Of a DNA stretch of 64,000 nucleotides, positions 1-64,000 are shown one piece after another. The notes under the pieces are model-generated. The model saw nothing but the letters and a program-made list of their open reading frames with translations, ran no database searches and had not been told where the DNA came from. The translations under genes were made by a program, and so were the position numbers. Source of the DNA: Streptomyces albogriseolus (lineage in GTDB: Bacteria; Actinomycetota; Actinomycetes; Streptomycetales; Streptomycetaceae); the NCBI GenBank assembly GCA_014650475.1, contig BMVA01000002.1, forward strand, positions 620,001 to 684,000, read 5' to 3'. Each line of letters starts with the position of its first letter. Position 1 is the first letter of the stretch.

Positions 1-2123
1 GCCTGGAGGCGGCCGGCGCGCTCAAGGGTCTCGGACTCACCTCTCACATCGTGGAGTTCGCGCCGCGGCTGATGCCGGTGCAGGTCGACGAGGGCGGCGG
101 CGCGGCGCTGCTGCGCACCATCGAGGACATGGGGCTGAGCGTCCACACGGGCGTCGGCACCCAGGAAATCACCGTCGACGAGACCGGCGCCGTCACCGGC
201 ATGAAGCTGTCCGACGGCTCCGAACTCGCCACCGACATGGTGGTGTTCTCCGCCGGCGTCCGCCCCCGCGACCAGCTCGCCCGCGACTGCGGCCTGGCGG
301 TGGGCGAGCGCGGCGGCATCTCCGTCGACGAGCAGTGCCGCACGGTCACCGACCCGCACGTGTTCGCGATCGGCGAGTGCGCGCTGGCCGCCGACGGCCG
401 GGTGTACGGCCTGGTCGCGCCCGGCTACGAGCAGGCGGAGACGGCCGCGGCGACCATCGCCGAGGACGAGGCCGCCTTCACCGGCGCCGACCTGTCCACC
501 AAGCTGAAGCTGCTCGGCGTGGACGTGGCGTCCTTCGGCGACGCGCACGGCACCGCCGAGGACTGCCTGGACGTCGTCTACTCCGACTCCCGCGCGGGCC
601 TGTACAAGAAGCTGGTGATCGGCCGGGACGGCACGCTGCTCGGCGGCATCCTGGTCGGCGACGCGGAGGCGTACGGCACGCTGCGGGCGTTCACCGGCTC
701 GGTGCCGCCGGTCGCGCCGGAGTCGCTGGTGCTGCCCGCCGGTGCGGGGGCCCCGGCCGCGCTCGGCCCGTCGGCGCTGCCCGACGACGCGGTGATCTGC
801 TCCTGCCACAACGTCACCAAGGGCACGATCCGCGGCGCGGTCACCGACCACAGCTGCACCACCGTGCCCGAGGTGAAGAAGTGCACCAAGGCCGGGACCG
901 GCTGCGGCAGTTGCGTCAAGGTGCTGGGCCAGCTCCTGGACGCCGAGCTGGAGGCGAACGGCGTCGAGGTCGACAAGGGCCTGTGCGGCTGCTTCTCCCA
1001 GACCCGCGAGGAGCTGTACGAGATCGTCCGCGCCCTGCGCATCGCCTCCCACCGGGAGCTGCTGGACCGCCACGGCCGCGAGGAGGCGCGCGGCGGCGAC
1101 GGCTGCGAGGTGTGCAAGCCGACGGTCGGCTCGATCATCGCGTCCCTGGCGCCCGCCATCGGCGCGAGCACCTACGTGCTGGACGGCGAGCAGGCGGCGC
1201 TCCAGGACACCAACGACCACTTCCTCGCCAACCTGCAGAAGAACGGCTCGTACTCGGTGGTGCCGCGCATCCCCGGCGGGGAGATCGCACCGGAGAAGCT
1301 GATCGTGATCGGCGAGATCGCCCGCGACTTCGGTCTCTACACGAAGATCACCGGCGGCCAGCGGATCGACATGTTCGGCGCGCGGGTCGAGCAGCTGCCG
1401 GTGATCTGGGCCCGGCTGGTCGACGCCGGCTTCGAGTCCGGGCACGCCTACGGCAAGTCGCTGCGCACGGTGAAGTCGTGCGTGGGGCAGACCTGGTGCC
1501 GCTACGGCGTGCAGGACTCGGTGCGGATGGCGATCGACCTGGAGCTGCGCTACCGGGGCCTGCGCTCCCCGCACAAGCTGAAGTCGGCGGTCTCCGGCTG
1601 CCAGCGCGAGTGCGCGGAGGCCCGGTCGAAGGACTTCGGCGTCATCGCCACCGCGGGCGGCTGGAACCTGTACGTCGGCGGCAACGGCGGCGCCACCCCG
1701 CGCCATGCCGACCTGCTGGCGCAGGACCTCTCCGACGCCGAACTGATCCGCCTGATCGACCGGTTCCTGATGTTCTACATCCGCACCGCCGACCGGCTGG
1801 AGCGCACCTCCGCCTGGCTGGAGCGCATCCCCGGCGGCCTGGACCACGTACGGGACGTGGTGGTGCACGACTCGCTGGGCATCTGCGACGAGCTGGAGTC
1901 GCTGATGGCCGCGCACGTCGCGCACTACCGCGACGAGTGGGCCGAGACGATCAACGACCCGGAGAAGCTGGCCCGGTTCGTGTCCTTCGTCAACGCCCCG
2001 GACACCCCCGACCCGGTGGTCGCCTTCGTCCCCGAACGCGACCAGATGAAGCCCGACCTGCCCCTGCTGAGCATCGGCCTGCGTCCCGCCGACGACGTCC
2101 TGGAAGGAAGCGCACAGCGATGA
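1..2123 (+). CDS. nirB: Assimilatory nitrite reductase large subunit, 5' end missing
   Basis: This subunit reduces nitrite to ammonium in the cytoplasm using NAD(P)H, FAD, siroheme and a 4Fe-4S cluster. The reading frame is already open at the window edge, so the N-terminus lies outside; the family is usually about 850 residues and about 707 are visible. In order one sees the end of the pyridine-nucleotide oxidoreductase domain, a BFD-type 2Fe-2S domain (CSCHN then CGSC), and the siroheme/4Fe-4S reductase domain with the ligands in SCVGQTWC (near 1475-1500) and GCQREC (near 1600). The stop overlaps the nirD start as ATGA, so the two are co-translated. The identification is secure. Confidence 0.95.
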   Translation, partial: LEAAGALKGLGLTSHIVEFAPRLMPVQVDEGGGAALLRTIEDMGLSVHTGVGTQEITVDETGAVTGMKLSDGSELATDMVVFSAGVRPRDQLARDCGLAVGERGGISVDEQCRTVTDPHVFAIGECALAADGRVYGLVAPGYEQAETAAATIAEDEAAFTGADLSTKLKLLGVDVASFGDAHGTAEDCLDVVYSDSRAGLYKKLVIGRDGTLLGGILVGDAEAYGTLRAFTGSVPPVAPESLVLPAGAGAPAALGPSALPDDAVICSCHNVTKGTIRGAVTDHSCTTVPEVKKCTKAGTGCGSCVKVLGQLLDAELEANGVEVDKGLCGCFSQTREELYEIVRALRIASHRELLDRHGREEARGGDGCEVCKPTVGSIIASLAPAIGASTYVLDGEQAALQDTNDHFLANLQKNGSYSVVPRIPGGEIAPEKLIVIGEIARDFGLYTKITGGQRIDMFGARVEQLPVIWARLVDAGFESGHAYGKSLRTVKSCVGQTWCRYGVQDSVRMAIDLELRYRGLRSPHKLKSAVSGCQRECAEARSKDFGVIATAGGWNLYVGGNGGATPRHADLLAQDLSDAELIRLIDRFLMFYIRTADRLERTSAWLERIPGGLDHVRDVVVHDSLGICDELESLMAAHVAHYRDEWAETINDPEKLARFVSFVNAPDTPDPVVAFVPERDQMKPDLPLLSIGLRPADDVLEGSAQR

Positions 2124-2473
2124 CCCTGGCACTCGAGACCACCACCGGCCTGACCGTCCGACTCCGCCTCGCGGACGACTGGTTCGAGGTCTGCGGCCTC
2201 GACCGGCTGGTCCCGGGACGGGGCGTGGCCGCCCTGCTGCCCGACGGCCGGCAGGCCGCGGTGTTCACCGACCGCGCGGGCCGCCTGTTCGCCGTCGACA
2301 ACCGTGACCCGTTCACGGGCGCGGCGGTCCTCTCCCGCGGCCTGACCGGCACCCACCGGGGCCGCCCGTTCGTCGCCTCCCCGCTCCTGAAGCAGCGCTT
2401 CGACCTGGAGACGGGCCGGTGCCTGGACGACGACACGGTCCGCGTGAGGACGTACGAGGTCGAGGCGGCCTGA
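2120..2473 (+). CDS. nirD: Nitrite reductase small subunit (Rieske-like)
   Basis: This 117-residue partner of NirB adopts a Rieske-like fold. It starts at the ATG overlapping the nirB stop (ATGA). As in the actinobacterial NirD family, the Cys/His iron-sulfur ligands of true Rieske proteins are absent, so its role is probably structural rather than redox. The segment AVDNRDPFTGAAVLSRG corresponds to the family core. A direct overlap with nirB and the matching length support the call. Confidence 0.92.
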   Translation: MTLALETTTGLTVRLRLADDWFEVCGLDRLVPGRGVAALLPDGRQAAVFTDRAGRLFAVDNRDPFTGAAVLSRGLTGTHRGRPFVASPLLKQRFDLETGRCLDDDTVRVRTYEVEAA

Positions 2474-2635
2474 GCGGCCGGGGGCGGCCGGGGCCTTCGG
2501 GTCCGCGCCTCGGACGACGTCCACCCGCCCGTACGCCGCCGGCCATGAAGCGTCCATGTCATTCCCGTAGGTTCACTGCCCGCACGCCCCCGTCGCCGGC
2601 CGGCGGCGGGGCGGTAACGGCCACCTGGAGTGACA

Positions 2636-3793
2636 GTGGAACGTCGTACCTTCCTTCGTGCGACCGCCCTCGGCGGCGGCTCCGCCGTACTCGGCGGGAC
2701 CCTGTGGCGCGGTGCCGCGTACGCCGCCCCCGCCCAGCCCGGCACCGGCCCGTACGGGGCGCTCGGGGCGCCGGACGCCAACGGGATCGCACTCCCGGCG
2801 GGATTCACCAGCCGGGTGATCGCCCGCTCCGGGCAGCGGGTCGGGAGCACGTCGTACACCTGGCACAACGCCCCGGACGGCGGCGCCTGTTACGCCGACG
2901 GAAGCGGCTGGATCTACGTCTCCAACTCGGAGATCAACCCGTCGGGCGGCGCGAGCGCGGTGACGTTCTCGGCCACCGGCGCCATCACGGGCGCGTACCG
3001 CGTCCTGTCCGGCACCCGGCAGAACTGCGCGGGCGGGAAGACCCCGTGGAACACCTGGCTGTCCTGCGAGGAGGTGGACCGGGGGTACGTCTACGAGACC
3101 GACCCGTGGGGTGTGAAGGCGGCCGTCCGCCGTGACGCCATGGGGCGCTTCAAGCACGAGGCGGCGGCGGCCGACCCGGTGCGCGGGGTGATCTACCTGA
3201 CCGAGGACGTCTCGGACGGCTGCTTCTACCGTTTCAGGCCCACGACCTGGGGCGACCTGTCCTCCGGCACGCTGGAGGTGCTGGTCGGCCCCAGCGGTAC
3301 CAGCGGCCCGGTGAGCTGGGCGCGGGTCCCGGACCCGTCCGGCGCCACGGCCACCCGCAACCAGGTCTCCGGAGCCAAGCGCTTCAACGGCGGCGAGGGC
3401 TGCCACTACGCGAACGACACCTGCTGGTTCACCACCAAGGGCGACAACCGGGTCTGGCGGTACGACGCGGCCGCCCAGACCATCGACCTCGCCTACGACG
3501 ACTCGCTGGTGACCGGCGGAACGGCCCCCCTGACCGGGGTCGACAACGTCACCGGCTCCTCCTCCGGCGACCTCTTCGTCGCCGAGGACGGCGGGACCAT
3601 GGAGATCTGCGTCATCACGCCCGACGACGTGGTGGCCCCGTTCCTGCGCGTCAGCGGTCAGTCGGGCTCCGAGATCACCGGCCCGGCCTTCTCCCCGGAC
3701 GGCACCCGCCTGTACTTCTCCAGTCAGCGCGGTACGAGCGGGAGTTCGTCGGGCGGCATCACATACGAGGTGAAGGGTCCCTTCCGGGCATGA
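2636..3793 (+). CDS. Tat-exported PhoX/DUF839-family phosphatase-like protein
   Basis: About 385 residues. The N-terminus carries a twin-arginine signal (ERRTFLRAT, then a hydrophobic stretch ending AAYAAP), so the protein is exported folded by the Tat system. The mature part resembles the PhoX/DUF839 beta-propeller family (NCAGGKTPWNTWLSCEE, FKHEAAAADP, YLTEDVSDGCFYRF). PhoX members are calcium/iron phosphomonoesterases, but the substrate here cannot be read from sequence. I chose GTG 2636 because GGAG at 2627-2630 is correctly spaced for it; GTG 2630 abuts that site. The gene stands alone between nirD and a repeat-bearing gap. Confidence 0.85.
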   Translation: MERRTFLRATALGGGSAVLGGTLWRGAAYAAPAQPGTGPYGALGAPDANGIALPAGFTSRVIARSGQRVGSTSYTWHNAPDGGACYADGSGWIYVSNSEINPSGGASAVTFSATGAITGAYRVLSGTRQNCAGGKTPWNTWLSCEEVDRGYVYETDPWGVKAAVRRDAMGRFKHEAAAADPVRGVIYLTEDVSDGCFYRFRPTTWGDLSSGTLEVLVGPSGTSGPVSWARVPDPSGATATRNQVSGAKRFNGGEGCHYANDTCWFTTKGDNRVWRYDAAAQTIDLAYDDSLVTGGTAPLTGVDNVTGSSSGDLFVAEDGGTMEICVITPDDVVAPFLRVSGQSGSEITGPAFSPDGTRLYFSSQRGTSGSSSGGITYEVKGPFRA

Positions 3794-4170
3794 CGTACGG
3801 GAGGTGGCGGACAGCCACCTCCCGGTCACGCCGTACCGGCCACCGCCATGGCGCACGACGGCAGCCGCCCCCCTCGCCCTGACAACCGCCACCGGCGAAG
3901 ACACCCTCAGGGGCGCGGGGAACTGCGCGACCGGCCACGAACCACCCGCACCCGGCCCCGCAGCCCCCGCACACCCCCTCTGACCTGGCCCACCCCTGCC
4001 CAACGGCAGGAACACACCCCTCCGCTCGTGGCACGCCGCCACCGTTCCGTCACATCACGTTCACATCACAGGTCGCTCGTGACCCTCCGCAGCACCCCCG
4101 AACCGCCAGTAACTTCGTCACGCCACAGCCCGGTCAACGGCACCCGCACTCGGACTTGGGGGCATTTGCC
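3794..4170. other. Intergenic gap with one R1 repeat copy
   Basis: This gap of about 375 nt separates the PhoX-like gene from the excalibur gene. It holds one R1 repeat copy (listed separately) about 110 nt after the PhoX-like stop. The following 100 nt, before the excalibur gene, are richer in A and T (for example TCACATCACGTTCACATCAC near 4050-4069) and probably hold its promoter. I see no credible gene. Confidence 0.6.
3904..3955 (+). repeat. Dispersed repeat R1, copy 1
   Basis: Contains the R1 core GGGGCGCGGGGAACTGCGCG followed by ACCGGCCACGAACCACCCGC. Near-identical copies lie at 12429, 12699, 18461 (partial) and 50321. This copy is downstream of the PhoX-like gene. It has no coding capacity of its own. 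Confidence 0.85.
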
Positions 4171-4578
4171 ATGCACCTGACACGCAACACGCTCACGGCC
4201 CTCGCCGCCCTCACCCTGGCCGCCCTTCCCGCCACCGCCTCGGCCCACGACGGGGACCACCCGTTCAAGAGCTGCGCGGAGGCGTACGACAAGGGCTACG
4301 CGAAAATCTCCAGCGGGGACGACCACTACGGTCCCGCACTGGACCCCGACGGCGACGGCGTCGCGTGCGACGAACCGCCCGCCGGCTTCATCCCGCGCGA
4401 CGACACCGCGATCGACGACGGGAACACGACTCCCGTGGCCGGCACCACCCAGGCCGCCACGAGCGACGACACCGGGTCGGACGACGACGTCACCACCTAC
4501 GTGACCATAGGCGTCTCCGCCGTGGTCCTCGCCGGAGGCACCGTGCTCATCGCCTCCCGCCTGCGCCGCGACACCTGA
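4171..4578 (+). CDS. Membrane-anchored excalibur calcium-binding domain protein
   Basis: A 135-residue protein with a signal peptide (about 1-25, ending TASA), a single excalibur domain (about 28-68: FKSCAEAYDKGYAKI then LDPDGDGVACDE) and a C-terminal transmembrane helix (about 111-129) followed by RLRRDT. The DxDxDG loop is the calcium-binding signature of the extracellular Excalibur family. The linker is rich in Thr and Asp. I chose ATG 4171 because the G-run at 4157-4162 is well spaced for it; an in-frame TTG at 4156 lacks a site. It is likely an exported protein tethered by its C-terminus; its function is unknown. Confidence 0.85.
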   Translation: MHLTRNTLTALAALTLAALPATASAHDGDHPFKSCAEAYDKGYAKISSGDDHYGPALDPDGDGVACDEPPAGFIPRDDTAIDDGNTTPVAGTTQAATSDDTGSDDDVTTYVTIGVSAVVLAGGTVLIASRLRRDT

Positions 4579-4610
4579 CCGCCCCACAGGGCGGGTCGCG
4601 CGCGGACGAC

Positions 4611-4650
4611 GGAAGGGGCGGCACCCCCGCACGGGTGCCGCCCCTCCTTC
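4611..4650. terminator. Bidirectional hairpin terminator
   Basis: GGCGGCACCC and GGGTGCCGCC form the core of a stem of about 15 bp with a 6-nt loop. It lies between the convergent excalibur gene (ends 4578) and ppdK (ends 4731) and could end transcription from both sides. Confidence 0.75.
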
Positions 4651-4730
4651 GTGATCCGGAGCCGTCGCCGATCGGTGAGGGTGGTCGGGTGACAGACGAC
4701 GGCCCCGGGGTCCCACGCGCCCCGGAGGGC

Positions 4731-7478
<2,748 letters not shown>

Positions 7479-7737
7479 GGGTCTCGACTCCTCGAGGACG
7501 CGGTGGCTGCCCTGACGGCGAGGAATGTACCCAGATCAAAGGCGTCTGAGTACGTCCACTTGCGCGTCATGCGCCTGTCACCGGCCGAGCACCGACGGAT
7601 CGAAAGTCAAAGCTTGGCAAGCCGTTGAGGCTCGGTGTTTTCACTTCTTGAACGCGGAGCGCTCGCAAGAGCCGGTCGAACTGCTCATGTGAGCGTCTTG
7701 CGCCACGTTTGATTTCGCCCGATGAACGATCATCGAG

Positions 7738-7752
7738 TGGCACTGAGTGCCA
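7738..7752. repeat. 15-nt palindrome TGGCACTGAGTGCCA
   Basis: Two 7-nt arms are separated by one base, a size typical of a regulator half-site pair. The arms resemble those of a CIRCE element but lack its 9-nt spacer. It may be an operator for ppdK or for the downstream gene; no regulator is identifiable. Confidence 0.45.
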
Positions 7753-7896
7753 ACCTTTGAGAAGTGCAGCCTCCCATGATCCGCTCATCTGAGCGCAACC
7801 CCTATCAGGGGTGGCGAGAATCACGCTGCCATACGGCGCCCGGTTCCACCATGCGGACCGGTGCGATGAACGCTCGGGCGCGGCCGCCCGTACGGA

Positions 7897-7937
7897 CGGG
7901 AGGCGGATCCGGACCCCCACGCCGGATCCGCCTCCCG
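7897..7937 (+). promoter_or_regulatory. 16-bp perfect hairpin in the leader of the sulfatase-like gene
   Basis: CGGGAGGCGGATCCGG and CCGGATCCGCCTCCCG form a perfect 16-bp stem with a 9-nt loop. It ends 34 nt before the probable start codon and just before the ribosome binding site. It has no T-tract, so an attenuator or mRNA-stabilising role is possible. Confidence 0.6.
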
Positions 7938-7971
7938 CCTCACCGGCCTCGGTACGGAAGGAACCTCCGGG

Positions 7972-9714
7972 TTGCCTGTCTTCACTCGCGTCCTCACGCG
8001 CCTGCGCGCCCTCCGTGTTCCCCTGCGCCCGCGGGACACACGCGTCCTGACGCGCCTGCGCCACGCACGGGACGCCCATCCCTCCGCCGACCGCGCCCTG
8101 CGTCTGACGGGCCACGTCCTCGCCGCCGTGCTGGTGCTCGGCGCCCTGCTGATGCCGAACACCGCACCGGGCCTGCGGCCCGACCGCTTCACCCGGATCC
8201 CCGCCGAGGCGATCGTGGGGGCGGTCCTGCTGCTCGCCCTGCCGCGCCGGCCCCGGGTGGTCGTCGCCGCGCTCTACGGGACGGGCCTCGGCGTGCTCAC
8301 CGTGCTCAACCTGCTGGACATCGGCTTCACCGAGTACCTGGGCCGCGGCTTCAACCTGGTCCTCGACTGGGGCCTGCTGGACGACGCCCTGTCCTACGTG
8401 CGGGACTCCATGGGCGGCTTCGCCGCCAACGCCGCCGCCGTCGGCGCGGTGCTGCTCGCCCTGCTCGTGGTGGTCGTCATGGCGCTCGCCACGGTCAGGC
8501 TCGGCGACATTCTGGCCCGGCACCGCGCCCGCGCCGGCCAGGGCGCGATGGTCGCGGGCACCGTGTGGATCACCTGCGCCTCGCTGGGCCTGCAGATCTC
8601 CGGGCTGCCGGTCGCCTCCGACCGCGCGGCGGACACCCTGCGCGGGCAGACCCGGCGGGTGGTGGACACCCTGCGCGACGAGGCGGCCTTCGCCGAGGAG
8701 GCCCGGACCGACACCTTCGGCGCCACCCCGCCGGGACTGCTCCTGCCGGACCTGCGGGGCAAGGACGTCGTCATCGCGTTCATCGAGAGCTACGGCCGGG
8801 TGGCCGTGGAGGACCCGCTGATCGCGCCCGGCGTCACCCGCACCCTCGACACCCGGGGCGCCGCGCTCGCCGCGGCCGGCTACCAGGCGCGCAGCGGATG
8901 GCTGACCTCGTCGACGTACGGCGGGAGCAGCTGGCTCGGGCATTCCACGACCCTGTCCGGGCTGTGGATCGACAACCAGCAGCGGTACCGCACCGCCACC
9001 CACAGCGACCGGCTGACCCTCACCGCCGCCTTCCGGAAGTCCGGCGCGTGGGACACCGTCGGCATCATGCCGGGCGTGCAGAAGACCTGGCCGGAGGCGG
9101 AGTGGTACGGCCTGGACACGGTGTACGACGCCTTCGAGATGGGCTACAAGGGCCCGAAGTTCAGCTGGTCCACGATGCCGGACCAGTACGCCCTGGAGGC
9201 GTTCGAGCGTCTGGAACACGGGAAGAAGCGGGACCGGCCGCTGATGTCGGAGGTCATCCTCACCTCCAGCCACCAGCCGTGGGCGCCGGTCCCGGAGATG
9301 ATCGACTGGGAGGAGCTGGGCGACGGCTCGGTCTTCGACGCGATCGAGGAGGACGGCCGGGACGCGTCCGAGGTGATGGCCGACTCCACCGAGTCCCGCA
9401 AGGAGTACGGGCGTTCGGTGTCGTACTCGGTGACCGCCCTCACCGAGTGGCTGGAGCGCTACGGCACCGACGACACCGTGCTGGTCTTCCTCGGCGACCA
9501 CCAGCCGATCGCCCGGGTCACCGGGCACACGAAGAACCGGGACGTGCCGGTGACGGTCGTCGCCAAGGACCCGGAGGTGCTGCGGAAGATCGACGGCTGG
9601 CGGTGGACGCCGGGGCTGCGGCCCGCCGACGACGCGCCCGTGTGGAAGATGGACGCCTTCCGCGACCGCTTCCTGACCGCCTACGGGTCCGTGCCCCGGC
9701 CCACCAAGGACTGA
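7972..9714 (+). CDS. Membrane-bound sulfatase/LTA-synthase-like hydrolase
   Basis: 580 residues. The N-terminal part has about five hydrophobic segments (about 46-64, 75-90, 95-118, 148-175, 190-206), followed by an extracytoplasmic catalytic domain of the alkaline phosphatase/sulfatase superfamily. Likely metal or nucleophile motifs are VIAFIESYGR (about 267), STYGGSSWLGHST (about 316-328) and GDHQP (about 508). This layout resembles phosphoglycerol transferases and lipoteichoic-acid synthases, but the substrate cannot be assigned. The TTG start at 7972 is preceded by GGAAGGA; a later start is possible. The stop codon touches the stop of convergent dusB (TGATCA). Confidence 0.8.
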   Translation: MPVFTRVLTRLRALRVPLRPRDTRVLTRLRHARDAHPSADRALRLTGHVLAAVLVLGALLMPNTAPGLRPDRFTRIPAEAIVGAVLLLALPRRPRVVVAALYGTGLGVLTVLNLLDIGFTEYLGRGFNLVLDWGLLDDALSYVRDSMGGFAANAAAVGAVLLALLVVVVMALATVRLGDILARHRARAGQGAMVAGTVWITCASLGLQISGLPVASDRAADTLRGQTRRVVDTLRDEAAFAEEARTDTFGATPPGLLLPDLRGKDVVIAFIESYGRVAVEDPLIAPGVTRTLDTRGAALAAAGYQARSGWLTSSTYGGSSWLGHSTTLSGLWIDNQQRYRTATHSDRLTLTAAFRKSGAWDTVGIMPGVQKTWPEAEWYGLDTVYDAFEMGYKGPKFSWSTMPDQYALEAFERLEHGKKRDRPLMSEVILTSSHQPWAPVPEMIDWEELGDGSVFDAIEEDGRDASEVMADSTESRKEYGRSVSYSVTALTEWLERYGTDDTVLVFLGDHQPIARVTGHTKNRDVPVTVVAKDPEVLRKIDGWRWTPGLRPADDAPVWKMDAFRDRFLTAYGSVPRPTKD

Positions 9715-10869
9715 TCAGCCGCCGGAGGTGTCCAGCTCGGCGTCCTCGCCGACGCCCGCGCAGTCGTAGGGGTCCTTCAGCCAGCCGTCCGGCAGCACCA
9801 CGCGGTTGTTGCCGGACGTACGGCCGCGGGGGCCGTCGGCGCCGGACGGCCAGGGCTGGTCCAGGTCCAGCTCGTCGAGCCCGGCCCGCAGCTCCTCCAG
9901 GGTGGAGGTGACGGCGAGCTGCCGGCGCATCTCGGAGCCGACCGCGAAGCCCTTGAGGTACCAGGCGACGTGCTTGCGGAAGTCGATCACACCGCGCGAC
10001 TCGTCACCGATCCACTCGCCCAGCAGGGTGGCGTGCCGCACCATCGCGTCGGCCACCTCGCGCAGGGTGGGCCGTACATAGGCGTCGGGGCGCCCCTCGA
10101 AGGCGGCGACCAGGTCGGCGAAGAGCCACGGCCGGCCCAGGCAGCCGCGCCCGACGACCACGCCGTCGCAGCCGGTCTCGCGGACCATGCGCAGGGCGTC
10201 GTCGGCGGACCAGATGTCGCCGTTGCCGAGCACCGGGATCTCGGGGACGTGCTCCTTGAGCCGGGCGATCGCCTCCCAGTCGGCGGTGCCGCCGTAGTGC
10301 TGCGCGGCGGTGCGGCCGTGCAGCGCGATGGCGGTGACGCCCTCCTCCACGGCGATGCGGCCGGCGTCCAGGTAGGTGATGTGGTCGTCGTCGATGCCCT
10401 TGCGCATCTTCATCGTGACCGGCAGGCCGCCGGCGCCGGCGACGGCCTCGCGCAGGATGGCGCGCAGCAGGTTCCGCTTGAAGGGCAGGGCGGAGCCGCC
10501 GCCCTTGCGGGTCACCTTGGGGACCGGGCAGCCGAAGTTGAGGTCGATGTGGTCGGCGAGATCCTCCTCCGCGATCATGCGGACGGCCTTGCCGACGGTC
10601 GCCGGGTCGACGCCGTAGAGCTGGATGGAGCGCGGCTGCTCGGAGGCGTCGAACCGGATGAGCTGCATGGTCTTCTCGTTGCGCTCGACCAGCGCCCGGG
10701 TGGTGATCATCTCGCTGACGAACAGGCCCTTGCCGCCGCTGTACTCCCGGCACAGGGTGCGGAACGGCGCGTTGGTGATCCCGGCCATGGGGGCGAGCAC
10801 GACGGGCGGGCGCACGGCGTGCGGGCCGATGGACAGGGTCGTGTTCACGGTCGGCGAGGCAGTCGGCAT
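9715..10869 (-). CDS. dusB: tRNA-dihydrouridine synthase
   Basis: This FMN enzyme reduces specific uridines in the tRNA D-loop. Diagnostic parts are APMAGITNAPFR (phosphate and FMN binding), the catalytic Cys in HIDLNFGCPVPKVTRKGGGS, KMRKGID, ALHGRTAAQHY and GNGDIWS. The 384 residues fit the family. I chose the ATG at 10869, preceded by a GGGGGA site; a longer in-frame GTG at 10926 has no site and would extend into the promoter of the divergent exporter gene. Its stop directly abuts the stop of the sulfatase-like gene. Confidence 0.93.
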   Translation of the reverse strand: MPTASPTVNTTLSIGPHAVRPPVVLAPMAGITNAPFRTLCREYSGGKGLFVSEMITTRALVERNEKTMQLIRFDASEQPRSIQLYGVDPATVGKAVRMIAEEDLADHIDLNFGCPVPKVTRKGGGSALPFKRNLLRAILREAVAGAGGLPVTMKMRKGIDDDHITYLDAGRIAVEEGVTAIALHGRTAAQHYGGTADWEAIARLKEHVPEIPVLGNGDIWSADDALRMVRETGCDGVVVGRGCLGRPWLFADLVAAFEGRPDAYVRPTLREVADAMVRHATLLGEWIGDESRGVIDFRKHVAWYLKGFAVGSEMRRQLAVTSTLEELRAGLDELDLDQPWPSGADGPRGRTSGNNRVVLPDGWLKDPYDCAGVGEDAELDTSGG

Positions 10870-10916
10870 TCCCCCATTGTCCAGCATCCCGCGGGGCGCT
10901 CCGCACAATGAGCGTG

Positions 10917-10932
10917 TAACAGTCATTAGTTA
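10917..10932. promoter_or_regulatory. Possible operator, TAAC-N8-GTTA
   Basis: A short inverted repeat lies in the divergent promoter region between dusB and the drug exporter, about 20 nt before the exporter's -10-like TACGAT (10954-10959). Drug exporters are often controlled by TetR repressors binding such sites, and a TetR gene lies 2.2 kb away. This is suggestive only. Confidence 0.3.
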
Positions 10933-10966
10933 GCCGCACTATCGACATGGGCGTACGATGGCGCGC

Positions 10967-12415
10967 ATGCCCGAGCTCAGCCACGGCCGCCGCATGCTGG
11001 TGCTCGCGATCTGCTGCATGAGCCTGCTGATCGTGAGCCTGGACAACACGGTCCTGAACGTCGCCCTGCCGTCCCTCCAGCGGGAGCTGGACGCGAGCAC
11101 CTCGGGACTGCAGTGGACCATCGACGCGTACACGCTCGTGCTGGCCTCGCTGCTGATGCCGGCCGGCTCGACCGCCGACCGGATCGGCCGCCGGCGGGTC
11201 TTCCTGTCCGGCCTGGTGGTCTTCACCCTGGGCTCGCTGCTGTGCTCGCTCGCCCCGGACCTGAACTGGCTCGTGGTCTTCCGCATGGTGCAGGCGGTGG
11301 GCGGCTCGATGCTCAACCCGGTCGCCATGTCGATCATCACCAACACCTTCACCGACCCGCGCGAGCGGGCCCGCGCGATCGGGGTGTGGGGCGCGGTGGT
11401 CGGGCTGTCGATGGCCGCGGGGCCGCTGGTGGGCGGGCTGCTGGTGGACTCGGTCGGCTGGCGCTCCATCTTCTGGGTCAACCTGCCGGTGGGCCTCGCC
11501 GCGCTGCTGCTGACCTGGCGCTTCGTCCCCGAGTCGCGCGCCCCGCGGGCCCGCCGCCCCGACCCGGTCGGCCAGGTCCTGGTCATCGCCCTGTTCGGCT
11601 CCCTCACCTACGCGATCATCGAGGCCCCGCACGGTTCCTGGCTGTCCACGGCCCCCTTCGCCGCGCTCGCGGCGGTCGCCCTCCTCGCGCTCCTCCGCTA
11701 CGAGCCGCGCCGCCCGGAACCCCTGATCGACCTGCGCTTCTTCCGCTCGGCGCCGTTCAGCGGGGCGACGGTGATCGCTGTGAGCGCCTTCGCGGCGCTG
11801 GGCGGGTTCCTGTTCCTGTCCACGCTGTACCTGCAGAACGTGCGGGGGCTGAGCGCGCTGGAGGCGGGGTTGTGGATGCTGCCGATGGCCGTCCCCACGT
11901 TCCTGTGCGCCCCGCTGTCCGGCCGCCTCGTCGGCAGCCGGGGACCGCGGCTGCCGCTGCTGGTCGCGGGCGGCGCGATGACGGTGAGCGGGCTGCTGTT
12001 CGCCCTCTTCGAGGCGGAGACGTCGAACGCGACGCTGCTCGCGGGCTACGTCCTCTTCGGCGTCGGCTTCGGCTTCGTCAACGCCCCGATCACCAACACG
12101 GCGGTCTCGGGCATGCCCCTCTCGCAGGCCGGAGTCGCCTCGGCGGTCGCCTCCACCAGCCGGCAGCTCGGCCAGACCCTGGGCGTGGCGGTCCTCGGCG
12201 CGGTCCTCGCGGCGGGCGTCGGCTCCTCCTCGTACGCCGACACCTTCGTCACGGCGTCCCGCCCTGGCTGGTGGATCCTGACCGCGTGCGGCGCGGGGGT
12301 CCTGACGCTGGGCGTCCTGACCACGGGCCCGTGGGCCCGCGCCACGGCGGAACGCGCGGCGCGGCGCCTGGAGTCGGAGGAACGGCCGCCCCGGCGCACG
12401 GGGGTGGGTGCCTGA
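10967..12415 (+). CDS. DHA2-family MFS multidrug exporter
   Basis: A 482-residue inner-membrane proton antiporter with about 14 predicted membrane segments. Family motifs are present: D1 LDNTVLNVALP near the first helix, motif A in STADRIGRRR, and the antiporter motif C in GLSMAAGPLVGG. Such EmrB/QacA-type proteins export drugs or self-made antibiotics; the substrate is unknown. I prefer ATG 10967 over ATG 10958, because TACGAT (10954-10959) looks like a -10 box and neither start has a ribosome binding site, pointing to a leaderless mRNA. The gene is followed by a repeat-filled gap. Confidence 0.88.
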   Translation: MPELSHGRRMLVLAICCMSLLIVSLDNTVLNVALPSLQRELDASTSGLQWTIDAYTLVLASLLMPAGSTADRIGRRRVFLSGLVVFTLGSLLCSLAPDLNWLVVFRMVQAVGGSMLNPVAMSIITNTFTDPRERARAIGVWGAVVGLSMAAGPLVGGLLVDSVGWRSIFWVNLPVGLAALLLTWRFVPESRAPRARRPDPVGQVLVIALFGSLTYAIIEAPHGSWLSTAPFAALAAVALLALLRYEPRRPEPLIDLRFFRSAPFSGATVIAVSAFAALGGFLFLSTLYLQNVRGLSALEAGLWMLPMAVPTFLCAPLSGRLVGSRGPRLPLLVAGGAMTVSGLLFALFEAETSNATLLAGYVLFGVGFGFVNAPITNTAVSGMPLSQAGVASAVASTSRQLGQTLGVAVLGAVLAAGVGSSSYADTFVTASRPGWWILTACGAGVLTLGVLTTGPWARATAERAARRLESEERPPRRTGVGA

Positions 12416-12428
12416 GGGCGCCCGCGCC

Positions 12429-12489
12429 GGGTGCGGGTGGTCCGTGGCTGGTCGCGCAGTTCCCCGCGCCCCTGAAGGGCGCCTCCGCC
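12429..12489 (-). repeat. Dispersed repeat R1, copy 2
   Basis: The R1 repeat in minus orientation, starting 13 nt after the exporter stop codon. It is almost identical to the copy at 12699 except for a few bases in the first 20. Confidence 0.85.
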
Positions 12490-12546
12490 TGACGGCAGTC
12501 GCGGCGGCAGGGTCAGCCCTCGCCGCCGCAGGCAGTAGCGCCGCGC

Positions 12547-12622
12547 GGACAACGCCCGGCCGCTGCGGGCCGTTCGCACCGCAGGGACAACGCCCGGCCG
12601 TTGCGGGCATTCGTGCCGCTGG
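12547..12622. repeat. 38-bp unit repeated twice in tandem
   Basis: Units 12547-12584 and 12585-12622 both begin GGACAACGCCCGGCCG and diverge mainly in the last third. They lie between two R1 copies in a gap with no gene. Confidence 0.75.
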
Positions 12623-12628
12623 GGCGAT

Positions 12629-12668
12629 GGGGGTACCTCCCGCTCGAGCGAAGCCGAGAGTGGGGGAG
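12629..12668. repeat. Imperfect hairpin repeat (R3 type)
   Basis: The segment from GGGGTACCTCCCGCTC to GAGAGTGGGGGAGG is an interrupted inverted repeat. From general familiarity, very similar elements are common between Streptomyces genes. Only this copy was noticed in the window. Confidence 0.55.
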
Positions 12669-12698
12669 GGTGGGCGCAGCGGCACCTCCGCGGCGCCG

Positions 12699-12758
12699 GG
12701 TGCGGGCAGTGCGTGGCTGGTCGCGCAGTTCCCCGCGCCCCTGAAGGGCGCCTCCGCC
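12699..12758 (-). repeat. Dispersed repeat R1, copy 3
   Basis: Same orientation as copy 2 and 270 nt from it. Copies 2 and 3 flank the 38-bp tandem repeat and the R3 hairpin. No gene is visible anywhere between 12416 and 12872. Confidence 0.85.
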
Positions 12759-12872
12759 GCGCGACTTCCGCAGACCCCCACCTGTTGAGGTCGGTTTTGC
12801 TGCACACTCCTTGTCGTCCCCGGACGGGGGCAGGAGTACGGCGACACCGATCCGCCGACCGCCGGAGGCACC

Positions 12873-13079
12873 ATGCCCCAGATCGACTCCAGCAAGGTCA
12901 GCCGCTGGGACCTGCACGGACGTGAGCACACCGTGCGCGTCCACCGCACCGGGGTGCAGCGGACGATCAGATGTGACACGTGCGGCTGGCGCCGGGGCGC
13001 CCAGTTCCTGCCGTGGCTGAAGGCGCAGGAGCACCTGGAGCAGGCGCACCAGGCGACGGTGGACCCGACCGCGGCCTGA
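12873..13079 (+). CDS. Small zinc-finger-like protein, function unknown
   Basis: 68 residues with a single C-x2-C followed by H-x4-H (CDTCGWRRG then HLEQAH), a spacing that could bind one zinc ion. The N-terminus is basic and the whole protein is soluble. The ATG is preceded by a good GGAGG site. It is convergent with the TetR gene and separated from it by 13 nt. A nucleic-acid-binding role is conceivable but unproven. Confidence 0.7.
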   Translation: MPQIDSSKVSRWDLHGREHTVRVHRTGVQRTIRCDTCGWRRGAQFLPWLKAQEHLEQAHQATVDPTAA

Positions 13080-13092
13080 CCGGCCCGCGCGG

Positions 13093-13626
13093 TCAGGCCC
13101 GCAGCCCCCGCAGCAGCAGATCCACGGTCGCCTCGAAGTCGGCGTCCGCCTCCGGGCTGTCCCACTCCCCCGCGTGGGCGGGGTCGTGGAAGCGGCCGGT
13201 GGCCTGGAAGACGGCACGGGCGCTGACCGCGGGGTCGTCGCTGTGGAAGACCCCGGCGGCCACCCCGTCGGCGACGATCCGCGTCACCTGCTCCGTCAGC
13301 TCGTCGATGTGCTCGGCGACCGCGCCGACCTGCTCGCCGGCCAGCACGCTGTAGGTGGCGAACAGCTCCGGGTCGTCGCCCGCCTTGCGCCGCTTGGCGG
13401 TGAAGAGGGCGGCCAGCCAGTCCCGCAGCCGCGCCTCGGGGGCGCGGGACGCGTCGCCGGCGATCCCGTCCAGCGCCTCGGACGTCCGGTCCAGCCACCG
13501 CTCGGTGACGGCCTCGCGCAGCGCCGCCTTGGTGCGGAAGTGCCGGTAGACGCTGCCGTGGCTGACGCCGAGGGCGCGGGCCACGGCCCCCACGGTGGCC
13601 TTCGCCGGGCCATGCGGGCGCAGCAC
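13093..13626 (-). CDS. TetR-family regulator with shortened N-terminus
   Basis: 177 residues. The helix-turn-helix is clear (TVGAVARALGVSHGSVYRHF) and is followed by a TetR-type helical ligand domain. Related proteins normally have 10-15 more residues of helix 1 ahead of this motif. Here the only possible start is GTG 13626, with GAGGAG directly touching it. The frame upstream continues the family pattern (ATEEVLRPHGPAKATV) without a start codon, then runs into the glyS terminator and an in-frame stop. The gene may be 5'-truncated and inactive or weakly translated. Its target is unknown; the exporter at 10967 is a candidate. Confidence 0.65.
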   Translation of the reverse strand: MLRPHGPAKATVGAVARALGVSHGSVYRHFRTKAALREAVTERWLDRTSEALDGIAGDASRAPEARLRDWLAALFTAKRRKAGDDPELFATYSVLAGEQVGAVAEHIDELTEQVTRIVADGVAAGVFHSDDPAVSARAVFQATGRFHDPAHAGEWDSPEADADFEATVDLLLRGLRA

Positions 13627-13646
13627 CTCCTCGGTCGCCGGAAACG

Positions 13647-13688
13647 CGTGAACGCCGGGCCCCGGAGATCCGGGACCCGGCGTTCACG
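13647..13688 (-). terminator. glyS terminator hairpin
   Basis: CGTGAACGCCGGG pairs perfectly with CCCGGCGTTCACG, and an inner CCCGG/CCGGG pair extends the stem to about 18 bp with one mismatch. It begins 18 nt after the glyS stop and ends about 20 nt before the TetR start. Confidence 0.85.
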
Positions 13689-13706
13689 CCGGTCGGGAGA
13701 GAGGGG

Positions 13707-15089
13707 TCAGCAGCCGACCAGACGGGCGGCCAGGTAGCCCTCGATCTGGTCGAGGGAGACCCGCTCCTGCTTCATGGTGTCGCGCTCGCGCACGGTCACC
13801 GCGTTGTCGTCCAGGGTGTCGAAGTCGACGGTCACGCAGAACGGGGTGCCGATCTCGTCCTGGCGGCGGTAGCGGCGGCCGATGGCGCCGGCGTCGTCGA
13901 ACTCGATGTTCCAGTTCTGCCGCAGCGTCTGGGCGAGACCCTTGGCCTTCGGGGACAGCTCCGGGTTGCGGGACAGCGGCAGCACCGCGACCTTCACCGG
14001 CGCGAGGCGGTGGTCGAGCCGCAGCACGGTCCGCTTCTCCATCTTGCCCTTGGCGTTGGGCGCCTCGTCCTCGACGTAGGCGTCGAGCAGGAAGGCGAGC
14101 ATCGCCCGGCCGACACCGGCCGCCGGCTCGATGACGTACGGCGTCCAGCGCTCGCCGGCCTCCTGGTCGAAGTAGGAGAGGTCCTGGCCGGAGGCCTTGG
14201 AGTGCGCGGAGAGGTCGTAGTCGGTGCGGTTGGCGACACCCTCCAGCTCGCCCCACTCGCTGCCGCCGAACTGGAAGCGGTACTCGATGTCAGCGGTGCG
14301 CTTGGAGTAGTGGGAGAGCTTCTCCTTCGGGTGCTCGTACCACCGCATGTTCTCCTCGCGCAGGCCGAGACCGGTGTACCAGTTCCAGCGCTGCTCCATC
14401 CAGTACTCCTGCCACTGCTCGTCCTCGCCCGGCTTGACGAAGAACTCCATCTCCATCTGCTCGAACTCGCGGGTCCGGAAGATGAAGTTGCCGGGCGTGA
14501 TCTCGTTGCGGAAGGACTTGCCCATCTGGGCGATGCCGAACGGCGGCTTCCGGCGCGAAGTGGTCTGCACCTGGCCGAAGTTGGTGAAGATGCCCTGGGC
14601 GGTCTCGGGGCGCAGGTAGGCGATGGAGCCGGAGTCCTGCGTCGGGCCGAGGTGGGTGGAGAGCAGACCCGAGAACTGCTTGGGCTCGGTGAAGGTGCCC
14701 TTGTTGCCGCAGTTGGGGCAGTTGAGGTCGGCGAGGCCGCCCGCGGGGGCGTGCCCCTTCTTCTCCTCGTACGCCTCCTCCAGGTGGTCCGCGCGGAACC
14801 GCTTGTGACAGGAGGTGCATTCGGTGAGCGGGTCGGTGAAGGTCGCGACATGACCGGAGGCGACCCACACCTCGGGGGCCAGGATGACGGACGAGTCGAT
14901 GCCGACCACGTCCTCGCGCGAGGTCACCATGTAGCGCCACCACTGGCGCTTCAGGTTCTCCTTGAGCTCGACACCCAGCGGCCCGTAGTCCCAGGCGGCA
15001 CGCTGGCCGCCGTAGATCTCACTGCAGGGGAATACGAAGCCACGGCGCTTGCTCAGGCTGACGATGGTGTCGATCTTGTCGGCGGCCAC
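13707..15089 (-). CDS. glyS: Glycyl-tRNA synthetase
   Basis: This class II synthetase, the single-chain alpha2 type used by most actinobacteria, charges tRNA-Gly. The 460 residues include the N-terminal [16 protein letters not shown], a zinc site (CTSCHKRF and CPNCGNKG, about 91-130), the motif 2 region ([20 protein letters not shown]) and the motif 3 region ([14 protein letters not shown]), ending in an anticodon-binding domain. It starts at GTG 15089 behind a weak purine-rich site. A long hairpin follows the stop. Confidence 0.97.
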
Positions 15090-15225
15090 GGTGCTCTCTT
15101 CATTACGACGACGGGCGACGAAGCGGAGATGCTTCCAGCGAATGCCTCAGGTTACCGGCGGGGACGGCCCCTCGACCAAATCGGTCCCCCCGGGCGCCCC
15201 TCCACGGGACCGGCGGAGGACCTTG

Positions 15226-15263
15226 TTGACAACGGTTTCCATATCAGCTGAAAATGACTGTCA
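15226..15263 (+). promoter_or_regulatory. znu promoter with overlapping Zur box
   Basis: TTGACA at 15226-15231 is a consensus -35. The expected -10 position falls on TGAAAATGACTGTCA (15249-15263), which matches the Streptomyces Zur-box pattern as I recall it (TGaaAatgatTttCA). Zinc-loaded Zur bound there would block RNA polymerase. The box ends at the A of ATG 15263. Confidence 0.8.
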
Positions 15264-16237
15264 TGAACGTACGACGACGCCACATATCCGCGGTCGCGCT
15301 CACCGCGGTCGCCGCCCTCGGGTTCGGCACCCTCACCGCCTGCTCGTCCGACAGCGCCGCCGCGGGCGACACGGGCTCGTTCGACGTCGTCGCGTCGTTC
15401 TACCCGATGGCCTTCCTCGCCGAGCGGATCGGCGGCGAACACGTCCACGTCACCAGTCTCACCCAGCCCGGCCAGGAGCCGCACGACCTGGAGATCAGCG
15501 CCCGGCAGACCGCGCAGCTCGAGGAGGCCGACGCGGCCCTCTACCTCAAGGGCCTCCAGCCCTCCGTCGACGAGGCCATCGGCCAGTCGCCCATCGCCAC
15601 GAAGATCGACGCGGCCGAGCTGACCACGCTGGAGGAGCACGGCACCGAGGCCGGCCACGACGAGGAGCACGGGGACGAGCACGCCCACGAGGACGAGCAC
15701 GGCCACGACCACGAGGGCGGCGACCCCCACATCTGGCTCGACCCGGTGAGGTACGCCGAGGTCGCCGAGGGCGTCGGCAAGGCCTTCCAGAAGGCCGACC
15801 CGGACCACGCCGCCGACTACCGCAAGAACACCGCGGCCCTGGTCAAGGACCTCAAGGCACTCGACGAGAAGTTCCGCACCGGCCTCGCGAACCGCACGAC
15901 CGACGTCTTCGTCACCACCCACGCCGCCTTCGGCTACCTCGCCGAGCGCTACGGGCTGACCGAGGAGGCCATCAGCGGCCTGGACCCCGACACCGAGCCC
16001 AGCGGGGCGCGCGTGAAGGAGTTGCAGAAGATCGCGAAGGAGGACGGCGTCACCACCGTCTTCTACGAGACGCTGGTCAGCGACAAGACCGCGAAGACCC
16101 TCGCCGGCGACACCGGGCTCAGGACCGACGTCCTCGACCCGGTCGAGGGCATCACCGACCGCTCCCGCGGCGAGGACTACTTCCAGGTCATGGAGGCCAA
16201 CCTCACGGCCCTGCGCACCGCGCTGGGCGCCCGGTGA
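15263..16237 (+). CDS. znuA: Zinc ABC transporter substrate-binding lipoprotein
   Basis: 324 residues of the cluster-9 metal-binding family. The signal peptide ends in a lipobox (TLTAC), so the protein is lipid-anchored outside the membrane. A charged, His-rich loop at about 125-157 (EHGDEHAHEDEHGHDHEGG) followed by DPHIWLDP is typical of zinc rather than manganese binders. I chose ATG 15263, not the in-frame ATG 15254, because the -10/Zur box places transcription start at about that base; there is no ribosome binding site, so the mRNA is probably leaderless. First gene of znuACB, with zur close behind. Confidence 0.93.
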   Translation: MNVRRRHISAVALTAVAALGFGTLTACSSDSAAAGDTGSFDVVASFYPMAFLAERIGGEHVHVTSLTQPGQEPHDLEISARQTAQLEEADAALYLKGLQPSVDEAIGQSPIATKIDAAELTTLEEHGTEAGHDEEHGDEHAHEDEHGHDHEGGDPHIWLDPVRYAEVAEGVGKAFQKADPDHAADYRKNTAALVKDLKALDEKFRTGLANRTTDVFVTTHAAFGYLAERYGLTEEAISGLDPDTEPSGARVKELQKIAKEDGVTTVFYETLVSDKTAKTLAGDTGLRTDVLDPVEGITDRSRGEDYFQVMEANLTALRTALGAR

Positions 16238-16266
16238 CCCCCGACGACGCGACATCGGAGGACGGC

Positions 16267-17037
16267 ATGACCACCGAGCCCGTCATCACCCTGCGGGGGG
16301 TGCGCGCCGAGCTGGGCTCGCGCCCCGTGCTGCGCGGCATCGACCTCACCGTGCACCGCGGCGAGGTCGTCGCCCTGCTCGGCGCCAACGGCTCCGGCAA
16401 GTCCACCGCCGTGCGCACCGTGATCGGCCAGGTGCCGGTCACGGCCGGGGAGATCGAGCTGTTCGGCGCCGAGCGGCGCCGGTTCCGCGACTGGGCGCGG
16501 GTGGGCTACGTCCCGCAGCGCACCACGGCCGCCGGCGGGGTGCCCGCCACGGTCACCGAGGTCGTCTCCTCGGGACGGCTCGCCCGCACCCGTTTCGGCC
16601 TGTTCCGCAAGGCCGACCGGGAGGCCGTCCGCCGGGCCCTGGAGCTGGTCGGCATGGCGGACCGCGCCAAGGACTCCGTCGACGCCCTGTCCGGCGGCCA
16701 GCACCAGCGGGTCCTCATCGCCCGCGCGCTCGCCTGCGAACCAGACCTGATGATCATGGACGAGCCGATGGCGGGCGTGGACCTGGCCAGCCAGGAGATC
16801 CTCGCCGAGACCCTGCGCACGCAGGTCGGCCGCGGCGCCACGGTCCTCCTCGTCCTGCACGAACTGGGCCCGCTGGAGCCCCTGATCGACCGGGCGGTCG
16901 TGCTCCGTGACGGCTGCGTGCTGCACGACGGCCCGCCGCCCAAGGCGGTCGGCCAGCACGCCCTGCCCGGCCACGACCACGTACACCCGCACGCACCGGC
17001 GGACGCCGGACCGATCCGCACGGGACTGCTGAGCTGA
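16267..17037 (+). CDS. znuC: Zinc ABC transporter ATP-binding protein
   Basis: 256 residues with all ABC ATPase motifs: Walker A GANGSGKST, signature LSGGQHQR, Walker B LMIMDEP and the H-loop in LVLHEL. The C-terminus has a short His-rich tail (GHDHVHPHA), in keeping with zinc handling. I chose ATG 16267 with GGAGG five bases upstream; an in-frame GTG at 16234 overlaps the znuA end but has a poorer site. The stop overlaps the znuB ATG. Confidence 0.94.
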   Translation: MTTEPVITLRGVRAELGSRPVLRGIDLTVHRGEVVALLGANGSGKSTAVRTVIGQVPVTAGEIELFGAERRRFRDWARVGYVPQRTTAAGGVPATVTEVVSSGRLARTRFGLFRKADREAVRRALELVGMADRAKDSVDALSGGQHQRVLIARALACEPDLMIMDEPMAGVDLASQEILAETLRTQVGRGATVLLVLHELGPLEPLIDRAVVLRDGCVLHDGPPPKAVGQHALPGHDHVHPHAPADAGPIRTGLLS

Positions 17038-17939
17038 TGGAGATCCTCGACTACGCCTTCATGCAGCGGGCGCTGCTCGCCGCCGTCCTGGTCGGCGTCA
17101 CCGCCCCCGCCGTCGGCGTCTACCTCGTCCAGCGCCGCCAGGCGCTCATGGGCGACGGAATCGGCCATGTGGCGATGACCGGCGTGGGCCTCGGCTTCCT
17201 GCTGTCCTGGTCCCCGGTGTGGATGGCCGCCGTGGTCTCCGTCCTCGGCGCCGTCTTCATGGAACTGGTCCGCTGGTACGCCCGGACCCGCGGCGACATC
17301 GCCCTCGCGATGCTGTTCTACGGCGGCATGGCCGGCGGCGTCATGTTCATCAACCTCGCGCCCGGCGGCTCCACCTCGAACCTCTCCTCGTTCCTGTTCG
17401 GCTCGCTGTCCACGGTCTCCCCGTCCGACGTGACCGCGATCTGCGTGCTGGCCGCGTTCGTGGTGCTGGTCACCGTGGGCCTGCGGCGGCAGCTCTTCGC
17501 GGTCAGCCAGGACGAGGAGTTCGCGCGGGTGACGGGCCTGCCGGTGCGGTTCCTGAACCTGCTCACCGCGGTCACGGCCGCGGTCACGGTGTCCGTGGCG
17601 ATGCGGGTGGTGGGCCTGCTGCTGGTGAGCGCGCTGATGGTGGTGCCGGTCGCGGCGGCCCAGCAGCTCACCCGGAGCTTCGCCGCCACGTTCGCCGTCG
17701 CCGTCGCGATCGGCGTCAGCGTGGCCGTCGGCGGCACCGTCACCTCGTACTACCAGGACGTGCCGCCCGGCGCGACGATCGTGCTGCTGACCATCGGCGC
17801 CTTCATCCTGCTGACCGCGCTGGCCGCCCCGCTGTCCCGGCGCCGCGCCCGGGCGCAGGCCGCCGCACGGCCCGGCGCCGACCCCGCGGAGTGCTCGATT
17901 CCGGCCAGCCGTCCGGCGGACGGCAAGGTCGGCGCCTGA
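17037..17939 (+). CDS. znuB: Zinc ABC transporter permease
   Basis: A 300-residue integral membrane protein of the ABC-3 metal permease family with about eight helices. It starts at the ATG overlapping the znuC stop (TGATG). The segments RRQALMGDGIGHVAMTGVGLG and VVGLLLVSALMVVPVAAA are family hallmarks. With ZnuA and ZnuC it forms the high-affinity zinc importer. Confidence 0.93.
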   Translation: MEILDYAFMQRALLAAVLVGVTAPAVGVYLVQRRQALMGDGIGHVAMTGVGLGFLLSWSPVWMAAVVSVLGAVFMELVRWYARTRGDIALAMLFYGGMAGGVMFINLAPGGSTSNLSSFLFGSLSTVSPSDVTAICVLAAFVVLVTVGLRRQLFAVSQDEEFARVTGLPVRFLNLLTAVTAAVTVSVAMRVVGLLLVSALMVVPVAAAQQLTRSFAATFAVAVAIGVSVAVGGTVTSYYQDVPPGATIVLLTIGAFILLTALAAPLSRRRARAQAAARPGADPAECSIPASRPADGKVGA

Positions 17940-18001
17940 CTCGCCGTGCTCCGGCCTGGCACAATGGCCCGGGCAGCAGCCAGACGTGAGGAGGCATTCC
18001 G

Positions 18002-18412
18002 GTGACGACCGCAGGACCGCCCGTGAAGGGCCGCGCCACCCGGCAGCGTGCCGCCGTGGCGGCTTGCCTCCAGGAGGTCGACGAGTTCCGCAGCGCGCAG
18101 GAACTGCACGACATGCTCAAGCACAAGGGCGACTCGGTCGGGCTCACCACGGTCTACCGCACGCTGCAGTCCCTCGCCGACGCCGGTGAGGTCGACGTCC
18201 TGCGCACCGCCGACGGCGAGTCCGTCTACCGACGCTGCTCCAGCGGAGACCATCACCACCACCTGGTGTGCCGCAGCTGCGGCAAGGCCGTCGAGGTCGA
18301 GGGCCCGGCCGTGGAGAAGTGGGCGGAGGCCATCGCCGCCGAGCACGGCTACGTCAACGTGGCCCACACGGTGGAGATCTTCGGCACCTGCGCGGAGTGC
18401 GCCGCGGGTTGA
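18002..18412 (+). CDS. zur: Zinc uptake regulator, Fur family
   Basis: A 136-residue Fur-family repressor that binds DNA when zinc-loaded. It has an N-terminal winged helix (VYRTLQSLADAGEVDVLRT), the regulatory C79, the run HHHH at 84-87, and two structural zinc pairs, C90-x2-C93 and C130-x2-C133. The GTG start is preceded by GAGGAGG. It lies 62 nt after znuB and may be read with the importer or from its own promoter near 17960-17975. It should repress znuA through the box at 15249-15263. Confidence 0.95.
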   Translation: MTTAGPPVKGRATRQRAAVAACLQEVDEFRSAQELHDMLKHKGDSVGLTTVYRTLQSLADAGEVDVLRTADGESVYRRCSSGDHHHHLVCRSCGKAVEVEGPAVEKWAEAIAAEHGYVNVAHTVEIFGTCAECAAG

Positions 18413-18460
18413 GCCGAGCACGGCTCCGCCGCGGGGACTGTGGCGCGTCGGCGGCATCAG

Positions 18461-18508
18461 GTGCGTCGGGGCCGGTCGCGCAGCCCCCCGCGCCCCTGGG
18501 GGTCTCCA
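18461..18508 (-). repeat. Partial, diverged R1 repeat copy
   Basis: GGTCGCGCAG followed by CGCGCCCCTG matches the R1 core but the flanks differ. It lies between the convergent ends of zur and uppS. Confidence 0.55.
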
Positions 18509-18536
18509 CCGGCCGCGCGCCCGCCCCCGCCCGGCG

Positions 18537-19376
18537 TCAGTCGCCCGGCTGCTCACCCTCCATCGCCATCAGCTCCTCATTCGGGATCGCCCCGCCGAAC
18601 CGGCGGTCGCGGGAGGCGAACTCCAGGCACGCCCGCCACAGGTCGCGCCGGTCGAAGTCCGGCCACAGCACGTCCTGGAAGACCAGCTCGGCGTAGGCGC
18701 TCTGCCACAGCAGGTAGTTGGACGTGCGCTGCTCGCCGCTCGGCCGCAGGAACAGGTCCACGTCCGGCATGTCCGGGTAGTACAGGTACCGCTGCAGCGT
18801 CTTCTCGTTGACCTTCGACGGGTCCAGCCGGCCCGCCTTCACGTCCTCGGCGAGCGCCTGCGCGGCGTCGGCGATCTCCGCGCGGCCGCCGTAGTTCATG
18901 CAGAAGTACAGCGTCAGCCGGTCGTTGTCCTTGGTCTGCTCCTGGGCGATCTGGAGCTCCTTGGCGACGGACTTCCACAGCTTGGGCATACGGCCCACCC
19001 AGCGGACCCGGATGCCCAGGTCGTCGAGCTGGTCCCGGGTCTTGCGGATGAAGTCCCGGTTGAAGTTCATCAGGAAGCGCACCTCGTCCGGGGACCGCTT
19101 CCAGTTCTCGGTGGAGAAGGCGTACAGCGAGATGGCGCCCACCCCCATCTCGATCCCGCCCTGGAGCACGTCGAGCACCCGCTCCGCGCCGACCTTGTGG
19201 CCCTCGGTGCGCGGCAGCCCCCGCTCCTTCGCCCAGCGCCCGTTGCCGTCCATGACGATCGCCACATGGTTGGGGACCAGTTCCCCGGGGAGCTTCGGGG
19301 GCCGCGCGCCGGAGGGGTGCGGTTCCGGGGTCCTGTACTCCCGGCGCTGCCGCCCCAGGAATCCGCGTACGGCCAT
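18537..19376 (-). CDS. uppS: Polyprenyl diphosphate synthase (cis-prenyltransferase)
   Basis: A 279-residue enzyme that condenses isopentenyl diphosphate units into the long cis-polyprenyl carrier lipid for cell-wall synthesis. Motifs are [18 protein letters not shown] (catalytic Asp about 43), [10 protein letters not shown] and [18 protein letters not shown]. The ATG at 19376 is preceded by GGAG. It lies 32 nt after recO, so the two are probably one transcript. Confidence 0.95.
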
Positions 19377-19408
19377 GTGTCTCTCGTCTCCTCGTGCTGA
19401 CGGGGTTC

Positions 19409-20158
19409 TTACTGCTTCTCGACGTACCGGAGCGAGCGCAGCCCGCGCTCCAGATGCCAGTGGAGGTAGGCGGACACGAGCCCGCTCCCCTCCCGGACGT
19501 ACCGTGCCTCGCACGCGTCCGCGGTGTCCCAGTCTCCCGTAAGCAGCGCGCCCAGGAGTTCCAGGGCCTGCGGGGAGGGTACGACGCTCCCGGGGACGCG
19601 GCAGTCGGCGCACACGGTTCCGCCCGACGCGACCGAGAAGAACCGGTTCGGTCCCGGCATGCCGCACCGCGCGCAGTCCGTGAAGCTGGGCGCGTAGCCG
19701 TTGACCGCGAGGGAGCGCAGCAGGAAGGCGTCGAGCACCAGGTGCGGGGCGTGCTCGCCCCGGGCGAGGGTGCGCAGTCCGCCGACCAGCAGCAGGTACT
19801 GCTGCACCGCAGGCTCGCCCTCGTGGTCGGTGAACCGCTCGGCGGTCTCCAGCATGGCCGTGCCGGCGGTGTAGCGCGCGTAGTCGGTGACGATGCCGCC
19901 GCCGTACGGCGCGATCGTCTCGCTCTGCGTGCACAGGGGCAGGCCGCGTCCGACCAGCTCGCTGCCCTTGGCGAAGAACTGCACGTCCACGTGCGAGAAC
20001 GGCTCCAGGCGCGCCCCGAACTTCGACTTGGTCCGGCGCACGCCCCTCGCCACGGCGCGCACCCGCCCGTGCCCGCGGGTGAGCAGGGTGATGATCCGGT
20101 CCGCCTCACCCAGTTTCTGGGTGCGCAGCACGATGCCGTCGTCGCGGAACAGACTCAT
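19409..20158 (-). CDS. recO: DNA repair protein RecO
   Basis: A 249-residue recombination mediator that helps load RecA in the RecFOR pathway. It has the N-terminal OB-fold region ([25 protein letters not shown]) and a C-terminal helical part with a zinc site C-x2-C (CARCG and CADC). I chose ATG 20158 (MSLFRDDG); an ATG three codons earlier is possible and neither has a clear ribosome binding site. Confidence 0.94.
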
Positions 20159-20388
20159 GGCAGCCATTGTCGCGCACGTTCACCGCACCTCGCCGCGGCT
20201 CCTGGCGTCGGCGTACGCGGTGGCCGCGCGCGGGTGCGGGGCGGGGCGGTGGACGCATCGGGTTCCTTGCATGCGGATGATATGCCGATGACGCCGAAGG
20301 CGTGACGTTTCCGCAGGGGTGCAACCAGGAGACGCGGCCCCGGTCTCCTCCCCTGCGCAACCGACACTCCTTCGGTGAGGAGAGCGAC

Positions 20389-20655
20389 ATGACCGCGACC
20401 GCTTTCGAGTACGGCCCGAACCCTTCCGCCGCCGGGCAGTCGGGCGGCGACTACCTGCTGGCCCGGCCCGACGCGGCCACCCGCGTCGGCTCCCCCATCG
20501 ACCCGCGCGACCGGCGCCGCCTGGATCTGCACGCCGCCCTGACCGCCGCCGGGATCCCGCCGCGCCCGGAGGACCGCGAGGCCATCGAGCACCTGAGCGC
20601 CCTGTCGGCCGGGATCAACAGCACCATCCAGCGCTGGCTCCAGCACACCCTGTGA
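20389..20655 (+). CDS. Small conserved-looking protein, function unknown
   Basis: 88 residues, soluble, with no recognised domain. The N-terminal third is Gly/Ser/Pro-rich and probably unstructured, and the rest is helical (RRRLDLHAALTAAGIPP then REAIEHLSALSAGINSTIQRW). The ATG is preceded by GAGGAG. The leader holds an inverted repeat, AGGAGAC-N9-GTCTCCT (20327-20349). It sits between recO (divergent) and a response regulator (convergent). Confidence 0.65.
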   Translation: MTATAFEYGPNPSAAGQSGGDYLLARPDAATRVGSPIDPRDRRRLDLHAALTAAGIPPRPEDREAIEHLSALSAGINSTIQRWLQHTL

Positions 20656-20668
20656 GCCCGGGGGACGG

Positions 20669-21334
20669 TCAGCCGGCGCCCGGTGCGACCAGACCCGACT
20701 CGTAGGCCACGACGACCAGTTGGGCCCGGTCCCGGGCGCCGAGCTTGCCCATCGTGCGGCTCACGTGGGTCTTCGCGGTGAGCGGGCTGAGCCCCAGCGT
20801 CTCGGCGATCTCCGTGTTGTTGAGGCCGCGCGCGACCAGCGTCAGCACCTCCCGCTCCCGCTCGGAGAGGCAGTCGGGGCCGGCGGTGACCGGCGCCGCC
20901 GCGGGACTGCGCAGGAAGCGCTCGATCAGCCGGGCCGTGGGTCCCGGCGACAGGAGCGCGTCACCGGCGGCCACCGTGCGGATGGCGTCGAGGAGTTCGG
21001 CGGGCCGGGTGTCCTTCACCAGGAACCCGGACGCCCCGGCGCGCAGCGCGTCCACGATGTTCTCGTCCGTGTCGTAGGTGGTGAGGACGAGCACCTTCAC
21101 CCCCGCCAGGTCGTCGTCGGCGGCGATCAGCCGGGTGGCCTCGATGCCGTCGAGGTCCGGCATGCGGATGTCCATGACGACGAGGTCGGCCCGCTCGCTA
21201 CGGGCGAGTCCGACCGCCTGCCGGCCGGTGGCGGCCTGCCCGACGACCTCCATGTCGGGCGCCGACTCGACGAGCATCGCGAACGCCTCCCGCACCAGGG
21301 TCTGGTCGTCGGCGAGCAGCACACGTACGGTCAT
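20669..21334 (-). CDS. NarL/LuxR-type response regulator
   Basis: 221 residues. The receiver domain has the acidic pocket D9/D10, the phospho-acceptor D55 (VVMD) and the conserved Lys in FLVKD. The C-terminal LuxR helix-turn-helix reads LSEREREVLTLVARGLNNTEIAETLGLSPLTAKTHV. It partners the kinase immediately upstream, with the ATG overlapping the kinase stop (ATGA). Its likely target is the promoter of the MMPL-kinase-regulator operon. Confidence 0.92.
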   Translation of the reverse strand: MTVRVLLADDQTLVREAFAMLVESAPDMEVVGQAATGRQAVGLARSERADLVVMDIRMPDLDGIEATRLIAADDDLAGVKVLVLTTYDTDENIVDALRAGASGFLVKDTRPAELLDAIRTVAAGDALLSPGPTARLIERFLRSPAAAPVTAGPDCLSEREREVLTLVARGLNNTEIAETLGLSPLTAKTHVSRTMGKLGARDRAQLVVVAYESGLVAPGAG

Positions 21335-22785
21335 CCGGTCCGTCCCTCCCGGGTCGCGTCGGTCAGCGGCAGGGCGGCGGTCACCCGGAAGCCCCCGCCC
21401 TCGCGGGGACCGGCCTCCAGCGTGCCGCCCACGCTGCGCGCCCGCTCCCGCATGCCGACCAGCCCGAACCCGGGGGTGCCGCCGGGGTCGGGTCCGGTGC
21501 CGTCGTCGGTGACGCCGATGCGCAGCGTCCCGTCCCGGTCGCTCACGTCGACGCGTACGGCGGGCTCCGGGCCGGCGTGCCGGACCACGTTGGTCAGCGC
21601 CTCCTGCACCACGCGGTACGCGGCGGCCCCGACCGCGGGCGGCACCGGCTCCGTGACCCGCACGCGGTGCTCCACGCGGGCGCCGGCCAGGCGCGCGGCC
21701 TCCACCAGGTCGGGCAGCCCGTCCAGCCCGGCGAGCGGGCCACGGGCGTCCTCGGGGCCGCCGTCGTCCCGCAACACCTCGAGCGTGGCGCGCAGTTCGC
21801 CGCGCGCGGTGCGGCAGGTGCCGGCGATGTCGTCGAGGGCCTTCGCCACGGCCGCCCGGTCGAGACGGTCGGGGTCGGCGGCCAGGACGTGCGCGGCGAC
21901 GGACGTCTGCACCCCGATGAGGGTGATGCTGTGGGCGAGGAGGTCGTGCAGGTCCCGCGCCATGCGCAGCCGCTCCTCGGCGACCCGGCGGCGCGCCTCC
22001 TCCTCGCGGGTGCGTTCCGCCCGTTCCGCGCGTTCGACGATCGCGGCGACGTACTGCCGGTAGTAGCGGACGTCGAGGCCGAGGAAGAGGACGGCGACGA
22101 CCCAGCCGGTGATGCGGACGAGTTCCGTGAACCCGTCGGGGTTGGTGAGGGCGTTCACGGTGAGGGTGGTGCCGATGACGACGGTGCCGATCAGCAGCGT
22201 CCGGCGCGGGGTGCCCGTCGCGGCGACCGTGTAGAGCACCACCACGGTCGCGGCCACGGGCGCCCCGTGGGGGTGGTCCAGGGCGTGGTACGGCACGACC
22301 GGGGCCAGCACCGCCAGCAGCACCGGCAGCGGCCGCTTCCGCCGCCAGGGCAGCGGCACATGGGCCGCGAACAGCAGGGCCCAGCCGAGCGCGTCGGGCC
22401 GGTGGCCGTCGCCGGCCAGCAGCGCCAGCGTGACGCCCAGGACGGCGGCGCACGCGGCGAGCACGGCGTCGTTGCGGACGGCGTGCGGGCGGGTCAGGGG
22501 GTCACGGCTGAGCGCGGTGATGATCCCGTCCCTGGTACGGGAGTCACTGGTACGGGAGCCACCGGTCCGGAAGCGCCCGGTGCGGGGGTCCACGGTCCGG
22601 GAGCCCGTGTTTCCGGAGCCCGCAGGCCCGGAGTCCGCGGTTCCGGAGCCCCGGTCACGGGAGCCCCCGGTCCGGGAGGGTTCGGCTGCCTGTGCTGTCG
22701 TCGGGTGCACGGGGTCCATCCTCGGGGAGGAGGGCGCCCCTCCGGGAGGGAGGGGCGCCCTGTCACGGTCGTACGGGCGGATCAC
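21331..22785 (-). CDS. Sensor histidine kinase with N-terminal pentapeptide repeats
   Basis: 484 residues. A hydrophilic N-terminal extension contains ten tandem pentapeptides of the type S-R-T-x-x (about 36-85). About six membrane helices follow (about 107-240), then a HisKA_3 domain with the phospho-acceptor H280 (RDLHDLLAH) and a HATPase domain (ALTNVVRHAG, GVTDDGTG, GFGLVGMRERA). I chose GTG 22785, which overlaps the MMPL stop (GTGA) and has GGAG upstream; starting at the internal ATG 22719 would still keep the repeats. No extracellular sensor domain is evident, so the signal may come from the membrane or from the MMPL protein. Confidence 0.9.
   Translation of the reverse strand: MIRPYDRDRAPLPPGGAPSSPRMDPVHPTTAQAAEPSRTGGSRDRGSGTADSGPAGSGNTGSRTVDPRTGRFRTGGSRTSDSRTRDGIITALSRDPLTRPHAVRNDAVLAACAAVLGVTLALLAGDGHRPDALGWALLFAAHVPLPWRRKRPLPVLLAVLAPVVPYHALDHPHGAPVAATVVVLYTVAATGTPRRTLLIGTVVIGTTLTVNALTNPDGFTELVRITGWVVAVLFLGLDVRYYRQYVAAIVERAERAERTREEEARRRVAEERLRMARDLHDLLAHSITLIGVQTSVAAHVLAADPDRLDRAAVAKALDDIAGTCRTARGELRATLEVLRDDGGPEDARGPLAGLDGLPDLVEAARLAGARVEHRVRVTEPVPPAVGAAAYRVVQEALTNVVRHAGPEPAVRVDVSDRDGTLRIGVTDDGTGPDPGGTPGFGLVGMRERARSVGGTLEAGPREGGGFRVTAALPLTDATREGRTG
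22532..22681. repeat. Ten 15-bp tandem units within the kinase gene
   Basis: Ten units of exactly 15 bp, approximately CCGGTCCGGGAGCCC, run without a phase shift. Because the unit is a multiple of three it encodes a pentapeptide repeat (SRTGG, SRDRG, SGTAD, SGPAG, SGNTG, SRTVD, PRTGR, FRTGG, SRTSD, SRTRD). Confidence 0.85.
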
Positions 22786-24860
22786 ACCGGCTCCGGCTGC
22801 CGCTCACCGCGCTCCGGCTCGGGCGTGCGGGACAGCGCGCCCGGCCACCACATCCGGCGGCCCAGCAGCACGCTCGCCGTGGTGACCAGGTAGGTGCGGA
22901 CCAGGAAGGTGTCGAGGAGGACGCCGACGGCGATGACGAGGCCGAGTTCGACCATCGCGACCAGGGGCAGCGTGGTGAGCACCGCGAACGTCGCGGCGAG
23001 CACGAGGCCCGCGGAGGCGATGACCCCGCCCGTGGTGCGCAGCGCGGCGAGGGCGGCCGCCTCGGGTTCGGCGCCGTTCAGGGACTCCTCCCGCATGCGG
23101 TGCATGAGGAAGATGCCGTAGTCGACGCCGAGGGCCACCAGGAACACGAAGGACAGCAGCCCGATCGCGGGGTCGGTGCCGGCGAAGCCGAGCAGCGGCC
23201 CGAAGACCAGCCCGCCGATGCCGAGCGCCGCGCCCCAGACGGCGACCACCGCGCCGAGCAGCAGCAGCGGGGCGACGAGGCTGCGCAGCAGGACGACCAG
23301 GATCAGGAACACGGCGGCCAGCACCAGCGGCACGATCACCGCGCGGTCCCGCGCCTCGCTGCGGGCGAGGTCGAGCCGCTCCGCGCTGGGCCCGCCGACA
23401 TGGGCGCCGGTGCCGTCGAGCGTGTCGCGCAGGGCCTCGATGGTGCGGGTCTCCCCCGCCGACTCCGGCGGCGCGGTGGCGAACACGGTGATCTCGGCCC
23501 AGGCGTCGCCGGCCCGTCCCGCGGTGGCCTCGGCGACGCCCTCCGTCCCCCGGACCCGCTCCACGACCTCGTCGGCGTCCCCGACGGGCGCGATCACGGT
23601 GATCGGCTGGGCGCCGCGCTCCGGGTACTCCTCCGCCAGTGTGCGCATCGCGCCGACGGACTCGGGCCGGTCGGTGAAGGCGTCCTCCTGCCGCAGGTCG
23701 CCGCCCAGGTTGAGCGTGCCCAGGGCGAGTGCGCCGAGGAGCACCGCGCCGCCGGTCAGGACGGCCGCGGGCCGGCGGGTGGCGGACGTGCCCATGGCGG
23801 CGAACAGCGACCGCCGTGCCTTCGGCGTACTGCCGTAGGCCGGGATCAGCGGCCAGAACACGCGCCGCCCGAGCAGCACCAGGACGGCGGGCAGCAGCGT
23901 CGTCATCGCGACCAGCGCGGCGAGCACCCCGACCACGCCGACGGGCCCCATGCCGCTGCTGCTGTTCAGGTCGGCGGCGAGCAGGCACAGCAGTCCGGCG
24001 GCGACCGTGCCCGAGGAGGCGAGCACGGCGGGACCGCAGCCGCGCAGGGCGGCCCGCATGGCGTCGTACGGCCGCTCGTGGCGGCGGAGTTCCTCCCGGT
24101 AGCGGGAGACCAGCAGCAGCGCGTAGTCGGTCCCGGCGCCGAGCACGAGGACGGTCATGATGCCGCCGCTCTGTCCGGTGATCGTGATGCCGAACAGCTC
24201 GTGCGTCCCGTACGCGGCGGCCATCGCCAGGACGGTCGCGGCGCCCGCCACGGCGAGCGGCACCAGCCACAGGAACGGACTGCGGTAGATCAGCACCAGC
24301 AGCACGGTGACCACGCCGAGTGTGGCCGTCAGCAGCGTGCCGTCGATGGTCTCGAACACCTCGTCCATGTCGGCGCCGACCGCCCCGGGCCCACCGACCT
24401 CGACGCTCAGTCGGCCCGACCCCCCGACGGTCTCCCGCACCCCGTCGACGAAGGCGAGCTGCGCCTCCTCGTCCTGCCCGGGCCGCGTGCTGGAGACCGG
24501 GTACATCAGCGTGCTGCCGTCCGCGGAGGGAACGCCCCGCGGCACGTCCGACAGCTCGAACTCCCGCTCCACGTCGGCGATCTGCGCGGCGGCCGCCTCC
24601 CGGTCGGCGGCCGTCAGCCCGCCGTCGCGGTGGTAGACCACCACCAGGTCGGTGGACTCGCCGCCGGGCAGCTCGTCCTGGACGCGCGCCACCTGCGTCG
24701 AGTCGGCGCCGTCGGGCAGGTAGTCGACCGCCCGGTTCTGCTGCACGTCGGCGAACTTGCCGGCGAGCGGCAGGAGCAGCACCAGCGCCGCCACCCACAG
24801 CCCCGCCACCGCCCAGGGCACGGCCCGCCGCCCCCGTGTGCCTGTCCTGACTGGCCTCAT
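22782..24860 (-). CDS. MMPL-family (RND) membrane transporter
   Basis: A 692-residue integral membrane protein with two repeats of one helix, a large extracytoplasmic loop and five further helices. The conserved segment GAGTDYALLLVSRYREELRRHE in repeat 1 and GVDYGIFLMHRMREE in repeat 2 carry the family's proton-relay residues. Actinobacterial members export lipids, peptides or drugs. It is the first gene of a three-gene operon with a kinase and regulator, which suggests sensing of the exported compound or of envelope stress. Confidence 0.92.
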   Translation of the reverse strand: MRPVRTGTRGRRAVPWAVAGLWVAALVLLLPLAGKFADVQQNRAVDYLPDGADSTQVARVQDELPGGESTDLVVVYHRDGGLTAADREAAAAQIADVEREFELSDVPRGVPSADGSTLMYPVSSTRPGQDEEAQLAFVDGVRETVGGSGRLSVEVGGPGAVGADMDEVFETIDGTLLTATLGVVTVLLVLIYRSPFLWLVPLAVAGAATVLAMAAAYGTHELFGITITGQSGGIMTVLVLGAGTDYALLLVSRYREELRRHERPYDAMRAALRGCGPAVLASSGTVAAGLLCLLAADLNSSSGMGPVGVVGVLAALVAMTTLLPAVLVLLGRRVFWPLIPAYGSTPKARRSLFAAMGTSATRRPAAVLTGGAVLLGALALGTLNLGGDLRQEDAFTDRPESVGAMRTLAEEYPERGAQPITVIAPVGDADEVVERVRGTEGVAEATAGRAGDAWAEITVFATAPPESAGETRTIEALRDTLDGTGAHVGGPSAERLDLARSEARDRAVIVPLVLAAVFLILVVLLRSLVAPLLLLGAVVAVWGAALGIGGLVFGPLLGFAGTDPAIGLLSFVFLVALGVDYGIFLMHRMREESLNGAEPEAAALAALRTTGGVIASAGLVLAATFAVLTTLPLVAMVELGLVIAVGVLLDTFLVRTYLVTTASVLLGRRMWWPGALSRTPEPERGERQPEPV

Positions 24861-24980
24861 GGCCTCGGCTCCCCTCCGGTCCGGTCGTCTGGATCGCTGT
24901 CCAGCCTTCCGGCGGCGGGGAGCCGAAACGTCAGGCGCGAGACCGAAACGGCGGGTACTGCGGCGGGCGGCCGGAGGGCG

Positions 24981-25006
24981 GCCGTTACTCCCCCGGGAGT
25001 AACGGC
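24981..25006. terminator. Palindromic hairpin: terminator or operator
   Basis: GCCGTTACTCCC and GGGAGTAACGGC are perfect 12-nt arms around two bases. It lies 17 nt past the stop of the last gene of the 25-32 kb operon and about 120 nt before the MMPL start, so it could be a terminator for one or an operator for the other. Confidence 0.5.
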
Positions 25007-25022
25007 GGGGACCGGCGGGAGG

Positions 25023-26195
25023 TCAGCCCCGGTCGACCATCCAGGTGCCGTCCTCCTCGTCGTCGACCCGGACCTCCAGCTCGCGCAGGCTCATGCCGGC
25101 CTCCCACAGTTCACGGAAGCGCTTCATCCGGTCGTGCACATGGTCCTGACGGGCGATCAGCCGGGTCCGGATGTTGACGTCGCGCAGGTCCTGGTCGATC
25201 TCGAAGGACACCGCCTCGTCGTACACGATGAAGTCGTTGGTGGTGCCGCGCAGCAGGTGCGGCGGCAGCTCCGGCAGGACCGCCACGCGCACCTCGATGT
25301 GCAGCACCTGCTGCTCCTCGCACAGCCGCAGCAGCCGGTCGTCCAGCTCCCGGGCGCTCTCCAGCAGGAACAGCCGGCGCACCGGGACGCCCTGCTCGAT
25401 CGCCTCCGCCTGGGCGTGCAGATAGCGGCTGGCGGGCTCGCTGTTCCAGAACGTCCGGTCCACGGAGGTGCTGGTGGCGCAGATGGACTTCTCCGCGGCC
25501 CGGGTGAGGGTGAGCATCCAGTCGTGGTTCTCGCCCGGGCACTCCGCGGTGAGGGTGGTGAGGTCGCTCAGGTGCCCGATCACCCGCTGCATCTCCAGCC
25601 GGACGAAGGTGGAGAGGATCGGCAGGCCGGGCGAGAGGACCTCGGCGAAGTTGGCGGCCAGGTCGGACACGGATTCGATGCGCACCAGGGGCGGCGCCGG
25701 CGGTTCGGGCTCGGCCGGTCGGGGCGGGGGCACCAGGCGCGTCTCGACGAGCTGCTTCATGTCCTCGGTGTGCCGGGTCAGCCCGTGCTGGAGTTCGTCG
25801 TAGCGCCGTAAGCCGCCGCGCACGGTGGCCGCGGTCTCCGCCAGCAGGCTCTCCGCGCGCCGGGCCCGCTCCTCGGCCGCCCGGTCCGGGACCAGGACGA
25901 GGTGCTGGACGGCGACGGCGGCGACGGCGACCAGGGCGGCGGCGCCGAGCTGCCGAGCCGCGCCGTCCTCCGGGCTGAGCAGCGCGGCGAGGCCCCAGGC
26001 GAGCAGTCCGGCGACCAGGCCCACCAGCAGCCTGCGCCGCCACGGGACGGGGTCGGCGCGCTCGGCCGGACGGGCCGCGGGCGTGTCGGGGGCGCCGGAC
26101 GTCTCCGGCGTCCGGTCCTCGGGGTGTTCGGGTGTGCCCGCCGCGCCCGGCGGGCCGGCCGTGGCGTCGGGCTGAGGTGTCTGTGCCGTGCTCAT
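25023..26195 (-). CDS. Membrane protein with coiled coil and cytoplasmic domain, unknown function
   Basis: 390 residues. In order: a Pro/Thr-rich disordered segment (1-50), two membrane helices (about 55-73 and 83-102), a charged coiled coil (about 106-155) and a cytoplasmic domain of about 200 residues (ICATSTSVDRTFWNSEPASR, GVPVRRLFLLES, TTNDFIVYDEAVSFEID). The last part loosely recalls phospholipase-D-like folds, but no HKD catalytic motif is present, so any activity is uncertain. ATG 26195 has a GGAG site; an in-frame ATG nine codons earlier is possible. Residue 129 is encoded by a rare TTA codon (25809-25811). Last gene of the six-gene operon. Confidence 0.75.
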   Translation of the reverse strand: MSTAQTPQPDATAGPPGAAGTPEHPEDRTPETSGAPDTPAARPAERADPVPWRRRLLVGLVAGLLAWGLAALLSPEDGAARQLGAAALVAVAAVAVQHLVLVPDRAAEERARRAESLLAETAATVRGGLRRYDELQHGLTRHTEDMKQLVETRLVPPPRPAEPEPPAPPLVRIESVSDLAANFAEVLSPGLPILSTFVRLEMQRVIGHLSDLTTLTAECPGENHDWMLTLTRAAEKSICATSTSVDRTFWNSEPASRYLHAQAEAIEQGVPVRRLFLLESARELDDRLLRLCEEQQVLHIEVRVAVLPELPPHLLRGTTNDFIVYDEAVSFEIDQDLRDVNIRTRLIARQDHVHDRMKRFRELWEAGMSLRELEVRVDDEEDGTWMVDRG

Positions 26196-26315
26196 CTCGC
26201 TTCTCCCCCCGTTGGGAAACACGTCGGTTCGGGATGCGGAATGTGCGTGGGGGTCCGGACGAGGCCGCTCACGGCTGGTGGGCGTCTCGCGGGCAGGGGT
26301 CGGGTCGGGGCGCGT

Positions 26316-27353
26316 TCAGGGCGCGGGCTCCACCTCCCGGTGCACGGGCGGGATCGCGTGCAGGGTGAGCTGGTCGCGGACGCGCTGCACCAGGGCGAGC
26401 CACTGCCGGGTGAACCCGGGCCGCTCCTCCAGCGCCTCCCACAGCGGGGCCAGCTCCCCGGACACCCGGGCCCGCGGCATCCACAGGTGCAGCAGATGGT
26501 CGACGGCCGGCCGCAACGCCCTGACCACCGGCGGCAGTGCGCCGTCCGCAGCGGCACGGGGCCAGGGTCCGGGCGCGGCCGGGCCGAGACGGATGCCGTC
26601 GAGGACGCGGACCAGCGTGGTCAGCAGCCAGTCGTGCAGGGCCAGGTCGTCGCAGAGGCCGGCCAGATCGGCGGCGGGGATGTCCTCCGGGACCCGCAGC
26701 CGCACGGTGCGCAGCTCGTCCTCGGCGAGGGTGAACCGCTCCAGGGCCGGGGCCTCGCCCGGCGGCGCCGTCAGCGCCACCCAGCGCAGCCGGGTCTGCC
26801 GGGACCTCAGCGGCGGCCGCTGGTCGAGCAGCGGGTGCCGCAGCAGCCGGGTGAGCAGTCCCCCGGCGATCAGGCCCACGTCGAGGTCGCCGTGGCGTCC
26901 GCCGTCGAGCAGTCCGGCGGCGACCGCGTCGCACGGCAGCTTCCCCAGCGGCTCGACCAGTCCGGGCCGCACCAGGTAGTCGCCCCAGGGCCGGCGGTGG
27001 TCGGGCCCGGAGGCGGGGAGGGTGAAGTACGCGGAGGTCTGCAGCACGCGTCCCTCGGTGAGCGCGGCCCGCGCGGCGACCGTGCCGACGGCGCGGACCC
27101 GGGCGCCGTTGGCGCTGGGCAGCGGGCAGTCGACGCCGGTGAGGATGTCCGGGGAGCGCCCGTAGAGGTTGGGACGCTCGGACACCAGGACCCGCTCGTC
27201 GGCGCGCAGCCGCAGCAGCTGGGCGGCGGCGCGGCTGTCGAGGGCCTGCCCGGCGGGCAGCAGGCAGGTGCGGACCTCGCCGCAGGCCAGCACGGTGCGC
27301 GGCGCGGCGGTGCCGGGCCGCGCACCGGGGGCTGTCCTGGTCGCGGCCGGCAT
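26316..27353 (-). CDS. SCO2521-type protein of unknown function
   Basis: 345 residues, soluble, with no motif I recognise. The N-terminal region has TVLACGEVRTCLLPAGQALD and the middle LPCDAVAAGLLDGG, while the C-terminal third is helical. It starts one base after the stop of the preceding gene (TGAGATG), so translation is coupled. I link it from memory to the uncharacterised Streptomyces family named after SCO2521, mainly because its neighbours fit SCO2522 to SCO2525 in order. The gap of about 120 nt to the next gene is the largest inside this operon. Confidence 0.7.
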   Translation of the reverse strand: MPAATRTAPGARPGTAAPRTVLACGEVRTCLLPAGQALDSRAAAQLLRLRADERVLVSERPNLYGRSPDILTGVDCPLPSANGARVRAVGTVAARAALTEGRVLQTSAYFTLPASGPDHRRPWGDYLVRPGLVEPLGKLPCDAVAAGLLDGGRHGDLDVGLIAGGLLTRLLRHPLLDQRPPLRSRQTRLRWVALTAPPGEAPALERFTLAEDELRTVRLRVPEDIPAADLAGLCDDLALHDWLLTTLVRVLDGIRLGPAAPGPWPRAAADGALPPVVRALRPAVDHLLHLWMPRARVSGELAPLWEALEERPGFTRQWLALVQRVRDQLTLHAIPPVHREVEPAP

Positions 27354-27354
27354 C

Positions 27355-28317
27355 TCAGGTCTCCTCGCAGAAGACGTAGGAGACGCGGTCGGCGACCGGG
27401 CCGGGGACGGGCACGCCCTCGCCCGCGGACCGCTCGGCGACCTGGCGCAGGGCGTCCCGGTCCACGTCCGTCTGGTCGAGGACGACCCGCACGGCGTGCT
27501 CGACGGGCAGGAAGCGGCTGGGCAGCACCGAGCAGGTGCGGTAGGCGGCGAACGGGTCCGCCCGCGGGTTGAGCCGCACCAGCGGCGGCAGGTCGTCCCA
27601 GTCGTCGGGGAACGCGCCGGTGTGCGGCCTCGGGTCGAAGACGGCCTCGCCCTGGTGGCGCAGCAGCCCGAGGCGGGCGAGCTGCCACACCGCGGCCAGG
27701 AAGGGGCAGGACCAGAGGCGCTCCCCTTCGGGCGTCTCGTTCCACAGCTCGACGTCGAGGAACACGGAGTGGCGGCGGGCGGCGGTCTCGCGGGGCGGCT
27801 CCCAGGCGGCGGCCTTCCGCATCGCCTGCGGGGCGCGGACGGTGGGGCTGCGCACGCCGTTGGCCAGCCAGCCGGTCTGCGCGGCGGGCGGCCGGTGGCC
27901 GTAGCTGCCGGGCGGCGGTTCCTCGACGAGCCGCCCGGCCACCGCCTCCGCGACGGGCACCTTCCCGCTGACGGCGCAGCAGGACTCGCGGGCCAGGTAG
28001 TCGACGGCCAGCCCCGCGCGCTCGGCCTCCGCCAGCAGCATGGGGACGACCTCGGCGGGGCTCGCGAACCGGGTGAAGTAGTCGTCGATCAGGAAGCAGG
28101 TGCTGATCCGGGCGCGCCGCCCGCCGGCCCGGTCGGCGGCGAAGGCACGGGCGGCCTCCGCCCAGGGACGGACCCGCGCGAAGTGCCGCCGCAGATGCTC
28201 GGGCCCCGCCTCGAAGTCCTCCATGTACAGGTGCCCCAGCTCCAGGGAGAGGTGGGACAGCGGCACCGCCTGGGTGCGGGGTTCGGCGGTGGTCTCACGG
28301 AACACCGCTTCGGTCAT
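27355..28317 (-). CDS. SCO2522-type protein of unknown function
   Basis: 320 residues, soluble. Conserved-looking features are SHLSLELGHLYMEDFEAGPEH near the start, ISTCFLIDDYF at about 71-81, and paired Cys in ARESCCAVSG. None gives a known activity. Its ATG overlaps the stop of the P-loop gene (ATGA) and its stop is one base before the next start, so three genes are translationally coupled. Assignment to the SCO2522 family rests on recalled gene order. Confidence 0.7.
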   Translation of the reverse strand: MTEAVFRETTAEPRTQAVPLSHLSLELGHLYMEDFEAGPEHLRRHFARVRPWAEAARAFAADRAGGRRARISTCFLIDDYFTRFASPAEVVPMLLAEAERAGLAVDYLARESCCAVSGKVPVAEAVAGRLVEEPPPGSYGHRPPAAQTGWLANGVRSPTVRAPQAMRKAAAWEPPRETAARRHSVFLDVELWNETPEGERLWSCPFLAAVWQLARLGLLRHQGEAVFDPRPHTGAFPDDWDDLPPLVRLNPRADPFAAYRTCSVLPSRFLPVEHAVRVVLDQTDVDRDALRQVAERSAGEGVPVPGPVADRVSYVFCEET

Positions 28318-29231
28318 GGCAGCCCCCAGTACGCGTCGTCGGTGAGCCGCCGGGCGATCTCCTCGAGCGCCTCCAGCGTCTCCTTGTTGGCGATCTGGGT
28401 GGCGAGGACGTCCTCCTCGGTGATCAGCTGCTCCCGCCACTGCAGGATCGGCTCCAGCGGCACGGTGCCGAGCACCACGCTGTCGCCGATGTACTGGTCG
28501 GAGGCGAGCCGGCGCAGCGCCCTGTTGCAGGACTGCATCCAGGCGGCCTGGGCGGGCGAGCCCTGCGCCCACATGGCCGACTCCGGGTCGGGCACGGCGG
28601 CCCGCACGAAGCGGATGTTGCCCTGGAGGGTCGCCTCGTCGTGCCCGCGGTCGACGCCGCTGCGGAGGATGCCGTTCTCCTTGTGCACCAGTCCCGCGGC
28701 GGCGATGACGTGCTGCCGGGTCCAGCGGTGGAACACCAGCCAGCGGTAGGCGACATGGCGCATCCGGGGGTGCGCGGTGGCCGCGAGGACCAGGTCGACG
28801 GCGTAGCTGCGGCCGGCGCTGAGGTCCACCATGACCAGGTCGAACTCGCTGTTGAGCCGCAGCAGCAGGTCGATGCAGCGCTCCAGCGCCTCCTCGCCGG
28901 TGGCGAACTCGCCGCCGCCCGCGTCGCCGGGGTAGAGGACGAGCCGCCCGGACTGGTTCTGCCGGGCGCGCAGCACCGGGTGCTCGGTCTGCCGCCAGAT
29001 GTCGATGCTGGCCGGTTCGGTGACCTCGCCCTCCAGGTAGGAGTGCAGGCCCCGCTCCTCGGTGCCGCGCAGGGCGCTGGGCACGTCGAACACGGCGGCG
29101 GCGGTGGGCGAGCCGAAGTCGAAGTCGACGTAGGCGACGTGGTCGCCGACGAGGGCGCGCTGGTAGGCCAGGTTGGCGCTGGTGACCGAGCGGCCCGTGC
29201 CTCCCTTGTCGGAGGCGGCGAAGACGAGCAC
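28314..29231 (-). CDS. ParA/MinD-like variant P-loop protein (SCO2523 type)
   Basis: 305 residues. The N-terminus is that of a deviant-Walker ATPase: FAASDKGGTGRSVTSANLAY. The signature Lys before GG is kept, but the P-loop Lys just before Ser is replaced by Arg (GRS instead of GKT/GKS). A Walker A' segment (VAYVDFDFGSPTAA) and a Walker B-like LVMVDLSAG follow. Such proteins dimerise on ATP and position or switch partners. The Arg suggests altered or lost hydrolysis. It starts at GTG 29231 with GGAGG upstream, 3 nt after the preceding stop. Confidence 0.8.
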   Translation of the reverse strand: MLVFAASDKGGTGRSVTSANLAYQRALVGDHVAYVDFDFGSPTAAAVFDVPSALRGTEERGLHSYLEGEVTEPASIDIWRQTEHPVLRARQNQSGRLVLYPGDAGGGEFATGEEALERCIDLLLRLNSEFDLVMVDLSAGRSYAVDLVLAATAHPRMRHVAYRWLVFHRWTRQHVIAAAGLVHKENGILRSGVDRGHDEATLQGNIRFVRAAVPDPESAMWAQGSPAQAAWMQSCNRALRRLASDQYIGDSVVLGTVPLEPILQWREQLITEEDVLATQIANKETLEALEEIARRLTDDAYWGLP

Positions 29232-29234
29232 GGC

Positions 29235-31079
29235 TCAGCCCTCCTGTGCGGCGGCGTCCCGGGCCTGGGCCAGGGTGTCGAGTTCCCGCAGGACGGGCAG
29301 GGCGAGCGCGAAGGCGGTGGCGGGCCGCTCGTCGACCAGGCCGCGGGCGTGGTCCAGCCGGTTCTCTATGCTCCGCATCGCCCGGGCGCGGCTGCCGTCG
29401 TCGCCGGTGGACGCCTCCAGCTGCTCCCTGCCGAACAGGTGCGTGGCCTCGCTGAGCAGGTCCCGGGCGAGGTCGGCCAGGTCGGGACTGCGGATGGGCT
29501 CCTGCTCGTAGAGGTTGCGGGCGGCGACCAGGCACTCGGTGACGCGTTCGGTGACGCTCCAGGACAGGCGGCGGTTGACGCCCTTGGCGTCCGGGAAGAC
29601 GGCGCGTACGTCGTCCCAGAGGCCGGCGCCGTGGCCGTCCTCGATCCTGCGGCTCCACAGGTGCTCGAAGGTCTGCTCGGCGAGGCGCAGCAGCCGGTCC
29701 TGCGCCTCGATGTTCCGGGACAGCTCGGCGAGCTGCACGGTCCGCTTGAGCAGCTGGGCGGAGAAGTCGGTCATCCGCCACTGGAGCAGCGACCCGGAGC
29801 GCTCGGACCCGGCGAGCGGCATCAGCACGCCCGGGTCGTGCAGCCGGACCACCGGGTCGTTCCTGGTCATGCGGCTGGTGACGCGGCCGCGGTCGGCGAG
29901 CCGCTCCATGATGGAGACGGTGCGGGTGAGGTCGTCGTCGGTGGCCCTGCGGCGCACCAGGTCGTGGACGAGGATGGCCGCGACGGTGAGCGAGAAGTAC
30001 TCGGACTCCAGGCGCAGTCCGGTGGTCTGCCAGGGCAGGTCCTCCAGGGGCCAGCGCTCGGTGCCGAAGCGGGCGACGGCCGACCAGTACTGCTGGCTCA
30101 GCTCCCAGCGCAGCCGCAGCGCCTCGGCGAGTTTCTGCTGGTCGGCGTCGAGCAGTCCGAGGGTGAGGGTGCGCTCGGAGAAGAGGTCCTGGATGCCGTC
30201 GAGGGCGACGACGGTGAAGTACACGTACGGCAGCCGGTCGGCGATGCCGTCGGGCTGGCCGGGCACCTGGGTGTCCAGGTCGGTGATTCTGGGGGCGTCC
30301 TTGACGACGCCCCAGGCCCAGCCGCACTCGAAGAGCTGGCTCTCGTCGCGGATGGACTCGTCGACCTGGATGCCGCGGCTGAGGCTCTCGATGATGGTGG
30401 CGCGCAGCGGCCGGAAGCGGCGGGCGAACTGCTGGAGGACGGCCCGGTCGGAGTGCCGGTTCTGGCCGATGACCTGGATCAGCCGCCGGCCCTGTTCGGA
30501 CTCGGCGTCGAAGACGTTGACGGTGAAGGAGCGCAGCAGGCTGATCATGGCGGCGGTGAGCCGCAGATTGGTGGCCTCGCGGAGTTCGCCGAGCGCCCGG
30601 CGCACGTCGGGGCGGGTGGTGCTGTTCTCGTAGACCTTGAGGAAGCCGAGGGTCGCCAGGCAGAGCGTGACGGACATCGAGTAGGAGTCGACGACGCCTA
30701 ACTTGCCCTGCTCGTACGTCAGTTCCGTTTGCGGGTCGACGGGTTTGAAGTACGGTCCGCCGGCGAAGGTGGGGGAGTCGTCGGGACCGGTGTGGGTGCG
30801 CATGAACTGGGTCAGCGCGGTGATCAGGTTCGGCGGGATCTCCAGCCGGCTGCCGACGCGCTCCAGCGCCTGGAGCACGTCCCGTTCGCTGGTGTCGGGC
30901 TGGTCCAGGCGGAACGCGGGGATCTCGGTGGCGGGGTACAGCAGGCAGAGCAGCCGCTCGGCGTCCGCGACACTGCTCAGCCCGTCGGTGTCCCCCCACA
31001 CGAGCTTGCCGTCGTCGAACGAGTGGCGGGCCGCGGCCCGCCAGATGTCCAGCAGATGCTGGCGTGGCTTGATCTGCAT
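29235..31079 (-). CDS. Large helical SCO2524-type protein, unknown function
   Basis: 614 residues, apparently all helical and soluble, without a recognised domain or catalytic motif. It begins MQIKPRQHLLDIWRAAARHS and contains FAGGPYFKP, YEQGKLGVVDSYSMSVTLCL and a long C-terminal run of amphipathic helices that suggests a scaffold or repeat-type fold. Leu127 is encoded by TTA (30699-30701). The ATG at 31079 is preceded by a G-rich site. The gene lies 45 nt after the methyltransferase and 3 nt before the P-loop gene. I relate it from memory to the SCO2524 family. Confidence 0.75.
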   Translation of the reverse strand: MQIKPRQHLLDIWRAAARHSFDDGKLVWGDTDGLSSVADAERLLCLLYPATEIPAFRLDQPDTSERDVLQALERVGSRLEIPPNLITALTQFMRTHTGPDDSPTFAGGPYFKPVDPQTELTYEQGKLGVVDSYSMSVTLCLATLGFLKVYENSTTRPDVRRALGELREATNLRLTAAMISLLRSFTVNVFDAESEQGRRLIQVIGQNRHSDRAVLQQFARRFRPLRATIIESLSRGIQVDESIRDESQLFECGWAWGVVKDAPRITDLDTQVPGQPDGIADRLPYVYFTVVALDGIQDLFSERTLTLGLLDADQQKLAEALRLRWELSQQYWSAVARFGTERWPLEDLPWQTTGLRLESEYFSLTVAAILVHDLVRRRATDDDLTRTVSIMERLADRGRVTSRMTRNDPVVRLHDPGVLMPLAGSERSGSLLQWRMTDFSAQLLKRTVQLAELSRNIEAQDRLLRLAEQTFEHLWSRRIEDGHGAGLWDDVRAVFPDAKGVNRRLSWSVTERVTECLVAARNLYEQEPIRSPDLADLARDLLSEATHLFGREQLEASTGDDGSRARAMRSIENRLDHARGLVDERPATAFALALPVLRELDTLAQARDAAAQEG

Positions 31080-31124
31080 CCCCCTACCCCTCGTACAGAC
31101 CGTGTGCAGACATGGTCCCCGTTC

Positions 31125-31877
31125 CTACGTGTCCGCAATCGCCGAATTCCGCCGCCCCAGGGCGAGGATGATGCCCTCGTGCCCCTCGCGCACCATGTGG
31201 TGCAGATCGTGGATCTCCAGGTCGTCGGCCCAGTCGTTCAGGCTCTCGCGGACCCGCTCCTCGTTGACCCGGTAGGCCGGATAGCGATGGTCGCCCACCC
31301 GGTAGCCGACGGACTCCTTCATGAAGGCGGCGGCGAACGGCGCGCCTTCGTTCAGCGCGTCCATGAAGCAGGTGACGCCGCGGCGGAACTCGTCGGGGCA
31401 CTCGGACATGGAGTCGGCGACGAAGAACATGGTGCCGATGTCCCAGCGGCGCTGGCCGTCGAGGTCGAGGAGGTTCGCCCGCTCGACGCGGACGATCTCG
31501 CCGAACCGGCCGCGGGGCTCGACGGCCGCGTAGGCGGGGTGCTCGCGCAGCTGGTCCCAGAAGGGGTCCCAGACGGTGTCGAACCCGGCGGGGGACGCCT
31601 GCTTCTCCAGGTACTCCACGTTCGGCTGCGCGTACTCCAGGAGCAGGATCTTCTCGCACCAGGGCAGCATGGACAGCGCCGGGTAGAGGTTGGCCCCGGC
31701 GCCGACGTCGACGCCGCGGCCCGTGCGCGGGGCGTCGTCCTCGAAGCACTTGCCGAAGTAGTCGCGCATCAGCCGCACGATCAGCAGATCGACCTCGAGA
31801 GGGCTGCGGTAGTTGGCGTCGACGTAGGCCTCAGGATCGAACTTCGACCACGGGGCGTCGGCGTTACGGTCCATCAT
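31125..31877 (-). CDS. SAM-dependent methyltransferase, NNMT/PNMT-like (SCO2525 type)
   Basis: About 250 residues. The entry segment WSKFDPEAYVDANYRSPLEVD and the SAM-binding loop GVDVGAGANLYPAL, followed by LLLEYAQPNVEYL, match the layout of the NNMT/PNMT/TEMT methyltransferases, which methylate small amines. The methyl acceptor cannot be deduced. Three starts are possible: ATG 31895 with no ribosome binding site, or the paired ATGs at 31877 and 31874 behind CAGGG. It is the first gene of the six-gene operon, so the promoter should lie just upstream. Confidence 0.78.
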   Translation of the reverse strand: MMDRNADAPWSKFDPEAYVDANYRSPLEVDLLIVRLMRDYFGKCFEDDAPRTGRGVDVGAGANLYPALSMLPWCEKILLLEYAQPNVEYLEKQASPAGFDTVWDPFWDQLREHPAYAAVEPRGRFGEIVRVERANLLDLDGQRRWDIGTMFFVADSMSECPDEFRRGVTCFMDALNEGAPFAAAFMKESVGYRVGDHRYPAYRVNEERVRESLNDWADDLEIHDLHHMVREGHEGIILALGRRNSAIADT

Positions 31878-32214
31878 CACCCTGCCGCGTTCCATTCAGT
31901 GTCGGACAAGACCGTGTGCCCTGTCTGCGCCGTTCCGCTGAACGTCGGCAGGTGGAGCAGCATCTCCGGTTCTCGCACGGTAGGCCGAAGTGGCACGCCG
32001 AGACAGCCAGGAACACGCCGTTCCCCGTCGACGGGCGCACGGCAGGCGCACGCCGGCGATCCGTGCACCCCTGAACTCGCCCTTGCACGCGGTGAGTTGA
32101 CGGCTCACTCTAGCCAGAAGACGCCACCGGCCGCCACCGGAAGCAGCAATCCCTTCCGGGTGAACGCCGGTGTCTTCGCGTTGACGCATCCGCATGTCCC
32201 GACTGGGGGGTGGC
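31878..32214. other. Divergent control region of the six-gene operon
   Basis: About 335 nt separate the methyltransferase start from the GNAT gene on the other strand and should hold both promoters. I see no strong -35/-10 pair, no long inverted repeat and no credible gene. Confidence 0.5.
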
Positions 32215-32754
32215 ATGACCGCCGAACCGCTGGAGCGCACCTTGGACCGGCACGGGCGACTCGCGGAACCCGACGGGTTCCGGGCGCCCGGGCATCTGGT
32301 CCTGCGGGGGGCCCTGGAGTCCGATCTGCCCGAGCTGCGCCGGCTCGACGAGGAGGTGTTCCAGGAGGTCGCCTATCCCGCCTTCCTGCTCCGCCAGCTG
32401 TACGACGTCTACGCCGAGCACTTCCTGGTGCTGGACGACGGCGCGGGCGGGCTGCGCGGCTACGTCCTGGCCGCCACCACCGCGTTCAGCCGGGACAGCT
32501 GGATCCTCGGCCTGTGCGTGACCGAGGGGGACCGCCGGCACGGGCTCGGCCGGGAGCTGATGACGGAGATCCTGAAGCGGCTGCGCCGTGACGGGACCGA
32601 GACGGTGCGGCTGACGGTGGAGCCCGCCAACCGGGCCGCGATCCTGCTCTACCGCTCCCTCGGCTTCAGCCCGGAGGAGCCGGACGACGGCCTCCGCAGG
32701 GACTACTTCGGTCCGGGTGAGCACCGGCGGATCATGCGATTGGAGCTGTGCTAG
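32215..32754 (+). CDS. GNAT-family N-acetyltransferase
   Basis: 179 residues of the acetyl-CoA-dependent GNAT fold. Motif A is recognisable as ILGLCVTEGDRRHGLGRELM (the CoA pyrophosphate loop R-x-x-G-x-G/A) and motif B as NRAAILLYRSLGF. The substrate is unknown. I chose ATG 32215, directly after a run of six G; the longer in-frame ATG at 32194 has no site. It is divergent from the methyltransferase operon and convergent with the TerB-like gene. Confidence 0.88.
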   Translation: MTAEPLERTLDRHGRLAEPDGFRAPGHLVLRGALESDLPELRRLDEEVFQEVAYPAFLLRQLYDVYAEHFLVLDDGAGGLRGYVLAATTAFSRDSWILGLCVTEGDRRHGLGRELMTEILKRLRRDGTETVRLTVEPANRAAILLYRSLGFSPEEPDDGLRRDYFGPGEHRRIMRLELC

Positions 32755-32767
32755 ACGGGCCGTCGCT

Positions 32768-33472
32768 TCAGGACGGCGTCCGTGCCGCGGCCAGCAGGCG
32801 GCCGACGTCGTCGGAGCAGATGGTGAGGGCCGCGCCCACCGTGGCGAGGGCGTCGCGTTCCGCGGGGGTGTACGGGCCGTCGGCCAGGGCGATCCGGGCG
32901 CCCTGCAGCAGGATCGACTCACGGCCGGGCGCGGCGAGGTGCGGGGCCAGCGGGTCCAGGGCCTCGTGCAGTTCGATGGACAGCCCCGCCACGCAGGGCT
33001 CGCCGGTGAACCGGCCGGTGTCCGCCTCCAGCGCCTCGACCAGCGCGGCCAGCTGCTCCTCCGTGCAGTCCTCGAAGCCGGCGGCGCGCACCCCGGCCGC
33101 GGCGGTCTCCAGGGCGGCGCGGGAGCAGGTGCCGCCCGCGGCGAGCACGGCGAGGGCGACGGTGTGGACGGCGTCCCGCAGTATCGCGGAGAAGCGGGTG
33201 GTGGTGGGGTGGTCCAGCACGTCGGTGCCGAAGTGGCCGCGGCAGGCGGCGCACTCCACGGTCGGCGCGCACACCCCGCGCGGCAGCACGGGCACGCCCA
33301 GCACGGTGAACCGGCGGCGTCCGGTGAGCCGCTGGTAGTTGCGGTCGCCGCCGCAGCTGGGGCAGAAGAACTCCCCGTCGCCGACGGCGGTCCACGCGGT
33401 GCGGGTGCCGACCAGGCGGCGCGCACGCCGGGCGGCAGCGGTACGGCCGTCGGGTCCCCGTTCTGGCAGCAC
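32768..33472 (-). CDS. TerB-like protein with N-terminal zinc ribbon
   Basis: 234 residues. The N-terminal part has two Cys pairs (FFCPSCGGDRNY and ECAACRGHFG) that fit a zinc ribbon. The C-terminal part (about 85-232) is helical and resembles the TerB/tellurite-resistance fold, with acidic segments such as ADGPYTPAERDALATV. TerB folds are often found in metal-stress or envelope systems, but none of the other ter genes is nearby. The function is unproven. Confidence 0.75.
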   Translation of the reverse strand: MLPERGPDGRTAAARRARRLVGTRTAWTAVGDGEFFCPSCGGDRNYQRLTGRRRFTVLGVPVLPRGVCAPTVECAACRGHFGTDVLDHPTTTRFSAILRDAVHTVALAVLAAGGTCSRAALETAAAGVRAAGFEDCTEEQLAALVEALEADTGRFTGEPCVAGLSIELHEALDPLAPHLAAPGRESILLQGARIALADGPYTPAERDALATVGAALTICSDDVGRLLAAARTPS

Positions 33473-33603
33473 GTCGCACCTCCATCAACGCCACACAGCT
33501 CCGTCGCCGCGCTTGCGTGATGTTAGCCACATCCGGGAGGCGGAGTCAGTACCCGGGACGAGACCTTTCCGTGACCATCACAGTGATTGGCCGGTAACCG
33601 ACG

Positions 33604-33643
33604 CCGGGGCCCCGCCCGCCGGTGACGGCGGACGGGGCCCCGG
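33604..33643 (-). terminator. leuA terminator hairpin
   Basis: CCGGGGCCCCG and CGGGGCCCCGG are perfect 11-nt arms, and an inner CGCC/GGCG pair extends the stem. It starts 20 nt after the leuA stop. Confidence 0.8.
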
Positions 33644-33662
33644 GTTCACCCCGACCGGCTGA

Positions 33663-35521
<1,859 letters not shown>

Positions 35522-35712
35522 GATGCTCCGCAGCTTATCCGAGTCGCCCACCGTGCGGGGTTGCGTATCAGTATGCGGGACCGGCGGGACGAAGGGGACA
35601 AAGAGTGCTGTATACCACTTCCCCAGCGGGCGGCGGGCCGTTGTCGCGTGGGAATTCACCCGTCATGGTCGCGGGTAGTGACAGCACAGTCACCCAGTGC
35701 GATGGTTCCGGC

Positions 35713-36786
35713 ATGACGACGAACGGGGGCCACGGGCCCGTCTTCTGCACCATCGTCCCGCCGCACGTCCTCGACCGGCTCTCCCAGGCCGAGGACCCCT
35801 TGGTCCACGGCCCCGCGCGCCGCACCCTGCGCCGCGACGCCTACGAGCGCACCCAGCGCCGGCTGACCACGGTGGTCGGCGCGCCCGCCGTCACCACGCG
35901 CGCGGCGGCGGCCGAGCCCGGCAAGCCGCAGCGCACCGTGTACGACGCGGGTCACGGCACCGACCTGCCCGGCGAGAAGGCGCGCGGCGAGGGCGAGGAG
36001 CCCGGCCAGGACGCCACCGTCAACCGCGCCTACGCCGGTCTCGGCGCCACCTTCGACCTGTTCATGAAGGAGTTCGGCCGGAACTCCATCGACGGCGGCG
36101 GGCTGCCGCTGGACGCCACCGTGCACTACGACCGCGACTACAACAACGCGTTCTGGAACGGCGAGCAGATGGTGTTCGGCGACGGGGACGGCGAGATCTT
36201 CCTCGACTTCACCCTCGCCGTCGACGTCATCGGCCACGAACTCGCCCACGGCGTCACGCAGTACACCGCGAACCTCGACTACTTCGGTCAGTCGGGCGCG
36301 CTCAACGAGTCGGTGTCGGACGTCTTCGGCGCGCTCATCAAGCAGTACACGCTGGGCCAGACCGCCGAGGAGGCCGACTGGCTGATCGGCGCGGGACTGC
36401 TCGCCCCGCGCGTCACCGGCAAGGCGCTGCGCTCGATGAAGGAGCCGGGCACGGCGTACGACGACGACGTGCTCGGCAAGGACCCGCAGCCGGCGACGAT
36501 GGACGACTACGTCCGCACCGGCCGGGACAACGGCGGCGTGCACATCAACTCCGGCATCCCCAACCACGCGTTCTACCTGGCGGCCACCACCCTCGGCGGG
36601 CACGCCTGGGAGCGCGCCGGACTGATCTGGTACGACGTGCTGACCGGCGGGGAGCTGGACCAGAACGCGCAGTTCACCGACTTCGCGACGCTCACCGTGA
36701 AGGCGGCGCGCGCCCGGTACGGGGAGGGCGCGGAGCTGGTGGCCGTGACCAAGGCATGGGAGCGGGTGGGGGTGCGCACGCTGTAG
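35713..36786 (+). CDS. Protealysin-like intracellular M4 metalloprotease
   Basis: 357 residues with a thermolysin-type active site: HELAH at 175-179, the third zinc ligand E199 in NESVSDVFG, and the transition-state His at about 277 (GGVHINSGIPNHAF). There is no signal peptide, and the short N-terminal propeptide (VFCTIVPPHVLDRLSQ) is of the protealysin type rather than the long thermolysin type. ATG 35713 follows GTTCCGGC without a strong site; a longer ATG at 35605 would add an unlikely N-terminus. The next gene encodes a probable emfourin inhibitor. Confidence 0.92.
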   Translation: MTTNGGHGPVFCTIVPPHVLDRLSQAEDPLVHGPARRTLRRDAYERTQRRLTTVVGAPAVTTRAAAAEPGKPQRTVYDAGHGTDLPGEKARGEGEEPGQDATVNRAYAGLGATFDLFMKEFGRNSIDGGGLPLDATVHYDRDYNNAFWNGEQMVFGDGDGEIFLDFTLAVDVIGHELAHGVTQYTANLDYFGQSGALNESVSDVFGALIKQYTLGQTAEEADWLIGAGLLAPRVTGKALRSMKEPGTAYDDDVLGKDPQPATMDDYVRTGRDNGGVHINSGIPNHAFYLAATTLGGHAWERAGLIWYDVLTGGELDQNAQFTDFATLTVKAARARYGEGAELVAVTKAWERVGVRTL

Positions 36787-36806
36787 TTCCGTACTAGACA
36801 CGGACC

Positions 36807-37073
36807 ATGCGTATTCAGGTGCGGCGCACGGGCGGCTTCGCGGGGATCGAGCGGCAGGCCGAGGTGGACACCTCGGGGCGGTCCGACGCGGCGGAATGGC
36901 ACGCCCTGGCCGAGCGGGCCCTGGCGGCCGGGCGGGCCGCTCCGCCGGCCGGGGTCCCGGACGGGTTCAGCTACACGATCACGGTGGACGGCAGGACGGT
37001 GTACTGCGCGGACCCGGGGCTGACGGAGGAGCAGCGGACGCTGATCCGCCGGGTGCTGAAGGAGGGCGCGTAA
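36807..37073 (+). CDS. Emfourin-like protease inhibitor
   Basis: 88 residues beginning MRIQVRRTGGFAGIERQAEV. The I-x-V-x-R-x-GG-x-AG-x-x-R pattern is that of emfourin, the inhibitor encoded beside protealysin-like M4 proteases. It lies 20 nt after the protease gene, on the same strand. A tight inhibitor made with an intracellular protease would keep it silent until release. The ATG has only a weak GGA upstream. The assignment rests on motif plus neighbour, not on an alignment. Confidence 0.82.
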   Translation: MRIQVRRTGGFAGIERQAEVDTSGRSDAAEWHALAERALAAGRAAPPAGVPDGFSYTITVDGRTVYCADPGLTEEQRTLIRRVLKEGA

Positions 37074-37094
37074 CAAGCCTGTCGTGCCAGGGCG

Positions 37095-37124
37095 TTGACG
37101 TGGCTCGGGCCCGCTGCGGATGAT
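37095..37124 (+). promoter_or_regulatory. Probable promoter of the GH1 gene
   Basis: TTGACG (37095-37100) and GATGAT (37119-37124) are separated by 18 nt. Transcription would start about 7 nt later, at the ATG at 37132, giving a leaderless mRNA. Confidence 0.45.
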
Positions 37125-37131
37125 CCGGGCC

Positions 37132-38442
37132 ATGGCGACGACGAACCCGATCCCCCGTTTCCCGGCCGGCTTCCTGTGGGGTGTGTCGACCTCGGCGCAC
37201 CAGATCGAGGGGGCCGTCGACGCGCGCGAGCCGTCGGTGTGGGACCTCTTCACGGCCGAGCCGGGAAGGGTGCGGGACGGCTCGACGGCGGCGGTGGCCT
37301 GCGACCACGTCCACCGCCATCGCGAGGACGTGGCGCTGCTCGCGGACCTGGGCGTGGACGCGTACCGCTTCTCGGTGTCCTGGCCCCGGGTGCGGGCGGA
37401 GGGCGGTCTGGACTTCTACAACCGGCTGGTCGACGACCTGCTGGCGGCGGGGGTGCGGCCGGTGCCGACGCTGTTCCACTGGGACCTGCCGGCGGACCTG
37501 GACTGGCTGGAGCGGGACACGGCGGAGCGGTTCGCGGAGCATGTGGCGGGGGTCGTCGCGCGGCTGGGCGACCGGGTGACGAAGTGGATCACTCTCAACG
37601 AGCCCGCCGAGCACACCCTGCTGGGCCATGCGCTGGGCGTGCACGCGCCGGGCCGGACGCTGCTGTTCGACGCGCTGCCGGTGGCGCACCACCAGCTGCT
37701 GGCGCACGGCCTGGCGGTGCGGGCGCTGCGCGCGGCCGGGGCCTTCGACATCGGCATCGCGAACTCCCACGGCCCGACCTGGCCGGCCTCGGACGACGAG
37801 GCGGACGTGGCGGCCGCGGACTTCTACGACACGCTGCTGAACCGGCTGTTCGCCGACCCGCTGCTGCTCGGCCGTTACCCGGAGGGCGTCGGGGAGCTGA
37901 TGCCGGGGGACGTCGAGGCGGATCTGAAGACCATCGCGGAGCCGATCGACTGGTACGGGATCAACTACTACGCGCCGACGCGGGTGGGTGCGCCGCAGGG
38001 CGCGGAGATCGAGTTCGGCGGCGTCCGCATGCCGGCCGAACTGCCCTTCTCCGTACGGGAGATCGAGGGCTACCCGGTGACGGACTTCGGCTGGCCGGTG
38101 GTCCCGGAGGCGCTCACGGAACTCCTCGCCCTCTTCCATGGGCGCTACGGCGACCAGCTCCCCCCGGTGGTCATCACGGAGAACGGCTGCGCGTACGAGG
38201 GCCTGGACGACGCCGACCGCATCACCTACCTGGACGGCCATGTCCGCGCCCTCCACCGGGCGGTGGAGGCGGGCGTGGACGTCCGCGGCTACTTCGTGTG
38301 GTCGCTGCTGGACAACTTCGAGTGGGCGGAGGGGTACGGCCGCCGCTTCGGCCTGGTCCACGTGGACTTCGGCACACAGCGGCGGACGCCGAAGGCGTCG
38401 TACGGCTGGTACAGGGCGTTGCTGCGGGAGCAGCGCGGCTGA
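37132..38442 (+). CDS. Family 1 glycoside hydrolase (beta-glucosidase type)
   Basis: 436 residues with the two GH1 catalytic glutamates: acid/base E157 in TLNEP and nucleophile E350 in ITENG. The N-terminal FPAGFLWGVSTSAHQIEGA and C-terminal FVWSLLDNFEWAEGYGRRFG are family signatures. No signal peptide is present, so it acts on imported disaccharides in the cytoplasm. I prefer ATG 37132 because the promoter-like pair upstream predicts a leaderless message; ATG 37120 is the alternative. No sugar transporter lies next to it. Confidence 0.93.
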   Translation: MATTNPIPRFPAGFLWGVSTSAHQIEGAVDAREPSVWDLFTAEPGRVRDGSTAAVACDHVHRHREDVALLADLGVDAYRFSVSWPRVRAEGGLDFYNRLVDDLLAAGVRPVPTLFHWDLPADLDWLERDTAERFAEHVAGVVARLGDRVTKWITLNEPAEHTLLGHALGVHAPGRTLLFDALPVAHHQLLAHGLAVRALRAAGAFDIGIANSHGPTWPASDDEADVAAADFYDTLLNRLFADPLLLGRYPEGVGELMPGDVEADLKTIAEPIDWYGINYYAPTRVGAPQGAEIEFGGVRMPAELPFSVREIEGYPVTDFGWPVVPEALTELLALFHGRYGDQLPPVVITENGCAYEGLDDADRITYLDGHVRALHRAVEAGVDVRGYFVWSLLDNFEWAEGYGRRFGLVHVDFGTQRRTPKASYGWYRALLREQRG

Positions 38443-38461
38443 CGCCGCGCTTCCGGGTGGG

Positions 38462-39415
38462 TCAGAACCCGAGCCGCCGGAGCTGCTTGGGGTCCCGCTG
38501 CCAGTCCTTGGCGACCTTGACGTGGAGGTCCAGGAAGACGGGCGTTCCGAGGAGCGCCTCGATCTGCTTGCGGGACTTGATGCCGACGTCCTTCAGGCGC
38601 TTGCCCTTGGGGCCGATGACGATGCCCTTCTGGCTGGAGCGCTCGATGTAGAGGTTGGCGTGGATGTCGAGCAGCGGCTTGTCGGCGGGGCGGTCCTCGC
38701 GCGGCAGCATCTCCTCGACGACCACGGCGATGGAGTGCGGCAGCTCGTCGCGCACGCCCTCCAGGGCGGCCTCGCGGATCAGCTCGGCGACCATGACCTG
38801 CTCGGGCTCGTCGGTGAGGTCGCCCTCGGGGTAGAGGGCGGGGCCCTCCGGCATGAGCGGGATCAGCAGGTCGGCGAGCAGGTCGACCTGCTGGCCGGCG
38901 GTGGCCGACACCGGGACGATCTCCTGCCAGGCGATGCCCAGCTCCTTGCCGAGCTGGTCGACGGCGATCAGCTGCTCGGCGAGCGCCTTGCTGTCCACCA
39001 GGTCGGTCTTGGTGACGACGGCGATCTTGGGGGTCTTCTTGATCCCGGCCAGTTCCTTGGCGATGAAGCGGTCGCCGGGGCCGATCTTCTGGTCGGCGGG
39101 CAGGCAGAACCCGATCACGTCGACCTCGGCCCAGGTGGTCCGCACGACGTCGTTGAGCCGCTCCCCCAGCAGGGTGCGGGGCTTGTGCAGCCCCGGGGTG
39201 TCCACCAGCACGAGCTGCGCGTCCGGCCGGTGCACGATGCCGCGCACGGTGTGCCGGGTGGTCTGCGGCCGGTTCGAGGTGATCGCCACCTTCTGCCCGA
39301 CCAGAGCGTTCGTGAGGGTGGACTTGCCCGCGTTGGGCCGGCCCACGAAGCAGGCGAAACCGGCCCGGTGAACGGCGTCGGCCGGCTGCTCGGATGACTG
39401 GGTACGAACACTCAT
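38462..39415 (-). CDS. era: GTPase Era
   Basis: A 317-residue essential GTPase that assists 16S rRNA maturation and 30S assembly. G1 is GRPNAGKST, G2 lies in SNRPQTTRH, G3 is DTPG and G4 is TKTD. The C-terminal KH domain has GIVIGPKGKRLKDVG. I chose ATG 39415 behind a GGGCGG site. It is convergent with the GH1 gene (19-nt gap). It belongs to the phoH-ybeY-era neighbourhood seen in many bacteria, but here other genes intervene. Confidence 0.96.
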   Translation of the reverse strand: MSVRTQSSEQPADAVHRAGFACFVGRPNAGKSTLTNALVGQKVAITSNRPQTTRHTVRGIVHRPDAQLVLVDTPGLHKPRTLLGERLNDVVRTTWAEVDVIGFCLPADQKIGPGDRFIAKELAGIKKTPKIAVVTKTDLVDSKALAEQLIAVDQLGKELGIAWQEIVPVSATAGQQVDLLADLLIPLMPEGPALYPEGDLTDEPEQVMVAELIREAALEGVRDELPHSIAVVVEEMLPREDRPADKPLLDIHANLYIERSSQKGIVIGPKGKRLKDVGIKSRKQIEALLGTPVFLDLHVKVAKDWQRDPKQLRRLGF

Positions 39416-39474
39416 GCCGCCCATTCTCCCTGATCGCCGAGGCGGCTCCGACCAAGGCGTGCCCGTCCCTGCGC

Positions 39475-39503
39475 GGGCCGGTCACCCGTGCGGTGACCGG
39501 CCC
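39475..39503 (-). terminator. Hairpin terminator of the secreted-protein gene
   Basis: GGGCCGGTCACC and GGTGACCGGCCC are perfect 12-nt arms with a 5-nt loop. It lies 19 nt downstream of the stop at 39523 and separates that gene from era. Confidence 0.8.
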
Positions 39504-39522
39504 GGTCTGTTCGGCGGGTGGA

Positions 39523-40002
39523 TCAGTCGAACACGAACGGACCCGGTGCCTGCGGAGCCGTTGCCGTGCAGGTGATCGTGATGAAGCCGAAGGCCGTCAC
39601 CTTGAGGGTGCCGCCGAAGGCTTCCAGGGTGTCGCCGGGGGCGACCGTGCCGGAGAGGGGGCCCACCTCGAGGGCGTCGCCCGTGGACATCGCCGGGTTC
39701 TTCGTGCCCTTGAAGACGACGGTGCCGCCGCCCTCCTTCACCATCGTCAGCTGCGAGACCAGGGAGTCCTGGCCGATGGAGACCGGGGCGGTGACCGAGG
39801 AGGTCTTGAGCGTGATCGTCGCGGACGTGCCGCTCTGCGTGGCCGTGAGGGTGGCGTCACCGCCGCCGTAGCTGCCGCAGTCGGCGTTGACGGTCGCCGT
39901 TCCGGGCGCCACGGCCGCGGCGGTGGGGGCGAACGCCAGGCCGCAGACGGCCAGTGCGCCCGCGGCCAGGGACAGACCTGTTCCGAATCGCTTGCCTCTC
40001 AT
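39523..40002 (-). CDS. Small secreted protein, unknown function
   Basis: 159 residues with a Sec signal peptide (basic MRGKRF, hydrophobic core, cleavage near TAAAVAP). The mature part is Thr/Ser/Gly-rich and looks all-beta, with two cysteines (NADCGSYGG and ITITCTATAP) that could form a disulfide. No enzyme motif is visible. I chose ATG 40002, which has a GGGAG site; the longer frame would bury the signal peptide. It has its own terminator and interrupts the usual path from the deaminase-like gene to era. Confidence 0.78.
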   Translation of the reverse strand: MRGKRFGTGLSLAAGALAVCGLAFAPTAAAVAPGTATVNADCGSYGGGDATLTATQSGTSATITLKTSSVTAPVSIGQDSLVSQLTMVKEGGGTVVFKGTKNPAMSTGDALEVGPLSGTVAPGDTLEAFGGTLKVTAFGFITITCTATAPQAPGPFVFD

Positions 40003-40149
40003 TGGATTCCGGCTCCCTTTCGGTGTGGGGGGCAGATGGGGGTCCGGACCCGCTGCGTGTCCATTGATGCGCGGGAGGCGCCGCGCGACAAGGTGGAAAT
40101 CTGGCCTAATTACCGCCGGTAACACCGTGCGGCACGTGGGCTTGTGCGG

Positions 40150-40503
40150 TCAGCCCGCCGTGACCGTCTCACGGACCGTGCCGTCCGGCCCGGCCACCAG
40201 CACCGGCGTCTCCGCCCCGCCCAGGTCCCGTACGGCCGCGCGGTCCTCGTCGGAGGCCGACTCCGCTTCGGTCACCACCGCCGCCGCCTCCAGCGAGGTC
40301 GCACCGGACGCCACCGCCATCGCCACCGCCGTGCGCAGCGCGCTGAGCTTCAGCGAGTCCAGGGCGACGGTCCCGGCGACGTACGTACGGCCGGTCTCGT
40401 CGCGTACGGCCGCGCCCTCGGGCACGCCGTTGCGGGCCCGGACGGAGCGGGCCAGGGTGACGATCTTGCGGTCCTCGGGGTCGAGGGCGGTGGTGTCGGT
40501 CAT
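40150..40503 (-). CDS. Cytidine-deaminase-like protein lacking the zinc site
   Basis: 117 residues that align in layout with homotetrameric cytidine deaminases (GAAVRDETGRTYVAG corresponds to the usual GAAL-x-x-x-G-x-x-Y-x-G). Where the family has CAERTA this protein has LSALRTA, and where it has PCGACRQ it has EDRAAVR. There is no cysteine in the whole protein, so neither zinc binding nor the catalytic Glu remains. Deamination is therefore not expected; it may be a degenerate paralogue or a binding protein. It starts at ATG 40503. Confidence 0.78.
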   Translation of the reverse strand: MTDTTALDPEDRKIVTLARSVRARNGVPEGAAVRDETGRTYVAGTVALDSLKLSALRTAVAMAVASGATSLEAAAVVTEAESASDEDRAAVRDLGGAETPVLVAGPDGTVRETVTAG

Positions 40504-40558
40504 GATCCGAGCATAAGGAACGGCCCGGGGATCATTCCGCGACGGGGGCGGCCACCGC

Positions 40559-40762
40559 TCACGAATCCGCGCAGGGCGCGGACGACGGACCGTCGAGGGC
40601 ACGGAGGAAGGAGGCCCAGGCGGCCGGAGTGAGAGCGACGATGTCTCCTCCTCGACGTTTGGAGTCGCGGACGCGGACCTCGACGCCGGTGCAAGCGACC
40701 TCGACGCAGTCGTCGACAGCCTTGGACGCACGGCTCTTACGCCATGCCCATGACTCAATCAC
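40559..40762 (-). CDS. DUF397 small protein
   Basis: 67 residues with the DUF397 pattern W-R-K-S, C-V-E-V-A, V-R-D-S-K and T-P-x-A-W-x-x-F-L. DUF397 proteins are a large Streptomyces family encoded beside WhiJ-type XRE regulators, and in known cases they modulate that regulator. GTG 40762 is preceded by GGAGG six bases away; longer frames have no site. It lies downstream of the XRE gene on the same strand, so the two form a pair. Confidence 0.88.
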   Translation of the reverse strand: MIESWAWRKSRASKAVDDCVEVACTGVEVRVRDSKRRGGDIVALTPAAWASFLRALDGPSSAPCADS

Positions 40763-40913
40763 CCTCAACCTCCACCCCGGTTGTGGACTGCCGAGCCGGG
40801 GTGAGCCCCCGTACAGCCGCCGTGGGTCACACGGCGGGCCCCCATGCACACGGGCATGACAATTCACGCCAACTTGCCTGTAGGCACGGCAGGTCGGCGA
40901 CGGCTCCGACCGG

Positions 40914-41810
40914 TCAGTCGGAGTCCTGCTGCAGCAGCGCCTCCAGTTCGTCTCCCCCTTCCGCGATGCGCTCCGCGAGTCGTCGCAACACCACCTCGAC
41001 CCCGTCCTTCAGCGCAACATCCTCCAGCTCCCAGAACCGCTCCAGGTAGCGACGTGTCTCCTCTGCGGAGGTCGACGCGGTGGTCACGCCTCGCGAGTCC
41101 TCGACGAAGAGGGCGTCCTCCATTCCCTCCGCCTCGAACTCGAACAACGTGAACGGTCCCTCGATACCCGGGTGGGAGCCGATGCTGAACGGCAGAATCT
41201 GCAGCGAGACGTGCGGACGCTCGGACAGCTCGGCCAGGTGCTCCAGCTGCGCTCGCATGACACCCCGTCCCCCCGTCACGCGACGCAGCACGGACTCGTC
41301 CAGGACGAAGGAGAACTGGTGCCCCTCCTGTTCCAGCACTTCCTGACGGGCCAGGCGTGATTCGACGATGCGGTCGGCGCGGTCCTCGGTCATGTTCTTG
41401 CCGAACGCACTCATCACGGCCCGCATGTACTCCTCGGTCTGCAGCAGACCCGGAAGGACCAGCGACCCGAACTGGCGATGGACCGATGCCGCCGACTCCA
41501 GCGCGAGGCGCTGCATGAAGTCCTTGCTGTACAGGTCGCGGTACTCGGTGAACGGCATGCGCCGACTGCCGCGGGCCATGTCCAGCAGCTCGTCCAGCTT
41601 GCGCCGGTCCGTGATCCCGTAGGCGGCGGCGAGGGGGCGCAGGTCGTTGACCGAGATGCCGACCTCCCCCGCTTCGATCCGGATGAGCTTGGAGGGGCTC
41701 CACTCCATCCGGTCGGCGACCTCGCGTTGCGTCAGGCCGGCGGCCACCCTGGCCTTGCGGAGCTCGGTACGCAGCCGCAGGCGCAGCAATGCCGCACTCT
41801 TCACGGGCAT
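40914..41810 (-). CDS. XRE-family regulator with DUF5753 (WhiJ type)
   Basis: 298 residues. The N-terminal helix-turn-helix reads LRKARVAAGLTQREVADRMEWSPSKLIRIEAG, and the rest (about 100-285) is the DUF5753 ligand or partner domain (GLLQTEEYMRAVM, RQEVLEQEGHQFSFVLDESVL). Paralogues of this family control development and antibiotic production together with DUF397 partners. I chose ATG 41810 with a run of six G upstream. Direct repeats overlap its promoter region, so it may be autoregulated. Confidence 0.9.
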   Translation of the reverse strand: MPVKSAALLRLRLRTELRKARVAAGLTQREVADRMEWSPSKLIRIEAGEVGISVNDLRPLAAAYGITDRRKLDELLDMARGSRRMPFTEYRDLYSKDFMQRLALESAASVHRQFGSLVLPGLLQTEEYMRAVMSAFGKNMTEDRADRIVESRLARQEVLEQEGHQFSFVLDESVLRRVTGGRGVMRAQLEHLAELSERPHVSLQILPFSIGSHPGIEGPFTLFEFEAEGMEDALFVEDSRGVTTASTSAEETRRYLERFWELEDVALKDGVEVVLRRLAERIAEGGDELEALLQQDSD

Positions 41811-41846
41811 GATTGCAGCACCCCCCATCGAATCCGGCATGGTGCA

Positions 41847-41866
41847 ACATAGCAGATACGCATATG
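41847..41866. repeat. Direct repeat, upstream of the XRE gene, copy 1
   Basis: ACATAGCAGATACGCATATG. The second copy at 41994-42013 reads ACATAGCAGATTGGCATGCG, sharing ACATAGCAGAT and GCAT. This could be a binding site for the XRE regulator. Confidence 0.55.
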
Positions 41867-41993
41867 GCTCATCGAGACCTTTCGAGAGGGACGCAGCGGG
41901 CCAAGATCTGTGAGTAGCCCCAGGTAGAGACCTATCACAGCGCGCGCACCTGCGCATATGTGATGCTTGCTCACAGTCAGTCGCCAACTTGCG

Positions 41994-42013
41994 ACATAGC
42001 AGATTGGCATGCG
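41994..42013. repeat. Direct repeat, upstream of the XRE gene, copy 2
   Basis: Second copy of the ACATAGCAGAT-x3-GCAT motif, 147 nt from the first and on the same strand, so the pair could bracket both divergent promoters. Confidence 0.55.
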
Positions 42014-42061
42014 CCGCATCGCCGACTGCCAACAAGCTCTATCCCGAACCGCATCAGTCAG

Positions 42062-42081
42062 GTTACGCTCTCCAGCGTAAC
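42062..42081. promoter_or_regulatory. Perfect inverted repeat GTTACGCT-N4-AGCGTAAC
   Basis: Eight-nt arms around CTCC, 160 nt before the 49-residue gene. Its size and position suit an operator. Confidence 0.5.
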
Positions 42082-42243
42082 TCTCCATACACGGTCCACT
42101 ACAGCAGAGGGGGCGAGCAGCCATCAGAAGCGTCGCCGAGCACAGTGAGCGCAGGTCAAGGCCGTCGGTCCCACTTCCCACACCGCCCGTTCGTGGCTCG
42201 CCGGGACTCGGCGGCGGACGGCGGGGAGAGGAGCGGATCATCG

Positions 42244-42393
42244 ATGTCGGACCGACAGGAACAGGAAGGAGAGCGCCGCCCCGAGCCGACCAAGCGCACA
42301 TGGGGAGAGCGGGTGGACCTGGCCCTCCCGCTGATCAACCTCCTCATCGCGATCCACAAGATCGTCGACGAGTGGGTCATGCCCCTCGTGTGA
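42244..42393 (+). CDS. 49-residue protein with one hydrophobic helix
   Basis: A very small protein: a charged N-terminal half (MSDRQEQEGERRPEPTKR) followed by a hydrophobic or amphipathic helix (WGERVDLALPLINLLIAIHK) and IVDEWVMPLV. GGGGAGAGGAG lies about 12 nt before the ATG, and a hairpin follows the stop, which supports a real gene. It is transcribed divergently from the XRE/DUF397 pair. A membrane-associated role is plausible. I do not recognise the family. Confidence 0.6.
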   Translation: MSDRQEQEGERRPEPTKRTWGERVDLALPLINLLIAIHKIVDEWVMPLV

Positions 42394-42402
42394 CAGCAGT
42401 CA

Positions 42403-42425
42403 GCCCCGACCTGAGAGGCCGGGGC
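42403..42425 (+). terminator. Hairpin after the 49-residue gene
   Basis: GCCCCGACCT pairs with AGGCCGGGGC (one mismatch) around GAG, starting 10 nt after the stop codon and followed by CGAAAA. Confidence 0.65.
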
Positions 42426-42526
42426 CGAAAACGGCGGACGCCCTGAGAAAAGGACGCTTTCCGCTCCGATTGTCCCTGGCAGGCGTTCCGGAGCGGCGGC
42501 GTCCCAGCGCACCGTGAGTACATTCT

Positions 42527-42556
42527 GCCCCCTCGCCATGACATTGGCGAGGGGAC
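42527..42556. terminator. Hairpin before the YjbR gene end
   Basis: CCCCTCGCC and GGCGAGGGG are perfect 9-nt arms with an 8-nt loop. It lies 44 nt past the stop of the YjbR-like gene on the minus strand and can serve as terminator of the phoH operon. Confidence 0.65.
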
Positions 42557-42599
42557 AGTCACGACCGGTCGGCGTGCGCCGGGAGCGCGCGAGCACGCC

Positions 42600-42959
42600 T
42601 CACGGACGGTCGAGCCGCAGCCGGTCCGCTCGCGGAAGGCCGGCGACGACCAGGTCGTAGGAGTCCTCCACCAGCTCCCTGACCAGGCGGTCCGGGAGGG
42701 CGCCGTCCACCGTCACCGTGTTCCAGTGGCGTTTGTTCATGTGCCAGCCGGGGACGATCAGGTCCGGGTGCTCGGCGCGGAGGCGGAGTGCGTCCTGCGG
42801 GTCGCACTTGAGGTTGACCTTGAGCGGGCGCGCGTCCAGGTCCGTCAGGGCGAACATCTTCCCCAGCACCTTGAAGACCGAGGTCTCCGCGTTGAAGGGG
42901 AACTCCTCCACCGCCGCGTTGAAGGACAGGCAGAGGGCGCGAAGCCGCTCAGGGGTCAC
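42600..42959 (-). CDS. MmcQ/YjbR-family protein
   Basis: 119 residues of the YjbR (DUF419) fold, a CyaY-like DNA-binding-type domain with no settled function. Recognisable segments are FPFNAETSVFKVLGKMFAL, VNLKCDPQDALRLRAEHP and MNKRHWNTVTVDG. The GTG start overlaps the stop of the CBS-domain gene (GTGA), so it is the last gene of the phoH-ybeY operon. Confidence 0.85.
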   Translation of the reverse strand: MTPERLRALCLSFNAAVEEFPFNAETSVFKVLGKMFALTDLDARPLKVNLKCDPQDALRLRAEHPDLIVPGWHMNKRHWNTVTVDGALPDRLVRELVEDSYDLVVAGLPRADRLRLDRP

Positions 42960-44266
42960 TCCTCCGCCGCCTCCTCGCCGGACGGCGGCTCCGCCGGGCC
43001 CGCCGGCTCCACCAGCACCGTCACGATCTTGTTCCGGCGGCCTGCCGCGGCCTCCGCCGTCAGCCGGAGCTCGCGTCCGTCCGGCAGTTCCACCAGGGCA
43101 GAGGCGCCCGCGATCGGTACCCGGCCCAGCTGCTTCGCGAGCAGCCCGCCGACGGTCTCCACGTCCTCGTCGTCGAACTCCTCCAGCCCGTACAGCTCGC
43201 CGAGGTCGGTGATGTCCAGGCGCGCGGTGACCCGGTGGCGGCCCTCGCCGAGGTCCTCCACCGGGGGGAGCTCGCGGTCGTACTCGTCGGTGATCTCGCC
43301 GACGATCTCCTCGAGGATGTCCTCGATGGTGACGATGCCCGCGGTGCCGCCGTACTCGTCGACCGCGACGGCGACGTGGTTGCGCTCCTTCTGCATCTCG
43401 CGCAGCAGGTCGCCGGCGTTCTTGGTGTCGGGCACGAAGAACACGGGCCGCATCGCCGTGGACACCAGGTCGCTCTCCGCGTCCCGGCTGATGTGCGTCT
43501 TGCGGGCCAGGTCCTTCAGATAGACGATCCCGACGATGTCGTCCTCGCTCTCGCCGGTCACCGGGATACGGGAGAACCCGGACCGCAGGGCGAGGGTCAG
43601 GGCCTGCCGGATGGTCTTGTACCGCTCGATGACCACCAGGTCGGTGCGCGGCACCATGACCTCCCGCACCAGCGTGTCGCCCAGCTCGAAGACCGAGTGC
43701 ACCATGCGGCGCTCCTCGTCCTCGATCAGCGACTCGGCCTCCGCGAGGTCCACCAGCGCGCGCAGCTCCGCCTCGGAGGCGAACGGGCCGTGCCGGAAGC
43801 CCTTGCCGGGCGTGAGGGCGTTGCCGATGAGGATCAGCAGCGAGGGGATCGGGCCCATGATCCGCGCCAGCGGCACCAGGACGTACGCGGCGATCGTGGC
43901 CGTGTTCAGCGGGTGCTGCCGGCCGATGGTGCGCGGGGAGACGCCGACGGCGACGTACGACACCAGGACCATGATGGCGATGGCGATCAGCAGCGCCTCG
44001 GCCGTCCCGTCGAACTCGCGCAGGCTGCCGTAGGTGATCAGCGAGGCGGCGGACATCTCGCAGATGATGCGGACCAGCAGCGCCACGTTGAGGTAGCGGG
44101 TGGGGTCGGCGGCGATCCGGGCGAGCTTGGCGCTGCCCCGGCGGCCCGACCGTACGGCCTCCTCGGCGCGGAAGCTGGAGACGCGCGCGATGCCGGCCTC
44201 GGCGCAGGCGGCGAGCCAGGCGACGACGACGAGCGCGAGCGCCCCCAGGACGAGGGCGGCGCTCAT
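42956..44266 (-). CDS. Hemolysin/CorC-like CNNM-domain membrane protein
   Basis: 436 residues: an N-terminal DUF21/CNNM domain with about four helices (about 1-135), two CBS domains (about 200-320, [10 protein letters not shown] and the [20 protein letters not shown] segment) and a C-terminal CorC/HlyC domain. The family is linked to magnesium or cobalt efflux. Its ATG overlaps the ybeY stop (ATGA). Confidence 0.92.
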
Positions 44267-44760
44267 GACACGGTGGGGGCCGGGGACGGGCCGGTGAGGC
44301 CCTTCTCCGCGCGCCAGCCGTCCACGATGGCCGCCTGGAGGCCGAACATCTCGGCCTTCTCGTCCGGCTCCTCGTGGTCGTAGCCGAGCAGGTGCAGCAC
44401 ACCGTGGACGGTGAGCAGCTGGAGCTCCTCGTCCATGGTGTGCCGCGTCGGTGCTTCCTCGCCCTGCTTGGCGGCGACCTCGGGGCAGAGCACGATGTCG
44501 CCGAGCAGCCCCTGCGGGGGCTCGTCGTCGTCCTTGGACGGCGGCCGCAGTTCGTCCATGGGGAAGGACATGACGTCCGTGGACCCGGGCAGGTCCATCC
44601 ACTGGATGTGCAGCTGCTCCATGGCGCCCGCGTCCACCACGATCACCGAGAGCTCGGAGAGCGGGTGGATGCGCATCCGGGCCAGTGCGTAGCGGGCGAT
44701 GTCGAGGATCGCCTGCTCGTCGACCTCGGTGCCGGACTCATTGTTGACGTCGATCGACAT
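44263..44760 (-). CDS. ybeY: rRNA maturation endoribonuclease YbeY
   Basis: A 165-residue single-strand endoribonuclease acting in 16S rRNA 3'-end maturation and ribosome quality control. The zinc-binding motif [11 protein letters not shown] (H-x3-H-x5-H) is intact, and [11 protein letters not shown] and [10 protein letters not shown] are family signatures. It starts 12 nt after the phoH stop and overlaps the next gene, so it is part of one operon. Confidence 0.96.
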
Positions 44761-44772
44761 CTGGTGCTCGGT

Positions 44773-45843
44773 CTACTTCCCCTTGTGCCCGGACCGGCCG
44801 CGGCCGCCCTTGTGGGTGCCGTTCTCGGTGCCGTGCTGGCTGTCGTACTTCTCGTACGCGTCGACGATACGGCCCACCAGCTTGTGCCGGACGACGTCGT
44901 GGGAGGACAGCCGGGAGAAGTGGACGTCGTCCAGGCCCTCCAGGATGTCCTGGACCTGGCGCAGGCCGGACTTGGTGCCGTCGGGCAGGTCCACCTGCGT
45001 CACGTCACCCGTGATCACGATCTTCGAGTCGAAGCCGAGGCGGGTGAGGAACATCTTCATCTGCTCGGGGCTCGTGTTCTGGGCCTCGTCCAGGATGATG
45101 AAGGCGTCGTTGAGCGTGCGGCCGCGCATGTACGCCAGCGGCGCGACCTCGATGGTGCCCGCGGCCATCAGCCGGGGGATCGAGTCGGGGTCGAGCATGT
45201 CGTGCAGCGCGTCGTACAACGGGCGCAGGTACGGGTCGATCTTCTCGTAGAGCGTGCCCGGCAGGAAGCCCAGCCGCTCGCCCGCCTCGACCGCGGGCCG
45301 GGTCAGGATGATGCGGTTGACCTGCTTGGACTGCAGGGCCTGCACCGCCTTGGCCATGGCCAGGTAGGTCTTGCCGGTACCGGCCGGGCCGATGCCGAAG
45401 ACGATGGTGTGCTTGTCGATGGCGTCCACGTAGCGCTTCTGGTTGAGCGTCTTGGGACGGATCGTGCGGCCGCGGGAGGACAGGATGTTCTGGGTGAGCA
45501 CCTCGGCCGGGGTCTCCTGGCCGTCGCTCTCCCCGCTGTCGCTCGCCTTGAGCATGGCGATCGAGCGTTCCACTGCGTCCTCCGTCATCGGCTGCCCGGT
45601 GCGGAGCACCAGCATCATCTCGTCGAACACGCGCGAAATCAGGGCCACGTCCGTGGCGGCGCCGACCGCGCTGATCTCATTGCCCCGGACGTGGATGTCG
45701 GCCCCCGGGAAGGCCTTCTCGATCACACGCAGGAGGGAGTCACCGGAACCCAGCACGGTCACCATGGGGTGCTGGGCGGGGACGGTGAACTGCACTCTCG
45801 CCTGCCCCTGCGCGGGGGTGTGAGCTGTGGGTGTCTGAGTCAT
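44773..45843 (-). CDS. phoH: PhoH-family ATPase
   Basis: 356 residues. The ATPase core has Walker [10 protein letters not shown] and Walker [10 protein letters not shown], with the conserved [17 protein letters not shown] between them. The C-terminus is basic ([12 protein letters not shown]). PhoH proteins are RNA-associated ATPases that usually co-occur with YbeY. I chose ATG 45843 (MTQTPTAH); an in-frame GTG 36 nt upstream is possible. First gene of the phoH-ybeY-CBS-YjbR operon. Confidence 0.94.
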
Positions 45844-45957
45844 GGGCCGGCTCTGAGGCCTGCGGTTCCTCCTCGTCACGGCCGCGCAGCTGAGAGCGGC
45901 CTCGCGACTCCCAGGGTACGACGGCGGGGTGACAAGCCCGTAGGCCTTTTATCCGAC

Positions 45958-45973
45958 CGGGGCGGCCGCCCCG
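45958..45973 (-). terminator. Short palindrome downstream of the PfkB gene
   Basis: CGGGGCGGCCGCCCCG is a perfect 16-nt palindrome 52 nt past the PfkB stop. With a 4-nt loop it would give a 6-bp stem, so it is a weak terminator candidate. Confidence 0.35.
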
Positions 45974-46025
45974 TTCGCTTCCCGTCCCCTCGTGCGCCGT
46001 CGCACGCCTCCCCGCCCGCGCCGGC

Positions 46026-47171
46026 TCACGCCGAGTTGCGGAACCCGATCGTCGGGACGGCCCGCCGCAGCGGCCAGGGCCGTACCGCCTCCTCCGGGAC
46101 CAGCCCGGCCAGGAAGCCGTACCGGCGCAGCGCGGTGGGCTCCTGGCCCTCGACCGACTGCACCCGCCGCCACCAGGCGGCGATCTCCGCCCAGCCCGGC
46201 GCGGACAGCGAGCCGCCGAACTCCTGCACGGACAGCGCCGCCGTGAGGCCCGCGAAGGCGAGCCGGTCGGCCAGCGGCCAGCCCGCGAGGGAGCCGGTGA
46301 CGAAGCCGGCGACGAACACGTCCCCCGCTCCGGTCGGGTCCAGCGCCTCCACCTCGATCGCCGGGACCGACGCGGTCTCCCCCGTCCGCCGGTCCACCGC
46401 GTACGCGCCCTCCGCGCCGAGCGTGACCACCACGACCGGAACGTGCTCGGCGAGCGCGTGGGCGGCGGCGCGCGGGGTGTCCGTGCCGGTGTAGCGCATG
46501 GCCTCCGCCGCGTTCGGCAGGAACGCCTCGCAGTGCCGCAGGTCGTGCAGGGCCGCCAGGTCCCACGCCCCGGTGTCGTCCCAGCCGACGTCGCCGAAGA
46601 TCCGGGTGCCCTTGCGGGCGGCCTGGGCGATCCAGGGGGCGCTGCGGCCGGGGGTGAGGGAGGCGACGGCGGCGCGGGCGCGGGGCGGACAGTCGGGCGC
46701 GGGCTCCTCGGGGGGCGGCTCGTGGCCGTGGGAGACCATCGTGCGCTCGCCCTCGTAGGCCATGGAGACAGTGACCGGGGAGTGCCAGCCGGGGACCGTG
46801 CGGGACAGGGAGAGGTCGATGCCCTCGCCCTGCTCCAGCGCGTCCCAGCAGTACTCGCCGTAGTGGTCGTCGCCGAAGGCCGCCGCGAGGGAGGTGCGCA
46901 GGCCGAGCCGGGCCAGGGCGGTGGCCATGTTGGCCACGCCGCCCGGGCTCGACCCCATGCCGCGCGCCCAGGTCTCGGTGCCGCGCACGGGGGCGCAGTC
47001 GAGCCCGGTGAAGACGATGTCGAGGAAGACGGTGCCGGTCAGGTAGACGTCCCAGGCCGGGTCGTCCGGGCCGCGCAGGGCGGCCAGCGGGTCGATCTGG
47101 GCCGGGCAGGGCGGTCCCGCGACGGGTTCCTTCCCGGCTCTCGTGCCGTTCCTCTTCCCGGTGGACGCCAT
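46026..47171 (-). CDS. PfkB-family carbohydrate kinase
   Basis: 381 residues of the ribokinase fold. The substrate-side motif GGVANMATALARLGL and the anion-hole and catalytic motif DPTGAGDVFVAGF are clear. The substrate sugar cannot be told from sequence. The ATG at 47171 has GGGAG upstream. It lies about 120 nt downstream of the glucarate-dehydratase-like gene on the same strand, so a joint sugar-acid pathway is possible but unproven. Confidence 0.88.
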   Translation of the reverse strand: MASTGKRNGTRAGKEPVAGPPCPAQIDPLAALRGPDDPAWDVYLTGTVFLDIVFTGLDCAPVRGTETWARGMGSSPGGVANMATALARLGLRTSLAAAFGDDHYGEYCWDALEQGEGIDLSLSRTVPGWHSPVTVSMAYEGERTMVSHGHEPPPEEPAPDCPPRARAAVASLTPGRSAPWIAQAARKGTRIFGDVGWDDTGAWDLAALHDLRHCEAFLPNAAEAMRYTGTDTPRAAAHALAEHVPVVVVTLGAEGAYAVDRRTGETASVPAIEVEALDPTGAGDVFVAGFVTGSLAGWPLADRLAFAGLTAALSVQEFGGSLSAPGWAEIAAWWRRVQSVEGQEPTALRRYGFLAGLVPEEAVRPWPLRRAVPTIGFRNSA

Positions 47172-47290
47172 GACGGTGCTCCCTGACGCGGTGCGGTTTC
47201 AGCCAGTGTGCACCACACCGGTGACAGGGGGACGGGCGTCACGCCGGGCGGTCTCCGGGGGCGGTCACGGGCGGGGCGCGGACGGGGCGC

Positions 47291-48610
47291 TCACCAGCGG
47301 GGCACGGCGGGCTGCGTCCAGGACGGGTCGGCGATCCGCATGGCGGCCGCGTCGTCGCGGTCGCGCAGCGCGCCGTCGTCGTCCAGCCACCGCCGGTGCA
47401 GGAAGGCCAGCCGGTCCCGGTCGAGTTCGACGCCGAGGCCGGGCGCGTCCGGGACCCGTACGGTGCCGCCCTCGAAGGCGAGCCGCTCGGTGAGGACGTC
47501 CTCGGACTGCCAGGGGTAGTGGGAGTCGCAGGCGTGGTGCAGGTTGGGCACGGTGGACGCGACGTGCGTCATCGCGGCGAGGCTGATGCCGAGGTGGGTG
47601 TTGGAGTGCATGGAGACGCCCACGCCGAAGGTGCGGCAGATCGCCGCGAGGTGCCGGGTGTTGCGCAGTCCGCCCCAGTAGTGGTGGTCGGAGAGCACCA
47701 CCTGCACGGCGTCCCGGGTGAACGCCTCCTTGATCTCGGCGAACGTCGTCACGCACATGTTGGTGGCGAGCGGCACCTCGGTGCCGGCGGCCACCTCCGC
47801 CATGGCCGGCGTGCCGAGCGTGGGGTCCTCCAGGTACTCCAGGACGTCCCCGAGCTCCTTCGCGACCTTCAGCGACGTCTCCACGGACCAGGCGCCGTTG
47901 GGGTCGAGGCGCAGCGGGTGGCCGGGGAAGGCGGCGGCGAGCGCGCGGACGGCGGCGATCTCCTCCTCCGGCGGGAAGACGCCGCCCTTGAGCTTGAACG
48001 ACGTGAAGCCGTACCGCTCCGTGAAGCGGCGGGCCTGCTCGACCACGCCCGCCGGGTCGACGGCCGCGCCCCAGTCGTCCTTCTCCGCCGTCACGCCCTC
48101 GGGGTGCTCGGCCCACCGGTAGAACAGGTAGGCGCTGTACTCGACGGCGTCGCGCACCTTGCCGCCGAGCAGGGCGTGCACGGGCAGGCCGAGGCTCTTG
48201 CCGAGGGCGTCGAGGCAGGCCACCTCCAGGGCGGAAAGCACCGACAGCCGCAGCTTGTCGGCGGTCTGCACGCCGCGCAGGCCGCCGACGTCGACCTGGC
48301 CCGAGACGCGGGCGGCGTCGACGGCAACCTGGTCGGCCTCGGCGAACAGCCGGTTCAGGTCGTCGACACGGTGTCCGAGGAGCCGGTCGGCGAGCGGGCG
48401 GGCCAGCTCCAGGTACTTGGTGTCGCCGTACGTCTCGCCCAGCCCGGTGATCCCGCCGGCGGTCACCACCTCCACGATCAGCCGGGGGGTGTACGGCTGG
48501 TGCACGCCCTGGGTGTTGAGCAGGGGCGGGTCGGCGACCAGGACCGGGGTGAGGCGGACCTCGGTGACGGTCAGGTCGCGGGAGGCGGATGCGGATGCGG
48601 ATGCGGTCAC
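47291..48610 (-). CDS. Glucarate dehydratase-like enolase-superfamily enzyme
   Basis: 439 residues. The K-x-K base motif lies in FKLKGGVFPPEEE, the first metal ligand in LRLDPNGAWSVET, and the later metal and acid residues in YLEDPT and SMHSNTHLG. This pattern is of the D-glucarate/galactarate dehydratase branch, which makes 5-keto-4-deoxyglucarate. I chose GTG 48610 with AGGAG seven bases upstream. The coding sequence opens with a GCGGAT microsatellite encoding Ala-Ser repeats. A divergent transporter lies upstream, sharing a control region with a CRP-like palindrome. Confidence 0.88.
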   Translation of the reverse strand: MTASASASASRDLTVTEVRLTPVLVADPPLLNTQGVHQPYTPRLIVEVVTAGGITGLGETYGDTKYLELARPLADRLLGHRVDDLNRLFAEADQVAVDAARVSGQVDVGGLRGVQTADKLRLSVLSALEVACLDALGKSLGLPVHALLGGKVRDAVEYSAYLFYRWAEHPEGVTAEKDDWGAAVDPAGVVEQARRFTERYGFTSFKLKGGVFPPEEEIAAVRALAAAFPGHPLRLDPNGAWSVETSLKVAKELGDVLEYLEDPTLGTPAMAEVAAGTEVPLATNMCVTTFAEIKEAFTRDAVQVVLSDHHYWGGLRNTRHLAAICRTFGVGVSMHSNTHLGISLAAMTHVASTVPNLHHACDSHYPWQSEDVLTERLAFEGGTVRVPDAPGLGVELDRDRLAFLHRRWLDDDGALRDRDDAAAMRIADPSWTQPAVPRW

Positions 48611-48930
48611 GGGGCGGCTCCTACGGTCGGTGGGTTCATCTCTCCATATGGACGGCATCCACGTATGAGAACGAAGGCTAGAGGGGTGAACCGAGGGCGT
48701 CAATGGCACGGCCGCCGCCCTCTCACCGCATGCCTCTGAGGCAAAAAGCGCGCTGCTACCCAAGCCTTGAAACCCCCAAACGCGAGAGTGATCCAGATCA
48801 CACCTTGCTCACTCCCGTTGCGCCCTCCCCGCTTGATACAAATTGCCCGCGCGTTCTCGTCCGTCGACGGTCGTCGCCCCCCACAACCTCCTTTTTCGCA
48901 CCGTCCCTTTCGCACGCCCTGGGAACGCCC
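48611..48930. other. Divergent control region, dehydratase and MFS genes
   Basis: About 320 nt, locally less GC-rich from 48740 to 48845. It contains a perfect palindrome (48788-48801) and a TTGATACAAATTG stretch (48833-48845) that may be part of a promoter. A long frame that would extend the MFS gene upstream is judged non-coding. Confidence 0.55.
48788..48801. promoter_or_regulatory. CRP/FNR- or GntR-like palindrome GTGATCCAGATCAC
   Basis: GTGATC and GATCAC surround CA, and the full context A-GTGA-N6-TCAC-A matches the general CRP consensus half-sites. It lies between the divergent dehydratase and transporter genes and could control both. Confidence 0.55.
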
Positions 48931-50277
48931 GTGTACGCCCCTCGCACCACCCCCTGGCCCCTCGTCGCCCTTTTCACGGCCGGGTACCTCGCCCCGTATC
49001 TGCTGCCGACCACCGTCGGCCGGCTGGAACGCGGCCTGGATCTGACGGCCACCCAGGCGGGGGCCGTCGGCAGTCTGCTGCTGCTCAGCTCGGCCACGGC
49101 CGGGTTCCTGCTGGCCTCCCGCGTGGAGCGGACCGGGGCGCGGACCCTGGCCCGGCTGGGTCTCGTCCTCGGCGCCGTCGGCTACGGCGGCGCCGCCCTC
49201 ACCACCACCGTCCCCGCCGTCGTCGCCGGCGCCGTCGTCGGCGGCTTCGGGTCGGGCACGGCCACCACGGTCGCCGCGACCCGCATCGCCGCGGAGAAGG
49301 ACCCGCACCGGGCCTCCACCCTGGGCCTGCTGAGCGTGTCCGCGCTGGCCGGCGCGGTCTATCTGACGGTGCCGCATCTGCCCGGGCACGGGCTCACCCT
49401 CGCCGCCATCGCCCTCACCGCGCTCGCGGTGTGGCCGCTGACGTCGCGGCTGCCCGGGGGCACGTCGGGGCAGCCGGTGACGGCGCAGGCGGCGGACGCC
49501 GACGGTTCCGGCACCGGCCGTCTGCCGCACCGGCGTTCGGGCATGGTGCTGGCCGGGGCCATGCTGCTGTGGTCGCTCGCGCAGAACGCGCTGTGGGGAG
49601 TCAGCGGGCGGATCGGCGTCGATCAGGCGCAGCTGTCCGAGCCGACCGTGGGCGTGGTCTTCGCGGTCGCGCTGGGCGCGGGGCTGCTGGGCGTGCTGTG
49701 CGCGGGCGCGCTCGGCTCGCGGCTGGGGCGGGCGCTGCCCATCGGCGGCGGGACGGTTCTCATCGCGTGCTGCATCGCGCTGAGCGCCTCCGCGACCGGG
49801 CTGGGGAGTTTCGCCTCGGGTGAGATCGCCTGGAACACGTTCTACCCGGTGGTGCTGTCGTATCTGATCGGGCTGGCCGCGTCGCTGGACGCGCGGGGGC
49901 GGTGGGCCGTGCTGGTGGGGTCGGCGTCGTCGCTCGGGACCGCGGCGGGGCCGCTGACCGGGAGCGTGCTGTCGGCGCAGGCGGGGTTTCCGGTGATGGG
50001 CGCCGTGCTGGCGGTGGGGCTGTTGCTGGTCGCGGTGCCGATGACCGGGGTCGCGCTGCATGCGGGCGGGCGGGCGTTGCTGCCGGGTGCCGTGCGGCGG
50101 CGTGGCGGGCATCCGGCCGCGCTGGTCGCCGCGACCACGGGGACGCCGTCCGGCGCCGTGCCGGAGGTCGGCGCTCCCGAGCAGCCGGTGGTGGAGATCG
50201 CCCTCGACGGGGCGGCGGTGCCTGCGCGGGGCGCGTACGACACGGCGGCGGCCACCAGGGTGCCGGGCGGGATGTGA
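48931..50277 (+). CDS. MFS transporter
   Basis: 448 residues with about 12 predicted helices and a central hydrophilic loop (about 185-200). Sequences such as VGRLERGLDLTATQAGAVGSLL and VGGFGSGTATTVAATRIA fit the major facilitator fold. The substrate is unknown; divergence from a sugar-acid dehydratase suggests organic acids, but this is only context. GTG 48931 has GGGA six bases upstream and starts just before the first helix. The C-terminal 60 residues are hydrophilic and low in complexity. Confidence 0.8.
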   Translation: MYAPRTTPWPLVALFTAGYLAPYLLPTTVGRLERGLDLTATQAGAVGSLLLLSSATAGFLLASRVERTGARTLARLGLVLGAVGYGGAALTTTVPAVVAGAVVGGFGSGTATTVAATRIAAEKDPHRASTLGLLSVSALAGAVYLTVPHLPGHGLTLAAIALTALAVWPLTSRLPGGTSGQPVTAQAADADGSGTGRLPHRRSGMVLAGAMLLWSLAQNALWGVSGRIGVDQAQLSEPTVGVVFAVALGAGLLGVLCAGALGSRLGRALPIGGGTVLIACCIALSASATGLGSFASGEIAWNTFYPVVLSYLIGLAASLDARGRWAVLVGSASSLGTAAGPLTGSVLSAQAGFPVMGAVLAVGLLLVAVPMTGVALHAGGRALLPGAVRRRGGHPAALVAATTGTPSGAVPEVGAPEQPVVEIALDGAAVPARGAYDTAAATRVPGGM

Positions 50278-50320
50278 GGTACGTGGGACAGCGGCGGTCC
50301 CCGGGGAAGGTGCCGCTGTG

Positions 50321-50375
50321 CCCTGAAGGGGCGCGGGGAACTGCGCGACCAGCCACGCACCACCCGCACCCGGCG
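50321..50375 (+). repeat. Dispersed repeat R1, copy 5
   Basis: Starts CCCTGAAGGGGCGCGGGGAA and continues with CTGCGCGACCAGCCACGCAC. It lies between the convergent ends of the MFS gene (50277) and rnz (50394). Confidence 0.85.
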
Positions 50376-50393
50376 TTGCGCCGCTGTCCGCAG

Positions 50394-51302
50394 CTAGGTG
50401 CGGCGTTTGGGGAGGGGGACTCGGTCCAGGTCTCTCGCCACCGTCAGGTCGCCCTCGTAGCCCGCTGCCCGCGCCTGGTGTCCGAAGGCGTCCGGGTCCG
50501 TGTAGCGCTGGCTGAAGTGGGTCAGGACCAGGTGGCGTACGCCCGCTTCGCGGGCGACCCTCGCCGCCTGGCCCGCGGTCAGGTGGCCGAACTCGACCGC
50601 CAGTTCCTCGTCCTCGTCGAGGAACGTCGACTCGATCACCAGCATGTCGCAGCCCTCGGCCAGCACGTACACGCCGTCGCACAGCCGGGTGTCCATGACG
50701 AACGCGAACCGCTGTCCGCGCCGGACCTCGCTGACCTCCTCCAGCGTCACCCCGCCCAGGGAGCCCTCGCGCTGGAGGCGGCCGACGTCCGGCCCCTTGA
50801 TGCCGTGCGCGGCGAGCCGGTCGGGCAGCATGCGGCGGCCGTCGGGCTCGACGAGCCGGTAGCCGTACGCCTCGACGGGGTGGGAGAGCCGGCGCGCCTC
50901 CAGCGTGTAGCCGGAGGTGCGCACGAGCGGGCCATCGGCGTCGACGGGGACCTCGAGCAGGGCGACGGTCTCGCGGTAGGCGGTCGCGTACCGGAGCCGG
51001 TCGAAGAACCGCTGCCCGGAGCGCGGGTAGTGCGCGCTGACCGGGTGCGGCACCTTGTCGAGGTTGATGCGCTGGATCACCCCGGCAAGGCCGAGCGAGT
51101 GGTCGCCGTGGAAGTGGGTGACGCAGATCCGGTTGACGTCGTGCGCGGCGACCCCGGCGCGCAGCATCTGCCGCTGGGTGCCCTCGCCGGGATCGAACAG
51201 GAAGCCCTCGCCGTCCCAGCGCAGCAGATAGCCGTTGTGGTTGCGGTGCCGGGTCGGGACCTGGCTGGCGGTGCCGAGCACCACCAGTTCACGGACGGAC
51301 AA
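50394..51302 (-). CDS. rnz: Ribonuclease Z
   Basis: A 302-residue tRNA 3'-processing endonuclease with a metallo-beta-lactamase fold. [12 protein letters not shown] is the zinc motif; other ligands are the Asp in VMDTRL and the His in LTHFSQRY. It starts at a TTG (51302) only 6 nt after the HIT gene stop, so it is co-transcribed and probably coupled. Confidence 0.93.
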
Positions 51303-51308
51303 CGCGGC

Positions 51309-51662
51309 CTATCCGGGGGGCCACTCGAGACCACGGCCGCCCAGGATGTGGGCGTGCGCGTGCCACACCGTCTGGCCGGCGCCGCTGCCCGTGTTGAACA
51401 CGATGCGGTAGCTCTCCAGCTGCTCCTGGTCCGCGACGGCCTGCGTCTCGCGCAGCACGTCCGCGGCGAGCTCGGGCGCCGCGGCGGCGAGCGCCGCGGC
51501 GTCCTTGTGGTGCGCCTTCGGGATGATCAGGACGTGCGTGGGCGCCTGGGGGTTTATGTCACGGAACGCGACGGTCGTGTCCGTCTCCCGCACGATCGTC
51601 GCCGGGATGGTGCCCGCGACGATCTTGCAGAACAGACAGTCGTCCTGAGGTTCCCCTGCCAT
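51309..51662 (-). CDS. HIT-family nucleotide hydrolase (HINT-like)
   Basis: 117 residues with the catalytic triad motif VWHAHAHIL and the N-terminal CLFCKIVAGTIPATIV. HINT proteins hydrolyse nucleoside phosphoramidates and adenylated compounds. The conserved NPQAPTHVLIIPK segment is present. It precedes rnz on the same strand. Confidence 0.93.
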   Translation of the reverse strand: MAGEPQDDCLFCKIVAGTIPATIVRETDTTVAFRDINPQAPTHVLIIPKAHHKDAAALAAAAPELAADVLRETQAVADQEQLESYRIVFNTGSGAGQTVWHAHAHILGGRGLEWPPG

Positions 51663-51756
51663 ACGCCCTCCTCGACCCGACGATCACTACAGGGGCATGC
51701 TACCGACCCGCCCCCGGGCCGTCGTGCCGCACGGGGTGCGGTCACGACGGCTCCGG

Positions 51757-54700
51757 TCACGACAGCTCCGGCGCCACCTTGGCGGGCGTCTCCTCCAGCG
51801 CCTCCAGCGCCAGCCGCACCGCCTCGTCGAGCTGGACGTCCCGTCCGGCGGCGTGGTCCTGCGGACGCTGGACGACCTCGACGTCCGGGTCGACGCCGTG
51901 GTTCTCGACGCCCCAGCCGTAGCCCTCCAGCCAGAAGGCGTACTTGGGCTGGGTGACCAGCGTGCCGTCGACGAGCCGGTAGCGGCTGTCGATGCCGATG
52001 ACGCCGCCCCAGGTGCGGGTGCCGACGACGGGGCCGATGCCGAGCGCCTTGATCGCCGCGTTGACGATGTCGCCGTCGGAGCCGGAGAACTCGTTGGCGA
52101 CGGCGACGACGGGTCCCCGGGGCGCGTCGCGCGGGTAGCTCTCGGCGCGCATCCCGCGCGGCAGGTCCCAGCCGACGATCCGCCGGGCCAGCTTCTCCAC
52201 CACGAGCTGCGAGGTGTGGCCGCCGCGGTTCTCCCGCACGTCCACGACCAGTCCCTCGCGCAGCACCTCCACCCGCAGGTCGCGGTGGATCTGCGCCCAG
52301 CCGGGCGCCTGCATGTCGGGGACGTGGATGTAGCCGAGCCGGCCGCCGGACTTCTCCAGCACGTACGCCCGCCGGTCGGCGACCCAGGCGTGGTAGCGCA
52401 GCGGCTCCTCGTCGGCGAGCGGGACGACGACGGCGTGCCGCGGCTCGCCGCCGCCGGCCGGTGACACGGTCAGCTCGACGGGCTTGCCCGCCGTCCCCAC
52501 CAGCAGCGGCGCGGGGCCGGTGACCGGGTCGACGGGCTGTCCGGCGACGGCGACGATCGCGTCGCCGGGCCGGATCGCGACGCCGGGCGCGGCGAGCGGG
52601 GAGCGGGCCTCCGGGTCGGAGGTCTCGGCGGGCAGGATGCGGTCCACCCGCCAGCTGCCGTCCTCGTGCCGGGAGATGTCCGCGCCGAGGAGTCCCTGCC
52701 GGGCGCCGCCGCCGAAGCCGCCGCGTGGGGTGACGTAGGCGTGCGAGGTGCCGAGTTCGCCGTGCACCTCCCACAGCAGGTCCACCAGGTCGTCGTGGGT
52801 GGCCAGCCGGTCCAGGACGGGCCGGTAGCGGTCCAGCACCCCGTCCCAGTCGACGCCGCTCATGTCGGGACGCCAGAAGTTGTCCCGCATGATGCGGCCG
52901 TTCTCGTCGAACATCTGCCGCCACTCGGCGGCCGGGTCGACGAACTGCCGTACCCGCGCGAGGTCGACGGTGATGTTGCTGTCGCTGTCGTCGTCGGAGG
53001 AGGCGCGCCGGTCGCTGGGCACGACCTTGAGCCGCCCGTCGGTCCACAGCAGCACCCGCTTGCCGTCGCCGCTGACCTCGAAGTGGTCGGCGTCCACGGC
53101 GAGGTGCTCGATCCGCTGCTGGGCGAGGTCGTAGCGCTCCAGGTCGGTCTTGGGGTCCGGGTCGTCGGGTGTGGCCCGGGAGGCGCCGAGCACGCCGCGC
53201 ACCGGGTGGCGCAGCCACAGCACGCCGTCCTTGGCGGCGCGCAGGTTGCTGTAGCGGGCGGCCTCGACCGGGAACGGCACGATGCGGTCGGCGAGCCCGT
53301 CGAGGTCGATGCGGGTGGTGGGGGTGCCCTCGCTGTCGGGGGTCTCGTCCCGGTCGGGGGTCTCGAAGGGCCGGCCGTGCCGCTGCGGCCCGAACGGCGA
53401 CGGGGTGGCCGCCGCGAGCGTGATCAGGTACGGCCGTACGCCCTCGACGAAGGCCAGGTCGAAGACGTGCTCGTCGTAGACCGGGTCGAAGGAGCGGGTG
53501 GACAGGAACGCGAGGTGCTTGCCGTCGAGGGTGAAGGCGGGCGCGTAGTCCTGGAAGCGCAGCGGGGTCGCCTCGGTGACCGACAGGTCGGTGGTGTGGG
53601 CGAGCTTGATCTGGCTGAGCGGGCGCGGGCCCGGGTGGGACCAGGCGAGCCAGGCGGAGTCGGGCGAGAAGACCAGCCCGGAGACGTCGCCGTCCTCGCT
53701 GCGGTCGACCTCGCGGACCTCGCCGGTCTCCCGCTCGACGAGCAGGACGCGGCCGTCGTGCGAGGCGATCGCGGCGCGGCTGCCGTCGGGCGCCATCGCC
53801 AGTTCCACGACCCGGCCGAGCTGCCCGGCGGCCAGACGGCGCGGGGTGGCGCCGGGGGCCGGTCCGGTGGCGGGGGCGAACTCCAGGGCGTCGTCGCCCT
53901 CGGCGTCCGTCACCCACACCACCCATTCCTCGCCGTCCGCGCGGAAGGTGCGCGGGCGCCGGGCGCGGACGCCCGGGGTGGCGGCGAGCGCGCGGGCGGG
54001 GCCGGAGCGGTGGGTGACCCAGTGGACGGTGCCGCGCACACAGACGGCGCTGCCGCGCGCGGTGTGGTCGGGGGACGCGGAGCCGAACCAGCGGGCCGCG
54101 TTCACCGGGAACGGCTGGAGGTCGACGCGCTGCCCGCCGAGCCGGACGTCGAGGCGGCGCGGCTCGGCCCCGTCGAGGTCGTCGAGGATCCACAGCTCGC
54201 CCGCGCTGGAGTGGACGACCCGGGTCCCGTCGGTGGCCGCGTGACGGGCGTAGTAGCCGTCCAACGGGGTGTGGCGGCGCAGGTCGGAGCCGTCGGCGAG
54301 GGAGGAGTACAGCGCGCCCGTGCCCTCGTGGTCGGAGAGGAACGCGATCCTCTCCCCCACCCACAGGGGGTACTCGATGTTCCCGTCGAGGTCCTCGTGC
54401 AGCCGGACGAACTCGCCGTCGCCCTCGCGGTCGATCCACAGCTTGCCCGCGGTGCCGCCCCGGTACCGCTTCCAGGCGGCGGCCTCGCGGCCCATCGTCG
54501 CGGACAGCAGCACCGTGTGCGGGCCCGCGGCGACGTCGCCGACCGGCCCGTACGGCAGCGTCTCGGCGGGGCCGCCGTCGAGCGGCACGGCGCGCGCCCA
54601 GGTGCGGCGCAGACTGGCCTGGCCGTACGTGCTCAGCGCGAGGACCCGGCCGTCCGCGGTCCAGCCGCGGACCTGGGTCCTCGTGCTGCCCCAGTGGGTG

Positions 54701-54963
54701 AGCCGCCGGGCGGGGCCGCCGTCGACCGGGGCGACGTGCACCTCGGGTGCGCCGTCACGGGTGGAGGTCCACGCGACGGTGGTGCCGTCCGGGGAGATCC
54801 GTGGATGGTTCACCGGCACGTTGTCCGCGCTGACCCGCCAGGCGCGGCCGCCGTCGAGCGGGGCGAGCCACACGTCGTCCTCGGCGGTGAAGGCGACCAA
54901 CTCGCCGTGCAGGTGCGGGAAACGGAGGTATGCGCTGGATGCGACCGATGCAGGCTGTGTCAC
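51757..54963 (-). CDS. Tricorn-type protease (S41 family)
   Basis: 1068 residues: two N-terminal beta-propellers of TolB/PD40-like repeats (about 30-660), a helical core domain, a PDZ domain (about 750-850) and a C-terminal S41 peptidase domain. The catalytic Ser lies in NEFSGSDGDIVNAAIK, with GTRTWGGVIG downstream. Tricorn degrades peptides released by the proteasome, which Streptomyces possess. There is no signal peptide. The GTG at 54963 has an AGGG site. It probably stands alone. Confidence 0.95.
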   Translation of the reverse strand: MTQPASVASSAYLRFPHLHGELVAFTAEDDVWLAPLDGGRAWRVSADNVPVNHPRISPDGTTVAWTSTRDGAPEVHVAPVDGGPARRLTHWGSTRTQVRGWTADGRVLALSTYGQASLRRTWARAVPLDGGPAETLPYGPVGDVAAGPHTVLLSATMGREAAAWKRYRGGTAGKLWIDREGDGEFVRLHEDLDGNIEYPLWVGERIAFLSDHEGTGALYSSLADGSDLRRHTPLDGYYARHAATDGTRVVHSSAGELWILDDLDGAEPRRLDVRLGGQRVDLQPFPVNAARWFGSASPDHTARGSAVCVRGTVHWVTHRSGPARALAATPGVRARRPRTFRADGEEWVVWVTDAEGDDALEFAPATGPAPGATPRRLAAGQLGRVVELAMAPDGSRAAIASHDGRVLLVERETGEVREVDRSEDGDVSGLVFSPDSAWLAWSHPGPRPLSQIKLAHTTDLSVTEATPLRFQDYAPAFTLDGKHLAFLSTRSFDPVYDEHVFDLAFVEGVRPYLITLAAATPSPFGPQRHGRPFETPDRDETPDSEGTPTTRIDLDGLADRIVPFPVEAARYSNLRAAKDGVLWLRHPVRGVLGASRATPDDPDPKTDLERYDLAQQRIEHLAVDADHFEVSGDGKRVLLWTDGRLKVVPSDRRASSDDDSDSNITVDLARVRQFVDPAAEWRQMFDENGRIMRDNFWRPDMSGVDWDGVLDRYRPVLDRLATHDDLVDLLWEVHGELGTSHAYVTPRGGFGGGARQGLLGADISRHEDGSWRVDRILPAETSDPEARSPLAAPGVAIRPGDAIVAVAGQPVDPVTGPAPLLVGTAGKPVELTVSPAGGGEPRHAVVVPLADEEPLRYHAWVADRRAYVLEKSGGRLGYIHVPDMQAPGWAQIHRDLRVEVLREGLVVDVRENRGGHTSQLVVEKLARRIVGWDLPRGMRAESYPRDAPRGPVVAVANEFSGSDGDIVNAAIKALGIGPVVGTRTWGGVIGIDSRYRLVDGTLVTQPKYAFWLEGYGWGVENHGVDPDVEVVQRPQDHAAGRDVQLDEAVRLALEALEETPAKVAPELS

Positions 54964-55008
54964 CCGATCACCCTATGGGGGCGCGTGCGGTCCGGCCAGA
55001 GGTTCCGA

Positions 55009-55542
55009 TCACTTGCCCTCGACGGGGCGACAGGACGGGTACTGGTCGCACCACACGGTCGTGGTGACGGTCACGGTGACGGTGGGCCGCGGGCCGCGCT
55101 GCGTGGGATCGCCCACGCGGGGCGGGCTCTTGGAGTCGCAGTCGCCGAGTCCCTCGACGTGGAACACCTGCCGGCCGTCCACCTTCGCGGTGATGTCCCC
55201 GCGCACGCAGGCGTTGTTGACGGCGTGGGTGATCCGGCCGGTGACGGTGATCTCCTTGCCGCCCTCGGTCTCGCCCTCGCAGTCGACCGATGCGGCGGTC
55301 TCCCTCGAGGCCGGTGACGCGGACTTGTCCCGGTCGCCGAAAGAAGCGTTGCAGGTGAGCCAGCGGACCTTGTCCTTCTGGCGGTTGAGCTCCTTGGTCA
55401 CGGTCCCGTCGGTGGTGATCGCCACGGCCGCGGAGCTGAGGCTGCCGCCCTCGCAGGCCGTGACACCCGTGACGGCGGCCACGGCGAACCCGGCGGCAAG
55501 CGCGAGCCGCCGTCCTCGTGTTCCCCGCGGGAACCTTGTCAT
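55009..55542 (-). CDS. Small lipoprotein, DUF4333-like
   Basis: 177 residues. The N-terminus has a basic start, a hydrophobic segment and a lipobox VTAC, so it is lipid-anchored outside. The mature part has several cysteines and KVDGRQVFHVEGLGDCD; the pattern of tandem small domains resembles DUF4333 proteins, but weakly. A Thr/Val run (TVTVTVTTTV) lies near the C-terminus. I chose ATG 55542; ATG 55551 is equally possible. Confidence 0.72.
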   Translation of the reverse strand: MTRFPRGTRGRRLALAAGFAVAAVTGVTACEGGSLSSAAVAITTDGTVTKELNRQKDKVRWLTCNASFGDRDKSASPASRETAASVDCEGETEGGKEITVTGRITHAVNNACVRGDITAKVDGRQVFHVEGLGDCDSKSPPRVGDPTQRGPRPTVTVTVTTTVWCDQYPSCRPVEGK

Positions 55543-55616
55543 CGCCCCCATGCACGGAAGCGTGCCATCGTCGCGTGCGCGGCGGTAGGGCGCATTGGGC
55601 CACCGTGTGCCGACGG

Positions 55617-55740
55617 TCCTGAGGGCTGCGCCCCCAGACCCCCTTATCGGCCCTGGCGGGCCTCGTCCTCAAACGCCGGACGGGCTGGAATCAGCCCCTC
55701 CGGCGTGTGAGGAGCGGGGTTCGGGGCGGAGCCCCGTGGC
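55617..55740 (+). repeat. Dispersed palindromic repeat R2, copy 1
   Basis: About 124 nt with nested inverted repeats: GGCTGCGCCCCCAG at one end, then TCAAACGCCGGACGGGCTG opposed to CAGCCCCTCCGGCGTGTGAG. It ends one base before the rsmE stop codon, so it can serve as the rsmE terminator. The inverted copy is at 61693. Confidence 0.85.
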
Positions 55741-55741
55741 C

Positions 55742-56482
55742 TCAGGACCAGCGTCCGGTACGGCCGAGCAGCAGCGCCGCGGCAGCGGTTCCCGCCGTGG
55801 ACGTACGAAGCACGCTCTTCCCCAGGCGGTACGCCCGCGCACCGGCACTCTCGAACAGCGCCAACTCCTCGGGGGATACCCCGCCTTCAGGTCCGACGAC
55901 CAGCACGATGTCACCGGAGGCGGGCAACGGGACCGTCGCCAGCGGTTCCGTCCCGCTCTCGTGCAGCACCGCCGCGAAGTCCGCTTCGGCGAGAAGTGAC
56001 GCAACCCCCTTGCTCGTCGCCGCGTCCGCCACCTCCGGGAACCGCACCCGGCGCGACTGCTTGCCCGCCTCCCGGGCGGTGGCCCGCCACTTGGCGAGGG
56101 ACTTGGCGCCCCGCTCGCCCTTCCACTGCGTGATGCAGCGCGAGGCGGACCACGGCACGATCGCGTCGACGCCGACCTCGGTCATGGTCTCCACGGCCAG
56201 CTCGCCCCGGTCGCCCTTGGGCAGCGCCTGCACGACGGTCAGCCGGGGCGTCTCCACGGGCTCCTCGACGACCTCGTCGAGCCGGACGACCAACCGGTCC
56301 TTGCCCTCGGTGCCGTCCACCTCTCCGGCGGCCCAGCGGCCCGCGCCGTCGGTGAGGACGACCTCCTCGCCGGTCCGCAGCCGTTTCACGGCGACGGCGT
56401 GCCGGCCCTCGGGTCCTTCGAGGACGTAGCGGCCGGTGCCGTGGGTGTCGAAGTCGTCGACGACGAAGACGGGGGCGGTCAT
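55742..56482 (-). CDS. rsmE: 16S rRNA m3U1498 methyltransferase
   Basis: A 246-residue SPOUT methyltransferase modifying U1498 of 16S rRNA. The knotted SAM site is VLVVGPEGGVSPEELALF followed by YRLGKSVLRTSTAGTAAAALLL, with the N-terminal PUA-like domain before it. The ATG overlaps the stop of the nitronate monooxygenase gene (ATGA). It closes the minus-strand run that begins at hrcA. Confidence 0.95.
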   Translation of the reverse strand: MTAPVFVVDDFDTHGTGRYVLEGPEGRHAVAVKRLRTGEEVVLTDGAGRWAAGEVDGTEGKDRLVVRLDEVVEEPVETPRLTVVQALPKGDRGELAVETMTEVGVDAIVPWSASRCITQWKGERGAKSLAKWRATAREAGKQSRRVRFPEVADAATSKGVASLLAEADFAAVLHESGTEPLATVPLPASGDIVLVVGPEGGVSPEELALFESAGARAYRLGKSVLRTSTAGTAAAALLLGRTGRWS

Positions 56483-57552
56483 CGGGCGCCTCCCGCCGAC
56501 AACGCTGTCCGGGCGGCGGCCAGTTCGGCGACCAGGACCTCCACCAGCTGTCCTGCGGGCAGTTCGCGGGCCATCCGGTGGCCCTGCCCGGCCCACAGCG
56601 CGAGCCCTTGCGCGTCCCCGGCCTGGGCGGCGGCCTTGCGCAGCGGCGCCGTCAGATGGTGGACCTCCGGGTAGGCGGCGGGGGCGTACGGGCCGTGCTC
56701 GCGCAGGAAGCGGTTGACCAGGGCGCGCGCCGGGCGGCCGGTGAAGGCGCGGGTCAGCTCGGTGCGGGCGTAGAGGGGGTTGGTGAGGGCCTGCTTGTGC
56801 AGGGCGTGCGCGCCGGACTCGTGGGCGGCGACGAAGGCGGTGCCGAGCTGGGCCGCGCTCGCGCCGGCGGCGCACACGGCGGCGATCTGGCCGCCGCGCA
56901 TGATGCCGCCGGCGGCGACGACGGGGATGCCGACGGACTCGCGGACCTGGGCGACCAGGGACAGCAGTCCGATGCCGCTGCCGTCCGTCTCCGGGCGGTC
57001 GCGGTGGGTGCCCTGGTGGCCTCCGGCCTCGACGCCCTGGGCGATCACCACGTCGGCGCCGGCCCGTTCCACGGCGCGGGCCTCCTCGGCGGTCGTGGCG
57101 GTGACGAAGGTGAGGGTGCCGACGCGGTGCAGCGAGTCGATCACCTCGCGGGCCGGCACGCCGAAGTGGAACGACACGACCGGCACGGGGTTGTCGAGCA
57201 GCACGGCGAGCTTGGCGTCGTAGCCGTCGTCGCGGCCGCTGTCGGGGTCGCCCAGCTCGGTCTCGTACCAGGAGGCCTCGCCGGCCAGCTGGTGGGCGTA
57301 GACGTCGACGGCGGCCGGGTCGGCCGTCTCCGGCTGGGGCAGGAAGAGGTTGACGCCGAAGGGGCGGGAGGTGAGTCCCCGCAGCTGCTTGATCTCCTGG
57401 TACATCCCGTCCGCGGTCTTGTACCCGGCGGCCAGGAAACCGAGCCCGCCCGCGTCGGACACGGCGGCGGCGAGCTGCGGCACCGATACGCCGCCCGCCA
57501 TGGGCGCCTGCACGATCGGCTGCGGGAAGAGATCGGTCAGTACGGAGGACAT
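56479..57552 (-). CDS. Nitronate monooxygenase-like flavoprotein
   Basis: A 357-residue FMN-binding TIM barrel of the 2-nitropropane dioxygenase family. IVQAPMAGGVSVPQLAAAVSDAG, GVEAGGHQGTH (active-site His) and VVAAGGIMRGGQIAAVCAAGASAAQLGTAF are the family signatures. It would detoxify alkyl nitronates. It is translationally coupled to rsmE. Confidence 0.92.
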   Translation of the reverse strand: MSSVLTDLFPQPIVQAPMAGGVSVPQLAAAVSDAGGLGFLAAGYKTADGMYQEIKQLRGLTSRPFGVNLFLPQPETADPAAVDVYAHQLAGEASWYETELGDPDSGRDDGYDAKLAVLLDNPVPVVSFHFGVPAREVIDSLHRVGTLTFVTATTAEEARAVERAGADVVIAQGVEAGGHQGTHRDRPETDGSGIGLLSLVAQVRESVGIPVVAAGGIMRGGQIAAVCAAGASAAQLGTAFVAAHESGAHALHKQALTNPLYARTELTRAFTGRPARALVNRFLREHGPYAPAAYPEVHHLTAPLRKAAAQAGDAQGLALWAGQGHRMARELPAGQLVEVLVAELAAARTALSAGGAR

Positions 57553-57671
57553 GACCGCATGTTGTCACGTCCCCCGACCAACTCCGAATTGGCCCTTCCC
57601 CTTGGCATAAGCCACTTTTCACCGGGCCGCCGACCACGCCGGCGGCCCTCCGCGAAGAGCGGGGTCAACGC

Positions 57672-57721
57672 CCGTTGAAGGCGTCCTTCAACCGCGAGAA
57701 CAACCCTTGCTGCCCGGGCTG
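57672..57721 (-). repeat. Duplicated 3' end of dnaJ, outer copy
   Basis: This 50-nt stretch repeats 57796-57845 with one mismatch, 124 nt apart. Read on the minus strand it encodes the same dnaJ C-terminal residues ([18 protein letters not shown]) and a stop codon, although it lies after the real stop at 57789. It is a relic of tandem duplication. Confidence 0.85.
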
Positions 57722-57788
57722 ACTGTGCCTGCCCGGGGGACAACCCCCGAACCCCCGGCAGCAGAACCCCGCCCCCGGCGCACACCAC

Positions 57789-58928
57789 TCAGCGACCGTT
57801 GAACGCGTCCTTCAACCGCGAGAACAACCCTTGCTGCCCGGGCTGGAACTGCCCCGTGGGCCGTTCCTCGCCGCGCAGCTTGGCCAGCTCGCGGAGCAGG
57901 CGCTCCTGCTCCGGGTCCAGCTTGGTCGGGGTCTGCACCTCGACGTGGACGATGAGGTCGCCCCGGCCGCCGCCGCGCAGGTGGGTGACGCCCCGGCCGT
58001 GCAGCGGGATCGACTGGCCGGACTGGGTGCCGGGCCGGATGTCGACCTCCTCCAGGCCGTCCAGCGTCTCCAGCGGCACCTTGGTGCCGAGCGACGCCGC
58101 GGTCATCGGCAGCGTGACCGTGCAGTGCAGGTCGTCGCCGCGCCGCTGGAACTGCGCGTGCGGCAGCTCGTGGATCTCCACGTACAGGTCGCCGGCCGGA
58201 CCGCCGCCGGGACCGACCTCGCCCTCGCCCGCGAGCTGGATCCGCGTGCCGTTGTCGACACCGGCCGGGATCTTGACCGTGAGCGTGCGGCGGGAGCGGA
58301 CCCGGCCGTCGCCCGCGCACTCCGGGCAGGGCGTGGGCACGACCGTGCCGAAGCCCTGGCACTGGGGGCAGGGGCGCGAGGTCATGACCTGGCCCAGGAA
58401 GGACCGGGTCACCTGCGAGACCTCACCGCGGCCGCGGCACATGTCGCAGGTCTGCGCGCTGGTGCCGGGCGCGGCGCCCTCGCCGCTGCACGTGGTGCAG
58501 ACGACCGCCGTGTCGACCTGGATGTCCTTGGTCGTGCCGAAGGCGGCCTCGTCCAGCTCCACCTCGATCCGGATCATGGCGTCCTGGCCGCGGCGGGTGC
58601 GCGAGCGCGGTCCGCGCTGCGACGCCGTGCCGAAGAACGCGTCCATGATGTCGGAGAAGTTGCCGAAGCCCCCGGCCCCGAAGCCGCCCGCGCCGCCGGC
58701 GCCGCCGGACTGCGAGAGCGGGTCCCCGCCGAGGTCGTAGACCTGCTTCTTCTGCGGGTCCGACAGCACCTCGTAGGCGGCGTTGATCTCCTTGAACCGC
58801 TCCTGGGTCTTCGGATCAGGGTTGACGTCCGGATGCAGCTCGCGGGCGAGCCGCCGGAAGGCCTTCTTGATCTCTTCCTGCGACGCGTCGCGGCGTACGC
58901 CGAGTACGGCGTAGTAGTCCGTGGCCAC
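57789..58928 (-). CDS. dnaJ: Chaperone DnaJ (DnaJ2 type)
   Basis: A 379-residue Hsp40 co-chaperone stimulating DnaK. It has a J domain ([25 protein letters not shown] at about 33-35), a G/F-rich linker, four C-x2-C-x-G-x-G zinc repeats ([32 protein letters not shown]) and the substrate-binding C-terminal domains. It follows hrcA without a gap, so it should be under HrcA/CIRCE control. Confidence 0.97.
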
Positions 58929-59945
58929 CTATGACTCCGCCAGGATCTGTCCGACGTACCGTGCCACTGCGCGTACCGCTCCCATCGTTCCGGGGTAGTC
59001 CATGCGGGTCGGTCCGACCACGCCGAGCTTGGCGACAGCCTCGCCGCCCGAACCGTAGCCGACCGACACGACGGACGTGGAGTTGAGTCCTTCGTGGGCG
59101 TTCTCGTGACCGATCCGCACGGTCACACCCGGATCCTTCGCCTCGCCGAGCAGCTTGAGGAGCACGACCTGCTCCTCCAGCGCCTCCAGGACGGGCCGGA
59201 TCGTGAGGGGGAAGTCGTGGCCGAAGCGGGTGAGGTTGGCGGTACCGCCGATCATCAGCCGCTCCTCGTTCTCCTCGACGAGCGTCTCCAGGAGAGTGGA
59301 GAGCACCGTGGAGACCGTACCGCGGTCCTCGGCCTCGAACGCCTCCGGGAGGTCCTCCACCAGACTCGGCACATCGGCGAACCGGCGGCCCGCGACCCGG
59401 CTGTTGAGCCGCGCCCGCAGATCGGCCAGGGACGCCTCGCCGAACGGCGCCGGGCAGTCGACCATGCGCTGCTCGACCCGGCCGGTGTCGGTGATCAGCA
59501 CCAGCATCAGCCGCGCCGGGGCGAGGGAGAGCAGCTCCACGTGCCGCACCGTCGAACGGGTCAGCGAGGGGTACTGCACCACGGCGACCTGCCGGGTGAG
59601 CTGGGCGAGCAGCCGCACCGTGCGGGCCACGACGTCGTCGAGGTCGACGGCGCCCTCGAGGAAGTTCTGGATGGCCCGCCGCTCGGGCGGGCTCATCGGC
59701 TTGACGCCGGCCAGCTTGTCGACGAACAGCCGGTAGCCCTTGTCGGTGGGGATGCGCCCCGCGCTGGTGTGCGGCTGGGCGATGAAGCCCTCCTCCTCCA
59801 GGGCCGCCATGTCGTTGCGCACGGTGGCCGGGGAGACGCCGAGGTTGTGCCGTTCGGTGAGCGCCTTCGACCCGACGGGCTCCTCGGTGCCCACGTAGTC
59901 CTGGACGATCGCGCGCAACACCTGGAGCCTGCGTTCACTGAGCAT
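58929..59945 (-). CDS. hrcA: Heat-inducible repressor HrcA
   Basis: A 338-residue repressor of heat-shock genes that binds CIRCE. The N-terminal winged helix ([28 protein letters not shown]) and the C-terminal GAF-like dimer domain are complete. The ATG at 59945 has GGAGG eight bases upstream. A perfect CIRCE lies 39 nt upstream, so it autoregulates the hrcA-dnaJ unit and probably groE operons elsewhere. Confidence 0.97.
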
Positions 59946-59983
59946 CGCGCACACCTCCAGCTGGCTTCCGCCCGGTAACGACC

Positions 59984-60010
59984 CTGGCACTCTTCGCACG
60001 CGAGTGCCAG
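59984..60010 (-). promoter_or_regulatory. CIRCE operator upstream of hrcA
   Basis: CTGGCACTC-N9-GAGTGCCAG, a perfect 9-9-9 inverted repeat differing from the CIRCE consensus only in the outermost bases. It is the binding site for HrcA. Confidence 0.93.
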
Positions 60011-60107
60011 ACTTCCCCGGCCCAGTGTACGGCCGGGGGGTACGGCGTCGGCAAGGCCGGTCCGTGCCGCGGTGCCGGGTGCCGCCGTCCCCGCTAGCGT
60101 CCCGGTC

Positions 60108-60836
60108 ATGACCGTGACTTGGGAAGAGTCGGGATGGGAGCAACTGGCGCCGGGGGTCGGGCGGCGCCGGCTGCCGGGGTGGGACTGCACCGCGGGGCTC
60201 GTGGTGGGCGGTGACGGCGTCCTGGCCGTCGACGCGGGCTCCCGTCTCGCCGAGGGCGCGCGACTGCGGACGGAGGCGCGGGAGCTCACCGGCCGCCGTG
60301 TGACGCATCTCGCGCTCACCCATCCCCACTTCGACCACATCCTCGGGGCGCCGGCGTTCGCGGACACGGAGGTGTACGGCGCGGTCGGCCTGGACGTGGC
60401 GCTCGCCGGGCGGGGGCGGGAGGAGCTGCACGCGGACGCGGTGCGCTGGGGTCTGGACCCGGCGGCGGCGGACGAGGCGGTGGCCGCGCTGGTCCCGCCG
60501 CGGCACGCGGTGTCCGGCGAGTGGACGCTGGACCTGGGCGGCGGCCGTCAGGTGCTGCTGGCGAACGTCGGCCCCGGTCACACGGCGTACGACCTGGCGG
60601 TGCTGGTGCCCGGCGACCCGGAGGTGGTGTTCTGCGGCGACCTGGTCGAGGAGTCGGACGAGCCGCAGGCGGGCCCGGACGCCGTGCCGTCCCGCTGGCC
60701 CGCCGCGCTGGACCGGCTGCTGCGGCTGGGCGGCGAGGACGCGGTGTACGTCCCCGGTCACGGCGCGGTGGTCGACGCGGCGTTCGTACGGGCCCAACGG
60801 GACGCGCTGGCGGCCCGGTTCGGCGTGTCGGAGTGA
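60108..60836 (+). CDS. MBL-fold metallo-hydrolase
   Basis: 242 residues with the metallo-beta-lactamase metal motif THPHFDH, the next ligand His in GPGHTAYD, the Asp in FCGDLVEE and the terminal His in VPGHG. The reaction is unknown. I chose ATG 60108: TAGCGT (60095-60100) forms a -10-like box 7 nt upstream and there is no ribosome binding site, so the mRNA is probably leaderless. It is divergent from hrcA. Confidence 0.88.
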
Positions 60837-60870
60837 TCATCGCCTCGGTGTTCCTCGTATCGTCGGCAGA

Positions 60871-61677
60871 ATGCGCCAGTACTCCGCCGATCTGACCCCT
60901 CCGTGGAAGAAGCCGCAGTCCGTCCCCGAGGTGCCGGCCGAGCCGGGCCTCGTGGTGGAGGAGCCCGGCACCGGGTTCTGCGGCGCCGTGATCCGCTGCG
61001 AGGCCGGCACGGTGACCCTGGAGGACCGCTTCGGCAAGCACCGGGTGTTCCCGCTGGAGCCGCGCGGGTTCCTGCTGGAGGGCCGCGTGGTCACGCTGGT
61101 CCGCCCCTCCGCCGGCCCGGCCCGCCCCACCCGCACGGCGTCCGGCTCGGTGGCCGTCCCCGGCGCACGGGCGCGCGTCGCCCGCGCGGGGCGCATCTAC
61201 GTCGAGGGCCGGCACGACGCCGAGCTGGTCGAGAAGGTGTGGGGCGACGACCTGCGGATCGAGGGCGTGGTCGTGGAGTACCTGGAGGGCGTGGACGACC
61301 TCCCGTCGATCGTGGAGTCCTTCGCGCCCGGGCCCGACGCGCGGCTGGGGGTGCTGGTGGACCACCTGGTGCCGGGCACCAAGGAGTGGCGGATCGCGCA
61401 GGGGGTGACGAGCGAGCACGCGCTGGTGGTCGGGCACCCGTACATCGACATCTGGGAGGCCGTGAAGCCGGCGTCGGTCGGCATCGAGGCGTGGCCGCGG
61501 GTGCCGCGGGGGGTGGACTGGAAGACGGGGGTGTGCCGGGCGCTGGGGTGGCGGGTCGCCCACACCGGTGAGGCGTGGAAGCGGATCCTGGACTCCGTGC
61601 ACTCCTACAAGGATCTCGAGCCCCAGCTTCTGGGGCGGGTGGAGGAACTGATCGACTTCGTCACGGCGCCGTCGTGA
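60871..61677 (+). CDS. DUF3097 protein, unknown function
   Basis: A 268-residue actinobacterial family protein. The central RIYVEGRHDAELVEKVWGDDLRIEG resembles the acidic core of Toprim-like domains, followed by GVLVDHLVPGTKEWRIAQ. TATCGT (60857-60862) is a -10-like box 8 nt before the ATG and no ribosome binding site is visible, so it is likely leaderless. It lies 34 nt after the MBL gene yet seems to have its own promoter. Confidence 0.85.
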   Translation: MRQYSADLTPPWKKPQSVPEVPAEPGLVVEEPGTGFCGAVIRCEAGTVTLEDRFGKHRVFPLEPRGFLLEGRVVTLVRPSAGPARPTRTASGSVAVPGARARVARAGRIYVEGRHDAELVEKVWGDDLRIEGVVVEYLEGVDDLPSIVESFAPGPDARLGVLVDHLVPGTKEWRIAQGVTSEHALVVGHPYIDIWEAVKPASVGIEAWPRVPRGVDWKTGVCRALGWRVAHTGEAWKRILDSVHSYKDLEPQLLGRVEELIDFVTAPS

Positions 61678-61692
61678 CAACCGGTTCTCGCC

Positions 61693-61826
61693 CGACCCCG
61701 GGGCTCCGCCCCGGACCCCGCTCCTCAAACGCCGGAGGGGCTGATGTCAGCCCGTCCGGCGTTTGAGGACGAGGCCCGCCGGGGCCGACAGGGGGGTCTG
61801 GGGGCGCAGCCCCCAGGGTCGGGACG
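61693..61826 (-). repeat. Dispersed palindromic repeat R2, copy 2 (inverted)
   Basis: Reverse-complement match to 55617-55740. It includes CTCAAACGCCGGAGGGGCTG opposed to CAGCCCGTCCGGCGTTTGAG, a nearly perfect stem of about 20 bp. It lies between the convergent ends of the DUF3097 gene and hemW and can end both. Confidence 0.88.
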
Positions 61827-61858
61827 GGAAGGGGCGGCGGGGGCGAGGAGACGTCTGG

Positions 61859-63091
61859 TCAGTCGACCAGGTCCCGCACCACCGCGTCGGCCAGCAGCCG
61901 TCCCCGCAGGGTGAGGGCCGCGTGGCCCCTCTCGAAGGGCTCGGGACGGAGCAAGCCGTCCGACAGCGCACGGTCGGCAGCCGCCCGCCCCTCCTCCCGG
62001 AGGAGATCCAGCGGCACCCCGTCCCGAAGCCGAAGCTCCAGCAGGATCCGCTCGACCCGCCGGTCCTCCGAGGACAGCACCTCCCGCCCCGCCCCCGGCG
62101 ACCGCCCCTCCGCCAGCGCCGCCGCATACGCGCCCGGATGCTTGACGTTCCACCACCGCACCCCGCCCACGTGCGAGTGCGCCCCGGGCCCCGCGCCCCA
62201 CCAGTCGGCACCGCGCCAGTACAGCTCGTTGTGCAGGCAGCGGCCGACCTCCGACGTGGCCCAGTTCGACACCTCGTACCAGTCGAAACCCGCCCCCGTC
62301 AGCATCTCCTCGGCGATCAGGTACCGGTCCGCGTGGACGTCGTCGTCCGTCATCGGCACCTCCCCCCGCCGGATCCGCCGGGCCAGCTGCGTGCCCTCCT
62401 CGACGATCAGCGCGTACGCGCTCACATGGTCGGGCCCCGCACCGACCGCCGCCTCCAGGGACGCCCGCCAGTCGTCGTCCGACTCCCCCGGCGTGCCGTA
62501 GATCAGGTCGAGGTTGACGTGGTCGAAGCCGACCGCGCGGGCCTCGGTGACGCACGCCTCGGGCCGGCCGGGGGTGTGCGTGCGGTCGAGCACCTTCAGC
62601 ACGTGCTGCCGGGCGCTCTGCATGCCGAAGGAGACGCGGTTGAAGCCGCCGGCCCGCAGCTCGGCGAGGTAGGCGGGGTCGACCGACTCGGGGTTCGCCT
62701 CCGTCGTGACCTCGGCGTCCGGCGCGAGCCCGAACTCCTCGCGGATCGCGCCGAGCATCCGCACCAGGTCGCCGGCGGCGAGCAGCGTGGGCGTGCCTCC
62801 GCCGACGAACACCGTGCGCACCGGCCGCGGGTCGTCGCCGAGCACCTTGCGGGCCAGCCGGATCTCGTCGACGAGGGTCTCGGCGTAGTTGTCGCGGGAG
62901 GCCAGCACGCCGCCGGTGCCGCGCAGCTCGGTCGCGGTGTAGGTGTTGAAGTCGCAGTAGCCGCAGCGGGTCGCGCAGTAGGGGACGTGCAGATAGAACC
63001 CGAGGGGGCGGTCGGCCGCCCCGGCGAGCGCGGACGCGGGCAGCGCGCCGTCGGCGGGGACGGGCTCGCCGTCGGGGAGTGCGGAAGGCAT
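61859..63091 (-). CDS. hemW: Radical SAM heme chaperone HemW
   Basis: A 410-residue radical SAM protein related to coproporphyrinogen III dehydrogenase. The 4Fe-4S motif is YCATRCGYCDF (C-x3-C-x2-C), followed by FVGGGTPTLL and the C-terminal HemN-like domain (WRGADWWGAGPGAHSHVGG). HemW-type proteins bind and deliver heme rather than make it. I chose ATG 63091; an ATG three codons upstream is possible. Confidence 0.93.
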   Translation of the reverse strand: MPSALPDGEPVPADGALPASALAGAADRPLGFYLHVPYCATRCGYCDFNTYTATELRGTGGVLASRDNYAETLVDEIRLARKVLGDDPRPVRTVFVGGGTPTLLAAGDLVRMLGAIREEFGLAPDAEVTTEANPESVDPAYLAELRAGGFNRVSFGMQSARQHVLKVLDRTHTPGRPEACVTEARAVGFDHVNLDLIYGTPGESDDDWRASLEAAVGAGPDHVSAYALIVEEGTQLARRIRRGEVPMTDDDVHADRYLIAEEMLTGAGFDWYEVSNWATSEVGRCLHNELYWRGADWWGAGPGAHSHVGGVRWWNVKHPGAYAAALAEGRSPGAGREVLSSEDRRVERILLELRLRDGVPLDLLREEGRAAADRALSDGLLRPEPFERGHAALTLRGRLLADAVVRDLVD

Positions 63092-63175
63092 GTGCTCCAT
63101 TGTCCCGCACCCGGGCCGTTCCCCTCCGCGCCGCCCGAGCCCCCTCACCGCGCTCCCCGCCGGCTCGGCGTCGCG

Positions 63176-64000
63176 TCACTCCGCCTGGAGCACCAGCAGG
63201 GCCATGTCGTCCGCCGGGGGCCGCGCCCCGAACTCGTGCACGAGCCGGGTGATCCGGTCCGCTATGGCCCCGGCCTCCATCCCGGCGCAGCCCGCCAGCG
63301 CCAGGGCCAGTCCGTCCCCGTCGTCGAACTGCCGCGACCCGGAGCGCCGCTCGGTGACCCCGTCGGTGACGCAGAGCAGGGTGTCGCCGGAGTACATCTC
63401 GAAGGTCTCGCTGGTGTACCCGGCGTCCTCGACGACCCCCAGCAGCGTCTGCGGCTGGGCGACGGCCCGCACCGCGCCCTCGGGGTCGAGGAGGAGCGGC
63501 AGGGGGTGGCCGGCGGAGGCGAGGGTGCAGCGGACGCCGCCCTCGAAGGGCACCAGTTCGCCGTAGAGGAGGGACAGGAAGCGGGTCTGCGGGCCGTCGC
63601 CGGGGGCGGTGGGCCGTGCTCCGGCCGCCACCAGCGCGCGGGCCGCCGCGTCCGCCGCCTCGGTGGCGTCGTCGAGGAGGAGCTGGTTGAGCCGGTCGAG
63701 GACGTCGGCGACCCGGTAGCCCTCGCGGGCGAGCAGCCGCAGCCAGGGGCGGACCAGGCCGATGACGACGGCCGCCTCGGGGCCCTTGCCCTGGACGTCG
63801 CCGACGGCGAAGCACCAGCGTCCGTGGCCGGCCGGGAAGAGGTCGTAGAAGTCGCCGCTGGGGCCGCCCTTGTCGCACGGTTCGTGGACGAGGGCGCTGC
63901 GCACGCCGGGGATCTCGGCGACGGCTCCCGGCAGCAGGCCGCGCTGGAGCACGGCGCTGATGGTGGCCTGGCGGGCGTACCGCCGGGCGGCCCCGATGGC
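63176..64000 (-). CDS. SpoIIE/PP2C-family phosphatase, 5' end missing
   Basis: The C-terminal 274 residues of a serine/threonine phosphatase of the RsbU/SpoIIE type, with the frame still open at the window edge. Metal-binding residues are in GGPSGDFYDLFP, WCFAVGDVQGKGPEAA, LLCVTDGVTE and ADDMALLVL. The residues just upstream (ARRYARQATISAVLQRGLLP) are the usual linker from a sensory PAS/GAF part. Such proteins dephosphorylate anti-anti-sigma factors. The true start lies outside the window. Confidence 0.92.
   Translation of the reverse strand, partial: AIGAARRYARQATISAVLQRGLLPGAVAEIPGVRSALVHEPCDKGGPSGDFYDLFPAGHGRWCFAVGDVQGKGPEAAVVIGLVRPWLRLLAREGYRVADVLDRLNQLLLDDATEAADAAARALVAAGARPTAPGDGPQTRFLSLLYGELVPFEGGVRCTLASAGHPLPLLLDPEGAVRAVAQPQTLLGVVEDAGYTSETFEMYSGDTLLCVTDGVTERRSGSRQFDDGDGLALALAGCAGMEAGAIADRITRLVHEFGARPPADDMALLVLQAE

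Follow-up and report, generated by a model that had tools for sequence, protein, structure and literature searches.

Among the mycothiol enzymes, MshC is a cysteine ligase and MshD is a GNAT protein. The methyltransferase SCO2525 reportedly influences colony growth and development (Gehring 2004). Cyclodipeptide synthases (CDPSs), which are highly derived class-I synthetase (HUP) domains, resemble tyrosyl and tryptophanyl synthetases, with GxSxxp following strand 1; some of their genes adjoin methyltransferase or GNAT genes, and derived class-I synthetase domains also occur in non-ribosomal peptide pathways, again with methyltransferase or GNAT neighbours in some cases (passages of PMC2922099). 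In excerpts of two further papers, one describes SCO2525 as "necessary for normal growth", citing Gehring 2004, and the other assigns it "a morphogenetic role". The genes sco2521–sco2526 are described as one HupS-controlled operon (in part of PMC11472566), and regulation is attributed to HrdB and HupS. These passages lend some backing to an initial annotation of the present locus, made from its sequence, which had called it possibly developmental. The literature searched yielded no description of a SCO2521–SCO2525 system.

The locus lies in a stretch of 64,000 nucleotides from Streptomyces albogriseolus, analysed as a whole and termed the window here. An ORF check of the window recovered six minus-strand genes between 25023 and 31877, all at the places and on the strand given by the initial annotation (Table 1). 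Its assignment of five of the proteins to the SCO2521 to SCO2525 families was borne out by NCBIfam HMM searches, in which all five scored above the cut-off. Read 5' to 3' along the operon, the junctions measure +45 nt between the methyltransferase and SCO2524-like genes, then +3, −4 (an ATGA overlap) and +1 nt, in agreement with the three tight junctions noted there, and +120 nt before the membrane gene. A GNAT gene on the opposite strand had been overlooked, though it is part of the unit. The region between it and the methyltransferase gene contains a block at about 32079–32117 that is conserved among nine aligned sequences, and it likely holds the promoters of both genes. Against two close relatives, the GNAT gene and all six operon genes gave dN/dS values of 0.09–0.34, indicating that the locus is more than a chance arrangement. 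A comparison with argS was set aside because paralogues had been mixed (one value was 0.28). Other neighbours in the window encode an MMPL protein, a histidine kinase, a TerB-like protein and a LeuA-type synthase.

Table 1. Features of the locus; positions are those of the window.
Feature	Position	Strand	Evidence
SCO2525-family SAM methyltransferase, NNMT/PNMT/TEMT type, accessory	31125..31877	-	NF040568, 315.7 bits (cut-off 240)
SCO2524-family protein, 614 aa, core	29235..31079	-	NF040567, 940.3 bits (cut-off 300)
SCO2523-family MinD/ParA-like P-loop protein, core	28314..29231	-	NF040564, 504.9 bits (cut-off 200)
SCO2522-family protein, predicted class-I aminoacyl-tRNA-synthetase-like fold, core	27355..28317	-	487.5 bits (cut-off 200)
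SCO2521-family protein, core	26316..27353	-	NCBIfam, 406.1 bits (cut-off 150)
Membrane protein, two hydrophobic segments, linker and DUF6879-like region, type I partner	25023..26195	-	Hydropathy, PF21806
Divergent single-domain GNAT acetyltransferase, part of unit	32194..32754	+	PF00583, 52.3 bits (gathering 20.7)
Intergenic spacer separating the methyltransferase and GNAT genes, probably with a promoter for each	31878..32193	.	Conserved block

To assess conservation, we surveyed 119 loci: the window, 40 fetched genome stretches and 78 named loci (73 from Nocardia, the others from Frankia, Solihabitans, Umezawaea, Actinokineospora and one Pseudonocardiales MAG). Ranking of 400 confirmed stretches against a first sequence of Nocardia type gave a best 80, from which the named loci were kept; counts over the 119 loci are therefore Nocardia-heavy rather than those of a random sample. 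SCO2524, SCO2523, SCO2522 and SCO2521 occur in the same order and on the same strand in 117/119 loci. The exceptions are L178, with about 4 kb of further sequence but no SCO2521 match, and L181, with SCO2523 split in two pieces. The four genes are not always adjacent, SCO2523 and SCO2522 being separated by the membrane gene in L105 and by another gene in L155; four loci (L131, L140, L145 and L189) contain two cores, in part truncated where the stretch ends. Gene order beyond close relatives had been set beforehand as the test on which the proposal of a conserved, undescribed multi-gene system could fall, and the order is kept across several families.

SCO2524 was found above its cut-off in 37 of 394 genomes of the class (7 of 137 genera), in 39 of 199 genomes of the window's own genus, Streptomyces, and in 107 of 148 genomes of the Nocardia-type genus. 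SCO2523 exceeded its cut-off in 7 of 396 genomes of the phylum. SCO2522 homologues were recovered from 32 of 325 genomes, every one of them SCO2524-positive, and five further SCO2524-positive class genomes outside the SCO2522 list were possibly not sampled. The named carriers form mycelia.

The GNAT gene, labelled RimI-like, matched at more than 60 bits in 102/119 loci. Among the 199 own-genus genomes, the core was present in 39 and the GNAT gene, at a single threshold of E 1e-20 that also passed weak members (G555, 3e-23; G559, 2.5e-22), in 39; 38 genomes carried both, one the core only (G427) and one the GNAT gene only (G580). In G580, a fragment of SCO2521 persists about 8 kb away from the GNAT gene, with no other core match within the 19.5 kb taken. 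For the Nocardia-type genus (148 genomes), the core was found in 107 and the GNAT profile in 109, with 105 in common, two core-only and four GNAT-only. Co-occurrence of core and GNAT was strong in both genera (Fisher, 1.5e-38 in the own genus and 6.6e-28 in the Nocardia-type genus, both tests ignoring relatedness). In most own-genus genomes the gene lies upstream and divergent, in most Nocardia it is downstream and convergent, and in others it is on the same strand. In some Nocardia-type genomes, such as G990, G995 and G1068, it is far from the core, and six Nocardia-type copies bear one stop each: TGA in G956, G988, G995, G1006 and G1013, and TAG in one of the two copies of G1076. These core-distant and stop-bearing copies indicate that the GNAT gene can be lost. 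If S. coelicolor numbering follows the order of the window, its position would make this gene SCO2526, in which case the HupS-controlled operon sco2521–sco2526 would include it.

The sixth protein belongs to the system, as the initial annotation held, and represents one of two alternative membrane partners. Its two predicted helices were recovered as hydrophobic segments at residues 56–74 and about 78–102. It reached no cut-off in an NCBIfam scan, which returned one chance-level match, and its C-terminal region matched PF21806 (DUF6879) below threshold (13.3 bits vs a gathering value of 23.9; E 0.056). In the family of this protein, 9/11 members matched DUF6879 at E up to 1, the best at 6.7e-11. 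A DUF6879-type (type I) membrane protein occurs in 36/119 loci and a pore-like protein (C1, type II) in 75/119; the two were never found together, so that one or the other is present in 111/119 loci and neither in 8/119. The GNAT gene is also absent from four partner-less loci (L141, L142, L178 and L201). Simple hydropathy detected two segments in only 7/11 type I and 4/7 type II partners. The type II protein matched PF07885 (Ion_trans_2) below threshold in 3/5 members (best 14.7 vs a gathering value of 22.5 bits), and its match to the TOK1 pore was weak (E 1.1).

A tree of the concatenated core from 61 loci (20 of the 78 named loci, the 40 fetched stretches and the window) split with support 1.0 into 37 leaves, comprising 36 with DUF6879 partners and one with neither, and 24 leaves, comprising 23 with C1 and one with neither. 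Partner type thus sorts with this split of the tree, and both the exclusivity and the exchange of partners count as few independent events. One exchange can be seen in two genomes of a single genus (L101 and L102). Their flanks are 92–96% identical on the left and 88–93% on the right, and the segment between them is alignable only in parts, at 65–74%. In one genome this segment carries the GNAT and methyltransferase genes, the core and the DUF6879 protein; in the other it carries the GNAT gene, the core and C1. From this alignment, the pair is best read as replacement of the whole cassette by the other type, and the edges of the replaced segment mark the functional unit independently of annotation. 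Taken together, the four core genes and the GNAT gene, in most loci with one of two membrane proteins, are inherited as one cassette. As a protein system of soil actinobacteria it is genuine and conserved, and it still awaits an explanation.

Cassette replacement of this kind would suit a conflict or abortive-defence system, in which the core, on sensing infection or a rival, opens the membrane effector, whether pore-like (type II) or DUF6879-bearing (type I), while the acetyl- and methyltransferases act on tRNA, a messenger or the effector. The patchy presence in the own genus and the class, the repeated cores, the alternative membrane proteins and the inactive MinD/ParA-like domains found in conflict systems of multicellular bacteria (in part of PMC7159879) are consistent with this view. 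It is nevertheless unlikely: SCO2524 had no match in plasmids and SCO2523 none in phages or viral contigs, the six proteins produced only one weak P-loop match (17.8 bits) in PADLOC-DB, and the GNAT gene may decay while the core persists. The HrdB/HupS regulation and the growth or morphogenetic role of SCO2525, as stated in the excerpts above, also argue against it.

The SCO2523 protein had been described as a variant ParA/MinD-like P-loop protein, which the searches uphold: SCO2523 was the sole NCBIfam cut-off that the window protein passed, Pfam CbiA was barely at threshold, and matches to MinD and Mrp models were weak. None of 122 SCO2523 copies has the deviant Walker A KGGxGK[ST] of MinD/ParA ATPases; 120 read KGGTGRS and two KGGAGRS, with arginine in place of the lysine in every copy. 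The claim of an ATP-switched complex is accordingly unproven. One alternative is a MinD/ParA-like spatial or scaffolding complex that binds nucleotide with little hydrolysis and marks or organises sites on the hyphal membrane through its membrane partner, the SCO2522, GNAT and methyltransferase folds serving mainly as binding or protein-modifying parts. The match of all 12 scanned members to MinD and Mrp models, the invariant KGG, the switch-like [VIL]D[LV]SAGR stretch in 117/122 copies, the loss of synthetase motifs from SCO2522 (below) and the membrane partner in nearly all loci would accord with such a role. It sits less well with the missing Walker-A lysine and with the lack of any ParB- or MinE-type Pfam match among the six proteins, and it leaves the tightly co-inherited GNAT and the small-molecule-type methyltransferase unexplained. 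We give this view, in both its spatial and its binding or protein-modifying aspects, a low probability.

The NNMT-like methyltransferase was likewise recognised correctly, with PF01234 (NNMT/PNMT/TEMT) at 39.9 bits against a gathering value of 25 and a weak match to nicotinamide N-methyltransferase in the PDB (E 6.6e-5). It is present in 34/119 loci and usually accompanies type I cassettes. Of the membrane-tethered complex coupled to methylation that had been envisaged, the membrane protein therefore stands as a member, but methylation is not central.

Two core proteins had been reported as lacking known motifs. This held for SCO2521, whose confident model has no clear match to a known fold, but not for SCO2522, which is predicted to adopt the catalytic Rossmann (HUP) fold of class-I aminoacyl-tRNA synthetases. 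ArgRS, CysRS, MetRS, GluRS and MshC are among the structure matches listed for it; in a Foldseek search of the model against the PDB, one match fell below E 0.001, with a TM score of 0.40. The HIGH motif (HxGH) is found in 0/41 SCO2522 sequences, and ExGH stands in strand 1 of the model in 41/41. KMSKS was also found in 0/41, with all listed structure alignments reaching residue 320, the last of the protein. Because neither motif is present, SCO2522 may be catalytically dead. A profile comparison with ArgRS and MshC returned nothing, as did its positive control, and SCO2522 had no match to the NCBIfam MshC model TIGR03447 at E up to 10. The window SCO2524-family protein had no Pfam match.

Enzyme folds of tailoring type could also belong to a purely biosynthetic cluster without signalling, in which SCO2522 and the core make an amino-acid-derived metabolite that is then tailored by the GNAT and methyltransferase and exported with the help of the membrane protein. 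Precedents exist in non-ribosomal peptide pathways that employ derived class-I synthetase domains (passages of PMC2922099). We regard this as distinctly improbable, since the six proteins gave no NCBIfam or Pfam match to an oxidase, a known transporter or a carrier family, two core proteins lack an enzyme-like match, the methyltransferase is missing from 85/119 loci and the MinD-like protein finds no explanation.

The reading that we tentatively prefer, with confidence short of even, joins an amino-acid-type small-molecule module to a nucleotide-binding switch and a membrane output; the architecture is observed and the mechanism is inferred. SCO2522, as a highly derived class-I synthetase-like domain, would bind or couple an amino acid, an aminoacyl-tRNA or an aminoacyl small molecule, and the GNAT protein, with the NNMT-like methyltransferase where present, would modify its product. 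The MinD-like protein would bind nucleotide and act as an assembly switch for a SCO2524/SCO2521 complex, whose state would be relayed to the membrane partner, the type II form resembling a two-helix channel pore. This output could in turn act on colony growth and development of mycelial actinobacteria. Counted against this mechanism are the lack of HIGH and KMSKS in SCO2522, the single Foldseek match below E 0.001 with its low TM score, the absent Walker-A lysine, the eight partner-less loci, the stop-bearing and core-distant GNAT copies, the partners in which hydropathy did not show two segments, and the few independent events behind partner exclusivity. The earlier interpretation of the locus is, overall, partly supported.

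A more specific version is doubtful. In it, SCO2522 would be a further lineage, beside CDPSs and MshC, of class-I synthetase descendants, enzymes that use amino acids or aminoacyl-tRNA, and its GNAT-modified product an intracellular signal. Similarly doubtful is its second half, in which, with the MinD-like protein as switch, a channel-like pore (Nocardia-type) or a DUF6879 protein (Streptomyces-type) would read the signal. If this is true, mycelial actinobacteria would possess a new class of membrane signalling by small molecules. SCO2525 appears in print as a developmental methyltransferase, yet it is only an accessory part of a conserved multi-protein cassette whose membrane output can be exchanged. 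Concrete parts for deletion and swapping are provided by the core, the GNAT gene and the precise replacement-allele pair (L101/L102), and the synthetase-like core protein yields a testable prediction, namely that it binds tRNA or else an amino acid or aminoacyl compound. If the preferred reading is right, a derived translation enzyme would be tied to growth and development in antibiotic producers and Nocardia.

Compared with known systems, CDPSs share with SCO2522 a class-I-synthetase-like Rossmann fold, the loss of HIGH and an insert after strand 3. SCO2522, however, matches ArgRS, CysRS, MetRS, GluRS and MshC rather than tyrosyl or tryptophanyl synthetases, and the CDPS signature is not conserved in it (5/41 by a loose pattern). 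MshC, unlike SCO2522, keeps KMSKS in the rows checked, and the genome's own MshC lies elsewhere (G000:C21). MinD, ParA and Mrp P-loop ATPases have the KGG-type P-loop in common with SCO2523, which differs in its arginine for the Walker-A lysine. In multicellular bacteria, inactive MinD/ParA-like domains are also part of VMAP and allied conflict systems (Kaur et al. 2020, PMC7159879, in part); the MoxR ATPase and vWA protein of the VMAP ternary system had no Pfam match among the six proteins. The NCBIfam families SCO2521–SCO2525 (NF040564–NF040568) cover five of the six proteins, and the only functions that their names convey are "variant P-loop protein" and "methyltransferase". None of these five families includes the sixth gene, the GNAT gene or the type II pore-like partner.

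Four surveyed loci (L189, L131, L140 and L145) each carried two SCO2524-2523-2522-2521 cores within one neighbourhood, those of L189 lying in opposite orientation and facing one another. At another locus, L199, an additional copy of SCO2522 stood alone (16716-17654, minus strand). The own-genus contig G580:C11 (L205) harbored a decayed locus that retained the GNAT acetyltransferase gene, with an SCO2521 fragment approximately 8 kb away; beyond this fragment, a search of the 19.5 kb taken found no core genes. The SCO2524 homologues of contigs G838:C361 and G885:C182, from the class-level survey, each contained a single in-frame stop and are candidate pseudogenes or assembly errors.

Alignment of nine own-genus sequences revealed a conserved block between the divergent methyltransferase and GNAT genes, possibly a shared promoter or operator. 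At least one TTA leucine codon occurred in 17 of 25 own-genus cassettes, at varying positions.

Conserved block and TTA codons in the window
Feature	Position	Location
Conserved block	32079-32117	methyltransferase/GNAT intergenic region
TTA leucine codon	30699-30701	SCO2524-like gene, codon 127
TTA leucine codon	25809-25811	membrane gene, codon 129

The S. albogriseolus genome also contains, at a site outside the window (G000:C24:88445-89359), an open reading frame that partially matched the arginyl-tRNA synthetase profile: only N-terminal and C-terminal parts were matched (profile positions 31-108 and 416-568), and the catalytic middle was absent. Comparable split or partial matches to this profile were present in several further genomes.
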